Virus record (IMG/VR): IMGVR_UViG_3300038423_000168
Span: 1-47,331 of that record
Strand: one strand, 5' to 3'
DNA from: a virus
Length of the DNA stretch: 47,331 nucleotides
Notes under the pieces: model-generated
Seen by the model: the letters and a program-made list of their open reading frames with translations, nothing else
What the model was told of the DNA's origin: nothing
Database searches by the model: none
Shown here: positions 1 to 47,331 of the stretch, one piece after another
Layout of the letters: each line of letters begins with the position of its first letter
Numbering within the stretch: the first letter of the stretch is position 1
Position numbers and translations under genes: made by a program

Positions 1-23
1 GTTGAAACAATCAGACTATTTGT

Positions 24-3000
24 CTAAAATGAAAACGGGGGGCTAGCCGGGGGGTCGGAGAAGATTGCCCTTGTGGGGATATGGGGTTCATAAAGGAAAG
101 TCTGACTGTCCAGCGCCCGTCCGGCAACGATTATCCACTTGCAGTCAGATAGTATAACATCATTAAAATCTTGAGATAGCACGCCTCCGGGTCTGGCGTA
201 GAGAAGTCCTCCGGGAATGAAGTTTGCACCCGGGATTTGGAATGCCGAACCATAGCCCACAGCGATAGTCACCGTGTTACCGGTGGTGACATCAGCTAAA
301 GTTACACCGTCGATATACGGGTACACATCGTAGAAGAACGGTGGGGACAGAGACGGCCCCGGCGTCACACCCGTGGGGTCAACCGGTACGACTCCTCCCG
401 AGCCGTCCACGTAGACCGCCGTCAACGCTGCCATGTCGGCATCCGCCGTCAATGTCTGAGTTCCTCCCGAGGTGGGCGAGGGTGGGGCAACCGGGGTATT
501 GTCCGGTGTGTTCTGATAGATGACAGCACTAAACAGGCTGCCCGGTCCCACCTGTTGAGGAATAGACAACCCGTGGGTAGCAACCACCGTCAAAATATCA
601 CCCACGCTAAAATTGAAAGTCCCACTGAACGGCAGAATGAATGGACCTGTCTGACTGGTGGGTGAAGATTCAGTAATAATGGCAACTGGTGTCGGAGGAG
701 ACCCAGAAGCATATTGGGCATAAACGGTGACCGTCCTGACCCCGGCGTCCCCCGCTTCCCAGTTAAGTTGTCCCGTGACGGCATAAGCTCCCGGCGCTGT
801 GATGGTGTAAACGGGTGGGCTGAGGGAGACGTACCCCGTCAGGTCGAAGTCCACTTGGTCAAACACCACTTCGGCCCCATAGACTCCCGTGGGGACGAGC
901 GTGTAAGCAGCGTTTGACTCCACCTGAAATCCAAAGTTCTGTGCTCCCTGAATCTGCTGTTGCACCGTGGTGATGGCATCGGAGAATGCCTGCTGGATAT
1001 TTGCCTTGTATGCCATGAGGCTGGCGGCGGATTGATTACAGGAGAGCATCGCCATCTGTACGGGGATGGTCTGCCCCTGTATGTCGGGCCGGGACAGATA
1101 GGCAACCGGGTCCAACGTTGTACCGTACCAGCCGGTCTGATTGGGGTCTTGCAAAGCACTCTGAGAGTAGGTAACGATAGGGGCGGTCGGAATGGGGAGG
1201 AGTGGGAAGCCCGGAGACCATGTCCGGCTGCGGGTGCTGGCGTCGGTCAGCACGGTGTTGTAATCAGTTGGGTTACCCAGTGGGTCAATAGCGGAGTCTA
1301 AGCTGGCGACGTAGGCACACACAAACCCGATGATGTAGGGGTCCTGCACGAGGAGTGTCCGGAGGTTGGCATTAAAGTCCCGCCAGAACTGCGTGAAGCG
1401 GTCCACCTGCTTGGCAATAGCGAACTGGTCGTAGGTGTAGCGATACTGCGGGTGGACACTCTGGTATTTCGTGTCAAGCTGGATACGAGTATCCGCTAAC
1501 GAAATGACAGACAGGAGATTTTTACCGATTGAAGTAGGGAATGTACAGGAAACAGGGTAGTCAGCTTCCCCTTCTCCCAGTAAAATTGCGGTGGTTCCAG
1601 CAGCACTGGATGTGGGGATGGACTGATAATCCAAATCCGTTTGGGTGAAACTCCCAACGTAGTTATTATCCGCATACCCATCCCACGTAGTGTTTCTAAC
1701 ATATCCGAGCACGGCGGCTTCGACATAAGACAATCTCCAAAGGGTGTTACCCTGTGTCTCCGTGAGTACCGGGGGCGAGCCTGCGGGGTTCAAGAGAAGA
1801 ATGAGGGGCAGGGCTGCCGGGCCGGAATTGAGCACATCTCCGGGCAATACTTGATTCCATGGAATGGGGTTGGCGGCAAGATAATCCACGGACGGCTGAA
1901 CAAAAGTTTGATACGCCGCCTCGAAGTTGGTCAACCACTGACCGGCACGCCCATTCCGAGTACTGCTAAGATAGAATACCCATGCGCTGGTAAGATTGGG
2001 GTCAAAGTTGCTGTCCACCACATTCCCCAAAGTCACATAACGGGTGAGGTCCTGACGAAGGGTCGCTTGCCGCACGGGAAGGTTGGGGCTGCTGTAATCC
2101 GGGTCGGTCGGCTCGATAACATCACCCGCCAAGGCGGGCAAGGTGCTGACAATGTTTGCCGCATAGGTCGCCGGGGGCATCTGATAGTCGCTGATGACCG
2201 TCGCCGGATTAGGTAAGCTGCCCTGCATTGATGATTGAGGATTGAAGTAATTAGGGTAGCTCTGGTCCGGGGTATAAATGGGAACATTCGTCGTGTTCTT
2301 CATCTGCTGGATGAACACTGGGTCGGAGAGATTGACTCCCGTGTTGGGAATGGCACCACCGAGGGGTGGAACAAACAGTGGTGTACCAAATGTAACCCCG
2401 CTGTAGGTCTGATTAGTGGTGGGGAAATTCCGCAGGATGTTGACATTTGGAACGTGCAATTGGCATTGCCCAAAAGCAAAGTTGGTATCGAAATTCGGGT
2501 GCGGAATAAAGCTCGCCAAGGGGAAGAACTTAAACCCGTTCCACTTCCAAATGGTATCGGAGAACAGGTTGGGGATGGCGGGTAGGTCCGGTAATGCCCA
2601 GTTGCAAATATCGTGAAGCATGGAGGCTATGGCGTTGAGGTTTGCCTGTACCATCTGGAGGATGTTCTGCTCCATGCTACTGAGGATGCCGATGTTCTTG
2701 GTAGCGGCACTAACGAGGCCAATAATCTCACTCTGAAACTGATTGACTTGCTGCATGAAAGTGATGATGTCATAGCCATATTTTATCGCCCGAGGTGGGT
2801 TGTCCAGCTTACCATCCGTCGCCAACTTAACTTGGTTGAATGCTTGTTGAATGTGCTTTTGGATGATATCCCGTTTCTCCATCATCCAGTTGTTGGCATC
2901 GGTGACAGACTTCTCCAACTGCCGCCCATCTTCAAGAGACTTGTGGTAGAAGTTCTCAATCTTCGGGTCACCGAAGGGTTTGAACCTTTGTACCGCCCCT

Positions 3001-3059
3001 TGGGCCTTGATGGGCCACGTTTGGGCTTGTTGCAGCGTTGATGTGAAAGGTGCTCCCAT
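24..3059 (-). CDS. Large phage structural protein, probably baseplate or tail-fibre related
   Basis: This 1011-residue protein is the last gene of the minus-strand tail operon. Its start codon overlaps the stop of the spike gene in a TAATG junction, which suggests translational coupling. The first ~150 residues are helix-rich, and the middle is long and rich in Pro, Asn, Tyr and Thr, like virion proteins. Residues of roughly 735-870 alternate short hydrophobic strands and Gly/Pro turns in a way that suggests a jelly-roll head of the C1q/TNF kind used in phage fibres. No catalytic motif is visible. Position after hub and spike suggests a baseplate wedge, fibre anchor or receptor-contact protein. 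Structural role: fairly confident. Exact part: not known. Confidence 0.7.
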   Translation of the reverse strand: MGAPFTSTLQQAQTWPIKAQGAVQRFKPFGDPKIENFYHKSLEDGRQLEKSVTDANNWMMEKRDIIQKHIQQAFNQVKLATDGKLDNPPRAIKYGYDIITFMQQVNQFQSEIIGLVSAATKNIGILSSMEQNILQMVQANLNAIASMLHDICNWALPDLPAIPNLFSDTIWKWNGFKFFPLASFIPHPNFDTNFAFGQCQLHVPNVNILRNFPTTNQTYSGVTFGTPLFVPPLGGAIPNTGVNLSDPVFIQQMKNTTNVPIYTPDQSYPNYFNPQSSMQGSLPNPATVISDYQMPPATYAANIVSTLPALAGDVIEPTDPDYSSPNLPVRQATLRQDLTRYVTLGNVVDSNFDPNLTSAWVFYLSSTRNGRAGQWLTNFEAAYQTFVQPSVDYLAANPIPWNQVLPGDVLNSGPAALPLILLLNPAGSPPVLTETQGNTLWRLSYVEAAVLGYVRNTTWDGYADNNYVGSFTQTDLDYQSIPTSSAAGTTAILLGEGEADYPVSCTFPTSIGKNLLSVISLADTRIQLDTKYQSVHPQYRYTYDQFAIAKQVDRFTQFWRDFNANLRTLLVQDPYIIGFVCAYVASLDSAIDPLGNPTDYNTVLTDASTRSRTWSPGFPLLPIPTAPIVTYSQSALQDPNQTGWYGTTLDPVAYLSRPDIQGQTIPVQMAMLSCNQSAASLMAYKANIQQAFSDAITTVQQQIQGAQNFGFQVESNAAYTLVPTGVYGAEVVFDQVDFDLTGYVSLSPPVYTITAPGAYAVTGQLNWEAGDAGVRTVTVYAQYASGSPPTPVAIITESSPTSQTGPFILPFSGTFNFSVGDILTVVATHGLSIPQQVGPGSLFSAVIYQNTPDNTPVAPPSPTSGGTQTLTADADMAALTAVYVDGSGGVVPVDPTGVTPGPSLSPPFFYDVYPYIDGVTLADVTTGNTVTIAVGYGSAFQIPGANFIPGGLLYARPGGVLSQDFNDVILSDCKWIIVAGRALDSQTFLYEPHIPTRAIFSDPPASPPFSF

Positions 3060-5425
3060 TATCCTGTTGACACCGTATCGTTGACTCCCGAGATGTAGCT
3101 TCCCTGATTATGCACAATATCAGGAGCCTCGGTCGTGTGGCGGGCTAGTGCCGCCTCAATAATTCTTTGAGCAGTCTGAACATGCTCAGTCATTGTCACG
3201 CCCCGGAACTGGGCGCACTCCAACGTGTAAGTACCGGTTACGTGTTGGTGCATGTTACCGTAAACCATCATATCCACGTCACCGTTGATTTCCAGCCTGA
3301 GTCCCTTCTTAGCGGAGCTTTGACCAATGGTGAGTTCCACCCCGCCTGCCAAGGCCCCGGTAAGTGACCTGCCTTGCTTATCCGCTCCAGTTGCTATGAC
3401 GATTCCGCCATCCAAATCCAACAAGAGGGATTGCCCGGAGTTCTTGTTGGCACCAATGCGGAGGAGGACATCCCGGACAGCGTGGAGGTCCAAGGACTGT
3501 CCATGAGCGTCCATTCCATTGGGAACAGGGTTACCCAGCCAAGAGTTGTAGGGCACCATGGGCATACCGTTGTTGCCGGTCGGTGCTCCTGCGGTGGTCA
3601 AATCATGGAATTGGAAAGTCGCATCTCCGCTGGGCGTATACATAGGCCGTCCGGGGCTGTGCGAGTTAACAACCGTGGGGTCAAACTGCTTGCCGGGTCC
3701 ATCCGAATACCCGTTAATGATGTGCTTCCGCTTTACTCCGTCGTTGTCCCGGCGTGCCCCCAGCCGGACCACCACCGCTCCGTCTGTAGCCATGCGCAGA
3801 CTGATGGCTTCCGCCGCCAGTTTATTGGTCAGCGTACCGCAGTCACCGATGCCCTGCAATTTACGATGGGCAGCGTCCCAGTACTGGAGGGTCCGATTCT
3901 GTACGGCGTCCTGACTGCCTCGTATCTGCGTCTGCACGCTTCTCCCGGAGTTGGGGAGCGTGGTATCGTCACATCCGAGTCGTAGGATAGATTGTCCGAG
4001 AGCTTGGAGGTCAATGGCGTCCTCTTCGTCACGGTTCTTTCCTACGACTAGCTTTAATGAGCCTACAAGGTGCCCCTCAACGCTCCGACCGGCCCCGTGA
4101 GGGTACTCGTAGCCATTGAGCGGTTGAAATTGATTATTCTCCTTGGGCAGAGAGCTTCCCACCTCGAAGATGAGCATCCCCTCCTTGGTTACATCCCAGC
4201 GGGTGGTGTTATACTCGGTGGGGAACCGGGTGGAATAACAACTGGCGGCGGCACGGGCCTCGATATGGTCGGTGCTGTCCACTACGGGATTGTACCCGCT
4301 CTCAAAATTGGCTCCAAACCGTCCGCCGCCATTGGGAGCGGCATTGGTAGTTAGTTCTGAAAGAACCGGCTTGAGAACCTGACCGTAGGTGCTGTCGTCA
4401 AACAGGTTGTATCCTACCAACGTCCCCTCGCTGTGTTCCACGATAAATCCTTTGCGGGCAGGTGTGGGACCTTCATTCAAGGTGGGACCAATCAACCCCT
4501 TGTTGGTGGAGTCAGTGGGGTGGTCGAAGTCCTGATTGGCAAAATAGGTCTCATTGTCAACTTGGAACTTTCCTTGTGTCTTGACGGTGGTGCGTATCCA
4601 CGGATTAGCCGTGGTGCCGAGGATGTTATCCAGAAGGTCAGTCTGCAACACTTCGGGGGGCAACGGATAATCAAGAGCAAATTCCTGCACACGGGTGGTA
4701 TTTTCGGTGTAAGCGGTCACATCCTGCTGACCGCTGAGATAACGGGAGGACAGAGGAACTTCCGGCTGTAGAAAGAGGGAGTAGTCCCGAGTTCCGTCCG
4801 GTAGAATGGTGGGATTGGGGATATTGTTGGCAGCCGGGCGCACGGCAGGCCCCTCGAAGCTTAGCCCGGCATCGGAATAACGCACATGACGAGAGGTGAC
4901 GGTACTCCATGTTCGACTGTAGGGATTGACACTTTCCCGGTCGAATCCCCCGGTTGCCTTATCCCAGCCGGGGTTTATTCGTTCTGTATATCCTTGTGAA
5001 AAGGCCGCTGTTCTTTCTCCGGGATAAGCTTTACGGTAATTACCCCGTTTACGTTCATCTCGTCCAGCGACCCCCTCCACCTCTCGCATGGCAATAGCGT
5101 CCTTGGCCCGAGCGATATGAGACATCGCCCAAGTAAGGATTGCCATCTGAGTATGACCTCCCATATAGAAAAGTGGAACCGCCAGACAGGTTGCCCCCTT
5201 TTCGGGCATTTGCAAATCAGTGGATTCGTAGGAACTATAAGAACAGGGAATGACCGCTACCTCATTGTAAACCTGCTTGGTACGAAAATCCTCAATGGTG
5301 CATATCTGCCGTTCATAATCCACGGTCTGAACTGTAGCGAGAAAGACCTGAAATTGCTCCGTCAATTTAGTGGGAGCACTCGGTGGGTCTTTGTACATGT
5401 GCGTATTACTGGTCGGGAGCGCCAT
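3059..5425 (-). CDS. Baseplate spike protein with gpV/gp5-like OB-fold
   Basis: This 788-residue protein has an N-terminal OB-fold-like segment (about residues 25-105) resembling the gpV/gp5 family that caps the tail tube. Its C-terminal third carries short beta repeats (around VLLRIGAN, LLLDLDGG, GVELTIG, LRLEINGD), as expected for a trimeric beta-helix spike. In contractile tails this part pierces the outer membrane or cell wall. I place the start at 5425: the ATG follows the hub gene's TAA after one base and has a GGAGGT ribosome site inside the end of the hub gene. The alternative ATG six codons upstream overlaps that site. Family assignment rests on pattern and gene order. Confidence 0.7.
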   Translation of the reverse strand: MALPTSNTHMYKDPPSAPTKLTEQFQVFLATVQTVDYERQICTIEDFRTKQVYNEVAVIPCSYSSYESTDLQMPEKGATCLAVPLFYMGGHTQMAILTWAMSHIARAKDAIAMREVEGVAGRDERKRGNYRKAYPGERTAAFSQGYTERINPGWDKATGGFDRESVNPYSRTWSTVTSRHVRYSDAGLSFEGPAVRPAANNIPNPTILPDGTRDYSLFLQPEVPLSSRYLSGQQDVTAYTENTTRVQEFALDYPLPPEVLQTDLLDNILGTTANPWIRTTVKTQGKFQVDNETYFANQDFDHPTDSTNKGLIGPTLNEGPTPARKGFIVEHSEGTLVGYNLFDDSTYGQVLKPVLSELTTNAAPNGGGRFGANFESGYNPVVDSTDHIEARAAASCYSTRFPTEYNTTRWDVTKEGMLIFEVGSSLPKENNQFQPLNGYEYPHGAGRSVEGHLVGSLKLVVGKNRDEEDAIDLQALGQSILRLGCDDTTLPNSGRSVQTQIRGSQDAVQNRTLQYWDAAHRKLQGIGDCGTLTNKLAAEAISLRMATDGAVVVRLGARRDNDGVKRKHIINGYSDGPGKQFDPTVVNSHSPGRPMYTPSGDATFQFHDLTTAGAPTGNNGMPMVPYNSWLGNPVPNGMDAHGQSLDLHAVRDVLLRIGANKNSGQSLLLDLDGGIVIATGADKQGRSLTGALAGGVELTIGQSSAKKGLRLEINGDVDMMVYGNMHQHVTGTYTLECAQFRGVTMTEHVQTAQRIIEAALARHTTEAPDIVHNQGSYISGVNDTVSTG

Positions 5426-5426
5426 G

Positions 5427-8189
5427 TTAACTATTACCTCCATTCAAAGCGTTTTTCAAGAAGGAGGGTAATGAAGGAGCGGGGGGTGATGGCGTGGTTG
5501 GGTTTGTTCCTTTAAGCTGCTTAATGGTTTGTACATTGGATGAGGAAATTCCACCTGTAAGGAAAACCCCCACCGTGCTCTTGATATCGTTAAGGGCGGA
5601 AGTTCCAATTTCCACCTGTTGCTGCAAGTCAGGTTGGAGATTTTGAGTAAGACTCTTGTCTGTACCGGGTTGACCGGGTTGCGGGGTTACAAGCTCAATA
5701 ACGGAGTCTGCGGTAACGGAGTCATACATTATATCAATAGATTGAGAAGCCTGAGAAGTTCCGGGTTGATTTCCGTTGAGCGGAGTGAGGTCGCCCGACT
5801 GTAATTGTCCCACAATACTGGGGTCACTCGGGTTAGTTACACCCGCAAACAGGAAAGCATTTACACTATCCACGGCTTTGGCACGGAAAGTCAAAGCGGA
5901 GTTATCAGTCAAAATCCCTAAGCGACTTTCACGAAAAGCATCAGTTAGAGAAACCCATCTTCCCCACGGAAAGGGAGATATTACCTCATACCCCTGCTCA
6001 TCCGTGTAGGGCTGGGTATTGAGAACCTTCTGATAATAGACGGAGTTGATGCCGTTGTTCAACCAATAATTGGCGGAAAAGAACGGGCTGCCAACCGTCA
6101 TGGCACCAGTTCCACCTTGTTTGGCGGTCTCTCCCGTTTCCGGGTTAGTGGGCAAAGTGTTATACATGTCGGCATCTATTACAGTCGCCTTGTCATTCTG
6201 TAGCCTGAAACACTCGCTAGTGGTATCAAAACGAGTGGCCCAAAGATTACCTATCGTCTCCTTCCGCTGTTTAATGTAAGCCCATTCATCTTGCGAGAAA
6301 GGCACATTGTCAGGCTGACGGACACTTCCTTGATTTCCCGCCTGTACCAATGCCGGATTCTTTGAGGGATTACCGCCCGGAGTAGCACCGGAAGAAGCCA
6401 CTGAAACAAATTGTGAAGCCCAACCGGGAGGATTGACTACGGGTGTGTTTGCATCCGGGGGTTTCGTCCACTGATAAACAAGATTCGGCTGACTGGTATA
6501 GGAGGTTACCGTCTTGGTTCCGATGGTCTTGGTGGAAGGAATGAGAGGCCGCTTTCGGACAGTATCCAGAGTTATCTGCATATTGGCGGCTTGTCCCTGT
6601 TGATAGGTGATGCTCACTTGTTTGATGTACCCATACATATCCTTGTGAGGAAAATACATGGGGAATCCGAGGTGGATTTCCGGGCGCATGGGTATGGTAA
6701 TGGTGTAGGTGCGATAAGCACGATTTGCCCGGTTGAGTTCCGAAGCGGCGTAAGCATACAGATTGACGAGATGGTTAGACTGAATGAAAGGAAGCTGTCG
6801 GGCTGGTTCTTCCCTCAAACCGAACTTAGAGAGTTTCGCTATGTCGATGTGGTCTACAACTGGTTTGAGGATTCCACCCTCGGAATCAAAATGGAAGTTG
6901 GTAAGCCAGTCCCCTTGAATAGACATACGAGTGCAACGAATGCTATGCTCGTCTTCGGTCTCTGATTCACTCTCTATCTCACTCAAATGGACGACGAAGG
7001 GGTTGGTATTCTGAGTAAAATAATCAGCGGCATCGGGAAGTTGAGCATTGGGGTTAGTAATCCCTATATTGGTAACATCCAAATTGTAATAAGGGGGCTT
7101 AAATATAATAGCCCCGTCCAAATCCTGAAACCCCTCATAGAGAAGCAAATTCACCACGGTACGCAGGCGCTCCAACCGAGAAGTAATCTTTCCATCATTG
7201 AGTTTTATGGAGTCCACCGACATATCGGGAAGATACTTACGCATGACATTGATGTACATGTTCTTGTCATTACGAGTGGTGCCGGGGGACTGTACCGCCA
7301 ATCGGGCGCTGCGTGCTCCCATCATATCCGGGTCCATGCTGCCCACAGCGTCTTCCGGTTCTTTGCTGAGAACGTTGGTGATGATGTTGGGGTCATCTTC
7401 CGTAATCACGGGAGAATTCTTCATGTCGTAGCCAAGGATACGGACATCCTTGACGAGATTAACGAGTTTTGTCTGCCAGCGTATGATGTAGTTTTGCTTT
7501 ATCGCCTTTCCCCAATCAGAGGGGTTATTTTGTTCGGCATTGATAGCCCCTTGGTCTAAAGCGTTGAGTTGAAATCCGGCTGGAGTAACCGAACGCAAAA
7601 ACATATCGGCAAGCTGCTTGTAGGGGTCCATGGATGCGAGGTTGTTCTTATAAGGGGTGATGTAGTCCATGGAGGCATTGCTAATGAGGGCTGCCGCAAG
7701 GTCAATCTGCATGAGTTCAAGAAAGCGGAGCGTCCCTAAACAGCTAATATTGATTTGTAGATTGGTTCCGGTGTCGCTATACCCGATATTGGAAATCATC
7801 CCCTTGAAAATACGGTAATACATGGTGTTTCCACGGGGGGAAGGAAAATACCCCTTGCCAAAAACCTGAACCTCCATCATGGTTTCAAGGATGTTGTTAC
7901 CACCTGACGGGGCCTGAAATAGCCGCTTGAAGTTGTTAGGGACGAACATTGAGATAGACGCTGAAGGGATGAGATTGTCGATATCATAAGAAGCGGAAAA
8001 TGAGTCGATGAAGTCGTTGAAGTTGACAATCGTGTAGCTTCCATCCGATTGATTTGAAGCATCTTGTGAGTTTATGTAGGGGTTAATTAAGTAGGGGCGA
8101 CCCTCAATATACACAACGATGTCCGGGGCGGTCTTTATTATTTCCCGCTCACCCACCGTTTGCATGATGTTTCGGATAAGGTTCGCCAT
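5427..8189 (-). CDS. Baseplate hub protein (gp27/gpD-like)
   Basis: This 920-residue protein lies directly before the spike gene, where the tail hub normally sits. Its N-terminal part reads like a late-control/gp27-type tube-fold protein, with alternating strands around IVVYIEGRPYLINPY, FSASYDIDN and VFGKGYFPSP. The C-terminal ~250 residues are rich in Pro, Gly and Gln and may be flexible. I place the start at the ATG at 8189, which is preceded by AGGAG. A TTG 10 codons upstream lies inside the previous gene and is less likely. The stop is one base from the spike start, so the two are probably made together. It could also be a wedge protein. Confidence 0.65.
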   Translation of the reverse strand: MANLIRNIMQTVGEREIIKTAPDIVVYIEGRPYLINPYINSQDASNQSDGSYTIVNFNDFIDSFSASYDIDNLIPSASISMFVPNNFKRLFQAPSGGNNILETMMEVQVFGKGYFPSPRGNTMYYRIFKGMISNIGYSDTGTNLQINISCLGTLRFLELMQIDLAAALISNASMDYITPYKNNLASMDPYKQLADMFLRSVTPAGFQLNALDQGAINAEQNNPSDWGKAIKQNYIIRWQTKLVNLVKDVRILGYDMKNSPVITEDDPNIITNVLSKEPEDAVGSMDPDMMGARSARLAVQSPGTTRNDKNMYINVMRKYLPDMSVDSIKLNDGKITSRLERLRTVVNLLLYEGFQDLDGAIIFKPPYYNLDVTNIGITNPNAQLPDAADYFTQNTNPFVVHLSEIESESETEDEHSIRCTRMSIQGDWLTNFHFDSEGGILKPVVDHIDIAKLSKFGLREEPARQLPFIQSNHLVNLYAYAASELNRANRAYRTYTITIPMRPEIHLGFPMYFPHKDMYGYIKQVSITYQQGQAANMQITLDTVRKRPLIPSTKTIGTKTVTSYTSQPNLVYQWTKPPDANTPVVNPPGWASQFVSVASSGATPGGNPSKNPALVQAGNQGSVRQPDNVPFSQDEWAYIKQRKETIGNLWATRFDTTSECFRLQNDKATVIDADMYNTLPTNPETGETAKQGGTGAMTVGSPFFSANYWLNNGINSVYYQKVLNTQPYTDEQGYEVISPFPWGRWVSLTDAFRESRLGILTDNSALTFRAKAVDSVNAFLFAGVTNPSDPSIVGQLQSGDLTPLNGNQPGTSQASQSIDIMYDSVTADSVIELVTPQPGQPGTDKSLTQNLQPDLQQQVEIGTSALNDIKSTVGVFLTGGISSSNVQTIKQLKGTNPTTPSPPAPSLPSFLKNALNGGNS

Positions 8190-8196
8190 GCGTCTC

Positions 8197-9345
8197 CTAG
8201 TTACTCCCCGTCGTGCCAAAGACTAAGCTGCGCATATTAGGATTTCCCGCTGCATTAGGGACCGCCGCCGAGGAGGGGAACAGCGCCACATTAAGGGTAT
8301 CCATATACGTGCCGCTCTGAATTGCCGGTGAAACGGGATTGATGCTCTTGAAGAGATTGGTGTTGTTTATCAAATTGGACACCACTCCCTCAGTATTTAC
8401 CCCCGTAGTCAGGGGAACACCATTCTGTGTACCCGCAGGCGGTGGTGCGGGTGTTTCCGTAGCCGTATACGCTCCATAAGAGTGCCCCCGCTGAATATTT
8501 GAGGGCTGACTATTGATATAGGGAGATGACGGTCGGAATCGCTCTCTCCATGAGAGAAAGCTAAAATGAAACTCCGCTCGGAAAGGATGGTCAGCATCTA
8601 AGGTATATCCAAAATCCTGAAACATCCCATTCCACACGAAGTTACCCACAATGAGTTGAACATCCTGATGCTTTTTTATGCGTCTACGGGTGTATCCGGG
8701 GGCTAGGGGTCCCTCATTTGCCTCTTCCCCCTCAAAAAAGTAGCCGTTGTTCTCAAAAAACATCACAAGCTGTTGGAGGTTACGCCAAGACTCGGTAAAG
8801 TAGTAATACCCATCCGTTAGACCATAAGTCCAATACTGACCGGGGGTGTGACCGGTCATGGAGATGGTGGAGAGGCTCTCCCCCCACACACCATACTGCC
8901 AGCCGCCCCGAGCAAAGGATTGAGCATCTTCCGTACTCCGAGAAACCTGCGCCGTCTGAGGGTTGATGAGAAATCGGTACTCAGCGGTCAAAGCGGGGTT
9001 TGCCACTCCGTTAGAATTAAATCCCCGATGTGGTATGCGAATAACCACGTAATCCACAAACGGTTTGTTCGCCGCCGTGACATAAGAATCCTTGGTGGAA
9101 GGGAGATTCTTTTCATTTTGTATGTTAAGCGCCGATTCAAGGGAAATCCTAGCCGAGGAACTTTCGGGAATAAAGCGCTTTTCCGCCCGTATTGGTAACA
9201 GCATTGAGGGCGTGGGAGAAGCCTTGGGGGTGATGGCATGAATGTCACTCATGTCATTGATATCACCCTTTGCTTGCTCGGGGATAGCGCTTCCTCTCAC
9301 GGTTATAGAAGTGGGGGGAATGCTCGGTGTTGGAGTGGTTCCCAT
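8197..9345 (-). CDS. Baseplate or tail-tube-junction protein
   Basis: This 382-residue protein sits between the tail lysozyme and the hub. Its central part (roughly residues 95-280) is rich in aromatic residues (GGWQYGVWGE, YGLTDGYYYF, GNFVWNGMFQDFGY), typical of tail-tube-fold proteins. The segment around GGWQYGVWGE resembles GWHITMWGMQPDM in the C-terminal half of the upstream transglycosylase gene, so the two may share a fold and stack at the hub. The ATG at 9345 follows the previous stop by one base (TAAAATG). There is no clear ribosome site, which suggests coupling. N-terminal and C-terminal tails look disordered. Specific function is not recognised. Confidence 0.6.
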   Translation of the reverse strand: MGTTPTPSIPPTSITVRGSAIPEQAKGDINDMSDIHAITPKASPTPSMLLPIRAEKRFIPESSSARISLESALNIQNEKNLPSTKDSYVTAANKPFVDYVVIRIPHRGFNSNGVANPALTAEYRFLINPQTAQVSRSTEDAQSFARGGWQYGVWGESLSTISMTGHTPGQYWTYGLTDGYYYFTESWRNLQQLVMFFENNGYFFEGEEANEGPLAPGYTRRRIKKHQDVQLIVGNFVWNGMFQDFGYTLDADHPFRAEFHFSFLSWRERFRPSSPYINSQPSNIQRGHSYGAYTATETPAPPPAGTQNGVPLTTGVNTEGVVSNLINNTNLFKSINPVSPAIQSGTYMDTLNVALFPSSAAVPNAAGNPNMRSLVFGTTGSN

Positions 9346-9346
9346 T

Positions 9347-10834
9347 TTAAGTTGAAGGGTTAAACACAAACCCCAGTGTCCTTTCTACCTGAAAAACAAA
9401 ACTGAAAGTCCATTGAAATGGACTTGCCGCATCTTGAGTCCAGTTTAGGCTCTTGAAGTATCCCATATAGGTGGTGCCCTTAAACTTCATAAGCACCGAC
9501 CCCCGGCTCATCACATCATTAAGCCGCCCATTGAGCTGTGTGGCGGTGATAGCAAGTTCGGGAGACCAAGCGTCGATATCCACCTGCTCTTTAGCCTGCC
9601 CTTTACCAGAACCCGCCTCTGCCTCAAAATCCTTATTGTAGAACCACCGAATTCCATTCATCTTGAACAAAGAAAGAAACTCCACAAAGGCATCCTGTGC
9701 CGCAACCCTGAAAGCTTCTTGTGGGTTGGAAGTTCCGGTCTTTTGAGCAATAAGGTTATTAATCGTGTTGTTGGGTAAAGTTCCCGTGGGTGAGATTGTA
9801 CTGTCTATTATTTCGCTTCCCGTGCCAGAAGCATTGAAGCCTGAAAGCAGAAGAGCCAAGGTATCAGAGCCGGGGTCCGCTGTACTGAAAAAATCGGTAA
9901 GCCCAAACTGATTCATGAAGACGCCGGTAGTGCATTGTCCCTCTATCATGTCCGGCTGCATCCCCCACATCGTGATATGCCATCCGGTGCGAGTTCGCTG
10001 TGGCCTCATGACATGCTTAGAGTTAATGTTGAAGCTTTTCATGCTGGCATTAAGCTGAACTTGCAAGGGTGGATACTGGTTAGCCGAGGTCGCCCCCGCA
10101 GGAGAAACAGGGAGATAAACATCCTGACGGTCATGCAACAGCACCTCGAACACCACGGGAGTTATGGAGTTTCTCACCTTGGGATTCCCAGTGACTAAGC
10201 TCATATCGGAATACCATGGGGTATTATCCAGATTGGTGTTAATAATGGCATCCGGGAAGAGTGAAGTGTAGTCAATAGTGGGTGAGTCCAGAAGAAGCGG
10301 GTTGTAAGATGCAGCGGTCTTCAAAAGTGGGGCGTCTTGAGACCCATCCGACCGGGGGGTAGAGGGGTTGTTACCTCCCTGTGGGTTAGCGGTGATTTGA
10401 GACGAGTACCGGGCTACCGTGTCTATGAGACTTTGAGCATAGGGACTATTGAGACCGGCGTACCGATGTAGCGCCTCCTGCGGGTCGTTATTGGAAGCCC
10501 GCAGGCATTGAGCATAGAATTGGGTTGCCACTTGAATGTTGTATGCCGGGTCCGTGAGGAGTTGATTGGTGCTGACTGGTTGCCCATTCACCTTCAGGGA
10601 ATCCACATTTCTGGTGTTGATTTGGCATAACCCATAGTCGGTACTAACACCGAGAGCTTTTCCGTTTTGGTTGATGGCATTGACATAAAAGGAGGACTCG
10701 TGGGAGGCGATTCCTACCAGAATGTTGGGGTCTATGTTAGTGCCATTCTGATTATTATACTGAGTCACAACACTGTAAGCGGTGTCGTTGACCTGCTGCT
10801 CCGTAAGTTGTACTGGGGGTCCTTGGGTAGCCAT
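9347..10834 (-). CDS. Tail lysozyme: SLT-like transglycosylase fused to baseplate domain
   Basis: Residues of about 15-150 form a lytic transglycosylase (SLT/goose-lysozyme-like) domain. It has the ASHES catalytic-Glu motif (Glu46), a downstream YGLCQIN motif and a C-terminal HRYAGLNSPYA helix. Such enzymes cleave the MurNAc-GlcNAc bond of peptidoglycan so that the tail tube can cross the wall. The remaining ~300 residues are a structural domain with an aromatic GWHITMWG segment resembling the next gene. The enzyme is therefore built into the baseplate rather than being a free endolysin: there is no signal peptide and it sits in the tail operon. Length 495 residues, three bases after the tape-measure stop. 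Confidence 0.8.
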   Translation of the reverse strand: MATQGPPVQLTEQQVNDTAYSVVTQYNNQNGTNIDPNILVGIASHESSFYVNAINQNGKALGVSTDYGLCQINTRNVDSLKVNGQPVSTNQLLTDPAYNIQVATQFYAQCLRASNNDPQEALHRYAGLNSPYAQSLIDTVARYSSQITANPQGGNNPSTPRSDGSQDAPLLKTAASYNPLLLDSPTIDYTSLFPDAIINTNLDNTPWYSDMSLVTGNPKVRNSITPVVFEVLLHDRQDVYLPVSPAGATSANQYPPLQVQLNASMKSFNINSKHVMRPQRTRTGWHITMWGMQPDMIEGQCTTGVFMNQFGLTDFFSTADPGSDTLALLLSGFNASGTGSEIIDSTISPTGTLPNNTINNLIAQKTGTSNPQEAFRVAAQDAFVEFLSLFKMNGIRWFYNKDFEAEAGSGKGQAKEQVDIDAWSPELAITATQLNGRLNDVMSRGSVLMKFKGTTYMGYFKSLNWTQDAASPFQWTFSFVFQVERTLGFVFNPST

Positions 10835-10837
10835 AGG

Positions 10838-13800
10838 TTATTGACCCCCGATACCTGGAATTTTTATGTTCGCTCCTAGCGTCGGATTAGCCAGCATATG
10901 GGCAAAGTCCTTCGCAGGGTTACCTGTAGATACGGTGGAGGTTTCGTGTGCTCCTCCGGGGAAAGTAGAGGGCAGGGTAACATTAGGGCTGAATCCCTGA
11001 GCGATTTTGGTGGACGCATCGACTATAATGGGAGCATTACCGGCTGCTTTATTGGCTGTTCCCGTCGTAACTTGTGCATTTACCCCCCCAGCAGCGACAC
11101 CCGGTCCGGCTGCGGGAGGGATATCAGTGGTTCCACGATAGTAACCCTGTTTTATCATTACTTCTTCACGCAAGCGCTTTTCCATGTCATAATACCCGGT
11201 AACATCATTTCCCGTAGCTATACCCCTTGACTTGACGGTGTTGATGGTGTTCTGCATAGCGGTAACAGTGTTAACTAAATTCTGTCTCTGTCCCTGAAAC
11301 CCTGAGAGATTCAGCAGGTCGTTCTTGATTTTATCTGGTCCGGCCTTCTTGTCTTGGTCTTCCTTAAGCTGTTGTTGAGCGGCGATGATATACTTATCAA
11401 GAGTCTTGATTTCCTCCTGCCCCTTATCCATATCACCCTGAATGGTTCCGGGTCCTGTGGCAATAATTTTCGCCTGTATATCGGCGATATCTTCGGCTTT
11501 AGGCATAGTGTTCCCGCCGAAGAAGTCAAGTATTTTGGTGAGAGTGCCATAAACGAGGTTAATCAAAATCTGAGTAATCTGCTTGAGGTAGTCATCGGTG
11601 GTGGTCAAAGCCTCACCAAGACTTTTCTTCATAGTGTCGCTAAGTTCCTCACCCTGTTTCTTGGCGGAGTCGGCAAAGACTTTCGCCATAGCTCCACCTG
11701 CCTCAAAGTTCGAAGAGAACGTCTCCCAGTCCCCGGCTAACCCCTCCATAGCCTTCTGTTGTTCACTGGCGCTACCCTTCAAATCCTTCATGACATCTTC
11801 ACGTGTGGCTGTGGGCTTTAACCCAAGGTAACCCGCAATTTTCTTGTAGGTATGGTCATCTACATTCCCTGTTCCCATCATGGCTTCGTTGATACGAGCG
11901 CCAGATGCCGCCAGTTGAAGGGTTCGCAACTTAGGGATGTCCTCGGGGTTGAGTTGAAATGCTGTGGCAAATTTATTTATTTCCATCGACCGCTTAACTA
12001 CTTCCTCAGGATGGAGAATGAACTTGCTCATTGCCTCATTCACATTCTTACCCACGCCCGCCTTCATAAGAGTCTGTTGGAGCTTTGTGATGTTCATAGC
12101 GGCGGTCATCGCCGGGCTTTGATTGGGAGCAAAAGCAAATTCCAAAGCGTTGCGGGTAGTGGGGTTCTTGACAAACAGGTTGGTCTGCTGTAGGGCCTGC
12201 TGACCGGCTGTTAACTGGTTGAGCGTAGCTCCCACTGCCTGCTTTTTAGTGGCGTCCCCCTTACCTTCGAGGTCACGGGCAGCGGCCATTGTAGCCATTC
12301 CCGCTGTGGTGGGATTAGACACCAAACTCTCCTTCGTGACACCGGACTGCCCTAATTTGGCCCTAGCTTGGTCTTCTGAGAAGCCAGCACTCTTATAGGC
12401 ATCCAACAGGGCCTTGTAAGCATCGTCTGCCTGTTGCTCTACGTCCACACCTTGTGTGGCTTGGAGCATTTGCTGAGTGCCTCTGGTCATATGGAGCGCC
12501 ATGAAAGCCCCCATCTCCGGGGTAGTCTTGGTGGTTATCATCGCTTTCATAGCGTCTTCCACCTGCTCCGAAGTGAGAAGCCCTGTGTGTCCCAGCATTC
12601 TCAGGGCGGAGGTGACATCATTTACACCCCGTGCCATATGGTCGAACTGCCCAGAGATGTCATCAAGAATTTGAATGTACTTGGTGGAGGTGATGCCTGC
12701 CGCTCGAATGTCGATGTTGAGCTTGTTGAAGAAAGCGTCCGTGCCTTCCAGCGACAGGTGGTATTGCTGGAGAAGCTTCATAATTTGTTCGGTAGCGGCG
12801 GTCTGGTCCAGTCCGGCTAATCTCGCTCCACCAAAAATGGTAGCGGCAATTCCCTCCCCCGGTCTACCTCCTGCTTTACCAATAATGTTTTGTTCCAGTC
12901 GATTGTTGGTTTCAGAGAGGTCGGCGACACTTACACCAAATTTGTTGATTGCCGCAGCGATATCAATGTTCTTCTCATAAGTCTGCCCATAGAGATTCAT
13001 GCCGGGAGTCAGATTCATACGGACATTCTGAAACGCCGCTGCTCCCGAGGTACGCCCAGCAAATAATCCACTTTGTCCCAACTTGTCAAAGATTTGTTGA
13101 TTGCTTTTAATCATACCATCAAAGGCATCTCGGAGCAAAGAGATAGCACCAATGAATATGCCTATCGGCCCCCCACCAGCAGCTTCTCCCAAAGCTCCCG
13201 CACCCATTTCCCCTGCACCTACTGCTGCCTCACCACCTCCTCCAACGGTAGCAGCGATACCCCCGGATGCTGTTGCGCCAATTCCTTCTTCGGCGGCTAT
13301 ACTTTTTGCCGCACTTTGTAAGGCCATGGCGGAAATCCGGGAACTTATCCCCGCACCCCTTCCACTGATTCCCCCCACCATCTCGGAAAGGTCTGCCTGT
13401 TTCATTCCCTTTACGACATTGGCACGCTCTTTAAGCTGTTGGAGTAAAGCGGGGTCCATTTTACTGATGGCATTCTTGGGTATCGTACCAGTCTTAGGGT
13501 CAATCAAACCGGCAAGGTCTTTCATGAATCCCGTAGCTTCATTGGGGCCTTTTTCCGCCTCGAAAGTGACCATCCGCTGTTTGAATACACCGGCACCCTT
13601 CACTAAATTATCTCTAGCCTGTTCCGCTGCTCTTCGTCCTCGGTCCATTGTGCTAGTAGCTTTATCCCATGCTCGCATAAATGGTTCGAGCATTCCAATT
13701 CCCATTGCTCCAAAAGTATCTCGAAAGGTATCTCCTAATGCCCTTGCGGGACGCCGTAACTTTTCAATTTTTTCACGAACGGTGTCTAAAACGGCTGTCA

Positions 13801-14299
13801 CCCCCTCCAAGGACTTTCTCAACTCCTTGGCGGAGGTGTCATCAAAAGCGTCATGCATACTCTTGGTGGTATCTCTAGCCCGGTCGTTGATTTTCTTCAA
13901 CTCATCGTTAATGAGTTTGAGAGCCTTGATGGCCTTTTCCCGGTCTGCGACGGAGTAGCTACCGCTGTTCTTCACGTCCTCCGCTACCTTCTTTATCTTC
14001 TCAAGCTCCTCCTGAACTTCCTTGAAGTTTTTCTTTTGAAGAACCTGCCCAGAGTTGATGGCGTGAACCATCTTGAGGACACCATCTAATCCCCGTTTTT
14101 GGTCTTCTACGTGGGTAACTAAAGCCTCGGCGGTGGTGTTGACCGTCCCAATACTCTCTTGCAGTTTAGCCATCAAGTCAACGAGTTGTTGTTCCTTGGC
14201 GACAATCAAATCCATCGTCCCGGATAAGGCTACAGTTGCCTTATTCAGGTTGTTGATGGAATCTTGCAAATCCTTCGGATTGTAGGGGGGTGCGGGCAT
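10838..14299 (-). CDS. Tail tape measure protein
   Basis: At 1153 residues this is the longest gene of the operon. It has long amphipathic helices over the first ~230 residues (repeated KAI/ELKKI heptads), a Gly/Ala-rich hydrophobic stretch around residues 325-390 that could insert in a membrane, and a helical remainder. This is the usual make-up of tape-measure proteins, which set tail length and are ejected into the host during infection. It lies between a tail-assembly-type gene and the tail lysozyme, the classic location. By the usual ~0.15 nm per residue rule the tail would be roughly 170 nm, which is an inference only. No peptidase or lysozyme motif was noticed inside it. Confidence 0.85.
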   Translation of the reverse strand: MPAPPYNPKDLQDSINNLNKATVALSGTMDLIVAKEQQLVDLMAKLQESIGTVNTTAEALVTHVEDQKRGLDGVLKMVHAINSGQVLQKKNFKEVQEELEKIKKVAEDVKNSGSYSVADREKAIKALKLINDELKKINDRARDTTKSMHDAFDDTSAKELRKSLEGVTAVLDTVREKIEKLRRPARALGDTFRDTFGAMGIGMLEPFMRAWDKATSTMDRGRRAAEQARDNLVKGAGVFKQRMVTFEAEKGPNEATGFMKDLAGLIDPKTGTIPKNAISKMDPALLQQLKERANVVKGMKQADLSEMVGGISGRGAGISSRISAMALQSAAKSIAAEEGIGATASGGIAATVGGGGEAAVGAGEMGAGALGEAAGGGPIGIFIGAISLLRDAFDGMIKSNQQIFDKLGQSGLFAGRTSGAAAFQNVRMNLTPGMNLYGQTYEKNIDIAAAINKFGVSVADLSETNNRLEQNIIGKAGGRPGEGIAATIFGGARLAGLDQTAATEQIMKLLQQYHLSLEGTDAFFNKLNIDIRAAGITSTKYIQILDDISGQFDHMARGVNDVTSALRMLGHTGLLTSEQVEDAMKAMITTKTTPEMGAFMALHMTRGTQQMLQATQGVDVEQQADDAYKALLDAYKSAGFSEDQARAKLGQSGVTKESLVSNPTTAGMATMAAARDLEGKGDATKKQAVGATLNQLTAGQQALQQTNLFVKNPTTRNALEFAFAPNQSPAMTAAMNITKLQQTLMKAGVGKNVNEAMSKFILHPEEVVKRSMEINKFATAFQLNPEDIPKLRTLQLAASGARINEAMMGTGNVDDHTYKKIAGYLGLKPTATREDVMKDLKGSASEQQKAMEGLAGDWETFSSNFEAGGAMAKVFADSAKKQGEELSDTMKKSLGEALTTTDDYLKQITQILINLVYGTLTKILDFFGGNTMPKAEDIADIQAKIIATGPGTIQGDMDKGQEEIKTLDKYIIAAQQQLKEDQDKKAGPDKIKNDLLNLSGFQGQRQNLVNTVTAMQNTINTVKSRGIATGNDVTGYYDMEKRLREEVMIKQGYYRGTTDIPPAAGPGVAAGGVNAQVTTGTANKAAGNAPIIVDASTKIAQGFSPNVTLPSTFPGGAHETSTVSTGNPAKDFAHMLANPTLGANIKIPGIGGQ

Positions 14300-14302
14300 C
14301 TA

Positions 14303-14932
14303 TTAAGCCTTTTGCTCCTTTTCTACCGCCGCCCTTTCCTCAGCAGACAACTGGGCTTCTAGGCTCTTTGCTACGGTGTCTTCAATTACTTCCTTGCTGG
14401 CATCGTGGATTTCCTTCAAAGCGGCCTCGAAAAACCGGCGCTCCACCTCGGTCATCAGTGTGCTTTGCGGAAAGTTCTTCTGCATACGCTTTTCGATGTT
14501 GTCGGTGTGAACCATGAGAATCTTCCAAAGCGTCTGGAGGACCTCCTGTCCCCATCCGAGGAAAATGTTCCGCAGGACGACCTGCACATCCGATTTTTCA
14601 TTGGTGGTGGGGTCTATCAGTATCCGCTGCTCTTCCATGAGGTTGCGAATGCTGATGCCGTTAATCCACGTCACCGCTCGGGATAGTATCTCACACCGGA
14701 TGCGCTGAACCCAAGCATACCCCTTAAGCTCCTCACAAGCAAGAAGTGCTTTCATCTCTTGGTCAGTGGGAATATTGGCAATTCTGAGACATACTGTCTT
14801 CCCAGATGCCTCAAAATTAAGGATTTCCTCGTTTTCTTCAATTCCGAACCCCTTAAGACCTAAAATTACCTCATCAAGGGACTTAGGGGCCTCAACAACC
14901 ACCCCGGTTCCCGGCTTTGTCTTTGAACTCAT
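14303..14932 (-). CDS. Probable tail assembly chaperone, immediately upstream of tape measure
   Basis: This 209-residue protein is helical and charged. Its N-terminal segment has short strands (VCLRIANIPTDQEM) and its C-terminus is Ala/Glu-rich. It lies directly before the tape measure with a three-base gap, the position of tail assembly chaperones that coat the tape measure during tail building. The start has a good GGAGG ribosome site (GAGGAATTATG on the coding strand). No sequence motif proves the role. A second chaperone-like gene lies at 16826-17338, so the pair may work together. It may have been separated from that partner by the inserted plus-strand cassette. Confidence 0.5.
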   Translation of the reverse strand: MSSKTKPGTGVVVEAPKSLDEVILGLKGFGIEENEEILNFEASGKTVCLRIANIPTDQEMKALLACEELKGYAWVQRIRCEILSRAVTWINGISIRNLMEEQRILIDPTTNEKSDVQVVLRNIFLGWGQEVLQTLWKILMVHTDNIEKRMQKNFPQSTLMTEVERRFFEAALKEIHDASKEVIEDTVAKSLEAQLSAEERAAVEKEQKA

Positions 14933-15011
14933 AATTCCTCCCTAATTAATCGGGTGACAGTCAGTTATCTGAAAATGACCACAAGAATTTTGGAAATTGA
15001 GGGCCGAATCG

Positions 15012-15020
15012 TGGTATACT
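15012..15020 (+). promoter_or_regulatory. Extended -10 promoter TGGTATACT
   Basis: The match is TGnTATAcT with no clear -35 box. It belongs to a ~22-base block that recurs at 25166 and 26512, each time just before a small gene and running from the -10 box into the AGGA ribosome site. It probably drives the two-gene cassette against the tail operon, using the host's main sigma factor. Confidence 0.6.
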
Positions 15021-15039
15021 GGAAGTGGAGGAAACTTGT

Positions 15040-15318
15040 ATGGATGAAAGTTCGGAAGACAAAATGCTACGAGTGGCTCAAGGGCAGCGGGATTACCTAA
15101 TATCCCTAGACGCCTATTACTCTCTTAAAGCTAAAGGAGTGAATCCACCCCTCTACCCATCAAGACCAAACTATGGTAGTGAGGGAACCGGTGGTGGTAT
15201 CACCGAGACTATACTCGGACTCGGATTTTTCACGGGAGTTGGGGGAACATTAGGTTTAGGGGCATGGGTAGTCGTCTGTTCAATCATGGGTTGGCATTGT
15301 TGGCCTATGCCTTATTAA
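15040..15318 (+). CDS. Small membrane protein, paralogue A
   Basis: This 92-residue protein has a charged N-terminal half with the segment RDYLISLDAYYSLKAKGVNP and a hydrophobic C-terminal half (about residues 50-85) with one probable membrane helix, or two. It is followed at once by a paralogue with the same N-terminal block. I choose the ATG at 15040 because GGAGGA lies just before it. A GTG five codons upstream would overlap that site. It runs opposite to the surrounding tail operon and has its own promoter, which suggests early expression and a role outside the virion, perhaps at the host membrane. No family recognised. Confidence 0.75.
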   Translation: MDESSEDKMLRVAQGQRDYLISLDAYYSLKAKGVNPPLYPSRPNYGSEGTGGGITETILGLGFFTGVGGTLGLGAWVVVCSIMGWHCWPMPY

Positions 15319-15354
15319 ACCCCCGGCTACTCCTGTTGATAATGGAGGATGCGT

Positions 15355-15687
15355 ATGGATGAAACAGCGGACGACAGGTTATCGCAACTACATCGGGCAG
15401 AAAGGGATTATTTAATCTCTTTGGATGCCTACCATTCCCTTAAAGCAAAGGGAGTGAACCCCCCATTTTACCCCGCTGGTCCAAACTACAATGGTGGGGG
15501 TAGATTGGGGTGGTCATGTACCCTCGCCCTATTCCTGATTTTAGTGGGTGGGATAATACTGTACCCAAGTTATGTTGGTATTTCATTTCTATCCATGTTT
15601 TTTCCCAATGTACCCGTATCGACATGGATTCTTATGTTTACGGCGATTTTTGTTCTAACAATTGCATGGTTTATCCACAAGCTATAA
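15355..15687 (+). CDS. Small membrane protein, paralogue B
   Basis: This 110-residue protein shares with its neighbour the block RDYLISLDAYxSLKAKGVNPPxYPxxPNY but has a different, more hydrophobic C-terminus with two probable membrane helices (about residues 50-75 and 85-108). The pair arose by tandem duplication followed by divergence of the membrane part. By comparison with paralogue A, the start is the ATG at 15355 behind GGAGG. The ATG at 15349 overlaps the ribosome site. The stop abuts the stop of the convergent minus-strand gene at 15688 with no spacer and no visible terminator, so antisense transcripts are likely. Function unknown. Confidence 0.75.
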   Translation: MDETADDRLSQLHRAERDYLISLDAYHSLKAKGVNPPFYPAGPNYNGGGRLGWSCTLALFLILVGGIILYPSYVGISFLSMFFPNVPVSTWILMFTAIFVLTIAWFIHKL

Positions 15688-16833
15688 CTAATCCTGTTGG
15701 TAGCGCCGAATCTTTTCCCTCACGTCTCCGGGGAGTGGATTTGCACCCTCTCTGGTAACGGGGGTCGGGGTAATTCTCCCCTTCTGCAAGTCCCTCTCCC
15801 TCTTTGTAACCTCTTCCTCCGTTTCGATACGGATGGTTTCCTTGTTGATTCCGATACCCCCACGCCGGGTGACCATTTGCTCAATCTCTCGCTTGCGTTG
15901 TTCGGCGGCATCCACCTGCTGCTTTTCAAATTTTGCCATGAGCTTCTCGTGGCGGTCGTTGGAAAGCATCCCATGAAATTCTTTGAGCATTCCCTCCTTG
16001 GTTTCCATGTTTTCCACGTGTGCCCACCCATCTTCAAGGCTGGTATCCACGGGGGCCGCTACTACATTCTCCCACGGCTCCAGAGCATCCACCCGCATCT
16101 TACGGGTTGCGTCTTTAAGCTCCGCCGCCAACCCATCTACAGACTTCCCCGCCCACGGGCGCATGATAAGCACAGCGTTCCATGACTCATCCAAGCGCTT
16201 CTTGGCCTGCTCCCGATAAGTGCAGAGCGAGGCCCATAAACGGGTATGATTCGAGGGGCACAAGACCCGCATAGTCTTACCATCCGGGAGGTTAATATTC
16301 CTAGTCTCGCAGGAGAAATAAGCACTGTGGCTATGCCAAAGCATTTCTGAGGTTCGGGTAGTGGAGAATGCCGATAGGTAAGGGAAGAGAGAGGCATCTC
16401 GGTCTCCCATTGCCAAAATAAGTTGGACAAGGCGATGAATCTCCAAGGAGGATAGAGACCCCAATTCTTCCTCATTAAGCGTTGTACTCAGCAATAGACA
16501 CCTAAAGACAAACTCCAGACTATCCGGTATCCACCGCCTGAGGATGCGACGTTCGGTATCGTGAAAACCCCGCACCCACCCCCGCTGCTTGCCATCCACC
16601 ATAAGAGGACGAATTCTTGCTCCTACACTGATAAGCTCATCACACGCCTCGGTAACTTTCTCCCGAACACCCTCTACATACTTGGTGGGTACCCGGTTGA
16701 TTATACCCTCACCAAGTTTCCTAGCAATCTCCACCCCGAAAGTCATTTTACTTTCACCGGGTGAACCACCACCCACCCACCTTCCCGTGGGAGATGTACC
16801 AAGGACCGTTGGGGAGACATTCCCTCTAACCAT
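15688..16833 (-). CDS. Tail-operon protein of unknown function
   Basis: This 381-residue protein has a predicted helical core (residues 30-230) and a highly charged, probably coiled-coil C-terminal part rich in Glu, Lys and Arg (residues 270-380). Its ATG lies inside the last codons of the upstream chaperone-like gene (ATGGTTAG overlap), so its translation is probably coupled. The first ~29 residues are Gly/Pro/Ser-rich, and an ATG at about 16746 could also serve. In many phages the gene at this place is the second tail-assembly chaperone, made by frameshift. I saw no slippery heptamer here, so separate initiation is more likely. Confidence 0.6.
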   Translation of the reverse strand: MVRGNVSPTVLGTSPTGRWVGGGSPGESKMTFGVEIARKLGEGIINRVPTKYVEGVREKVTEACDELISVGARIRPLMVDGKQRGWVRGFHDTERRILRRWIPDSLEFVFRCLLLSTTLNEEELGSLSSLEIHRLVQLILAMGDRDASLFPYLSAFSTTRTSEMLWHSHSAYFSCETRNINLPDGKTMRVLCPSNHTRLWASLCTYREQAKKRLDESWNAVLIMRPWAGKSVDGLAAELKDATRKMRVDALEPWENVVAAPVDTSLEDGWAHVENMETKEGMLKEFHGMLSNDRHEKLMAKFEKQQVDAAEQRKREIEQMVTRRGGIGINKETIRIETEEEVTKRERDLQKGRITPTPVTREGANPLPGDVREKIRRYQQD

Positions 16834-17338
16834 GTGGTCCTCCGTCCGGGGTAGCCGCTGGAAATATCCGCTTTTCCTTACGAGCGGATTCCAATATTTT
16901 ACGACTTAGTTCTGCCTCAGCGGCGACCTCCTCTTTCCCAAAACGGACTTCCATAGACTTGATAGCCTTGTCATGGGCTGTTTCCTCTTCCTCCCCATCA
17001 TCAGAAATTCGATTCATAAAAGTGGAGGGTTGGGGGGCCTGATATAAATCCACGGTGGAAAATCGACTGGCAGGTGGTAGTGAACCCTTGTAGACCTTCC
17101 AAACCCTGGCGGCAATAGCCTCTGGAATGGCCGCAATTACCCGAATGGACTCTTTCAAAGATTGGGGCTTAATCCCAGAGACTTCGGCAAGAGCGGTTGA
17201 TAGGACTGTGCGCAGGGGGTCTTCTCCCTTACCAATATGGATAGCCATTTCTTCTCTCCATGTGAGTTTTTTGAACCGGAACTTGTAGCGCAGTAGTTCC
17301 ACATCCACAAAGTTGGAGTCAGTCATTTCTATACCCAT
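16826..17338 (-). CDS. Probable tail assembly chaperone
   Basis: This 170-residue protein opens with an alternating strand-rich block (VDVELLRYKFRFKKLTWREE) and continues with helices, a pattern frequent in the first of the paired tail-assembly chaperones of phages. The C-terminus (residues 115-165) is acidic and then basic, and probably disordered. It is the first gene of the minus-strand tail operon seen in this window. An in-frame second ATG four codons later (17326) could be the true start. Neither has a strong ribosome site. The divergent GIY-YIG gene begins only ~40 bases away, so the operon's promoter may lie within or beyond that gene. Confidence 0.55.
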   Translation of the reverse strand: MGIEMTDSNFVDVELLRYKFRFKKLTWREEMAIHIGKGEDPLRTVLSTALAEVSGIKPQSLKESIRVIAAIPEAIAARVWKVYKGSLPPASRFSTVDLYQAPQPSTFMNRISDDGEEEETAHDKAIKSMEVRFGKEEVAAEAELSRKILESARKEKRIFPAATPDGGPHG

Positions 17339-17381
17339 ATGAACGGCCTATGAAGCCATCTTTCATAGAATCACTATCAGA

Positions 17382-18089
17382 ATGGTATTTAGAATATACG
17401 CAATGAAAATCAGAAGTCACACCACCGAGAAAAGCTGGATTGTCTACCTTATAACCAACAAAGTAAATGGGAAGGTGTATGTTGGTCAAACATCCTGTGG
17501 TTTGAAAAGGCGATGGGCACTCCATTGTTCCCCCTCGGCGGGAAACAAACATCTGTTGAACTCTATTCGTAAATATGGCCGTGATTCCTTTGAAATCAGC
17601 ATTATCCACGGTCCGGGGCTTACCTTTGAAGAATCTAGCACCTTAGAGAAACGGGAAATATCTAAGAGGAAGTCAACCGACCACCAATTCGGATACAACC
17701 GAAGTACGGGGGGTGAAGGAGGTGCTAATGGTATGAGATTCCCCTCCGAAACTTACCCCAAAAGATTGGGTAGAAAATGCTCTGTCGAAACCATCAAAAA
17801 ACTACGGGATGCTGCAATTGGCAGAAAGTGCTCACCCGAAACAAGAGTGAAATTGAGGCTGGCACTAAAGGGTAAGAAACCATCTGCTAAGGCTATAGAA
17901 AACTCCCGTAATGTGTGGATTGGAAGAAAGCACTCACCGGAATCGAAAAGAAAAATAGGGGCGGCACAAAGGGAAGTTAGGGAGGTAAAACCGAGAACAC
18001 CTGAAACAATTACTAAACTGAAAGCGGCTTGGAAACGACGTAAATTAAAAAACCCAGAAATGGTGTTCCCGTTTCAAAAGGAAAAATAG
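17382..18089 (+). CDS. GIY-YIG homing endonuclease with NUMOD3-type repeats
   Basis: The GIY-YIG nuclease domain lies at about residues 20-110: WIVYLI, then KVYVGQTS, a catalytic Arg in LKRRW and a Glu around the EKREI helix. It is followed by several short NUMOD3-type DNA-binding repeats (GRKCSxET, GRKHSPES). At 235 residues it is the normal size for free-standing phage GIY-YIG enzymes, which nick or cut intron-less or marker alleles and copy themselves in. It ends two bases before the helicase gene, whose homologues may be its target. Starts at 17382 and 17403 are both possible and neither has a strong ribosome site. Confidence 0.85.
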   Translation: MVFRIYAMKIRSHTTEKSWIVYLITNKVNGKVYVGQTSCGLKRRWALHCSPSAGNKHLLNSIRKYGRDSFEISIIHGPGLTFEESSTLEKREISKRKSTDHQFGYNRSTGGEGGANGMRFPSETYPKRLGRKCSVETIKKLRDAAIGRKCSPETRVKLRLALKGKKPSAKAIENSRNVWIGRKHSPESKRKIGAAQREVREVKPRTPETITKLKAAWKRRKLKNPEMVFPFQKEK

Positions 18090-18090
18090 T

Positions 18091-19686
18091 ATGTATCTAA
18101 CGGAGTTATGCCGAAGGTTGTGTACGCAGGATTTGTACCCATTTGTTCTACAAAACAAGAAAAAATTGATGTGGACCATCAAGTACTCCTTCACCATCGA
18201 CTACATGCCAGATAGCGATGAAGTGGTTACCAGCAGAACCATGAAGGCTATATGGAAATACATCACCCGCTTCAAACGCCTTCCCGTGGGTCCGCAGGAC
18301 GTTAAGGGGTACATCGTCACCAACCCCGACCACATCAAGGAGTTCTCTCGTGGGGGTGAGGATGGTGAAAAAGATGAAACCACGGAAACCCTGCAACAGC
18401 TTGATACCTTGACCACATGGAATCCCCCCACGGAATCCGTCCGGGGGCTGGAATCCCTCATGGTTCTGGAGAACGCCTTCTCCAAGGTCCGGGGAGCTTG
18501 GCACTCTGTCGCTGCTAACCAATACTCCAAAATTGCCAACGGTATGGACTCCTTCAAGTGGTTTGAGAAGGGGGAGAAAAAGGAAGAGCGGGGTCCCGCT
18601 CCTGCCATGCGTTGGCTGCGCATGAAGTGGTTGGAAGACTACACCGACGATACACCGCCTGTAGATGGATTCCTGCACCAAAACATGCAGGTAGTCCGGG
18701 AGGGTTTTGCCAACCTGATGAACGAGCAGAATGAGAACGGTCGGATGCTGCTTGGTCTGGACAACGTTGACAAGTGTGTGGTCATTGGCAAACAGACAGA
18801 CAACCGCTTCATCGGCATCGTCGGGCAGGCAAACGATGGCAAAACCACACTTGCCAACTACATAGTCTACAACTGGTTACGCCAAGGATTCAACGGTCTA
18901 TATGTTTCCACCGAGCACACGTCCAAGCGAATTTGGGACGTGATGACTTACTTGCATTCCTCTCACCCGGATTATGGTGAGCTTGTCCTCCCTCCCACCA
19001 AAGAATGGGAAAACCGGAACGTCACTTCGGAACACATCCGGCACATGCAGGATATCTGCTTCGACATCGAAAATGGAAGGAACCTGCCGGGAAAGCTCGA
19101 AGTCAAAGAGTTCCCCAATCGTGACTGGGATTCCATTGAAGACTGGCTCAAGCTCTATCACAGCAAGAACCACTATGACTTCCTGCTTTTGGACTACATC
19201 ACCCGGCTGGAGATTCCCGGTGACCCCCGGTGGAAAGACCAAGGGATGAAGGAACTCATTCACCGCATCCAGAAGTTCACCCGCCAGTTTGACGAGAGCC
19301 GGGGCATCATCGTCATGAGTCCCGTGCAGATTACCAAGGAGTCCTACAAGGAAGCTATGAAGGGGGACTTCAAAGAGGGAATTGGGCACTACACACTGGA
19401 TGCTATCCGCACATTTTCCGAACTGAAAGACGACATGGATGTCATCCTCACGGTGTGGTCGGACATCGAAATGAAGGCACCGGAACGCAACGAAATTGAA
19501 ATTGGATGCGTAAAAAAGCGTGTCGGAGCACAACCTTTGGCGCAAATTGCGGTAATATCTCCTTGGACAGGTGCATTCGTCCGTAAGGGTGCCGCCGCCT
19601 CGGAACAACGTCCCCTGACCACGGAGTTGAAGCAGGTGATTCAGGAGGTAAGAAACATTGATTCCGAGATGGCTGATACACTTTAG
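18091..19686 (+). CDS. DnaB-like replicative helicase / RecA-fold ATPase
   Basis: This 531-residue protein has a RecA-type ATPase core in its C-terminal half. The Walker A motif is GQANDGKTT (residues ~245-253), the Walker B strand is YDFLLLDYI (around residue 365), and further conserved motifs follow (IIVMSPVQI, then a C-terminal VKKRVGA segment like the arginine-finger region of DnaB). The N-terminal ~200 residues are unlike classic DnaB N-domains and may bind another primosome component. It would unwind DNA at the phage fork. AAAGGAAA lies before the ATG at 18091, inside the end of the endonuclease gene. An in-frame ATG at codon 27 is a possible alternative start. Confidence 0.75.
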   Translation: MYLTELCRRLCTQDLYPFVLQNKKKLMWTIKYSFTIDYMPDSDEVVTSRTMKAIWKYITRFKRLPVGPQDVKGYIVTNPDHIKEFSRGGEDGEKDETTETLQQLDTLTTWNPPTESVRGLESLMVLENAFSKVRGAWHSVAANQYSKIANGMDSFKWFEKGEKKEERGPAPAMRWLRMKWLEDYTDDTPPVDGFLHQNMQVVREGFANLMNEQNENGRMLLGLDNVDKCVVIGKQTDNRFIGIVGQANDGKTTLANYIVYNWLRQGFNGLYVSTEHTSKRIWDVMTYLHSSHPDYGELVLPPTKEWENRNVTSEHIRHMQDICFDIENGRNLPGKLEVKEFPNRDWDSIEDWLKLYHSKNHYDFLLLDYITRLEIPGDPRWKDQGMKELIHRIQKFTRQFDESRGIIVMSPVQITKESYKEAMKGDFKEGIGHYTLDAIRTFSELKDDMDVILTVWSDIEMKAPERNEIEIGCVKKRVGAQPLAQIAVISPWTGAFVRKGAAASEQRPLTTELKQVIQEVRNIDSEMADTL

Positions 19687-19730
19687 ATATATCAAAGTAA
19701 CATATACTCAAGTTATTGATAGGAGGTTGT

Positions 19731-20351
19731 TTGGCTAAGTACTCCATCGAAGACTCAGTGCCCCCCATCATGCCCATAAATTGGGCGGATTGGGAGGGGG
19801 ATTTACACGTTCAAAAGATGCGGAAAGACCGTCAGAAAGAGGCGGAGCTTATCTACTTTCGCCTGCTCCTCAAACAGTGGTATTTGGGCACCTTCCCAAC
19901 TGATGCTTGGGAGCTAGCGCAACTCATCGGGGTTAGGTACCGGACGCTCACCCAGTGGTTGTACAAGTATGCCCACCTTTTCAGGTGCAACGACTGCAAC
20001 GGAATCTTGTGGAACCCCAAATGGGGTCATAAGGTTAAGGACCATGTGGCAGTGAAAGGGCAGCGAACTGGCAGTAAGCTGGCACTGGTCCGGCAGTGTC
20101 TGGGCAGTTGTCTGGCAGCGAACTGGTACTGTACCTGCACTAAACTGGCAGTGAGCGGGTACAACTTGAAACTCCGAAACTATAGAAAAGACGTAACTTA
20201 CTCACTTCCGCTCGGGACAACCGAATCTAATATAACCGAACCGAACCGAACCGAAGGGAAGCCGGAACGGCGGGTAGAACCAGAACCAAAACAAGAACCG
20301 GAAACGTCTGCCATTCCGGCTTCCCCCGTGGAAGAAGAAAACTGGAAATAG
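19731..20351 (+). CDS. DUF1376-like replication-associated protein
   Basis: The start is a TTG at 19731, four bases after a strong AGGAGG. The N-terminal ~95 residues (WADWEGDLHVQKM, then YFRLLLKQWYLGTFPTDAW and LAQLIGVRYRTLTQWL) match the pattern of DUF1376/YdaU proteins, found beside helicase loaders. They look like a winged-helix-type domain. After a CxxC motif in the middle (CNDCNGIL), the C-terminal 70 residues are low-complexity Glu/Pro/Thr. The DNA of residues ~115-150 contains repeated GGCAGTG/ACTGGCA units, perhaps iteron-like. It lies directly downstream of the helicase, consistent with a helicase-loading role. Family call is moderate. Confidence 0.6.
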   Translation: MAKYSIEDSVPPIMPINWADWEGDLHVQKMRKDRQKEAELIYFRLLLKQWYLGTFPTDAWELAQLIGVRYRTLTQWLYKYAHLFRCNDCNGILWNPKWGHKVKDHVAVKGQRTGSKLALVRQCLGSCLAANWYCTCTKLAVSGYNLKLRNYRKDVTYSLPLGTTESNITEPNRTEGKPERRVEPEPKQEPETSAIPASPVEEENWK

Positions 20352-20358
20352 GAGATAC

Positions 20359-20832
20359 ATGGCGCAGCAACCGTTTGACCTTAGCAACACGTTCAAAGTT
20401 TTAGGGGAAGAGAAACCCGCTCCTCCTGCCTCCTCTTCTCCGGTGAATTCCTCTGCTTCCTCTCCGACGCAGAAATTCTCTCTCTCCGCTAAATGGAAAA
20501 TATGGGTTGGGGATTGGAATGAGGACGATGATGAACCCATTCCGCAGAGAGAGATTTGGCGGGCTATCCACTGCTTGTTTAACCCCAACTTCAAGGGGTG
20601 TGACCAGTGGTACAAAGAGCAAGTTCTGACAGTTGGGTTTGTACGCCGGAACGGGCGGAGGATGGTGGAAGATACACCACCCGACTACAATCCCAAAGAC
20701 CATCCGTGGGATATCCTGCATGTTCCTCAGCCGGATAAGCACTGCAAAAAGTGTTTGGGTATAGGCTGGAAAGATAGGCGAGACCCCAACAGTCTTGCTA
20801 CCGATAGAGAGTTTTGTGATTGCTGGAAATAG
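20359..20832 (+). CDS. Hypothetical protein with Cys-rich C-terminus
   Basis: This 157-residue protein has a Ser/Pro-rich disordered N-terminus (residues 15-40), a middle with conserved-looking Trp residues (KWKIWVGDWNEDDDE), and a C-terminal CKKCLGIGW...CDC pattern resembling the DnaJ-type or short zinc-ribbon CxxCxGxG motif. The start follows GGAGATAC and lies seven bases after the previous stop, so it is cotranscribed with the helicase block. A replication or DNA-binding role is suggested by position only. I do not recognise a family. Confidence 0.7.
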   Translation: MAQQPFDLSNTFKVLGEEKPAPPASSSPVNSSASSPTQKFSLSAKWKIWVGDWNEDDDEPIPQREIWRAIHCLFNPNFKGCDQWYKEQVLTVGFVRRNGRRMVEDTPPDYNPKDHPWDILHVPQPDKHCKKCLGIGWKDRRDPNSLATDREFCDCWK

Positions 20833-21082
20833 CAGTATTATTCTATTCCGGGCCTTTGACCGGAACCCAAAAAAATATTTTTCATGACTACTTCAAACCC
20901 ACTATTGACTTCAATTTCCCCACTCCTCGAAATCCCCATTGGTGCTGTGATTTTTTTGTGCCCGGAGAGGTTTGCAAGTAATTTTGCATTTTCACTACCG
21001 GACCCATAAACAGCCGCAAGTATGACCGCAGACGTTCCAAATCCCGACAGAAGGACCGCAGGCTAACTTACAGGAGAGTCCT
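20833..21082 (+). promoter_or_regulatory. 250-base gap before nrdJ: CAGTATTAT motif, hairpin, short reading frame
   Basis: The gap holds a CAGTATTAT motif (20833) that recurs before other genes. It also holds a 6-bp hairpin TTCCGG/CCGGAA (20846-20865) followed by A- and T-runs that may be a weak terminator. A 14-codon reading frame (21022-21066) contains two copies of GACCGCAG. A GGAGAG ribosome site lies at 21072. I looked for cobalamin-riboswitch boxes, since the gene is B12-dependent, and found none. Confidence 0.4.
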
Positions 21083-23965
21083 ATGACTTTGAAGAGTGGT
21101 GCTGTTACGCCGTTTCAAGAATATATCTATAAAAGTAGGTATGCCCGTTGGCTTCCTGAGAAGAGTCGTCGGGAAGACTGGTCTGAAACCGTTCACAGAT
21201 ACATCGAATTTATATCCAAGAGAATCCCCGCCGACGTTCGAGAAGAAACTTCAAAAGAGTTGGAAAATGCTATACTCAATCTGGAAGTCATGCCCTCCAT
21301 GCGAGCCATGATGACCGCAGGAAAGGCGCTCGAAAAGGATGAAGTCGCCGCTTATAATTGCAGCTTTTTGGCTATTGATGACCCCCGTGCATTTGACGAA
21401 GCGATGTATATCAGTATGTGCGGTGTAGGCTTGGGTTTCTCCGTAGAGCGCCAATATGTAAATCAACTCCCCACCGTCGCCGAAAATTTCTATCCCGTTG
21501 AGACCATCATCAAAATTCGTGATTCCAAAATTGGCTGGGCTTCCGGTTTCCGCCAACTCATCGCTTTGCTCTACGGTGGTTCAATCCCGCAATGGGACCT
21601 CTCCTCCGTCCGCCCGGCTGGTATGCCGCTCAAGACCTTCGGCGGCAGGGCATCCGGGCCGGGACCGTTAGACCGCCTCTTCAAGTTCACTGTTCAGCTT
21701 TTCAAGAATGCAGCTGGGCGCAAGCTCACGTCTCTCGAATGCCACGACCTCATGTGCATGGTAGCCGACATCGTGGTTTCAGGTGGTGTGCGCCGGTCGG
21801 CAATGATATCCCTCTCCAATTTATCCGATGACCGGATGCGCAACGCCAAGAACGGTCAGTGGTGGATTGAAAATCCGCAACGGGCCTTAGCCAACAACTC
21901 CGCCGTCTACACCGAAAAACCAGAGATGGTCACCTTCATCCGGGAGTGGTTGTCACTTTGTGAGAGCCGGTCCGGGGAGCGGGGCATCTACAACCGGGAT
22001 GCTGCCGTCAAGAAAGCCAAGTCCGTGGGTCGCCGTAAGTGGGAGGGGATTGAGTTTGGAATCAACCCGTGTGGCGAAATTATACTTAGAAGTAAGGGTC
22101 TATGTGTATCAAAACAAACCCCCTTAATTACAAAATTAGGGATTATAAAAATAGGTGAAAATGTTGGAAAGACTGTTTCGGTGTGGAATGGAAAGGGCTG
22201 GTCGGACGTTGTTATCCGCCAGACTGGTTCATTACAACAGCTATTGCGTGTTACTTTATCTGATGGTTCTTACTTGGATTGCACCCCTGACCACGGGTTC
22301 TCAGTAAAGACTAGATTTCAAAAAAATTGGAAACGGGTGGAAGCTAAAAACTTAATGAAGTATAGCAAATACCCCGTTCAGGTCGAACCTACAAAGATTG
22401 TTTCTTCAAAGGATGGAAACTGTATTAATCACGCTTATACCCTTGGTTTTTGCGTTGGTGACGGCAGTAGTAACGGGGATTCTAGTATTGTTACTGCTGA
22501 CTTATATGGTCGTAAAGACCAGACCCTGCCCCTGGCAGGAAGTCGTGCGAAAGTACGCCGGAAACCGGGGTATAGTGTTGATAGTCAAAGAATCTCCTGC
22601 ACAAAGTTTGTAGATGTCTCTTTAATGAAAGCCTTGAAAACAGATCATACGGCACTAGATAGGCTGTTCTTGTGGAATAAGAAATCGGTTTTAGAGTTTG
22701 TGGCTGGGTGGATGGATGCCGATGGCTCTGAGACTGGAACAGGAGGAGTGCGCTTGTATATATCCGGTGAGCTTCGTGCTCGAAAGATGCAACTTCTTTT
22801 GACTAAACAAGGGATACGTTCATTGGTAAATTTGTGTGAGTCGGCAGGAATTAAGACCAACTACGGGGTTCGTAGTGATGATTTGTGGTACCTTCAAATA
22901 ACAGATTGCTCTAATATCCCCAGTCATAGAGTGAATACAAAGGGTGGGCATATCCCAAGGTTTAAGGGGAAATATCAGATTGTTCGCAGCGTTGTTCCAC
23001 TGCCGGGACGGCATGATGTTTTCTGTTTCTCCGAACCTGAGAAACATATGGCTCTCTTTGCTAATGTTCTGACATATCAATGCAATCTCACCGAGGTTGT
23101 CTGCCGTCCGTCCGACGACGCCGTCAGCCTTGAACGTAAAATATGCCTTGCGGCGATTCTAGGCACCCTACAATCGACGTTAACGGAATTTAGGTACCTG
23201 CGTAAGGATTGGCAGCGAAACGCCGAGGAAGAGCGCTTATTGGGCGTTTCACTCTCGGGAATCATGGACAACCGGCTGCTCTCCACCAACAGCAAGGAGC
23301 TTGCTCCCCTTCTGGACCACCTCCGTCAACACGCTGTCGCCGTTAACGTGGAGTGGGCAGGGAAGCTGGGCATCACCCCCTCCGTCGCCGTTACCTGTGT
23401 CAAGCCGTCCGGCACGGTCAGCCAACTGGTCAACTGCTCGCCAGGCATCCATACGAGGTTTAGCGAATACCTCGTGCGGGCTATCCGGGAAGACCGTAAA
23501 AATCCCATTGGGGCATTCCTCAAGGCATGTGGAGTTCCCAATGAGCCAGATGTTACGAAACCCAACGATGTGGATGTGTTCTTCTTCCCCTTGGCTTCCC
23601 CCGAGGGGTCTATCACTCGGAACAAGCTGACGGCTATTGAACAGCTTGAACTCTACCTCACTTACCGGCAGCACTGGACCGAACACAACCCCAGTACGAC
23701 CATCTATGTCCGGGACCACGAGTGGTTGGAAGTGGCTACATGGGTCTACAAGCACTTTGACCAAATCGGCGGGATAGCATTCCTTCCATTCACCAACCAC
23801 ATCTATAAGCAGGCTCCCTACACGGAGGTATCCGAAGTGGAGTATCGGGCGGCTAGTCTTAAGATGCCGGAAATAGACTGGTTAAAGCTTCCTGAATTTG
23901 AGAAAGATGACCACACCACGGCGATGAAGGAAGTTGCTTGCTCTGGAAACAGTTGCGATATATAA
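21083..23965 (+). CDS. nrdJ: Adenosylcobalamin-dependent ribonucleotide reductase (class II), intein-split
   Basis: The 960-residue precursor reduces ribonucleotides to deoxyribonucleotides using B12. After removal of a 326-residue intein it is 634 residues. Diagnostic residues are visible: YNCSF (Cys93, one of the reducible pair), NPCGEI (thiyl-radical Cys330 and Glu332), CNLTEV (Cys667, second of the pair), a VKPSGTVS motif in the 790s, and a C-terminal CSGNSC pair that accepts reducing power, as in the monomeric Lactobacillus-type triphosphate reductase. The mature protein is shorter than that enzyme. ATG at 21083 follows AGGAGAG. A class II enzyme needs no oxygen and no separate radical subunit, but the cell must supply B12. 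Confidence 0.92.
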   Translation: MTLKSGAVTPFQEYIYKSRYARWLPEKSRREDWSETVHRYIEFISKRIPADVREETSKELENAILNLEVMPSMRAMMTAGKALEKDEVAAYNCSFLAIDDPRAFDEAMYISMCGVGLGFSVERQYVNQLPTVAENFYPVETIIKIRDSKIGWASGFRQLIALLYGGSIPQWDLSSVRPAGMPLKTFGGRASGPGPLDRLFKFTVQLFKNAAGRKLTSLECHDLMCMVADIVVSGGVRRSAMISLSNLSDDRMRNAKNGQWWIENPQRALANNSAVYTEKPEMVTFIREWLSLCESRSGERGIYNRDAAVKKAKSVGRRKWEGIEFGINPCGEIILRSKGLCVSKQTPLITKLGIIKIGENVGKTVSVWNGKGWSDVVIRQTGSLQQLLRVTLSDGSYLDCTPDHGFSVKTRFQKNWKRVEAKNLMKYSKYPVQVEPTKIVSSKDGNCINHAYTLGFCVGDGSSNGDSSIVTADLYGRKDQTLPLAGSRAKVRRKPGYSVDSQRISCTKFVDVSLMKALKTDHTALDRLFLWNKKSVLEFVAGWMDADGSETGTGGVRLYISGELRARKMQLLLTKQGIRSLVNLCESAGIKTNYGVRSDDLWYLQITDCSNIPSHRVNTKGGHIPRFKGKYQIVRSVVPLPGRHDVFCFSEPEKHMALFANVLTYQCNLTEVVCRPSDDAVSLERKICLAAILGTLQSTLTEFRYLRKDWQRNAEEERLLGVSLSGIMDNRLLSTNSKELAPLLDHLRQHAVAVNVEWAGKLGITPSVAVTCVKPSGTVSQLVNCSPGIHTRFSEYLVRAIREDRKNPIGAFLKACGVPNEPDVTKPNDVDVFFFPLASPEGSITRNKLTAIEQLELYLTYRQHWTEHNPSTTIYVRDHEWLEVATWVYKHFDQIGGIAFLPFTNHIYKQAPYTEVSEVEYRAASLKMPEIDWLKLPEFEKDDHTTAMKEVACSGNSCDI
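22103..23080 (+). other. Intein with LAGLIDADG endonuclease inside nrdJ
   Basis: Residues 341-666 of the NrdJ precursor interrupt the active-site segment NPCGEI...L|CNLTEV. The intein begins with Cys (CVSKQTPL), has a block-B-like TPDHGF segment, two LAGLIDADG helices (LGFCVGDG around residue 459 and VAGWMDADG around residue 542), and ends in VLTYQ before Cys667. The last residue is Gln rather than the usual Asn. Inteins ending in Gln are known but rare. Its DNA is visibly more AT-rich than the flanking extein, a sign of recent arrival. Confidence 0.9.
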
Positions 23966-24015
23966 TCCTGTAGTTTTGGTATTTGTGAACTATAGAAACC
24001 TTTATCAGAGGGGCC

Positions 24016-24774
24016 ATGAAACAAGTATGTGGAGTTTACTGTATTTCTCTTGTTAATACAGAGCGCAACTATGTCGGGCAAGCCAAAGATGTTTTCAAAC
24101 GTTGGAGGGAGCATCGGTGGGCTTTATCTAAGGGTGTGAATAAATCCAAAAGATTGCAAAGGGCGTGGAACAAATACGGTTCCGCTGCTTTTCTATTTAG
24201 GGTTTTGGAAGAATGTCCGTGCGACCCACTTGTGTTACTTACGAGAGAACAATATTGGATTGATGAACTTCAAGCCCACAAGAAAGGATTTAACTGTTCT
24301 CCGGTTGCTGGTTTGTCTACCTTGGGGGTTAAGTTTTCCGCTTCAACTAAGGCTAAGATATCAGAAAAAGCCAAAGGAAGGGTGATATCGGAAGAAACAA
24401 GAAGGAAAATTAGTGATGCCTTGAAGGGTCGATTATTTTCCTCAGAGCATAGGGCTCGATTATCGAAGGTAAGTACTCAAAGAATGCTTACCTCTCCTGA
24501 TAGATTTATTATCGGAAAGTGGTCTCACAACCACCCTCGTTTTGGAAAGGACAACTCGTTTTATGGTAAGCATCACTCGGATGATGTAAAATTAATAATG
24601 TCAGAAAAACATCAAGGGAAAACAGCCTCTTCTGAGCTTTGTGCTTTACGCTCTAAAAATGCAACTGGGAAAAACAACCCCATGTTTGGAAGAAAACATT
24701 CAGAAGAGACTAAGGAAAAAATTAGGCAAGCCCGAATTTTACGGGTTACGAGTATTGTAAGACAGGAAAGCTGA
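24016..24774 (+). CDS. GIY-YIG homing endonuclease with NUMOD3-type repeats
   Basis: This 252-residue protein has the GIY-YIG domain at residues 5-95 (CGVYCISL, then NYVGQAKD, FKRWREHR and a catalytic Glu in TREQYWIDEL). NUMOD3-type DNA-binding repeats follow (SEETRRKISDALKG, GRKHSEETKEKI). It lies directly after nrdJ, a frequent homing target. The start is preceded by the shared motif TTTGTGAACTATAG and by a small hairpin CCTTT/AGAGG (23999-24011) that covers the ribosome site AGAGGGG. The gene is AT-rich compared with its neighbours, which supports recent insertion. Confidence 0.85.
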   Translation: MKQVCGVYCISLVNTERNYVGQAKDVFKRWREHRWALSKGVNKSKRLQRAWNKYGSAAFLFRVLEECPCDPLVLLTREQYWIDELQAHKKGFNCSPVAGLSTLGVKFSASTKAKISEKAKGRVISEETRRKISDALKGRLFSSEHRARLSKVSTQRMLTSPDRFIIGKWSHNHPRFGKDNSFYGKHHSDDVKLIMSEKHQGKTASSELCALRSKNATGKNNPMFGRKHSEETKEKIRQARILRVTSIVRQES

Positions 24775-24790
24775 TTATTAAAGGATACAC

Positions 24791-25081
24791 ATGGAAACAA
24801 TTCTTAAGTTCGTTCTGACTTTCGTGGATGGTACTACGGAGGTGCAGGAGTTGCCCGTCCCATCTGAACATGCTGAGGCTCTCGCCATGCAGGCGATTGT
24901 GCAGTATGCCAGTGTGGGTCTCCTCAAGAAGTTGGAGAAGGAGAATAAATTTGTGCTCATTGCGGCGAGTCAAATCGCCATGGTAGAGGTGGAGCTTCCT
25001 AAAGTCACCCTTGCCACAAGCCTTGATGCCAAAATAGCGGGGAACGCTGCCGATAATATCCGTAAAATCACCCTCGGCTAA
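24791..25081 (+). CDS. Hypothetical phage protein
   Basis: This 96-residue protein begins with a beta-hairpin-like segment (ILKFVLTFVDGTTEVQELPV), then an Ala-rich helix (HAEALAMQAIVQYA) and a strand (KFVLIAASQIAMVEVEL), so it looks like a small globular alpha/beta protein. The start is preceded by AAAGG at 24780. It lies between the endonuclease inserted after nrdJ and an inverted repeat, so it was probably cotranscribed with nrdJ before the insertion. No family recognised. Confidence 0.65.
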   Translation: METILKFVLTFVDGTTEVQELPVPSEHAEALAMQAIVQYASVGLLKKLEKENKFVLIAASQIAMVEVELPKVTLATSLDAKIAGNAADNIRKITLG

Positions 25082-25118
25082 GCCCCGTAGTAGAGTCCCC
25101 TATCGTACCCCGCCCCCC

Positions 25119-25159
25119 GATGGACGCTGCCGGAAATTAAAATTCCTTCGGCGTCCATC
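25119..25159 (+). terminator. Long inverted repeat, possible terminator or processing hairpin
   Basis: The 9-bp stem GATGGACGC/GCGTCCATC (25119-25127 and 25151-25159) is continued by inner GGAA/TTCC pairing. No T-run follows, so rho-independent termination is uncertain. It separates the nrdJ transcription unit from the next promoter eight bases further on. Confidence 0.45.
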
Positions 25160-25166
25160 CCGCACG

Positions 25167-25175
25167 TGGTATACT
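25167..25175 (+). promoter_or_regulatory. Extended -10 promoter TGGTATACT
   Basis: This is the second copy of the ~22-base promoter plus ribosome-site block (GTGGTATACTGAGAGTGAAGGA, here split as 25166-25187). It directly precedes the gene at 25192, so the leader would be only about ten bases long. Confidence 0.6.
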
Positions 25176-25191
25176 GAGAGTGAAGGATTTT

Positions 25192-25449
25192 ATGCGACAG
25201 GCGGAGTGTAACTGCCGGTATCCGGGGCCATGCTTCCCCCGCTCTAAGGATGAAGCTGTGGTGGACATTCAAAAAGTTGGACAGGATGGCACTGCCATAC
25301 TTCTTCTGCATCACATCAAAGCAGGACCTTTCCCCATTCACAACATCCGCAGTGTTAAGACCAACCTGATTTTTTTTCTCAAAAGCAATCAGCAGAGGCA
25401 CCGTAATTTGCGGGTTCTGAATCGGGGTCCAGCGAAGTATTACTCTTAG
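25192..25449 (+). CDS. Hypothetical Cys-containing phage protein
   Basis: This 85-residue protein has a Cys-rich N-terminus (ECNCRYPGPCFP), a strand-rich middle and a basic C-terminus (SNQQRHRNLRVLNRG). I use the ATG at 25192 behind AAGGA. A GTG four codons upstream falls at the predicted transcription start and cannot have a ribosome site. It opens a three-gene unit with the metal-binding-like protein and the Ntn hydrolase. Function unknown. Confidence 0.65.
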   Translation: MRQAECNCRYPGPCFPRSKDEAVVDIQKVGQDGTAILLLHHIKAGPFPIHNIRSVKTNLIFFLKSNQQRHRNLRVLNRGPAKYYS

Positions 25450-25457
25450 GTGAGTCT

Positions 25458-25925
25458 ATGGTCGTGGAATTGCGTCAAATCGCACTGTACCCCGAATCGG
25501 GGAAGCTGTGTCGGCTCCCGTACCCCGGTCATCCGAAGGGCTGTCCATGTTACGGACATAAAGTAGGGTGCCCCCCTGAGTGCGTCCGGTTTGTTGATAA
25601 GATAGATACCTCCCAACCCGTTTACGCTATAATCAATGAATTCGACTTAGCAAACCATATGCGAAGGATGAAGTTGCGTCATCCGCAGTGGTCGGAACGG
25701 CAACTTCGGTGTTGCCTGTACTGGCAGACCGGGCCACGCAAGAAGCTCGCTGCCAAGGTTACGGCGTTTCTCGTGGAGCATGAGGATTATGTCGCTGATT
25801 TCTGTCCCGAGGCGGAGGGGGTGAATGTCACTCAGACTCTCCGATTATCTGGTATTAACTTAGAGTGGCCTCCGAGGAAAATAGCTCGGCAAGTCGCCTT
25901 CGTCGGCGTCCCAAAGGAGAAATAA
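25458..25925 (+). CDS. Putative metal-binding protein with Cys cluster
   Basis: This 155-residue protein carries a dense Cys cluster near its N-terminus (LCRLPYPGHPKGCPCYG, then GCPPEC) that looks like a zinc or iron-sulfur site, and further Cys in RCCLYW and DFCPEA. The pattern resembles uncharacterised predicted metal-binding proteins of prokaryotes (DUF2284-like), but I cannot confirm the family. The start follows AGGTGAG. Its stop overlaps the next start in a TAATG junction, so it is coupled to the Ntn hydrolase. Enzymatic activity unknown. Confidence 0.65.
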   Translation: MVVELRQIALYPESGKLCRLPYPGHPKGCPCYGHKVGCPPECVRFVDKIDTSQPVYAIINEFDLANHMRRMKLRHPQWSERQLRCCLYWQTGPRKKLAAKVTAFLVEHEDYVADFCPEAEGVNVTQTLRLSGINLEWPPRKIARQVAFVGVPKEK

Positions 25926-26479
25926 TGTCTTGTGTAGCAGCCGTGGTTGAAAAAGGAAAGGTTTGGATGGGCGCTGATTCTGCGGCCTCTGATGGTGAGG
26001 ATATGGTGACTCTCACCAACAGGAAGGCATTCTTTAACGGACCCTACTTGATTGGAGCGGTGGGGTCGATGCGTATGACACAGCTTCTCCAATACAAGCT
26101 GGAACCCCCTGCTTACACGGACCCCAAGGTTCCCCTGATAAAGTTCATGGCAACCGAGTTTATTGAGGCGGTGCGCCGGACGTTCAATGTGGGCGGCTTC
26201 ATGGCACAGCAGGATGAGCACAGCAGCACCGGGATATTTCTCGTGGCCTTTAGGGGACACATCTTCCGCTTCGAGGGAGACTTTCAGGTGTTTGAGAGGG
26301 TGGACGGCTTTGAGGCAATCGGCTGTGGAAGTCCTTACGCTCTTGGGGCGCTTAGCGTCACCCCTGACGACCCTGCTAAGCCCCGGCTGGAGAAAGCACT
26401 TATGGCGGCGACATATTTCAGCGCCCATGTGCGCAAGCCCCACCTGATACTGAATGAGGATGGCAAGGAAAATTGTTAA
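25925..26479 (+). CDS. Proteasome/HslV-like Ntn hydrolase with Ser1
   Basis: This 184-residue protein aligns by eye with HslV and proteasome beta subunits without a gap from the first residue after Met. Ser1 lies where HslV has catalytic Thr1, GADS keeps Asp17, G23 matches, and TNRKAF keeps Lys33. A glycine-rich turn (IGAVGSMR) follows at the usual place. Met-Ser would be trimmed by host methionine aminopeptidase, exposing Ser1 as an N-terminal nucleophile without a propeptide. It would form a peptidase ring or act as an amidase. No HslU-type ATPase is in this window. It starts in a TAATG overlap behind AAAGGAGA. Confidence 0.75.
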   Translation: MSCVAAVVEKGKVWMGADSAASDGEDMVTLTNRKAFFNGPYLIGAVGSMRMTQLLQYKLEPPAYTDPKVPLIKFMATEFIEAVRRTFNVGGFMAQQDEHSSTGIFLVAFRGHIFRFEGDFQVFERVDGFEAIGCGSPYALGALSVTPDDPAKPRLEKALMAATYFSAHVRKPHLILNEDGKENC

Positions 26480-26512
26480 GGCAAATTATTTCCTTTAAAA
26501 TCTTGAAATCTG

Positions 26513-26521
26513 TGGTATAAT
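26513..26521 (+). promoter_or_regulatory. Extended -10 promoter TGGTATAAT
   Basis: This perfect TGnTATAAT box is the third and strongest copy of the recurrent promoter block. It lies 21 bases before the start of the 43-residue gene and is the best candidate for a promoter of the RNA island downstream. Confidence 0.7.
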
Positions 26522-26541
26522 GTAAGTGGAAGGATTTGATT

Positions 26542-26673
26542 ATGAAAAAATTTGTTGGCACTTATCGTGACCGTAGGGTTAAGATTGAGGCCATTAGTGC
26601 CGGGAAGGCCATCCTTACTGTCAGTAAGATTTTCGGTGTGAAGCCAACCAAGGTCAGCGTTCGTCAAATTTAA
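26542..26673 (+). CDS. Small basic phage protein
   Basis: This 43-residue protein (MKKFVGTYRDRRVKIEAI...) is rich in Lys, Arg and Val and could fold as a small beta sheet with one helix. It has its own promoter (26513) and an AAGGA ribosome site at 26530. Its small size and basic charge would suit an RNA- or DNA-binding or host-takeover protein, but nothing specific is recognised. Confidence 0.65.
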   Translation: MKKFVGTYRDRRVKIEAISAGKAILTVSKIFGVKPTKVSVRQI

Positions 26674-26717
26674 GTTTTGATGTTTTTGAACTACCGACAG
26701 TATTATATAGAAGCGAG

Positions 26718-26819
26718 ATGAACATGAAAACGGTCATCACAAACCCGGTTGACACGATAGAAGCGGTCGCCGCAGTGTGTGAGGGAGGCGATACCTCGCC
26801 TTCGGGAGGGCTTGGATAG
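26718..26819 (+). CDS. 33-residue leader peptide before the tRNA array
   Basis: This short reading frame (MNMKTVITNPVDTIEAVAAV...) lies between the TTTGAACTA/CAGTATTAT element (26684-26706) and the attenuator-like hairpins. Its last codons run through the first arm of the antiterminator stem, so ribosome position could decide which hairpin forms. The ribosome site is weak (AGCGAG). It may be a regulatory leader rather than a functional protein. Confidence 0.5.
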   Translation: MNMKTVITNPVDTIEAVAAVCEGGDTSPSGGLG

Positions 26820-26870
26820 AAAATCCAAGCAAGGACCCCCGAAGGCGCTCGAAAGAGCGCCTTTTGTGTT
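26797..26870 (+). terminator. Terminator with competing antiterminator hairpin (attenuator-like)
   Basis: A strong rho-independent terminator (AAGGCGCTC, loop GAAA, GAGCGCCTT, then TTGTGTTTT; 26842-26870) stands just before the first tRNA. Its left arm is also the right arm of a 10-bp stem CGCCTTCGGG/CCCGAAGGCG (26797-26806 and 26838-26847) containing an inner CTTGGA/TCCAAG stem. A third helix GGCGA/TCGCC at 26787-26800 competes with that one. Mutually exclusive stems are the mark of attenuation. Confidence 0.7.
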
Positions 26871-26885
26871 TTAAGGAGACTTTTT

Positions 26886-26964
26886 ACTCCGGTGAGTCGA
26901 GCGGCTAAGACACCTGCCTTACAAGCAGGTAAACTCGTGGGTTCGAGTCCCACCCGGAGTACCA
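26886..26964 (+). tRNA. tRNA-Val (TAC)
   Basis: Acceptor ACTCCGG/CCGGAGT, anticodon stem CCTGC/GCAGG with loop CTTACAA (anticodon TAC), T-loop TTCGAGT, CCA encoded. All stems intact. It is the first RNA after the attenuator. Confidence 0.93.
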
Positions 26965-26975
26965 AAATTAAATAT

Positions 26976-27053
26976 GCCCCGGTAGCTTAGTGGCTTCAAA
27001 GCGCCACCTTCACACGATGGAGAACACAGGTTTGAGTCCTGTTCGGGGCACCA
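26976..27053 (+). tRNA. tRNA-Val (CAC)
   Basis: Acceptor GCCCCGG/TCGGGGC, D-stem GCTT/AAGC, anticodon arm CCACC-TTCACAC-GATGG (anticodon CAC, one C-A mismatch), T-loop TTTGAGT, CCA encoded. A second Val isoacceptor directly after the first. Confidence 0.85.
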
Positions 27054-27056
27054 AGT

Positions 27057-27278
27057 TCTGGTTGACAGTAATGTCTACCAGATGTCAACGTATACGGCTA
27101 ATCCGGCTGACGACCGGTGTTATCGGCGACTTACGTTAAGAGCCGCCCTGTTTTAAGCCTTGTGGCGGGTAACCGCAGCGGTCATAGACGACTGTAAATA
27201 GAAGGGCATCCAAGGCTGGCCTCTCCCGTTCGATTTGGGATACTGTGCTCATGGGTATGGTAAGCCAGCCCACAAGGC
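27057..27278 (+). ncRNA. Unassigned structured RNA 1 in the tRNA array
   Basis: About 220 bases without a reading frame hold a chain of helices. A long hairpin TCTGGT-t-GACA/TGTC-t-ACCAGA (27057-27082) is capped by GTAA. Then come AACGTA/TACGTT (27087-27092 and 27132-27137) and a 9-bp closing stem GCCTTGTGG/CCACAAGGC (27157-27165 and 27270-27278). The closing stem encloses GCGG-GTAA-CCGC (27165-27176), GGCTGGC/GCCAGCC (27214-27220 and 27264-27270) and TCCC/GGGA (27224-27240). It sits between tRNA-Val and tRNA-Gly and may be processed with them. I do not recognise the family. Confidence 0.6.
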
Positions 27279-27287
27279 GAAAGATTT

Positions 27288-27361
27288 GCAGGGGTAGCAC
27301 AATGGCAGTGCGGGACGTTGCCAACGTTCATACGGGAGTTCGATTCTCCTCCTCTGCTCCA
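27288..27361 (+). tRNA. tRNA-Gly (GCC)
   Basis: Acceptor GCAGGGG/CCTCTGC, anticodon arm GGACG-TTGCCAA-CGTTC (anticodon GCC), T-loop TTCGATT, discriminator T, CCA encoded. Canonical. Confidence 0.92.
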
Positions 27362-27368
27362 AGTTTGT

Positions 27369-27442
27369 GGGGCCATCGTCTAATGGGAGGACTTCTGCCT
27401 TGCACGCAGAAAACCGGGGTTCGACCCCCCGTGGTTCCACCA
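27369..27442 (+). tRNA. tRNA-Ala (TGC)
   Basis: Acceptor GGGGCCA/TGGTTCC (with G-T pairs, including the G3-T70 identity pair of tRNA-Ala), anticodon arm TCTGC-CTTGCAC-GCAGA (anticodon TGC), T-loop TTCGACC, CCA encoded. Canonical. Confidence 0.93.
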
Positions 27443-27446
27443 AAGT

Positions 27447-27995
27447 TTAGGCATACTTAGACATCCCTCGGGATTGTCTTCCGTTGCCTTTATTTCGACC
27501 ACAGAAAGTTGGAGTCTGGCTGTTGCAGTTTGGACAAGTTAAGCGGACGTTGTCTGGTTTACAGTTTCCAGCATCTCCATCAATGTGGTCTACGACTGGA
27601 ATAAGGGGTTTGTTGCACCAAACGAGCAGCATACCGCAGATTTCACAGTTATTTCCTCTTTTTGAGATGAGGATTTTGCGGATGGTTTTTCGGTGCTTGA
27701 CTCCCCCTAGTTCAAACTGTTCTAGGGCCTTTGCATGGAGGTAGTGCCCACGTCCTTTCGGTTCTGGTTTCGGTTTTTTTGGTCTCTTTGCGTTGCTTGC
27801 TTTTGCCGAACAAGAACTGGAGCAATATGTGTTATCAAACCGTTTGTTGTAGGGGATGGATGCTTCGCATACGGGGCAACGTTTAGGGCTGAGCATGTAT
27901 TTAGCTTCATTTTTAGCAGTCCGGCTCTTGTTGCTGCATGCTAGCGAACAATAGATGTGGTTTGCTGGTGTATTACAGACTGGGCATTGATTCAT
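27447..27995 (-). CDS. HNH homing endonuclease, antisense to the tRNA array
   Basis: This 182-residue protein has two N-terminal zinc-knuckle-like motifs (CPVCNTPANHIYCSLAC and CPVCEASIPYNKRFDNTYC) and an HNH nuclease core near the C-terminus (CEICGMLL, VVDHIDGD, then N in DNVRLTCPNCN). I start it at the ATG at 27995 (MNQCPVC). An upstream in-frame ATG lies inside the neighbouring tRNA-Gly and is not credible. The gene is inserted head-on between tRNA genes. The segment from it to the next tRNA is flanked by copies of AAAGTTTAGGC (27442 and 28121). Confidence 0.85.
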   Translation of the reverse strand: MNQCPVCNTPANHIYCSLACSNKSRTAKNEAKYMLSPKRCPVCEASIPYNKRFDNTYCSSSCSAKASNAKRPKKPKPEPKGRGHYLHAKALEQFELGGVKHRKTIRKILISKRGNNCEICGMLLVWCNKPLIPVVDHIDGDAGNCKPDNVRLTCPNCNSQTPTFCGRNKGNGRQSRGMSKYA

Positions 27996-28008
27996 AGTTG
28001 TTTTTTGG

Positions 28009-28083
28009 GCGGGATTGATGTCAATGGTAGCATGCCACGCTTCCAACGTGGTCGTACCGATTCGACTTCGGTATCCCGCTCCA
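28009..28083 (+). tRNA. tRNA-Gly (TCC)
   Basis: Acceptor GCGGGAT/ATCCCGC, anticodon arm CCACG-CTTCCAA-CGTGG (anticodon TCC), T-arm ACCGA/TCGGT with loop TTCGACT, CCA encoded. A 7-bp hairpin ACCTCCT/AGGAGGT follows at 28082-28100. Confidence 0.92.
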
Positions 28084-28129
28084 ACCTCCTATAAAAGGAG
28101 GTCGAAAGTCGGTTTTCGCTAAAGTTTAG

Positions 28130-28203
28130 GCGGGTATGGTATATTGGGTGTGCCCAACCTTCCCAAGGTTGTGAAACGGATTCGATTCCCATGTCCCGCT
28201 CCA
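28130..28203 (+). tRNA. tRNA-Gly (CCC), degenerate stems
   Basis: Anticodon arm CAACC-TTCCCAA-GGTTG (anticodon CCC) is perfect, T-loop TTCGATT and CCA are present. The acceptor pairs only over GCGGG/CCCGC, and the T-stem has two mismatches. It may be a decaying copy: an intact tRNA-Gly(CCC) lies at 34433. Confidence 0.65.
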
Positions 28204-28207
28204 AGAT

Positions 28208-28336
28208 TGTAGTCACTCTAAGGGCTGTCGAAGCTGACGAGTGGCGAGGTTCTACCAGCAGGGTCCCTCAGTAAGGGGGACTGTGGTGGTTCCCCTGAAA
28301 AGGGACCCCGAGCAGTAGAACCTGCGGATGACTAGC
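28208..28336 (+). ncRNA. Unassigned structured RNA 2, with H-type pseudoknot
   Basis: The outer stem TAGTCA/TGACTA (28210-28215 and 28329-28334) encloses CACTC/GAGTG (28214-28218 and 28239-28243; two bases shared with the outer stem) and GGTTCTAC/GTAGAACC (28248-28255 and 28315-28322). The latter closes GGGTCCC/GGGACCC (28261-28267 and 28302-28308). Inside, CAGT/ACTG (28269-28272 and 28280-28283) has a G-rich loop whose GGGG (28276-28279) can pair with CCCC (28292-28295), an allowed H-type pseudoknot. There is no reading frame. It sits between tRNA genes and is not a tRNA or tmRNA. Family unknown. Confidence 0.65.
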
Positions 28337-28362
28337 TTAACCAGCCGGTTGTCCCGAATTTT

Positions 28363-28467
28363 GCGGGTGTAGCTTAATCAGAGCGGTGGTCCACCAGACC
28401 ACGCCGTGTCCGGGCTTGATATCAAGTCAGGCATGTTGTACCGGCTGAACGCCGGTCGCCCGCTCCA
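28363..28467 (+). tRNA. Aberrant tRNA-like RNA with ~37-base variable region
   Basis: Acceptor GCGGGTG/CGCCCGC and encoded CCA are intact, D-stem is GCTT/GAGC, and the T-stem is ACCGG/CCGGT. The D-loop is only AATCA (no GG), the T-loop is CTGAACG (no TTC), and the anticodon loop is CCACCAG with C at position 33. A 37-base region with the palindrome CTTGATATCAAG stands where the variable loop should be. If read as a tRNA, the anticodon is ACC (Gly GGT). It may have a non-translational role. Confidence 0.45.
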
Positions 28468-28473
28468 GTTTGT

Positions 28474-28548
28474 GGGCCTGTAGCTCAGCGGGAGAGCGCT
28501 TGCTCGACAAGCAAGAGGTGGTAGGCTCGACCCCTACCGGGCGCACCA
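28474..28548 (+). tRNA. tRNA-Val (GAC), C33 in the anticodon loop
   Basis: Acceptor GGGCCTG/CGGGCGC (one mismatch), anticodon arm CTTGC-TCGACAA-GCAAG (anticodon GAC), T-arm GTAGG-CTCGACC-CCTAC, CCA encoded. The nearly universal U33 is replaced by C, and T54 by C. Confidence 0.8.
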
Positions 28549-28555
28549 AAGTTTG

Positions 28556-28641
28556 GGACCGGAGCTTAAGCAGAACCTTCTGCCATCGGAAGAGCGTAGT
28601 GTTTACAACACTTGGGGGTGGGAATCCCTCCGGCTCCACCA
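28556..28641 (+). tRNA. Aberrant tRNA-like RNA, Val(TAC)-like
   Basis: The 3' end (GGCTCC plus ACCA) pairs imperfectly with the 5' GGACCGG. A T-arm GGGGG-TGGGAAT-CCCTC and an anticodon-like arm TAGTG-TTTACAA-CACTT (TAC) are visible. The variable loop is missing and a 20-base D-loop contains an extra hairpin GCAGA/TCTGC. Probably a decayed or non-canonical tRNA. Confidence 0.4.
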
Positions 28642-28646
28642 AGAAC

Positions 28647-28726
28647 GACGCTGGGTTCGTGCTCCAGAAGTGGGTGACACGACGCCAAGGAGAGGGGTTA
28701 ACAGCCCGGAGAGTAGGACCAGCGTC
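28647..28726 (+). ncRNA. Unassigned structured RNA 3
   Basis: An 80-base element closed by a perfect 8-bp stem GACGCTGG/CCAGCGTC (28647-28654 and 28719-28726). Inside are CGTG/CACG pairing and a GGG/CCC hairpin around GGGGTTAACAGCCC. It lies in a tRNA-to-tRNA spacer and ends one base before the AAGTTT spacer that punctuates the array. No reading frame, no family recognised. Confidence 0.45.
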
Positions 28727-28727
28727 A

Positions 28728-29378
28728 TCAAGTTTTGGGTACGTCGCCTAATGGGATGGCACTTCCCTCGCACGGAAGAACGATTGCGGGTTCGACTCCC
28801 GCCGTATCCACCAAGTTTTTGAAAGTATATAGTCCATCCTTAGCGATGAAGTGTTCATCTTCATGGCAGGTGGGGCAAAGGATTTCAAGGTTTTCAGGTT
28901 TGTTGTTTTTTCGATTGCGGTCTATATGGTGAACCCGCAGAACTGGGGTAAAGCGGGCGTATCCACAACGATTGCATTTTTTTGGATGATGTTTGAATGC
29001 AATTTCTCGATACGCCGCTCCACCGTTAGTGTAATGGTCTGGTCTCATATCATGAAATGCCTCACCGGATAGGATAGACTGAGCGTGGTCTTTACATGCC
29101 CGTGAGCAAAAAAGCAGACCAGATTTTGATGCTTTAATTTGAGCGGGGCGTTTTTCAAAGCTAGTAAAGCAAAATGAGCATTTTACAGTAACTCTTGTTC
29201 TACTAGCAACCCCCGAGCACTCTCTTGAGCAGTATTGACCATTAGAGTGTTTGGGTAAGTAAAAAGGCCTTTTGCATGTGGGAAGTGTACAGTAATGAAG
29301 AAACAGCCTTCTTGGCTTCCCATCGTAGAGTGTAGATATTATTGATTCTTCGGGTGGATTTGATATGTCAGTATGCAA
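28728..29378 (-). CDS. HNH homing endonuclease whose end runs antisense through a tRNA
   Basis: This 216-residue protein has zinc-knuckle motifs (CTLPTCKRPFYL...YCSREC, CSFCFTSFEK...LFCSRAC) and an HNH core (CNRCGYARF, LRVHHIDRNRKNN, then N and CPTCHEDEH). The start is a TTG at 29378 with GGAGGT eight bases before it. After about residue 189 the frame continues for ~27 residues through the antisense strand of tRNA-Ala(CGC) to a stop at 28728. The natural stop seems to have been lost on insertion. It could bind and cut the tRNA-array spacer. Confidence 0.82.
   Translation of the reverse strand: MHTDISNPPEESIISTLYDGKPRRLFLHYCTLPTCKRPFYLPKHSNGQYCSRECSGVASRTRVTVKCSFCFTSFEKRPAQIKASKSGLLFCSRACKDHAQSILSGEAFHDMRPDHYTNGGAAYREIAFKHHPKKCNRCGYARFTPVLRVHHIDRNRKNNKPENLEILCPTCHEDEHFIAKDGLYTFKNLVDTAGVEPAIVLPCEGSAIPLGDVPKT
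28737..28813 (+). tRNA. tRNA-Ala (CGC)
   Basis: Acceptor GGGTACG/CGTATCC (with G3-T70), anticodon arm CTTCC-CTCGCAC-GGAAG (anticodon CGC), T-arm GCGGG-TTCGACT-CCCGC, CCA encoded. Fully overlapped by the 3' end of an antisense HNH gene. Confidence 0.92.
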
Positions 29379-29420
29379 GTGTGATTACCTCCACCTATGT
29401 ATTTGATAGTTGATTTTCAC

Positions 29421-29494
29421 GGCCTGTTCGTCTATCGGCAGGACAGCAGATTCTCAATCTGTAAAGAGGGGTTCGATTCCCCTACGGGCTACCA
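29421..29494 (+). tRNA. tRNA-Glu (CTC), copy 1
   Basis: Acceptor GGCCTGT/ACGGGCT, anticodon arm GCAGA-TTCTCAA-TCTGT (anticodon CTC), T-loop TTCGATT, CCA encoded. The discriminator is A, whereas G is usual for tRNA-Glu. Confidence 0.87.
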
Positions 29495-29501
29495 AATTCA
29501 T

Positions 29502-29578
29502 GGGGTCGTAGACAAGTGGCTTAAGTCGCCAGATTCTCAATCTGGAAACCGTGGGTTCAAATCCCATCGGCCCTGCCA
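29502..29578 (+). tRNA. tRNA-Glu (CTC), copy 2
   Basis: Acceptor GGGGTCG/CGGCCCT, anticodon arm CCAGA-TTCTCAA-TCTGG (anticodon CTC), T-arm GTGGG-TTCAAAT-CCCAT, discriminator G, CCA encoded. Same anticodon as its neighbour but different body, so not a recent duplicate. Confidence 0.87.
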
Positions 29579-29590
29579 AGTGGAGATGTT

Positions 29591-29788
29591 GTGGCAACGT
29601 TGACGCTGGACATAAACGAGGAAGCGAAGTTCAAGGCTTGGGAGAAAGAGCACAAGAAAAAGTGCAAACTCCGGCCCGGTACGTGTGGTGACCTTTACAG
29701 CTTCAACATCTGCCCAAGTGGTATTGGGGATTTTATCAGTGTTCACTGCCCGTGTGGAGCACAAGCAGACCTGACGGGAAGTTTGTAA
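29591..29788 (+). CDS. Small Cys-containing hypothetical protein
   Basis: A 65-residue protein starting at GTG (29591) behind GGAG at 29582. The middle has KKKCKLRPGTCG and the end has VHCPCGAQADL, four Cys that could bind a metal ion. It lies inside the tRNA island and is on the same strand as the RNAs. Function unknown. Confidence 0.6.
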   Translation: MATLTLDINEEAKFKAWEKEHKKKCKLRPGTCGDLYSFNICPSGIGDFISVHCPCGAQADLTGSL

Positions 29789-29807
29789 AAGGCAAGACCA
29801 TGAGCCT

Positions 29808-29999
29808 ATGGATAACATCATTCACAAACTGCTGGTATACGAGCCAATTCGTATATTTGATGAGTTTAGCCACTGGATTGTGGTAGGATGGATGATTCTC
29901 CATACGTTGAGTTGGGCGATAGTGGAAGGATGCCGACTCTACTGGTCAACGAAAATAAAGATTAGGCGCATTTTCATACAAGATGTCGCCGAAGAGTAA
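29808..29999 (+). CDS. Small single-pass membrane protein
   Basis: A 63-residue protein with a charged N-terminus, a hydrophobic stretch of about 20 residues (WIVVGWMILHTLSWAIVEG, residues ~23-41) and a basic C-terminus (KIKIRRIF). The topology suggests one inner-membrane helix. It directly precedes the tRNA remnant at 30001. No family recognised. Confidence 0.6.
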   Translation: MDNIIHKLLVYEPIRIFDEFSHWIVVGWMILHTLSWAIVEGCRLYWSTKIKIRRIFIQDVAEE

Positions 30000-30000
30000 C

Positions 30001-30026
30001 GCACCTGTCGCCAAGTGGAAAGGCAT
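30001..30026 (+). pseudogene. 5' half of a tRNA (Gln-like) cut off by an HNH gene
   Basis: GCACCTG, TC, then GCCAAGTGGAAAGGC has the form of an acceptor 5' strand plus D-arm, and its D-arm resembles that of bacterial tRNA-Gln. The sequence then passes straight into the TTTGAACTA leader of the HNH gene. I found no matching 3' half (CAGGTGC) before or after the gene, so the tRNA looks destroyed by the insertion. Confidence 0.5.
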
Positions 30027-30028
30027 AA

Positions 30029-30058
30029 TTTGAACTACCAACCCCCTTTATAGGGGTT
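30029..30058 (+). promoter_or_regulatory. Endonuclease leader: TTTGAACTA motif plus hairpin over ribosome site
   Basis: TTTGAACTACC is followed by the hairpin AACCCC/GGGGTT (30040-30045 and 30053-30058). The only ribosome-binding sequence, AGGGG, lies inside its right arm and the ATG follows at once. This should keep translation low unless the hairpin is open. Confidence 0.6.
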
Positions 30059-30571
30059 ATGATGCTTATTTGCAAAAATTGCGGTGGGTATATTCCATCA
30101 AGGGTAAATGTTGATGGGAAAATAAAAAAGCTGAACGGTCGCAGGTATTGTTTATCCTGTAGCCCATTTAAGGGAAAGAAATTTAATTATGAAACTGACC
30201 GGGATGAGAATAGAAATTTCCACTGCCGCTTATGTGGTCAGAACACCGGTCCTCGCAGGCGTATGTGTAATACCTGTGTATCCCGCATTAGACGTTTTCG
30301 AGCTAAACGTACAGCCGTAAAGTGGCTTGGAGGAAAATGCAATCGGTGTGGATGGGTCGGAGACATTGCGGCTTTTGAGTTTCACCACCCCGGAGACAAC
30401 AAAGAGTTCGATATTGGTACGGTTAGTAACAGAGCATGGGCAACGATAGTCAAAGAATTAAAAAAATGTGAATTACTCTGTTCCAACTGTCATCGTACCG
30501 AACATCATGGCATCCGTGATGAGAATTTCTTAAAAATAGCGGATGAATATGGTGGAAAAATTTATGTTTAG
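30059..30571 (+). CDS. HNH homing endonuclease
   Basis: This 170-residue protein has three zinc-binding blocks (CKNCGGYIP...YCLSC, CRLCGQNT...CNTC, CNRCGWVG...LLCSNCH) and an HNH core in which FEFHHPGDNKEF and CSNCHRTEHH supply the nuclease residues. Two adjacent ATGs (30059 and 30062) are possible starts. It ends one base before tRNA-Cys and begins just behind a truncated tRNA, which fits an enzyme that targets the tRNA array. A hairpin covers the ribosome site. Confidence 0.85.
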   Translation: MMLICKNCGGYIPSRVNVDGKIKKLNGRRYCLSCSPFKGKKFNYETDRDENRNFHCRLCGQNTGPRRRMCNTCVSRIRRFRAKRTAVKWLGGKCNRCGWVGDIAAFEFHHPGDNKEFDIGTVSNRAWATIVKELKKCELLCSNCHRTEHHGIRDENFLKIADEYGGKIYV

Positions 30572-30572
30572 T

Positions 30573-30646
30573 GACTCGGATTCCGAATGGTTAGGAGGCG
30601 GTCTGCAAAACCGTTTAAGTGGGTTCGATTCCCATCCGGGTCTCCA
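30573..30646 (+). tRNA. tRNA-Cys (GCA), copy 1
   Basis: Acceptor GACTCGG/CCGGGTC, anticodon arm GCGGT-CTGCAAA-ACCGT (anticodon GCA), T-loop TTCGATT, discriminator T (U73 is a tRNA-Cys identity element), CCA encoded. Confidence 0.92.
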
Positions 30647-30652
30647 GTTTAA

Positions 30653-30729
30653 GCACGGGTACCCAAGCGGCTTAAGGGACAGGTCCGCAAAACCTGCATT
30701 CATAGGTTCAAATCCTATCCCGTGCTCCA
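30653..30729 (+). tRNA. tRNA-Cys (GCA), copy 2, C33 in the anticodon loop
   Basis: Acceptor GCACGGG/CCCGTGC, anticodon arm CAGGT-CCGCAAA-ACCTG (anticodon GCA), T-loop TTCAAAT, discriminator T, CCA encoded. The loop has C instead of U at position 33. Confidence 0.85.
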
Positions 30730-30734
30730 AGTGA

Positions 30735-30829
30735 GGTCATGGCTACCATTGACCACGTAGTGGGTGCGGGCAAAATGATGAGGCTGCTGCCCGCCTTTGT
30801 ACTCCCAAACGTGGATACTTCGCAGCCTC
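30735..30829 (+). ncRNA. Unassigned structured RNA 4, pseudoknotted
   Basis: A hairpin GGTCA-TGG/CCA-t-TGACC (30735-30754) is followed by a compound stem: CCACGT/ACGTGG (30753-30758 and 30809-30814), TGGG/CCCA (30761-30764 and 30804-30807) and GCGGGC/GCCCGC (30766-30771 and 30789-30794). The top loop contains GAGGCTGC (30780-30787), which pairs perfectly with GCAGCCTC (30822-30829) beyond the stem, giving a pseudoknot. It sits between tRNA-Cys and tRNA-Glu. No convincing reading frame, family unknown. Confidence 0.65.
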
Positions 30830-30838
30830 AAACTTTAT

Positions 30839-30916
30839 ACCGTGGAAGACAAAGTCGTCGAGTCCTCTGGCTTTCAACCAGAGCATTAGCGGGTCCGAGT
30901 CCCGTCCACGGTACCA
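30839..30916 (+). tRNA. tRNA-Glu (TTC)
   Basis: Acceptor ACCGTGG/CCACGGT, D-stem GAC/GTC, anticodon arm TCTGG-CTTTCAA-CCAGA (anticodon TTC), T-arm GCGGG-TCCGAGT-CCCGT, CCA encoded. T-loop position 55 is C instead of T. Confidence 0.85.
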
Positions 30917-30921
30917 ACTCT

Positions 30922-31015
30922 GGGGGATAGCACCGACGTGCAGGCAGGTCCTATAAACCTGTAGTTGCGGCTGATTACCGTGCTCGGCGGGGATTGACAC
31001 CCCGGTCCCCTACCA
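30922..31015 (+). tRNA. Aberrant class II-like tRNA (anticodon TAT if read as tRNA)
   Basis: Acceptor GGGGGAT/GTCCCCT, T-stem CGGGG/CCCCG and CCA are intact. The D-arm is GCAC-CGAC-GTGC with a four-base loop (no GG), the T-loop is ATTGACA (no TTC), the anticodon arm is CAGGT-CCTATAA-ACCTG with C33, and a ~26-base variable arm contains CGG/CCG pairing. The D-loop/T-loop contact of normal tRNA cannot form. Same type of deviation as at 28363. Confidence 0.5.
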
Positions 31016-31051
31016 TTTTTTAAGAATCTCAGTATTAGTCCTTGGGAGCAT

Positions 31052-31258
31052 ATGATGAAAAAGGAAAAAATCAGGGATTACGAGGTTCAGGCAAAACTCA
31101 CACTCTACACCAGTACCACTGTTTCGGCCCGGTCTTTAGAGGAAGCGACTGAAAAGTCAAAAAACCTTAAGGAGCAGGATTTCGTAGACTTCAACGGTGA
31201 TTACATCGATGGTAATATGCGGATTACCGGAGTCTATGAGTCTGGGTTTGAACTATAA
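31052..31258 (+). CDS. Small hypothetical protein
   Basis: A 68-residue protein (MMKKEKIRDYEVQAKLTLY...) with alternating strands and one helix (SLEEATEKSKNLKE), giving a likely beta-alpha-beta fold. GGGAG lies just before the start, and the CAGTATTAG motif 22 bases upstream may be its promoter. It sits between the tRNAs and the tmRNA. Function unknown. Confidence 0.65.
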   Translation: MMKKEKIRDYEVQAKLTLYTSTTVSARSLEEATEKSKNLKEQDFVDFNGDYIDGNMRITGVYESGFEL

Positions 31259-31273
31259 GTAATGTGACGGTTT

Positions 31274-31350
31274 GGGACACTCCGGTGGTTACATAAGGGA
31301 CATGCCTTAGGGCACTACGCTCACACTGGGTAGCATATATGCGGTGTCCC
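31274..31350 (+). ncRNA. Possible structured leader before the tmRNA
   Basis: A 77-base element is closed by GGGACAC/GTGTCCC (31274-31280 and 31344-31350), with inner GCC/GGC and the palindrome GCATATATGC. It ends ten bases before the tmRNA. The length and the 7-bp closing stem recall a tRNA, but no anticodon or T-arm can be drawn and there is no CCA. Confidence 0.4.
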
Positions 31351-31359
31351 GTTTAATGT

Positions 31360-31711
31360 GGGGGCGTTCTGGTTTCGACGGGAGCGCTCATTGCAGGAAG
31401 GCACGCCGGGAGGTTACCCTGCCCGTAACAAGGGTTAACAACGCAATTGCCACAGCGCAATATGCATTTGCTTAATCGCTAGATTAGGCACGCTTGCTCT
31501 GCTTTAGCCTGTCGGGTAGAGGCCAAGCGCCGATAGAGAGGCTGCGACCGGGGATGCAGCCGATATCCGGCGAGATAAAGGCTTGCACCGTGGTTCTGAT
31601 ATGCCTGTTTCAGCAGAGTCATGGCAAAGAGCAGTACGAAGCAGGATAAGCGTGTAGTCTTCTTGTTGTGACACTTTTCGGACCTGGGTTCAAATCCCAG
31701 CGCCTCCACCA
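31360..31711 (+). ncRNA. ssrA: tmRNA (one-piece), tag ending QYAFA
   Basis: The 5' end GGGGGCG...TGGTTTCGACGGG and 3' end GACCTGGGTTCAAATCCCAG plus CGCCTCC-A-CCA form the Ala-tRNA-like domain, with the acceptor pairing fully. The tag frame starts at about GCA 31443 (or the AAC codon before it) and reads A-I-A-T-A-Q-Y-A-F-A then TAA at 31473. Ala/Phe/Ala at the end would suit proteolysis by ClpXP-like proteases. About 352 bases. It would rescue stalled ribosomes and tag nascent chains. Phage tmRNAs are known but not common. Confidence 0.93.
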
Positions 31712-31719
31712 AAAAATTT

Positions 31720-31866
31720 ATGGCTTCCGCCAAATGTTCCAAATGCAAGCATCGTAAATACAAAAAGCCCTGCACCGTAAGGGTCAAGGTCAAGGGGTGG
31801 ATGAAGAGTATCCCGCCCGGATGGCAACAGGATTATGAACCCTGCGGGTGCAAGGAGACGGTGTGA
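31720..31866 (+). CDS. Small basic zinc-ribbon-like protein
   Basis: A 48-residue protein starting nine bases after the tmRNA. It has CSKCKH near the N-terminus, a basic middle (HRKYKKPC, VRVKVKG) and EPCGCKE near the end, so two Cys pairs could hold one zinc ion. No upstream ribosome site is apparent. It may bind nucleic acid. Function unknown. Confidence 0.6.
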   Translation: MASAKCSKCKHRKYKKPCTVRVKVKGWMKSIPPGWQQDYEPCGCKETV

Positions 31867-31870
31867 GTAA

Positions 31871-32503
31871 TTGCGACCGCTGATATCCATTATGAGTTGC
31901 CACGCTCACCGTCGCTGGCAGCAGCAACTCAGGGAAACATGGTTGAGAGAGTGCCCGGTTGATTATCGGTTTTTCTTGGGTAGTCCCAAATTGGAAAATG
32001 CTGATGATGATGAGGTTTCGCTGAATGTTTCTGACACATACGGAGACCTCTCATCCAAGGTCCAAGCTGCATATCAATGGGTGATAATGTACAGCTATGA
32101 CCACGTTTTTAAGTGTGATGTTGATACCTATGTTTGCACCCCTCGGTTACTCCGGTCGGGGTTTGAGCGGCATGACCATATAGGACAACGGGGTGTGGGG
32201 GAAAATAACCAACCCTACGGAGGCTCCGGGTACTGGCTCAGTAGGAAAGCGTTAGAGTTTCTTGCGTCAGCGCCCTGCTTAAAGGACACCCGTTGCTACA
32301 ACGATGAGGATTGGTGGGTATGGGCAACGCTGTCATTTAATAGCGTTTGTCCCACAGAGCACGATGGTCGTTACAGTATGACGGAGGGAAGGGTCCCTCT
32401 CCCGGAAAACGACATCATCACTTACCACCCACACACACTTACCACCGAAGAACGTTTCATGGGCATTCAAATGGTCCACGAAAAGGCCAAGGAGATTAGA
32501 TGA
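31871..32503 (+). CDS. Glycosyltransferase, GT31-like (beta-1,3-galactosyltransferase type)
   Basis: This ~210-residue protein has the layout of GT31 enzymes: a first strand PLISIMSCHAH, the helix QQLRETW, YRFFLG, then FKCDVDTYV with the metal-binding DxD (about residues 83-85), and a late GGSGYWLSRKALEFL followed by EDWWVWATL, the usual acceptor-side motif. It would transfer a sugar from a UDP-sugar to virion or host glycans. A TTG at 31871 keeps the first strand complete, and an ATG at 31892 is the alternative. AAGGAG lies at 31852. The GT31 family is mostly eukaryotic, so lateral origin is possible. Confidence 0.75.
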   Translation: MRPLISIMSCHAHRRWQQQLRETWLRECPVDYRFFLGSPKLENADDDEVSLNVSDTYGDLSSKVQAAYQWVIMYSYDHVFKCDVDTYVCTPRLLRSGFERHDHIGQRGVGENNQPYGGSGYWLSRKALEFLASAPCLKDTRCYNDEDWWVWATLSFNSVCPTEHDGRYSMTEGRVPLPENDIITYHPHTLTTEERFMGIQMVHEKAKEIR

Positions 32504-32656
32504 ATTTGGTAGCACTATGTAGTGTGAGATGTAGTGTGAGATGTAAGGTGACGGCGTGAGCATCGGGAGCATGAGTTACTATCTTACTTTGAAGGCCCTT
32601 GACCCGGATGGGTCGAAGGGAATCTTCGCTCCTAATAATCCCAAGTTTGGAAAAGG
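32504..32656 (+). repeat. Spacer with short tandem repeat before the RNase P RNA
   Basis: The spacer begins with a tandem repeat of ATGTAGTGTGAG-type units (about 32515-32541). A GTG reading frame from 32556 runs into the RNase P RNA and is probably chance. No clear promoter was seen. Confidence 0.4.
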
Positions 32657-32962
32657 TTTGTGGACTGGACAACTGCTGCCCCGCAAGGGGGAGAGGAAAG
32701 TCGGAGCTACACAGAGCACCGTGCGGGGTAACGCCCCGGCGCAGTAGCAATACTGCGACAATTAGAGCAACAGAGACGAGCCGGTTAAGTCCGGGTGAAA
32801 CGGGCAATCTTCACGGGGAGCAATCTCGAATAGGAGGGGATGAACCTGCTCGGTTCGCTATAACCCTCGGGTTGAGAGCTTGACCCCCCTAGTAATAGGG
32901 GGGGCTAGATTGATGGTTGTCGCCTCGCAAGAGGAACAAAACTCCGCTTATAAGTCCACAAA
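32657..32962 (+). ncRNA. rnpB: RNase P RNA (bacterial type A-like, compact)
   Basis: Hallmarks are all in order. P1 is TTTGTGGAC/GTCCACAAA (32657-32665 and 32954-32962). P2 is ACAAC/GTTGT. Conserved region I is GAGGAAAGTC and pairs as P4 through CGGAG with CTCCG of region V (ACAAAACTCCGCTTATA). The middle has GAGCAACAGAGACGA and GGGTGAAACGGG, region IV is GGAGCAA...GAATAGGAGG, and the 3' part has CTAGATTGATGGTTGTC. P12 and the P13/P14 arms look shortened. At ~306 bases it is smaller than most bacterial forms. It would be the catalytic RNA that trims tRNA 5' ends, with host RnpA protein. Confidence 0.88.
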
Positions 32963-32969
32963 TAATTTA

Positions 32970-33006
32970 GTGATTTGACTACGGCAACCTTATTAGAGAG
33001 ATTGCC
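32970..33006 (+). promoter_or_regulatory. Endonuclease leader: TTTGACTA motif plus hairpin
   Basis: GATTTGACTACGG is followed by the hairpin GGCAA/TTGCC (32983-32987 and 33002-33006), with a possible inner CT/AG extension. The purine-rich ribosome site AGAGAG lies inside and the ATG follows at once. Same layout as at 30029. Confidence 0.5.
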
Positions 33007-33471
33007 ATGAAACAAAGTAAGTCACAAAAGCGGTTGAATGCGGACTATACAAGACAGTTAGGTATGAGTCCGGGGTCAGCTACCCATAAGCTTACTCGAA
33101 ACCTTCTTTTTAGGTACATCCAACAAAACCACGATGATGTTTGTTATCGCTGTGGTTCAAAGATTGAGACGTTAGCATCTTTTAGCATTGAACACAAAGA
33201 GCCTTGGCGTAATTCGGACCCGAATCTGTTTTGGGATTTAGAAAATATTTCGTTTGCCCATAAAAAATGCAATATTCAGGCAGCCCAACACATCGGAAAA
33301 AGAGTAATAGGTCCACCGGGAACAAGCTGGTGCTCAAATCACAAAATGTTTTTTCCTGTTGATAGGTTTTATAAAAACCGGTCAATGTGGAATGGGTTAC
33401 ACCGTCAGTGTAAAGAGTGTCATAAAAATTGGAAGAAGGCTTATAGGTCCACAAAATTTTCAGTATTATAG
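33007..33471 (+). CDS. HNH homing endonuclease
   Basis: This 154-residue protein has a basic N-terminal helix region (RLNADYTRQLGMSPGSATHKLTR), a zinc/HNH core (CYRCGSKI, FSIEHKEPW, then N in DLENISFAHKKCN) and a C-terminal zinc motif (CSNHKMFFP...CKECH). This order is seen in many free-standing phage HNH enzymes. It lies directly behind the RNase P RNA gene and before another structured RNA, so its target may be an RNA gene. AT-rich compared with neighbours. Confidence 0.82.
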   Translation: MKQSKSQKRLNADYTRQLGMSPGSATHKLTRNLLFRYIQQNHDDVCYRCGSKIETLASFSIEHKEPWRNSDPNLFWDLENISFAHKKCNIQAAQHIGKRVIGPPGTSWCSNHKMFFPVDRFYKNRSMWNGLHRQCKECHKNWKKAYRSTKFSVL

Positions 33472-33474
33472 CTT

Positions 33475-33652
33475 GGTGCGTGATGCGAATCAGCGCTGCT
33501 TGACCACGGATTTACTCAGCAATGGGAGCCGAGCTAGTAACTCTTTTACCGGGGGCCGCAAGAAGAGTGCGGATAGTCGGCTCACTTCCAATTCCGCCGA
33601 CGATAAAGATTGTAGGATGGTGAACAAGGCTACCCTATCGGGTCGAACCTTA
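33475..33652 (+). ncRNA. Unassigned structured RNA 5
   Basis: About 180 bases without a reading frame after the HNH gene. A long stem GAGCCGA-g-CTA/TAG-TCGGCTC (33526-33536 and 33574-33583) encloses either ACTCTT/AAGAGT (33540-33545 and 33563-33568) or CCGC/GCGG (33556-33559 and 33569-33572), which probably exclude each other. A second arm AAGG-ct-ACCC/GGGT-cgaa-CCTT lies at 33626-33651. CAGTATTAT just upstream (33460) may be its promoter. No known family recognised. Confidence 0.5.
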
Positions 33653-33759
33653 CTTTAGTTAGTAGTTGTGATTGGTCGTTTGTGGTCGCTGTTGTTGCGA
33701 TTATTGATTAGGACCCACGACGCTGACTTGTTGGTCCCCGTCCAAATTCAAGGAGGCAT

Positions 33760-34395
33760 ATGAAATCCGATTCCGCATTTATCGCCGTAGTTTTAGACCG
33801 TTCCGGTTCCATGAGCATCGTCAAGGATGCGACCATCGACGGCTTCAACGAGTTCATCAATGGGCAGAAGCAGCAGCCCGGAGAAGCCCATCTCCTGTTG
33901 GTCCAATTCGACTCCATTGACCCCCATGAAATCGTTATCGACGCACCTTTGACGGACGTTCCAAATCTGACCAAGGACACCTTCTCCCCACGGGAGAACA
34001 CTCCCCTGCATGACGCCATGGGGTGGACGATTATCGAGGTTGGCGAGCGGCTGGAAAAGATGCCGGAAGAGGAGCGCCCGGAGAAGGTCATCATCGTCAT
34101 CCTCACGGATGGTCATGAGAACGCCAGCAAGGAATTCACGAAGGAAAATGTGGCGAACATGGTGAAGCACCAGACAGAGAAGTACAACTGGACCTTCATC
34201 TTCTTGGGAGCCAATCAGAACGCCGTTCTGACCGCCAAGGGATTCAACATTTCGGCGGATACTTCCATGAGCTACAACAACAACCCCTCCTCCACTCAGG
34301 AGGTATACCTTGCCGTAAGCGCCAACACCAGCGCCGTCCGGCGTGGTCTCAAGGCGTCGTTCACTTCCGCCCAACGGAAGGCGGCAAAACAGTAG
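33760..34395 (+). CDS. von Willebrand factor A domain protein
   Basis: This 211-residue protein is one VWA domain with a full MIDAS metal site: DRSGS (residues ~13-17), the Thr in ENTPLHD (~81) and the Asp in LTDGHE (~117). The hydrophobic strands FIAVVLD, LLLVQFD, VIIVILTD and WTFIFLG match the fold. VWA proteins bind partners through Mg2+ and appear in tellurite-resistance-type operons and with MoxR ATPases. In phages the role is not settled. GGAGG lies just before the ATG. The C-terminus (ALKASF...RKAAKQ) is basic. Confidence 0.85.
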   Translation: MKSDSAFIAVVLDRSGSMSIVKDATIDGFNEFINGQKQQPGEAHLLLVQFDSIDPHEIVIDAPLTDVPNLTKDTFSPRENTPLHDAMGWTIIEVGERLEKMPEEERPEKVIIVILTDGHENASKEFTKENVANMVKHQTEKYNWTFIFLGANQNAVLTAKGFNISADTSMSYNNNPSSTQEVYLAVSANTSAVRRGLKASFTSAQRKAAKQ

Positions 34396-34417
34396 CCTGT
34401 TTGTATAGACAGGCTAC
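34392..34417 (+). terminator. Strong hairpin after the VWA gene
   Basis: GTAGCCTGT/ACAGGCTAC (34392-34400 and 34409-34417) is a 9-bp stem that includes the VWA stop codon. No T-run follows, so it may be a processing or stability hairpin in front of tRNA-Gly. Confidence 0.45.
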
Positions 34418-34432
34418 CGAATCCTTATATAT

Positions 34433-34509
34433 GCGGGTGTAGTTCAGTCCGGTAGAACGCCAGCTTCCCAAGCTGGATGTCGTGGGTTCAAATCCCATCG
34501 CCCGCTCCA
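34433..34509 (+). tRNA. tRNA-Gly (CCC)
   Basis: Acceptor GCGGGTG/CGCCCGC, anticodon arm CCAGC-TTCCCAA-GCTGG (anticodon CCC), T-arm GTGGG-TTCAAAT-CCCAT, discriminator T, CCA encoded. Canonical, unlike the CCC copy at 28130. It is separated from the main array by ~2.7 kb. Confidence 0.93.
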
Positions 34510-34511
34510 AT

Positions 34512-34706
34512 ATGCGTCACGTGGATACAATCCCCGACTGCCTCCTGCCTTTCATGACGCAAGAAAATTTCAATCTACTCGAAGCTACCCCGTGGTCAAC
34601 CATTTTAGAGGAACGTAAGAGGCTCGCCGACGCTGGCAACTGGTATAGGCTGCAAGCAATAAACACCTACGTTTTTCAATATTATAAGGACGGGAATAGA
34701 CATTAG
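34512..34706 (+). CDS. Small hypothetical protein directly after tRNA-Gly
   Basis: This 64-residue, mostly helical protein (MRHVDTIPDCLLPFMTQENF...) starts two bases after the tRNA's CCA. The in-frame ATG upstream lies inside the tRNA and is not used. No ribosome site fits between, so after tRNA processing the message would be nearly leaderless. No family recognised. Confidence 0.55.
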   Translation: MRHVDTIPDCLLPFMTQENFNLLEATPWSTILEERKRLADAGNWYRLQAINTYVFQYYKDGNRH

Positions 34707-34713
34707 ATTTTAA

Positions 34714-34758
34714 GTATTTGGTATATGGAACCCCTAGTGGGGGGCAATATGCCAAATA
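34714..34758 (+). promoter_or_regulatory. Hairpin hiding ribosome site and start codon of an HNH gene
   Basis: TATTTGGTATAT (34714-34725) pairs over all 12 positions (one G-T) with ATATGCCAAATA (34747-34758), and CCCC/GGGG (34731-34742) pairs inside. The right outer arm contains the ATG (34749) and the inner right arm contains the G-rich ribosome site, so both are sequestered. Confidence 0.7.
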
Positions 34759-35354
34759 TAGATTGGATTGGTAGGGAATTTGGGCTTTGGAGAGTCTTAT
34801 CCCAAGGTAAGCGGGATGGGTATTTGCTGTGCTTGTGTCAAGGATGTAATAATCAAAAAGAGGTTGGGAAACAGACTCTCAAGAGAGGGACATCTACAAA
34901 ATGCTTACAATGTAGGTACCGTAGCCAAAGGGGAAAACAATACCCTTGGGGTCCTCCGCAGTCTTCTCTCTCTGTAGAGGAGATTTTTGTTAATAGACTC
35001 TTCTATCGGTACCGTCAACATGCAGAAGAACGGGGCCTTGAGTGGAAACTCACGAGAGAGGAGTTCTCCTCTATCATAAAGCGGGATTGTTACTGGGGCG
35101 GCTGTGCTCCGAAGATGAGGTTTATGCGCAAACACAAAAAGGATGTCAAGAGGGGTCGGGATGTTGGGATGATTGCAAATGGTATTGACAGGTTGGACAA
35201 CTCACTGGGGTATACTTTGGACAACACGGTTCCATGTTGCAAGGAGCATAATACCATGAAGTCTTCTCTCCCCGCCAATAGGTTCTTGGAATTAGTGAAG
35301 TCAGTATACATGCTTCATTGCAGGGGGGTTGATGAAAGCTCAGCTTTTGAGTGA
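34749..35354 (+). CDS. HNH homing endonuclease
   Basis: This 201-residue protein has an N-terminal Cys-rich zinc region (CLCQGCNNQKEV...CLQCRYR), a helical linker and a C-terminal block NGIDRLDNSLGYTLDNTVPCCKEHN typical of a phage HNH subgroup. I start it at MPNIDWIG (34749) because an ATG eight codons earlier is the end of the hairpin's left arm and has no ribosome site. Its 3' end overlaps the next gene by 23 bases, as inserted endonuclease genes often do. Confidence 0.75.
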   Translation: MPNIDWIGREFGLWRVLSQGKRDGYLLCLCQGCNNQKEVGKQTLKRGTSTKCLQCRYRSQRGKQYPWGPPQSSLSVEEIFVNRLFYRYRQHAEERGLEWKLTREEFSSIIKRDCYWGGCAPKMRFMRKHKKDVKRGRDVGMIANGIDRLDNSLGYTLDNTVPCCKEHNTMKSSLPANRFLELVKSVYMLHCRGVDESSAFE

Positions 35355-36066
35355 TATCCATTCTGAATTTTATAAAAATCCCCTTGAGTTCCTAGACTCC
35401 TTGGAGTTTTCTCCTAACCTTGATTTCCTTTTACTTCCCGGAGACCTCGTGGTACCCTGCTCACAAGGTAAGGAAAAGACCAAACGGGTTGTAGATTACT
35501 TTGCTAGGAAGGCTCGCCACTGCATTTTTACTTGCGGAAACCATTGCTATTATTATGGTACTAAAGAAGCTGCCGAGGGAATCCTTATTTCCGTAATGCC
35601 TTCAAATTTCCACTGGTTAAGGAATTCTGTCGAGACGGTTGACGGAATTGGGTTTTTCGGTGGAGCAATGTGGTTTCCTGATGCCCCCCATAATAAGATG
35701 TATGAAGACCAATTAAGCGATTTTCTTGTTATTAGGGGATTTAAGGACTGGGTATACGAGGAAAATCATAAATTTATAGAAGCGGGCAAAAAATATATCA
35801 CTGACAAGACCATTGTCCTTACCCATCACGTTCCCGCCTATAGTGTAGTTGCTCCAGTCTTTCAAGGCGATAATCTAAACCGATTTTTTGTTTGTGATAT
35901 GACTCACCTTATTTTAAAGAGAAAGCCGCCCCTATGGGTTTATGGGCATACCCACCTCCCCGGAAATAGAATGATGGGGGAAACAAGGATTGTAGCAAAC
36001 CCGTATGGATATCCTTTAGAAAGGAAAAATTTAGGGCCGTATCCTCCCGTTGTTTTTGAAATCTAG
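35332..36066 (+). CDS. Calcineurin-like metallophosphoesterase
   Basis: This 244-residue protein has the full metallophosphoesterase signature in order: DIHSE (Asp8 and His10), GDLV (~39), GNHCYYY (~70), VLTHHVP (~165) and YGHTHLPG (~205). Two metal ions bound by these residues hydrolyse phosphomono- or diesters. In phages such enzymes act in nucleotide turnover, RNA 2',3'-phosphate removal or degradation of signalling nucleotides, and the substrate cannot be read from sequence. The ATG at 35332 follows a GGGGGG run and overlaps the upstream HNH gene. Confidence 0.85.
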   Translation: MKAQLLSDIHSEFYKNPLEFLDSLEFSPNLDFLLLPGDLVVPCSQGKEKTKRVVDYFARKARHCIFTCGNHCYYYGTKEAAEGILISVMPSNFHWLRNSVETVDGIGFFGGAMWFPDAPHNKMYEDQLSDFLVIRGFKDWVYEENHKFIEAGKKYITDKTIVLTHHVPAYSVVAPVFQGDNLNRFFVCDMTHLILKRKPPLWVYGHTHLPGNRMMGETRIVANPYGYPLERKNLGPYPPVVFEI

Positions 36067-36085
36067 CGAAGCAGTATTATTACTC

Positions 36086-36443
36086 ATGAACCCCGCCGTT
36101 GTAGCCGCCATCATCAAAAAATACGGAACTCACCTTGCCGGGGGTGAGTACGAGATTTTTGTTTCCCTCGCCGACGTGCAATCCATTCCGGTCGGCTCCG
36201 GGATGCGTGAGTACCAAGAACGGCCGCCGCAACGGGGTCGTCCTCCGCTTGTTTCAACGCCCGCAGGTTATCGACATCACCGCCACGGTGACCGACCTTG
36301 AAGGTAACCCCATCGTGAAAGCTCCCCCCGCTCCCCCGCCTGAACCGCCTCCTACCCCGGCCCCCGAGCCATTGTCAAAAGACCCAATCTTTCAGACACT
36401 TGTAGATGTTGCCTCCTCCGCTACTCCCCCACCCCAAGCCTAA
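36086..36443 (+). CDS. Hypothetical protein split by a +1 frameshift
   Basis: The frame from ATG 36086 reads MNPAVVAAIIKKYGTHLAGG...SIPVGSGMR and then loses protein-like character (Arg/Pro-rich, stop at 36301). The +1 frame carries on sensibly from about 36204 (STKNGRRNGVVLRLFQRPQ, then VIDITATVTDLEGNP and a Pro-rich tail) to 36443. Together they give a plausible ~118-residue protein. The change of frame lies between about 36190 and 36215. It may be programmed +1 frameshifting, a real mutation or a sequencing error. Confidence 0.5.
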
Positions 36444-36486
36444 CCAGTAAGTTCCGTCTTTTCAGATTCTATTTAGAGGGAAAACT

Positions 36487-37938
36487 ATGCGCAACCCACT
36501 GTTGTGTCCAAAGACGGCTATCTTGACTTCACCCAGTTATCTGGAGTCTCTCTATTCCCTCCTTTCGGGTGACCAAAGAAATGACCGGTCCGCTTATCTC
36601 GAAGCCCGTCAGCATCTTGGCTCCGCCATCAACACCGTATCGGCAAAGATTCCCCCCAAGAGTCGGTTGACCAGAGATATCCGCTTTGCTCGCTGGGATA
36701 TGGAGACCGCTAACGCCTTCGCCAAATCGGGAGATTGGGGCGCAGCAGCAGATAGCCAGCTACACGCTGTCTGGAAACTCCAGAACGTCGTAGCGGCCCT
36801 CCAGCGCAGCAAAAAGGCATACGGGTATGATGTTTGTCTTACCGCTGACTCTCAACTTCCGCTGCTGGACGGAACAGAAATAGCCATAGTTGACCTTCTA
36901 GGAAAGGACCATTTCTGGGTTTATTCAATAAACGAGAAGGGAATGCTTAGACCCGGATACGGGCATGACGCCCGACTGGTTGAAAAAGATGCCCCCCTAC
37001 TAGAAGTAAGGTTGGACAACGGTAAAACTATAAGGTGTACCTTTACCGAGAGATTTATGCTAAGAGGGGGAGGATACAAACGGGCAGCAGAACTTATCCC
37101 CGGAGATTCCTTGATGCCTCTCTACAGAGACTTGGCTCCGATTGCTTTTGAGGGTAATGAATATGAAAGGACATACGAGCCGGGTAGAGAATCGTGGAAG
37201 TTTACCCATCGTTTTGCGGAAGCTAGATGTCCAAAGGGGTATGTAAGACATCATAAAGATTTGAATCGCTTCAACAATTCCCCTGACAATCTCGCTGTTA
37301 TAACTTGGGAAGAACATCAGAAATTGCATCAAGAGTTGGGAGTTCCAGTTACAGATAAAGGGCGGACGGCACGTAGCCGTAACATGTCCAAAATTAACTC
37401 TGACCGCAAGGGGAAACCACGTCCTTGGGCACACTTTCCTCATCCGTGGGTGAATAAAGAAGAAAAGGCCAATATTTTGGTGAAATACAGGGAGTTGTTG
37501 GGGGAAGAGGGGTTTGTTGTTGCCCAGAAGCACAGAAGTCAACTAGCTACCCACAAACGCTGGCACACAGACCGCCAGATAGTCTCTGCCACTTGTTTGC
37601 TTTGTGCCTCCGTTAATCATAAGGTGGTATCAGTCGCATCTGCTGGTACTGCTGATGTATATGATTTTATTGTTGATAAGTATCATAATTTCGCTTTGAG
37701 TGCCGGGGTTTTTGTACATAACAGTGGGCAAACACAGGGAGAAATTTTCAACGGCTCGGAGGCAATTGCCAACCGGGAAAACCAGAAGAATATTGACGAC
37801 ACGGCACAGCCGTTTGAGCAGCACCAGAATGTTAAAAATCCACTAAATCTAACAAGGGACTGGGAGGCGGAGAACGACTACCCCTCGCTCGCTGAAAAGA
37901 AGAGCAAGCGGATTCACTGGCCTCCCCGACTGAGATAA
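36487..37938 (+). CDS. Phage protein of unknown function with HNH-bearing intein
   Basis: The 483-residue precursor consists of an N-extein of 116 residues, an intein (117-412) and a C-extein of 71 residues starting at Ser413. The spliced protein is 187 residues, with a helical N-part ([37 protein letters not shown]) and a polar, Asn/Gln/Glu-rich C-part. It directly precedes the fibre genes and its stop overlaps the first fibre start (TAATG), so it may be a virion or assembly protein. Inteins usually sit in conserved enzyme sites, so this host protein may be more important than it looks. Confidence 0.75.
36835..37722 (+). other. Intein with HNH endonuclease domain
   Basis: 296 residues from Cys117 ([13 protein letters not shown]) to Asn412 (GVFVHN), followed by Ser413. 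Splicing blocks are visible: the N-terminal Cys, a block-B-like segment ([11 protein letters not shown]), block F ([16 protein letters not shown]) and block G VHN|S. In the middle an HNH-type domain ([27 protein letters not shown]) replaces the more common LAGLIDADG enzyme. The DNA is more AT-rich than the flanks. Confidence 0.88.
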
Positions 37939-39290
37939 TGCCAGCTATCAGAGTCATAGACCCGGTCAACCCCAACTCCGTTTTCACTATCGACGGCATC
38001 CTCGTCACGTATGTGAAGCCGTGGAATAATACCATCACCTATCAGTTTGGCAACGCCCTCACCTACAACGGCTCCTCGTGGATTTCGCTCCAGAACAACA
38101 ACCGGGGCAACACCCCCTTCGTCGGCTCCACGTGGTGGGGTCTCATTGCCCAGAGTGTGACCGGCACGACCGGCCCTACGGGGCCGCTCGGTGCCACAGG
38201 ACCGGGAAACTTTACAGGGTATACCGGCTACAGCGGCCCCAGCGGTTTCACGGGTTACACTGGTCCGGGCAATTTTACAGGATATTCGGGTCCGACCGGT
38301 TACACTGGAGATTCTGGGCCGACCGGACCTACCGGACCCGGCATAACCGGATATACAGGAACGACCGGACCTACTGGGCCGGGTAATTTTACCGGTTTCA
38401 CGGGCTATACGGGGGACAGCGGCCCCACGGGTCCCGGCAACTTTACCGGATATTCGGGGTATACAGGACCGATTGGGCCAGCTGGGTATACCGGCTATAC
38501 CGGTCCTGAAAGCACGGGGTACACAGGCTTTACAGGAGCCAGTGGATTCACCGGACCCACCGGACCGGGGAACTTCACGGGTTACACTGGTTACACGGGA
38601 ACGAGCGGCTACACAGGTCCAACTGGACCCGGAAATTCCACAGGTTATACGGGATATTCGGGGGCTACAGGGCCTACCGGACCGGGCAATTTTACTGGGT
38701 CTACAGGCTACAGCGGATATACGGGAGCGACCGGTCCGGGCAATTTTACAGGTTACACAGGATACACGGGTTATACCGGAGTAACTGGTTACACTGGACC
38801 CAGTGTCACCGGATATACGGGCTATTCAGGATACACAGGTTACACAGGACCCGGTAATTTTACGGGTTACTCAGGTTACACCGGCTACACGGGACCGATT
38901 GGTTATACGGGTTACACAGGCTATACGGGACCTTCATCGGGAGCCATTGTTTTTGTTATTGACGGCAGAGGTTCGGTGCCTGCCACAGGGTCGTATGGGT
39001 ATGTTCAAGTTCCCTACAACGCAACCATCACAGGTTGGACATTGCTCGCCAACGCCTCGGGCACAGCACAGATTACCATCAAGAAATGTACTTATGCAAG
39101 CTTCCCCACGACCGCCAGTATTGTAGCGTCTGCTCCTCCCAACTTAAGTGGGCCACAGCAGAATAATACCAGCACTGCGGTAGATACGTGGACAAGGACC
39201 CTGACGCTGGGGGATGTTTTAGAGTTTAACCTTGACGCCGCCGCAACCGTCAACCGACTGGCGCTGATGCTGGATATTACGAGGAGCTAA
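37938..39290 (+). CDS. Collagen-like tail fibre protein 1
   Basis: This 450-residue protein has three parts. Residues 1-75 include a carbohydrate-binding-module-like motif ([16 protein letters not shown]...STWWGLI, like CBM5/12). Residues ~77-333 are about 85 collagen-type Gly-X-Y triplets built of GPTG, GYTG, GYSG and GPGNFTG units. The last ~115 residues are a beta-rich head ([18 protein letters not shown]...) seen in several phage fibres. It would form a trimer and bind a cell-surface sugar. The start overlaps the previous stop (TAATG). Its Thr- and Tyr-rich stalk offers many glycosylation sites, in keeping with the glycosyltransferase downstream. Confidence 0.85.
38166..38938 (+). repeat. 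Collagen-like coding repeat
   Basis: Nine-base Gly-X-Y units with many synonymous changes (GGTTACACTGGT, GGCTATACCGGT, GGATATTCGGGG). The protein is far more conserved than the DNA, so the repeat is under selection at the protein level and synonymous change may limit slippage. A sister array lies at about 46350-47030. Confidence 0.85.
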
Positions 39291-41599
39291 TGGCGAACAC
39301 GCTCATTTGCGGGTTCGAGATGGGGAGCACCAACGAAGGTCTTCCAAGTGGTGGAACTGCGACGGTTGAAGTCATTGCCGCCGCCCGCCGCACGGGAAAC
39401 TATGGTCTGCATGTGAAAGCGGCAGCGGGTCAGACCGGATATTTGTACTTCTACCAAGAAACCGCTGTTGGTGTTTATGCTCAGTTTGTTCAGAGCTACC
39501 GATTTTACTTTCAGCTTTTGCACCTCCCCGGCACTACCGTTGTGTTTGCTCAGGTATATAACAGCGCAAACACCCAATCATATATTGGCATCAACCCAAG
39601 CGGCACCCTATATTGTCAAACGACTACAGGTAACACATCTGCCAACAGCACTCAGGCTCTTACGGTAGATGGCTTGTGGCATCTTATTTCTCTCAACGTT
39701 GGCTATAATGCGGGTGCAGGAGCGCAACTCTATGTGGACGGGGTTTTATGGGCTTCTATTGCCACGGGAACCCCTAATCCAACTTACAATACAGAATTCT
39801 CAGTAGGGCTTCAAGGCACAGACACTAACGGAGGTTTTGAAGCCTACTATGACGACATTCTGGTGGACAATGGTTCTGTGACCTTGGGGCCGGGCGGTGC
39901 GGTCTTGCTGCCACCGATTGCTGACTCCTCCGTGGGTACTTGGACAGCGGGGGCAGGCGGGGCAACCAATCTCTATAACGCCCTCAAGACCTCGCCGCCT
40001 GCGGGGCTTGCTGATGCCTCGGCCACCAACACCAGTCAAATTCACAATTCAAACGCCACGGGCAATCAGGATTACAAAGCGCAGTGTATGTCCTACCGAG
40101 CCGCAGGCGTAGCCTCCAACGCTACGATAAATGCCGTCATGGCTGTGGTGAATGATGGTACACCGACGACCTCTGCCCGTGCTGGTGGAGTGTGGATAGA
40201 CTCGAACCCTGCACAAAGTGCAGGTGGGAAAAGCTTCGAGTATGGCTATAGTGGGGGATTGGGGGCAATTGGAACTTTCCCTACGGGATGGAATACGCAT
40301 TACGGGCCGTGCATCCAATCCCCTAGTGTCACGCTTTCCACTGCTCCTGTTGTTGCGGTTCGTAAGACCGATGCGAATGCTCAGGTGGTTGACGTGGACT
40401 TTCTCGGCATCTACGTCGATTTCCAGAATGGCCCGTCGCAGCATGTGGTGATTTCGGGCTTGGAGATGGGGTCGCTATACGAAGCAAACTCCTACAGTGG
40501 GTCAGGAACCATTGAAGTCATACCCGCCGCTAAACGTACAGGCAATTATGGACTTCATGCTAAGGCTGCGGCAGGACAGACACCCTACATCACTTTTACA
40601 TCCCTCGATGGAAACGGGTCAAATATCATCCAGTTGGGGAGTGCCCGCTTCTATATGAAGCTATTAAGTCTTCCCGGCACGACTCTTGCTATGTTTGGTG
40701 AATTCGGAAATATTAATAGCTGGATTATTGGTATCAATCCCACTGGAACGATTTTCGCTGGCTCATCGGCTGGAGGGGTATCGCCCAATAGCACTAATGC
40801 TCTCTCCGTAGACGGCCTCTGGCATTGTATCGCTGCTAATGTAGGCTATAACAACGGTCAGGGAATCCAACTCTACGTCGATGGGGTTCTGTGGACTAGC
40901 AAAAACACCTTTCCTTTTCTCAGTGGGTTATACAACCTTTGTTTAGGGTGTAGGACTGTTGACACCGTAGGCGGTTTTGAAGCTTATTTTGATGATTTAC
41001 TTGTAGACAATGGGTCAGTCTTACTTGGTTTTGGGCAATCGGTTCTGCTTCTTCCTACGGCAGACTCCGCTATCGGTTCATGGACTACGGGTAATGGGGG
41101 AACGTCAAACTTATTCAATGCGGTCAAAACCATCCCTCCTGTGGGTGTGGCTGATGCTAGTGCTACCAATACCAGTCAAATTCACAATGTCAACGCTTCC
41201 GGTAACCAAGACTACAAAGCTACTTGTCAGACTTATTCTTCTGTGGGAATAGACGGCAGTTGTATCATCAATGGAGTTATGGGATTGACAAACTGGGGGG
41301 CGGGGGTCGCCGGGACAAAGGTCGTCTCGGTGTGGATAGACTCCAATCCACCGCAAATAGCGGGTGCTGTGACAGGGAGATACGGCGGGGGTGGAGGCAT
41401 TGGCACCTTTCCATCCAATTGGGTAACCTACAATGGTGTGATCGCAGCTTTACCATCGCTTACGTTAACTTCTGGCCCCGTGGCGGCGGTGCGTAAAGTG
41501 ACTTCCACTGTTTCTGCTGTTGATGTGGATTTCCTCGGTGTATATGTGGACTTCCTTCCCGGCACACCGGGTGTATCCAGCGCCTATTTCCTTGACTAG
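39290..41599 (+). CDS. Duplicated lectin-like virion protein
   Basis: This 769-residue protein is an internal tandem duplication of a ~384-residue module. Each module has a concanavalin/LamG-like jelly roll (LICGFEMGS..., GLHVKAAAGQT, LYVDGVLWAS, FEAYYDDILVDNGSV) and a second beta domain (ADSSVGTWTAG...NLYNALKT...ADASATNTSQIHN...VDVDFLGIYVDF). The copies agree strongly at the ends and differ in the middle, where ligand loops would lie. The ATG overlaps the fibre stop (TAATG). A receptor-binding or capsid-decorating role is inferred from fold and place. No enzyme motif seen. Confidence 0.75.
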   Translation: MANTLICGFEMGSTNEGLPSGGTATVEVIAAARRTGNYGLHVKAAAGQTGYLYFYQETAVGVYAQFVQSYRFYFQLLHLPGTTVVFAQVYNSANTQSYIGINPSGTLYCQTTTGNTSANSTQALTVDGLWHLISLNVGYNAGAGAQLYVDGVLWASIATGTPNPTYNTEFSVGLQGTDTNGGFEAYYDDILVDNGSVTLGPGGAVLLPPIADSSVGTWTAGAGGATNLYNALKTSPPAGLADASATNTSQIHNSNATGNQDYKAQCMSYRAAGVASNATINAVMAVVNDGTPTTSARAGGVWIDSNPAQSAGGKSFEYGYSGGLGAIGTFPTGWNTHYGPCIQSPSVTLSTAPVVAVRKTDANAQVVDVDFLGIYVDFQNGPSQHVVISGLEMGSLYEANSYSGSGTIEVIPAAKRTGNYGLHAKAAAGQTPYITFTSLDGNGSNIIQLGSARFYMKLLSLPGTTLAMFGEFGNINSWIIGINPTGTIFAGSSAGGVSPNSTNALSVDGLWHCIAANVGYNNGQGIQLYVDGVLWTSKNTFPFLSGLYNLCLGCRTVDTVGGFEAYFDDLLVDNGSVLLGFGQSVLLLPTADSAIGSWTTGNGGTSNLFNAVKTIPPVGVADASATNTSQIHNVNASGNQDYKATCQTYSSVGIDGSCIINGVMGLTNWGAGVAGTKVVSVWIDSNPPQIAGAVTGRYGGGGGIGTFPSNWVTYNGVIAALPSLTLTSGPVAAVRKVTSTVSAVDVDFLGVYVDFLPGTPGVSSAYFLD

Positions 41600-41730
41600 G
41601 CTTTACTAAGAAGAAATATAGAATAATCCAAAATTTCAGTATTATTACTTAGCATTACTATAGCCAGTTATACGTGGTTACATATAGCTACTTATGGTTA
41701 TATGTAGTTGTGACCGGTTAAGGGAGAATC
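41600..41730 (+). promoter_or_regulatory. AT-rich spacer with CAGTATTATT motif and hairpin
   Basis: Between the duplicated lectin gene and the next leader peptide lie CAGTATTATT (41635), a hairpin ACATATA/TATATGT (41680-41705) and repeated TAGTTATAC/GTAGTTGTGA-like runs. No reading frame of note. It probably carries the promoter for the leader peptide and GIY-YIG gene. Confidence 0.4.
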
Positions 41731-41790
41731 ATGGGTGTAAAGTTTTCGGTCCGTTTTTTGTCATATTTGAACTATCTAAAACACTTGTAG
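41731..41790 (+). CDS. 19-residue leader peptide upstream of a GIY-YIG gene
   Basis: MGVKFSVRFLSYLNYLKHL begins behind AGGGAGA (41721). Its last third is coded by the left arm of the hairpin that blocks the endonuclease ribosome site, and its TAG stop overlaps the next ribosome site (TAGGGAG). Translating it should melt the hairpin and let ribosomes start the endonuclease gene. Confidence 0.6.
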   Translation: MGVKFSVRFLSYLNYLKHL

Positions 41791-41803
41791 GGAGATAGTT
41801 CAA
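41767..41803 (+). promoter_or_regulatory. Hairpin over the GIY-YIG ribosome site, containing the TTTGAACTA motif
   Basis: TTGAACTATCT (41767-41777) pairs perfectly over 11 bp with AGATAGTTCAA (41793-41803). The ribosome site AGGGAG (41789-41794) is at the foot of the right arm and the ATG follows immediately at 41804. Confidence 0.75.
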
Positions 41804-42451
41804 ATGTTTGTGTATTTAATATTTAATCGAATAAGCCTTAAGCTATACATCGGTAAGACCACGACATCCAACCTGGGTTTGTATCTAAAAAAGAAAATTA
41901 GAGACGCTCAAAGGGGAACTTATCCCGGTAGGTCACACCTCTTTTCTGCAATGGAAAAGTACCCATCTACAGCTTGGGGGATAATCCCGCTTATCTCAAA
42001 TCTTACCACTAACGAGGAGCTTTGTTATTGGGAAACGGTTTTAATTAAAGCATTTAATACCCGTTGCCCGGAAGTTGGATACAATATCTGTAAAGGTGGA
42101 GAAGGATGGACAGGAAGACATTCCGAAGAATCACGAAGAAGGATTGGAGAAGCCACTAGGAATAGACCCGGTCCGTGGCATAATAGGCCAATGTCCAAAG
42201 AACATAGAAGGAAGCTAGGAGCAACCCATAAAGGTCATCCCAGTGGGATGTTGAATAAACACCACTCCGAGGAATCCCGCAAAAAGATGAGCAATGCCAA
42301 AAAGGGTAAACCCAGCCCTTGGAGGGGGAAACACTTTTCTGCCGAATCCCGTAAAAAGTTAAGTATTTCCCTTAAGGGGAAACCATGGACAGAAAGGCGG
42401 CGCAAGGCGCAGGAGTTGAAAAGGAGAGCAAGTGAGACCACCAAACTTTAG
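41804..42451 (+). CDS. GIY-YIG homing endonuclease with NUMOD3-type repeats
   Basis: This 215-residue protein has the GIY-YIG domain at residues 1-100 (FVYLIFNR, LYIGKTTT, and Glu in CYWETVLIKAF) and four or five NUMOD3-type repeats (GRHSEESRRRIGEATRN, HHSEESRKKMSNAKKGK). The C-terminus is very basic. Its last 20 bases overlap the start of the polyglycosyltransferase gene. Expression is probably limited by the hairpin and leader peptide upstream. Confidence 0.85.
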   Translation: MFVYLIFNRISLKLYIGKTTTSNLGLYLKKKIRDAQRGTYPGRSHLFSAMEKYPSTAWGIIPLISNLTTNEELCYWETVLIKAFNTRCPEVGYNICKGGEGWTGRHSEESRRRIGEATRNRPGPWHNRPMSKEHRRKLGATHKGHPSGMLNKHHSEESRKKMSNAKKGKPSPWRGKHFSAESRKKLSISLKGKPWTERRRKAQELKRRASETTKL

Positions 42452-45400
42452 CGTTTGTTTGATTGCAAGAAACGAAGCTCCGAACCTCTGGAGAATCCAC
42501 AAATCACTCAAAGAATTTCAGAAACGTGACGGCGAGGTGGTCCTCGTGGACACTGAGTCTACTGACAACACTCCGGCTGTAGCTCGTGCTTTAGGCTTCA
42601 CTGTTTTCGAGGTGGGGGAGAAGTTTATCTTCACCATCCCGGAGAACCTTGCCAAGGCCATCAACACTCAGTTTGTCGTACCGCCCGAAGCTCCCATTGT
42701 CGCCGCTGGCGATAAGCTCTTTGATTATGCCGCCGCCCGCAATTATTCCGCTACCATGGCGAGCAACGATGTGGTATCCATGCCGGACTGCGATGAGCAA
42801 TATACCCATCTGGATATCGACGCCATTGAACGCACCATTGACCAAGGGTTCCAGCAGATGGAATTTCACTTCATCTTCTCCCACTATCCCAACGGTCAAC
42901 CCGCTGTTCAGTTCCGGCAATGCAAGATGTACGACCGGCGTATCATGCACTGGCAGGGCATCGTCCATGAGGTTCTGGCGGGAAACGCCAAGCGCACCTA
43001 CCTACCGCCCAACGTGCTTCTCTTGGAACACTTCCAAGCCCCGCAGTCACACCGCACCCGGTATCTCGCCGGGCTGTCTCTCGATTGCTACCTCAATCAG
43101 GACAACGACCGTAACAGCCACTACCTCGGACGAGAGCTTATCTGGAACGGTCATCCCCGGTCAGCCATCAAAGAACTCACTCGGCATGTCAACATGAACC
43201 GTTGGCAACAGGAGCGGGGGCAGTCCATGATTTTCATCGGGGACGCCCACATGCAACTGGGGGAGGATGACAAGGGCATCGAATCTTGGCACAAAGCCAT
43301 CCAAATAGATGATACCCGGCGTGAGCCGTGGCTTCGTCTGGCGGATTACTACTGGAAGAAGAACAATCCGCAGCGGGTAGCCTGCTATTGTATGGCTGCT
43401 TTGGAAATCCCACCTAACGATTGCTATTGTAACGTGGGAGCGCATTACACGTATGAGCCGCATGAAAAACTTTACTGGGCGCTCTGGTGGCTGGGCGACC
43501 GGGAGAGGTCGAAAGAACACTGGAGGAAGGCGTTCGCCTACGACCCGACTAACCCCAAGTATCTTGCCGACAAGCAGTTCTACGAGCCGACTAAATATGA
43601 TTATCAAATGCCCGGAGGAGGTCAAGCCGCAGACGGCGGGGGAATCCAAGGATGGATGACCCACGGCGAGCTTGAATGGTTGTACCATCAGGCGCAACGG
43701 GAAGAAATCCAAACCATCCTCGAATTGGGTAGCTGGAAAGGCCGGTCCACCCATGCTTTGCTTTCCGGCTTGAACGGCAAGGGCCTGCTTACCGCCGTAG
43801 ATACATGGAAAGGCTCGGTTGACCCCCGTGACCAAACCAACGCCATGGCAAAGCAGGAGGATGTCCTCGGCGAGTTCAAGAAAAACGTCGGGGAGTTCAA
43901 GAACCTCGAAATCTGTCAGATGGAGAGCGCAGCGGCAGCGGAGAAGTTCCGGGCCGAGGGACGCACGTTTGACATGGTGTTTATCGACGCCGGTCACACT
44001 TATGAGGAAGTCAAGAGAGATATCGAACTCTGGCGTCCACTTGCCAAGGTCATTCTATCCGGGCATGATTATACTAATGTTTGGGAAACCGTTAGAAAAG
44101 CAGTCGATGAGCACTGTGGGCGGACCTACCATGCCGAGAGCATTTGGTATTTGCCCGTTGAACCATTTCCACAAATCAAAGGTACTTATTTCAAATCCCA
44201 CGCTGAGATGCAGGAGAAGATTGAGAAAGGTGAGCCATTCTCCTATGTCAAGTGGAATGACGGGGAACAGCAGTGTATCGAAGGCGTAGAGGGGGCAACG
44301 TGTGACGGGCAGGCGTATAGTTTCGAGCTTAACTTAGCACTTAGGAAAGCTTACAACTTTCTCACCACTCTCCAGAACGTATACATTAGCAACTGGAAAG
44401 AGTGGTTAGATGATAACCTCAATGACGGCGGTATACTTCTGCATAGGGAGAAGCGAGACCTCCAGCCCCTACACGATTTCTACAAGGCCATAAAGGAGAG
44501 CGGAGTACAGAAGTTCCTCATCGCCCCGGCGAAATTGCAGGGCGCTGCCGACATGCTCAACGCTGAACTTATTGAGGTTCCCGAGCATGATGCATGGAGC
44601 AAGTATAAGGAAATCAAGGATGCCATGCTATCCAAGGTTCATACCCATGGCATCTTTCTGTTCAGTTGCGGGCTGATAAGCAAGGTGCTCATCGCTGATG
44701 CCCTCACGGCGGAGAAGGACATTTGCTGTCTCGATACCGGCAGCAGCTTTGACCCTATTTTCCTCGGACAAACCCGGACTCTACAGGCTCCGCAAAGAGA
44801 GCTTCTGGACCTGTATGCCGACCTGCTCCCCGAGCAAAAGCAGTATATTCCCAAGAGCATTTTCACCATCTGGTTGTCAGAGAAAGAAGGCTTGCCGCCG
44901 CTCGTGGAGAAGTGTGTCAAGAGCCAGCAGATTCCCGGCTACGAACACAAGGTCTTGGGCCTAACCGATTGCCCCAAGGGTATCCCCTATCTGGATGCCG
45001 CACTAGCTGCCAAGAAGTGGGTCAAAGCAGCGGACTACCTGCGCATTTGGTGGTTGAAGGAGTACGGCGGCATCTATGTCGATTCTGACATGGAAATCCT
45101 GCCGGACAGGAACTTCAACCGTTTGCTTGGCAACTCGTTTTTCGTCTGCCGGGAAGACAACGGTTTTATCGCCAATAGTCTCATCGGGGCGAAGAGGGGT
45201 CATCCCATCCTTGCGGAACATCTCGCCGAAGTGGGGGCCAAGTTCAAGGGTGATGATGACTACATTTTCCAAGCAGCACAGGAAATCCTCACCCCGAGGA
45301 TAAGCAGTGCAGCACCCTCAGACCTGACAGTCAAAACTCTTCCCGCTCATGTCTTCTGTCCCTATAACCACCAAAATGGGGAGATTGATGTACGGGATGA

Positions 45401-46100
45401 CACCGTGGCTTTCCACCACTTTGCCAAAGCGTGGATTAAGGAAGACTACACTCGGGACTTCCTTCCCCGTGTCGCCGTCCTAATACCCTCGCTGGGACGC
45501 CCGGAGGGCCTCCAGAAGTGTTTGGAGTCCGTAGACCACCTCTACTACCCCAAGCACTTGATTAAGGCATTCGTGGACGAAGGCGAGGGCACGGTAAGCC
45601 AGAAGGTCAACCGGCTCGCCGCCGCCAACCCGGACTTTGACGCTTACGTGTATGCGGCCAATGATATGGAGTTCGACCCGTGGTGTGTGTACCGGGCAGT
45701 CAAAGAAGGTCAGGGCAACCCACCCAAGGCTCACCCCTTCGAGACCCCGCCGCATTATCCCTTCGTCAAGGGATTGGTATCCTTCAACGCCGGACCGGTG
45801 TACCCGGATGAGGGGAACATCTGCGAACATTTCCTCATCAGCCGGGACTTGTACTTGAAGCTGGGGGAAATTTTCTCCGAGAAGTTTCACCACGTTGGCG
45901 TGGATAACCTTCTGTGGGTAAAGGCCAAGAAGCTTGGTCAGGTACTTCACTCTGAAACGGCAAAGATAACCCACCACCATTTCAGCAAGACTCACGTGAT
46001 GGATGCTATCTACGAGAAGGGTTGGTCACAGGTGGATTCCGACCGGGCTATCCTCGCTCAAGAACTCAAAAAATTGGAAGAAACTCCCACTGCAACGTAA
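42432..46100 (+). CDS. Multidomain glycosyltransferase-methyltransferase fusion
   Basis: This 1222-residue protein joins at least five modules. First is a GT2 glycosyltransferase (FSVCLIARNEAPNLW, VLVDTESTDNT; ~1-200), then TPR-like helices (~215-390). A SAM methyltransferase follows (LELGSWKGRSTHALL at ~429, VFIDAGHTYEEV at ~515), then a domain like GT_D/DUF1792 (~590-790). Next is a GT32-type sugar transferase (IPKSIFTIWLSE, then YVDSDMEIL with DxD at ~881), and last a GT2-like domain (VAVLIPSLGRPEGLQ from ~1014). Start is GTG at 42432 behind AAGGAG, inside the GIY-YIG gene. It sits between fibre genes, so it probably glycosylates and methylates virion fibres. Confidence 0.8.
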   Translation: MRPPNFSVCLIARNEAPNLWRIHKSLKEFQKRDGEVVLVDTESTDNTPAVARALGFTVFEVGEKFIFTIPENLAKAINTQFVVPPEAPIVAAGDKLFDYAAARNYSATMASNDVVSMPDCDEQYTHLDIDAIERTIDQGFQQMEFHFIFSHYPNGQPAVQFRQCKMYDRRIMHWQGIVHEVLAGNAKRTYLPPNVLLLEHFQAPQSHRTRYLAGLSLDCYLNQDNDRNSHYLGRELIWNGHPRSAIKELTRHVNMNRWQQERGQSMIFIGDAHMQLGEDDKGIESWHKAIQIDDTRREPWLRLADYYWKKNNPQRVACYCMAALEIPPNDCYCNVGAHYTYEPHEKLYWALWWLGDRERSKEHWRKAFAYDPTNPKYLADKQFYEPTKYDYQMPGGGQAADGGGIQGWMTHGELEWLYHQAQREEIQTILELGSWKGRSTHALLSGLNGKGLLTAVDTWKGSVDPRDQTNAMAKQEDVLGEFKKNVGEFKNLEICQMESAAAAEKFRAEGRTFDMVFIDAGHTYEEVKRDIELWRPLAKVILSGHDYTNVWETVRKAVDEHCGRTYHAESIWYLPVEPFPQIKGTYFKSHAEMQEKIEKGEPFSYVKWNDGEQQCIEGVEGATCDGQAYSFELNLALRKAYNFLTTLQNVYISNWKEWLDDNLNDGGILLHREKRDLQPLHDFYKAIKESGVQKFLIAPAKLQGAADMLNAELIEVPEHDAWSKYKEIKDAMLSKVHTHGIFLFSCGLISKVLIADALTAEKDICCLDTGSSFDPIFLGQTRTLQAPQRELLDLYADLLPEQKQYIPKSIFTIWLSEKEGLPPLVEKCVKSQQIPGYEHKVLGLTDCPKGIPYLDAALAAKKWVKAADYLRIWWLKEYGGIYVDSDMEILPDRNFNRLLGNSFFVCREDNGFIANSLIGAKRGHPILAEHLAEVGAKFKGDDDYIFQAAQEILTPRISSAAPSDLTVKTLPAHVFCPYNHQNGEIDVRDDTVAFHHFAKAWIKEDYTRDFLPRVAVLIPSLGRPEGLQKCLESVDHLYYPKHLIKAFVDEGEGTVSQKVNRLAAANPDFDAYVYAANDMEFDPWCVYRAVKEGQGNPPKAHPFETPPHYPFVKGLVSFNAGPVYPDEGNICEHFLISRDLYLKLGEIFSEKFHHVGVDNLLWVKAKKLGQVLHSETAKITHHHFSKTHVMDAIYEKGWSQVDSDRAILAQELKKLEETPTAT

Positions 46101-46110
46101 AACCTGCCTA

Positions 46111-46132
46111 TAGCCCTCTTAATTGAGGGCTA
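46111..46132 (+). promoter_or_regulatory. Hairpin between polyglycosyltransferase and second fibre gene
   Basis: TAGCCCTC/GAGGGCTA (46111-46118 and 46125-46132) with loop TTAATT, four bases before the fibre start. There is no T-run. It may reduce read-through or control the start, whose weak ribosome site AAGG overlaps the foot of the stem. Confidence 0.5.
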
Positions 46133-46136
46133 AGGC

Positions 46137-47331
46137 ATGGCACTTGTCTGTGTATTCAATCCGGTTTCCAAACTCATCGACTCTGTAGAGGGACTCGTCG
46201 TCACCTTCGTAGGGACGTGGAGTATCAATGCCGTCTATCTTGGGGGCAATGTTGCCAGTTACGGCGGCTCCCTCTGGATATCCCTCCTTGACAACAACTC
46301 AGGAAATCAGCCCGACATTTCTCCCACATGGTGGGCGCAGTATGCCTCCTCCGGTGCCACGGGACCAACAGGACCCGGAAATTTTACAGGCTATACCGGA
46401 CCTACCGGACCCAGCGGATACACAGGTTATACCGGCCCCGGTAATTTCACGGGTTACTCAGGGTACACGGGACCAAGCGGTTATACTGGACCCAGTGGAT
46501 ATACAGGCTACACTGGTCCCGGAAATTTTACTGGTTACTCTGGGTACACGGGATTTTCTGGTCCCACCGGTTACTCAGGATTCACCGGGTACACCGGCCC
46601 CGGTAATTTCACGGGTTATACCGGACCCATAGGTCCCTCTGGTTACACCGGTTACTCTGGCTACACCGGCCCGACCGGGCCGGGTAATTTCACGGGTTTC
46701 TCAGGATATACAGGATACACCGGTTATACCGGAGAAGCGGGAACGGCGGCGGCTACCGGAGCTACAGGTTACAGCGGGTATTCCGGCTACACCGGCCCCA
46801 CGGGGCCGACTGGACCGGGCAATTTTACCGGTTACACCGGATACACTGGACCCAGCCACACAGGCTACACTGGTTACACAGGACCCACGGGTTCCACCGG
46901 GGCTACAGGTTACACAGGTTTTACAGGACCCGGTTCCTTTACAGGTTACACAGGTCCAACCGGCTATTTGGGCTACACTGGACCTTCCGGTTACTCGGGT
47001 TACACGGGATATACAGGGCCAGTCGGTCCTGTTGCTTATGGTGAGATGAGCATTCAAACGAATGCCACTGCCACAACCCTCACCACGCAAAACACTTGGT
47101 ATCAAGTAGTCAACTGGACATTAGGCAGTCTTTTCCAGAACATGACGGGAAATACCTCGTCCCCCGCTACACTGACCTGCACCACCGGTCTAGCAGCCTT
47201 AACTTGCAGGGTACATTTTACCGGCAGCGTAACCGTCTCCGCTGGTTCTCAGACTTATCAACTGTCTGTATACAAAAATGGTTCTCAGTTGGTTGACCAG
47301 ACAGTTAACATTACCTCCAACGGTGGTGGTG
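46137..47331 (+). CDS. Collagen-like tail fibre protein 2 (incomplete, runs off the window)
   Basis: The frame is open from the ATG at 46137 to the end of the window (398 codons seen). It has the same plan as fibre 1: an N-terminal CBM5/12-like motif ([15 protein letters not shown]...PTWWAQYAS), about 75 Gly-X-Y triplets from [16 protein letters not shown] onward (46353-47030), and the start of a beta-rich head ([25 protein letters not shown]) that looks C1q/TNF-like and differs from the head of fibre 1. Two fibres with like stalks and different heads suggest two receptors or a broader host range. Confidence 0.85.

Follow-up and report, generated by a model that had tools for sequence, protein, structure and literature searches.

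A phage-borne bacterial class A RNase P RNA beside tRNA and tmRNA genes

An RNase P RNA among tRNA genes

The window, by which we mean the whole 47,331-nucleotide stretch of viral DNA analysed here (IMG/VR record IMGVR_UViG_3300038423_000168), carries a tRNA array, a tmRNA gene, an RNase P RNA gene, an HNH endonuclease gene and a further tRNA gene (Table 1). Its proteins include tail-fibre, DnaB-type helicase, ribonucleotide reductase and endonuclease proteins, and 10 of the 20 proteins scanned have no PHROGs match. In a cmscan search with Rfam, RF00010 (RNaseP_bact_a) matches over the whole of the model (1–367 of 367) at 185.7 bits and E 1.5e-58, against a gathering score of 100 bits. This is the top-scoring RNA match in the window, and a scan of the window's own IMG/VR record gives the same match again. 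The window RNA is a bacterial class A RNase P RNA and is borne by a phage; its catalysis is inferred.

Table 1 Features of the window; coordinates are window positions
Feature	Coordinates	Strand	Evidence
tRNA array, 12 tRNAs (Val, Gly, Ala, Glu, Cys)	26886..30729	+	ARAGORN
tmRNA, tag ATAQYAFA	31360..31711	+	RF00023 134.5 bits, ARAGORN
Gene between tmRNA and RNase P RNA	31871..32503	+	PF01762 galactosyltransferase, E 3e-4, 21.1 bits, below cut-off 23
CCAAGTTT, tRNA-linker-like	32641..32648	+	also at 27359 and 28811, at tRNA 3' ends
Class A RNase P RNA with short P12, no P13/P14 part	32657..32966	+	RF00010 185.7 bits
P1 5' strand, 11 pairs with 32951-32962	32657..32667	+	11/11 standard pairs
P2 5' strand, 7 pairs with 32915-32921	32668..32674	+	7/7 standard pairs
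Conserved region I and P4 5' strand (32698-32706, bulged U at 32701 = U45)	32693..32708	+	model alignment, pairing
P15/L15 region, GGGCAA where the CCA-binding loop would be	32800..32817	+	sequence and model alignment
P18 hairpin	32884..32903	+	letters mostly unlike G097, folds in both
Block foreign to G097: RNase P 3' part and most of HNH gene	32884..33438	+	G097 identity
P4 3' strand within conserved region V	32942..32949	+	8/8 pairs with 32698-32706
HNH endonuclease gene, 154 aa, at RNase P gene 3' end	33007..33471	+	phrog_23251 E 1.1e-22
Leftover RNase P 3' end (G097 RNA positions 289-309), in HNH gene 3' end	33439..33459	+	exact match
tRNA-Gly (ccc)	34433..34509	+	ARAGORN

What we take to be conserved regions I–V appear in order in the RF00010 alignment, with a single departure in region V. 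This region reads ACAAAAC in the window and ACAG in G097, a related record described below, and in nearly all of 31 compared phage RNAs, the other exception being G015. The RNA lacks 43 positions of the model, and the hairpin before this gap is short; we take these to be P13/P14 and P12, respectively. GGGCAA occupies what we take to be the position of the CCA-binding loop. The L15 motif GGU pairs with the tRNA 3' RCC, and the window L15 reads GGC instead; the Rfam consensus itself reads GcAA at this site.

A sequence-only reading had proposed a 306-base RNase P RNA with P1, P2 and P4 in order, a changed yet still paired P4 (CGGAG/CTCCG) and shortened P12–P14 arms. All three claims held: the RNA matches RF00010, P4 forms eight of eight pairs, and the P13/P14 part is deleted and P12 short. 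The 3' end that it gave, 32962, is the end of P1, and the RF00010 model extends 4 nt beyond. It had also proposed the Rfam covariance check, holding that no match, or an alignment lacking the P4 core, would refute it; the match is over the cut-off with P4 paired in the window, so the refuting outcome did not occur. Its count of 14 tRNAs and a tmRNA failed, as ARAGORN finds 13 tRNAs and the tmRNA.

All 14 of these genes encode their 3' CCA. The usual tmRNA tag ends in ALAA, from which the window tag differs. The window tRNAs comprise 11 readers of GNN codons and two tRNA-Cys, and the arrays of two further records, G014 and G018, are alike. The linker-like CCAAGTTT precedes the RNase P RNA by 8 nt and is possibly the trace of a lost upstream tRNA; its four occurrences in the window against 2.45 expected are, alone, not above chance.

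Related RNAs in other viral records and the helices they keep

IMG/VR was searched with one exact pattern from conserved region I in which two P4 positions were left free, yielding 117 stretches. RF00010 matches 59 of the 117 pattern-bearing records (21/40 + 21/40 + 17/37), 55 of them over the cut-off; among 14 known genomes used as a control it matched 11, with 8 over the cut-off. The ratio gives no frequency, because 58 records carry the pattern without a match and RNAs with other letters escape the search. Matching records longer than 60 kb number 31 (29 over the cut-off), and 14 reach at least 200 kb (13 over the cut-off). The earlier view that an RNase P RNA is unusual on a phage was thus only partly upheld, as this one is not a lone oddity. 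Part of the 59 is likely to be host flank, and a cluster of nine similar RNAs lies in records of 9–28 kb, eight of them less than 250 nt from a contig end.

Among the 60 records (window included), 45 were covered in the search for the RNase P protein and 50 in those for terminase, tmRNA and rRNA. No RnpA gene (PF00825) was found in the 45 records, which include the window's and G097, while 10 of 14 control genomes were positive; the virus records are possibly fragments, which limits this absence. Among 50 records, the window's being one of them, none was found to have SSU rRNA (against 9 of 14 controls), and 17 have a tmRNA over the cut-off. The phrog_2 terminase matches 18 of 50 records, 11 of which are among the 14 of at least 200 kb, and it has no match in the window or G097. 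This is weak evidence because 11 of the 14 cellular controls match too. Three terminase matches contain in-frame stops (one TAG in G056, one TAG in G106, two TAA in G084), for which stop recoding, an intron or an assembly error are possible explanations.

No clear isolated phage emerged when INPHARED was searched by blastn with five phage RNAs, the window's among them. The matches fell in records that are bacterial or look so, in two Acinetobacter records and in unverified human-fecal scaffolds; RF00010 matches MT835553, a human-fecal scaffold of 33.6 kb, at 288 bits. Tunturi_5, the only INPHARED record matched by the window DnaB protein, is without an RNase P RNA. 'Microcystis phage MaAM05' (MW495066.1) was rejected as an isolated phage with an RNase P RNA, the neighbours being fliM, glyS, fabI and mtgA. 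This record, submitted as a complete phage genome, resembles bacterial DNA. A class B RNase P of phages was also rejected as a candidate: its 30 pattern matches, without RF00011 verification, all lie on contigs of 39.6 kb or less.

Pairing was assessed in an alignment of 31 phage RNAs, from which 29 of the 60 rows (59 matching records and the window) were left out. These are near duplicates (G112, G037, G046, G066, G106, G085, G090, G095, G030), the cluster of nine small records with a truncated mate (G048, G064, G057, G008, G081, G006, G038, G007, G077, G060) and a further set (G013, G027, G034, G117, G002, G043, G047, G051, G104, G065); two rows that were kept, G050 and G084, score under the RF00010 cut-off. 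The phage RNase P RNA helices are kept through compensated changes. P1 is paired in 85.6% of cells, with changes on both sides at 10 of its 11 pairs, and P2 and P4 are paired in 99.5% and 99.6%, respectively. The window P4 reads AAG-(bulged U)-CGGAG / CTCCG-CUU, two pairs being changed on both sides relative to the Rfam consensus. P4 pairing is evidence beyond the RF00010 score, because the Rfam structure line leaves P4 unpaired. Most of the P4 5' strand was set by the search pattern, which left just two positions free. At the first, the 3' partner pairs in all 31 RNAs (18 G-C, 13 C-G), and at the second in 30 of 31 (19 G-C, 7 A-U, 4 G-U; the remaining one is G-G), giving 13 and 7 double changes, respectively.

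Measures taken over the whole structure agree: all five exceed slid controls and four exceed every shuffle, the fifth being reached by 4 of 500; the structure used came from the window RNA, which favours it. P18 is only 50% paired on the MAFFT alignment owing to misalignment. Since it could not be counted there, four P18 arms were folded singly, and all four, with unlike letters, fold into a hairpin, that of G097 with one mismatch.

The changed P4 was considered as a phage hallmark and rejected, as the same variant is widespread in bacterial genomes. The window P4 5' strand with its flanks occurs in 117 stretches of bacterial genomes, with the matching P4 3' strand in 105 of them, and RF00010 scored over the cut-off in all 18 genomes with the variant that were examined. 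Among 80 of their titles, 66 are Firmicutes/Clostridia. Two records titled Klebsiella pneumoniae carry RNase P RNAs of 447 and 433 nt, and these titles may be wrong because two deltaproteobacterial MAGs have RNAs of similar length (446 and 434 nt). In an RNase P RNA tree of low resolution, which omits one bacterial sequence, the window RNA groups with those of G097, G014, G009 and G018 (support 0.86); the other phage RNAs are scattered over several places, one group standing beside an actinobacterial RNA.

A jumbo-phage relative, tRNA neighbours and an HNH gene

The window is a fragment of a jumbo phage. Three further records are 99.98–100% identical to it over their shared length, and the related record G097 (316,945 bases) matches it piecewise at 65–98%, for example at 95.6% over 3,998 bases, 92.6% over 5,487 and 89.4% over 4,907, with low-identity pieces at 67.9% over 2,302 bases and 71.3% over 1,712. 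Between the RNase P RNAs of G097 and the window, identity is 93%, with 21 of 310 columns differing. G097 has one match each to RIIA, RNA ligase, polynucleotide kinase (PNK) and DNA ligase, two to RIIB, and up to three matching members for each of its tail-fibre families; the protein scan covered 58 of 170 ORFs of 180–1500 aa. ARAGORN, run on pieces, finds 60 tRNA genes covering all 20 amino acids, two of them without a clear anticodon. A G097 tmRNA is matched by RF00023 (124.4 bits) and is not called by ARAGORN.

The G097 array beside the RNase P RNA also reads GNN codons and Cys, the set for all 20 amino acids being spread over separate arrays. A phage-wide choice of GNN-only tRNAs is rejected, since G097 as a whole covers all 20, and the GNN bias is accordingly a matter of array organisation.

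Judged from model and ARAGORN coordinates, the RNase P RNA in 16 of the 59 records has a tRNA no more than 10 nt from one of its ends, and in 19 no more than 40 nt away; a tRNA or tmRNA lies within 1.5 kb in 35. At 12 of the 59 loci, less than 200 nt of flanking sequence is available on a side. The RNase P RNA of G014 and of G018 starts 6 nt after a tRNA-Cys and ends 6 nt before a tRNA-Gly, and in four others (G083, G102, G116, G032) tRNAs lie no more than 4 nt away on both sides. At the bacterial loci with the P4 variant, a tRNA was found within 10 nt in 0 of 117, within 40 nt in two (both at ~17–18 nt) and within 1.5 kb in 13. This control is mostly Clostridia, its RNA ends are estimated, and it includes the stretches without a matching P4 3' strand. 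Neither in the window nor in G097 does the RNase P RNA adjoin a tRNA. A reading of the RNase P RNA as an operon unit therefore rests on the relatives, because the nearest downstream tRNA in the window is ~1.5 kb away.

Comparison with G097 exposes a foreign block at the RNase P gene 3' end. Upstream of the RNA, 105 of 115 nt are identical between the two, followed by 226 of 227 RNase P positions before the block. Within the block's RNase P part identity falls to 63 of 83, so that 20 of 83 columns differ. From 33439 onwards, 113 of 113 positions are again identical, running from the leftover RNase P 3' end on into the G097 sequence downstream of RNase P. The 3' end of the G097 RNase P gene is uninterrupted, and the HNH gene has no tblastn match in the G097 pieces at E 1e-3. 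It is likely that the old gene received an insertion of ~555 nt at conserved region V, which brought a different RNase P 3' end together with the bulk of the HNH gene. P1, P2 and P4 all form between this new 3' end and the 5' half, which suggests that function was kept. ACAAAAC lies within the block and might shield the gene from its own HNH nuclease, though this is no more than a guess. The window holds four homing-type endonuclease genes (GIY-YIG or HNH; 17382-18089, 24016-24774, 30059-30571 and 33007-33471), of which one lies inside the tRNA array and another on the RNase P gene.

Interpretation and comparison with known systems

The explanation that we consider likely is that a jumbo phage encodes its own class A RNase P RNA, which works with the host RnpA protein on the phage tRNAs and tmRNA; activity is inferred, as there are no activity or transcript data. 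Since no RnpA gene was found in the records tested, the RNA probably uses the host's. During infection the phage RNA would join host RnpA, and the two together would cut the 5' leaders off phage pre-tRNAs and the tmRNA. Maturation of tRNAs would in this way continue at high demand or when host RNAs fall; there are phages that degrade host RNAs and replace tRNAs. Where a tRNA follows directly, the RNase P RNA would be one unit of a tRNA transcript, and the cut at the tRNA 5' end would also make the RNase P RNA 3' end. In the window, a homing-type HNH gene would have displaced the old RNase P 3' end while supplying a new one that pairs. The proposal, already made in the sequence-only reading, that the RNA matures the phage's own RNAs is supported and fits the 13 tRNAs and tmRNA in one region, with catalysis remaining an inference; no result bears on its further idea of a preference for odd tRNA-like precursors.

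Two features speak against a working enzyme: the window departs from the near-invariant ACAG, and its L15 has GGC rather than GGU. The need for a phage RNase P RNA is also not obvious, because the host presumably has its own.

A bolder reading is that several huge-phage lineages are almost self-sufficient in tRNA supply, having a tRNA set (for all 20 amino acids in G097), a tmRNA, enzymes for tRNA repair and a catalytic RNase P RNA that excises itself from the tRNA transcript and, with a borrowed host protein, makes up a phage-specific RNase P. Taken as a whole, we would not put this at even odds, although it falls only a little short.

Two alternatives to a working enzyme are judged unlikely, both less likely than our preferred reading because the catalytic core is kept. 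The RNA could be a decoy, which binds host RnpA and withdraws it from the host RNase P without acting as an enzyme. In support, no protein subunit was found (0/45), and the RNA must therefore compete for the host protein if it binds any. However, a decoy would not need an intact P4 core, yet P4 is kept with compensated changes across the 31 RNAs, and the phage's own tRNAs require RNase P. The RNA could instead be an inactive relic, picked up with tRNA genes, decaying and broken by the HNH invasion. The change in conserved region V, the missing arms and the HNH gene at the 3' end favour this. Against it, P1, P2 and P4 are fully paired despite the 20 of 83 differing columns in the 3' part, the first 227 positions differ from G097 at one position compared with 105/115 identity upstream, and the RNA scores 185.7 bits. 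Host DNA would mean that the RNA is the rnpB of a bacterium, lying in a prophage flank or on a bacterial contig wrongly classed as viral. This origin probably accounts for some of the wider set, such as the nine-RNA cluster near contig ends, and has a precedent in the deposited MaAM05, where an RNase P RNA sits amid bacterial-looking genes, but it is all but excluded for the window, whose RNA lies inside a contig with phage genes and recurs in the 317 kb G097 with RIIA/RIIB, neither having an SSU rRNA or RnpA gene that we could find, and the same objection holds for all 14 matching records of at least 200 kb.

If the phage-encoded RNA is active as a class A RNase P RNA, these phages supply part of the tRNA-making machinery itself, beyond the tRNAs. 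Their RNAs would form a new pool of natural ribozyme variants, including short forms and forms joined to tRNAs near-seamlessly, and whether host RNase P turns into a bottleneck in cells infected by tRNA-rich phages would become testable.

RNase P RNA is regarded as a cellular housekeeping ribozyme. The open-access literature that we searched yielded no description of an RNase P RNA encoded by a phage; it excludes most subscription papers and bioRxiv, and absence of a report is unproved. Huge phages with tRNAs, tmRNA and translation factors have been described (PMC7162821). They resemble the present phage in size and in their tRNAs and tmRNA, and differ in that 'RNase P' is absent from the main text of that paper. 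In two circularized megaphages, tRNAs and a tmRNA were the only RNAs detected (PMC8172020). The same study reports diverged RNase P RNAs in CPR bacteria that lack P13/P14 and the P15 UGG motif; the loss of P13/P14 is shared with the window RNA, whereas the CPR RNAs are cellular. As in other phage HNH endonucleases (phrog_23251), the HNH gene sits in a conserved gene that is uninterrupted in a relative, here G097; unlike them, its target is an RNA gene and the insertion brings a replacement 3' end. The closest counterpart is the bacterial class A RNase P RNA (RF00010), with which the window RNA shares a whole-model match, the P1-P2-P4 core and the conserved regions in order. It differs in being phage-encoded, with no protein subunit found, the P13/P14 part absent and P12 short, and its relatives differ further by sitting inside tRNA arrays.

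Follow-up and report, generated by a model that had tools for sequence, protein, structure and literature searches.

The window analysed here is a virus record of 47,331 nt (47 kb), and the locus described below has been sequenced in three nearly identical copies, the same 6.6 kb being present in two other records with one mismatch. A homing endonuclease gene (HEG) of the GIY-YIG/NUMOD3 type lies there between the gene for a tail-type protein and a glycosyltransferase gene, preceded by a 19-codon frame and a hairpin. The features, in order along the window, are:

39290-41599, + strand: gene for a LamG-domain tail-type protein of 769 aa, the upstream gene; its stop is 131 nt before the stub ORF
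41638-41649, + strand: promoter-like motif AGTATTATTACT, preceding the severed glycosyltransferase start; contig L012 has this motif as well, 43 nt 5' of its uninterrupted gene
41720-41726, + strand: AAGGGAG, the Shine-Dalgarno belonging to the severed glycosyltransferase start; GGAGAATCATG is common to the window and L012
41731-41790, + strand: the apparent leader ORF of 19 codons, made of about 7 glycosyltransferase codons (41731-41750) and 12 cassette codons; stop TAG at 41788-41790
41765-41777, + strand: hairpin left arm, 13 bp and perfect, extending to 41763; coded within the stub ORF
41778-41792, + strand: hairpin loop, holding ACACTTGTAGG (a variant of the family loop motif, not AGTATTA) and the start of the HEG Shine-Dalgarno
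41793-41805, + strand: hairpin right arm, extending to 41807; the HEG Shine-Dalgarno GGAG (41791-41794) lies partly within it, as do the first two letters (AU) of the AUG
41804-42451, + strand: GIY-YIG/NUMOD3 homing endonuclease (HEG), 215 aa
42421-42434, + strand: putative new glycosyltransferase ribosome site and GTG start, AAGGAGAGCAAGTG, within the 3' end of the HEG
42432-46100, + strand: gene for a glycosyltransferase/methyltransferase-like protein of 1222 aa, picking up again at F-S-V-C-L-I-A-R-N-E-A-P (from 42447)

Of central importance is the comparison with phages in which the transferase is uninterrupted. The 317 kb phage contig L012, which has no HEG, encodes a transferase 97% identical in amino acids over the first 356 residues; it reads GGAGAATC ATG GGC GTA AAG TTT TCG GTT TGT CTC ATA GCA AGA, that is MGVKFSVCLIARNEAP, and starts exactly at the position of the stub start, with the same ribosome site. 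The window reads GGAGAATC ATG GGT GTA AAG TTT TCG GT and then diverges from L012, the DNA identity to the uninterrupted gene being 94.6% over 41714-41750; past the HEG its transferase resumes as N FSVCLIARNEAP, and reads NFSVCLIARNEAP from the GTG at 42432, which lies in the last HEG codons with AAGGAG five nt 5' of it. The transferase of L022 (63% identical) is likewise uninterrupted (...GVRFSVCLIARNEAP). Since both relatives are uninterrupted and the window sequence diverges and then resumes, the HEG has landed within the 5' part of the transferase gene; what had looked like a leader is the severed start of that gene. By this alignment the insertion falls after about codon 7, and the transferase would now be made from GTG 42432 with an altered N-terminus. 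The site is, moreover, a repeated target, since L013, whose transferase is 76% identical, has a different GIY-YIG gene (632-1276; 32% identical) at the same point; that gene begins on ATGGGCGTA, which matches the codons with which the transferase itself starts, and a TTG that overlaps the stop of the GIY-YIG gene serves as the new transferase start. A scan of genome contigs for the glycosyltransferase returned no relative.

Joined to the downstream frame, the stub would give back the uninterrupted protein, as it would in an intron or a translationally bypassed insert, with the stub serving as the 5' part of a full-length MGVKFSVCLIA... product. We regard this as extremely improbable, as no Rfam family is found at E <= 1 in 41300-42700, the cassette, with only about 53 nt ahead of the HEG AUG and nothing beyond the gene, is too small to hold a group I intron, and the downstream frame is provided with a ribosome site and start of its own. 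To our knowledge there is no precedent for a translational bypass of some 700 nt. An HEG encoded in a group I intron is likewise rejected, there being no Rfam match at E <= 1 and no room for a ribozyme core.

The product of the HEG contains NUMOD3 (PF07460) in two stretches, at 64.3 bits against a cut-off of 20.4. The GIY-YIG domain (PF01541) was found in all 5 of the family members scanned (best 6e-6), the window protein scoring 20.8 bits, just below the 22.6 cut-off; the match to the PHROG homing endonuclease is at 2.4e-19, and that to I-TevI structures is weak. In the alignment based on this weak I-TevI match, Glu77, which corresponds to the catalytic Glu of I-TevI (E75), is invariant in 68/68 family members. 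The position of the catalytic Arg of I-TevI (R27) is occupied, in the same weak alignment, by Tyr27 in 68/68, with an invariant Lys31 nearby; the active site of this family may be an unusual one, or its nucleases may be inactive or re-wired. Two other elements were seen in the window: a second GIY-YIG/NUMOD3 gene (17382-18089), directly 5' of a STAND/KaiC-like ATPase gene at 18091, and an ORF with an intein splicing domain and an HNH_3 endonuclease (36487-37938).

The sequence-only reading of this DNA had reported an 11-bp perfect hairpin, with the next ribosome site in its right arm and the ATG directly after it. The perfect hairpin is indeed present, but its stem is 13 bp long (41765-41777 / 41793-41805, loop 15), or 15 bp when a G-U pair and an additional A-U pair are counted, and then covers the whole HEG AUG; the GGAG is only partly in the right arm, with half of it in the loop, and the AUG (41804-41806) does not follow the stem but lies within its base. 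The Shine-Dalgarno and AUG are thus buried in the window copy much as in the T4-type lock. Folded alone, the hairpin has an MFE of -16.8 kcal/mol (z = -3.65); the longer fold of 161 nt is unremarkable overall (z = -0.6), and only the local hairpin stands out in it. It is also the longest perfect inverted repeat in the 47 kb among those with arms within 60 nt, and it is not a chance structure, because equivalent hairpins recur in relatives.

Relatives of the HEG, 42-47% identical, are found at other sites in the same phages, and the scans yielded 131 loci with 68 distinct 5' regions at many insertion sites in environmental phages; a second phage-collection search, with an HEG relative as query, gave distant matches only. 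Most of the 68 distinct loci have a stem with the Shine-Dalgarno in its right arm, which reaches up to or into the AUG. The best stem at the HEG start scores 9.0 on average for these 68 loci vs. 5.2 +/- 1.4 for dinucleotide shuffles, and a score of at least 8 is reached by 66% of the loci vs. 4% of the shuffles; several relatives have weak stems, and 32/68 individually reach p <= 0.02. When 47 start regions were aligned by sequence the arms were out of register, and for this reason covariation was counted only on the 14 sequences that align in register. Pairing in the stem of these 14 amounts to 93%; three pairs differ on both sides, a C-G pair near the loop is broken in 4/14, and the covariation score, reached by 0/500 shuffles, is lost when the arms are slid; in this subset, then, the stem is conserved by compensatory change, as would be expected of a T4-type lock. 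A covariance model built from the same 14 sequences picks out only HEG starts in 418 kb at E <= 1, several of them at loci outside the training set. Given the family-wide stems, the covariation and the covariance-model matches, the hairpin belongs to the cassette and not to the insertion site, and the earlier suggestion of a T4-type hairpin over the HEG ribosome site is borne out.

Two individual relatives deserve mention. The closest HEG relative, in L042 (1471-1501, 2364), is 61% identical over the N-terminal 119 aa; there the upstream gene's TAA opens the left arm, and the HEG stop overlaps the next gene's ATG, with the ribosome site inside the HEG. In L032 (G001:C1:7518-8147) the frame is broken near its start and the hairpin is kept, in either a decaying copy or an assembly error.

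An inverted repeat of this kind might also act as a DNA operator or a transcription terminator instead of an RNA lock, and I-TevI is described as also being a transcriptional autorepressor at an operator (PMC2988022; reference list of PMC3014915). We consider such a role improbable here. The arm sequences differ among relatives while the pairing and the position over the AUG stay, which fits RNA pairing better than a fixed protein site; a terminator is rejected, since no T-run follows the stem, which the terminator scan passes over.

The 19-codon frame itself is as first described: it runs from ATG to TAG with the product MGVKFSVRFLSYLNYLKHL*, is preceded by a good ribosome site, continues across the hairpin's left arm, and has a stop that overlaps the AGGGAG (41789-41794) of the next ribosome site. 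It had been read as a coupling leader peptide that would add a further layer, and the good ribosome site, the passage through the left arm and the stop overlapping the HEG Shine-Dalgarno are what one might expect of a 19-codon ORF selected to couple the HEG to upstream translation. Such a purpose-evolved leader now appears very improbable. The uninterrupted relatives had already weakened the case, the start and first codons being those of the severed transferase. Conservation of the leader in relatives, as in an evolved leader-peptide attenuator, is likewise missing: among the 58 relatives in which an upstream ORF of at least 100 codons ends near the HEG start, none has an upstream gene passing through the hairpin, the stop lying 3-69 nt before the left arm in 57/58 and inside it in 1/58, so that a stub reading through the hairpin is unique to the window within this set. 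Nor is the openness of the frame remarkable, since a 12-codon stretch of this composition is open with P = 0.44 and two of the three reading frames of the cassette 5' end cross the left arm. The TAG, for its part, sits in a loop motif, TTGTAGG/TTATAGG, that is common to the HEG's nearest hairpin relatives. The apparent leader is, by these comparisons, the 5' end that the downstream glycosyltransferase gene has lost, followed by 12 cassette codons, and not an evolved leader peptide.

With the stub unique, its frame open by chance and its TAG part of a common loop motif, the coupling arrangement needs no selection; coupling in the window is physically plausible and site-specific, and probably an accident of insertion. 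Among the relatives the stop of the upstream gene lies a median of about 12 nt from the hairpin, and in many of them a terminating ribosome might come into contact with the left arm.

The loop is also of interest for what it may say about transcription. The motif [AG]GTATT[AT] occurs in the loops or 5' regions of 32/68 family members, compared with 1.7 in shuffles. In 200 kb of related phage (L171-L180), 14 of the 27 occurrences of AGTATTA are intergenic (P = 3e-5), and upstream of genes the sense strand is favored by 10 vs. 1. AGTATTA is thus likely to be a promoter element of these phages, and there is therefore a close parallel with I-TevI. AGTATTA(T) is found in the window at 20834, 25436, 31031, 36073 and 41638, and octamers of the GGTATACTG type are enriched upstream of genes in L171-L180, perhaps as an extended -10 promoter. 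The idea that 5' stem-loops follow AGTATTA was dropped, the signal being weak (4 cases against an expected 1.5).

These observations bear on the strongest alternative, according to which the HEG would be expressed much as I-TevI is: a promoter in the loop would make late transcripts that lack the left arm and leave the ribosome site free, and translation of the stub would be irrelevant. Late promoters are placed in this way in I-TevI, segB and Aeh1 mobE, and the loop motif, promoter-like in related phage, is present in nearly half of the family. We take this as a real but lesser possibility for the window copy, whose loop has ACACTTGTAGG, a form that never occurs between genes in 200 kb of related phage; a scan of 41400-42500 found no sigma-70-like promoter. 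An internal promoter is doubtful here because the loop has ACACTTGTAGG and not AGTATTA; since there is at the same time a clear AGTATTAT at 41638, upstream of the severed transferase start, the HEG at this site is probably carried on read-through RNA with its lock intact.

The reading that we favor, and consider likely, is that a GIY-YIG cassette with its own RNA lock has inserted in the glycosyltransferase gene, and that at this site the stub may open the lock. The cassette has entered about 7 codons into the phage gene, and its stem-loop would bury the Shine-Dalgarno and AUG of the HEG on any transcript from an upstream promoter, most likely holding the HEG low on read-through mRNA. The beheaded gene start keeps its promoter-like motif, ribosome site and AUG and now encodes the 19-codon stub, and the 3' end of the HEG would supply a new ribosome site and GTG for the glycosyltransferase. 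Ribosomes translating the stub should cross the left arm and stop inside the HEG ribosome site, 13 nt before the AUG, leaving the lock open, and HEG synthesis would then follow initiation at the old glycosyltransferase start.

More tentatively, we suggest that a mobile HEG has here made the start it severed serve as a key, driven by ribosomes, to its own lock and has given the gene a new start, with HEG expression tracking initiation of the captured gene, all within a large non-T4 GIY-YIG family that has a covarying hairpin over the start codon and the phage's promoter motif in the loop. Hairpins over the ribosome sites of HEGs, gene-splitting HEGs and upstream coupling are each known in T4-like phages (PMC2988022); a limited literature search found no description of a family-wide covarying lock outside T4, or of a lock behind a severed start with a new start downstream. 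That the lock, with its covariation, accompanies dozens of insertions of one GIY-YIG family outside the T4 group suggests that such elements generally depend for their survival on, among other things, a portable RNA lock. The window copy amounts to a natural experiment, in which the lock stands behind the stub of a translated gene and a close relative, L012, has the empty allele, and whether upstream translation picks the lock is directly testable with it.

In leader-peptide attenuators of the erm and trp type, a short ORF overlaps an RNA structure that controls the next start. The short ORF of the window likewise overlaps an RNA structure over the next start; in contrast to theirs it has no stalling motif or sign of selection, and is evidently of gene-fragment origin. 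Coupling to upstream translation is known in T4 from the UAAUGA overlap of nrdA and mobE and from the clamp-loader genes (PMC2988022), and there, as here, the upstream frame ends at the downstream ribosome site. In the window, however, the upstream frame is a severed gene start, a gap of 13 nt takes the place of a stop/start overlap, and a hairpin would have to open.

Aeh1 mobE in nrdA and T4 mobA in the topoisomerase gene have been described as making "genes in pieces" (PMC2988022). The window HEG likewise splits a coding sequence that apparently stays usable, and Aeh1 mobE also has a hairpin over its ribosome site; unlike those cases, the cut in the window lies about 7 codons from the start, so that only a stub is lost, the 3' end of the cassette would give the new ribosome site and start, and the stub passes through the lock. 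The closest comparison is with the T4-type HEGs whose ribosome sites are sequestered by hairpins, namely I-TevI, I-TevII, I-TevIII, segB and Aeh1 mobE (PMC2988022). T4 endonucleases with hairpins of this kind escape by means of late transcripts whose starts lie within the hairpin region. Common to these and the window HEG are a stable stem-loop burying the Shine-Dalgarno and AUG of a phage HEG on read-through mRNA and, in much of the window HEG's family, a promoter-like element in the hairpin region. This family's motif, on the other hand, resembles AGTATTA and not the T4 TATAAATA, with the window copy lacking a clear one, and its members are free-standing GIY-YIG/NUMOD3 genes of non-T4 environmental phages, in which the hairpin is conserved and covarying at many insertion sites.
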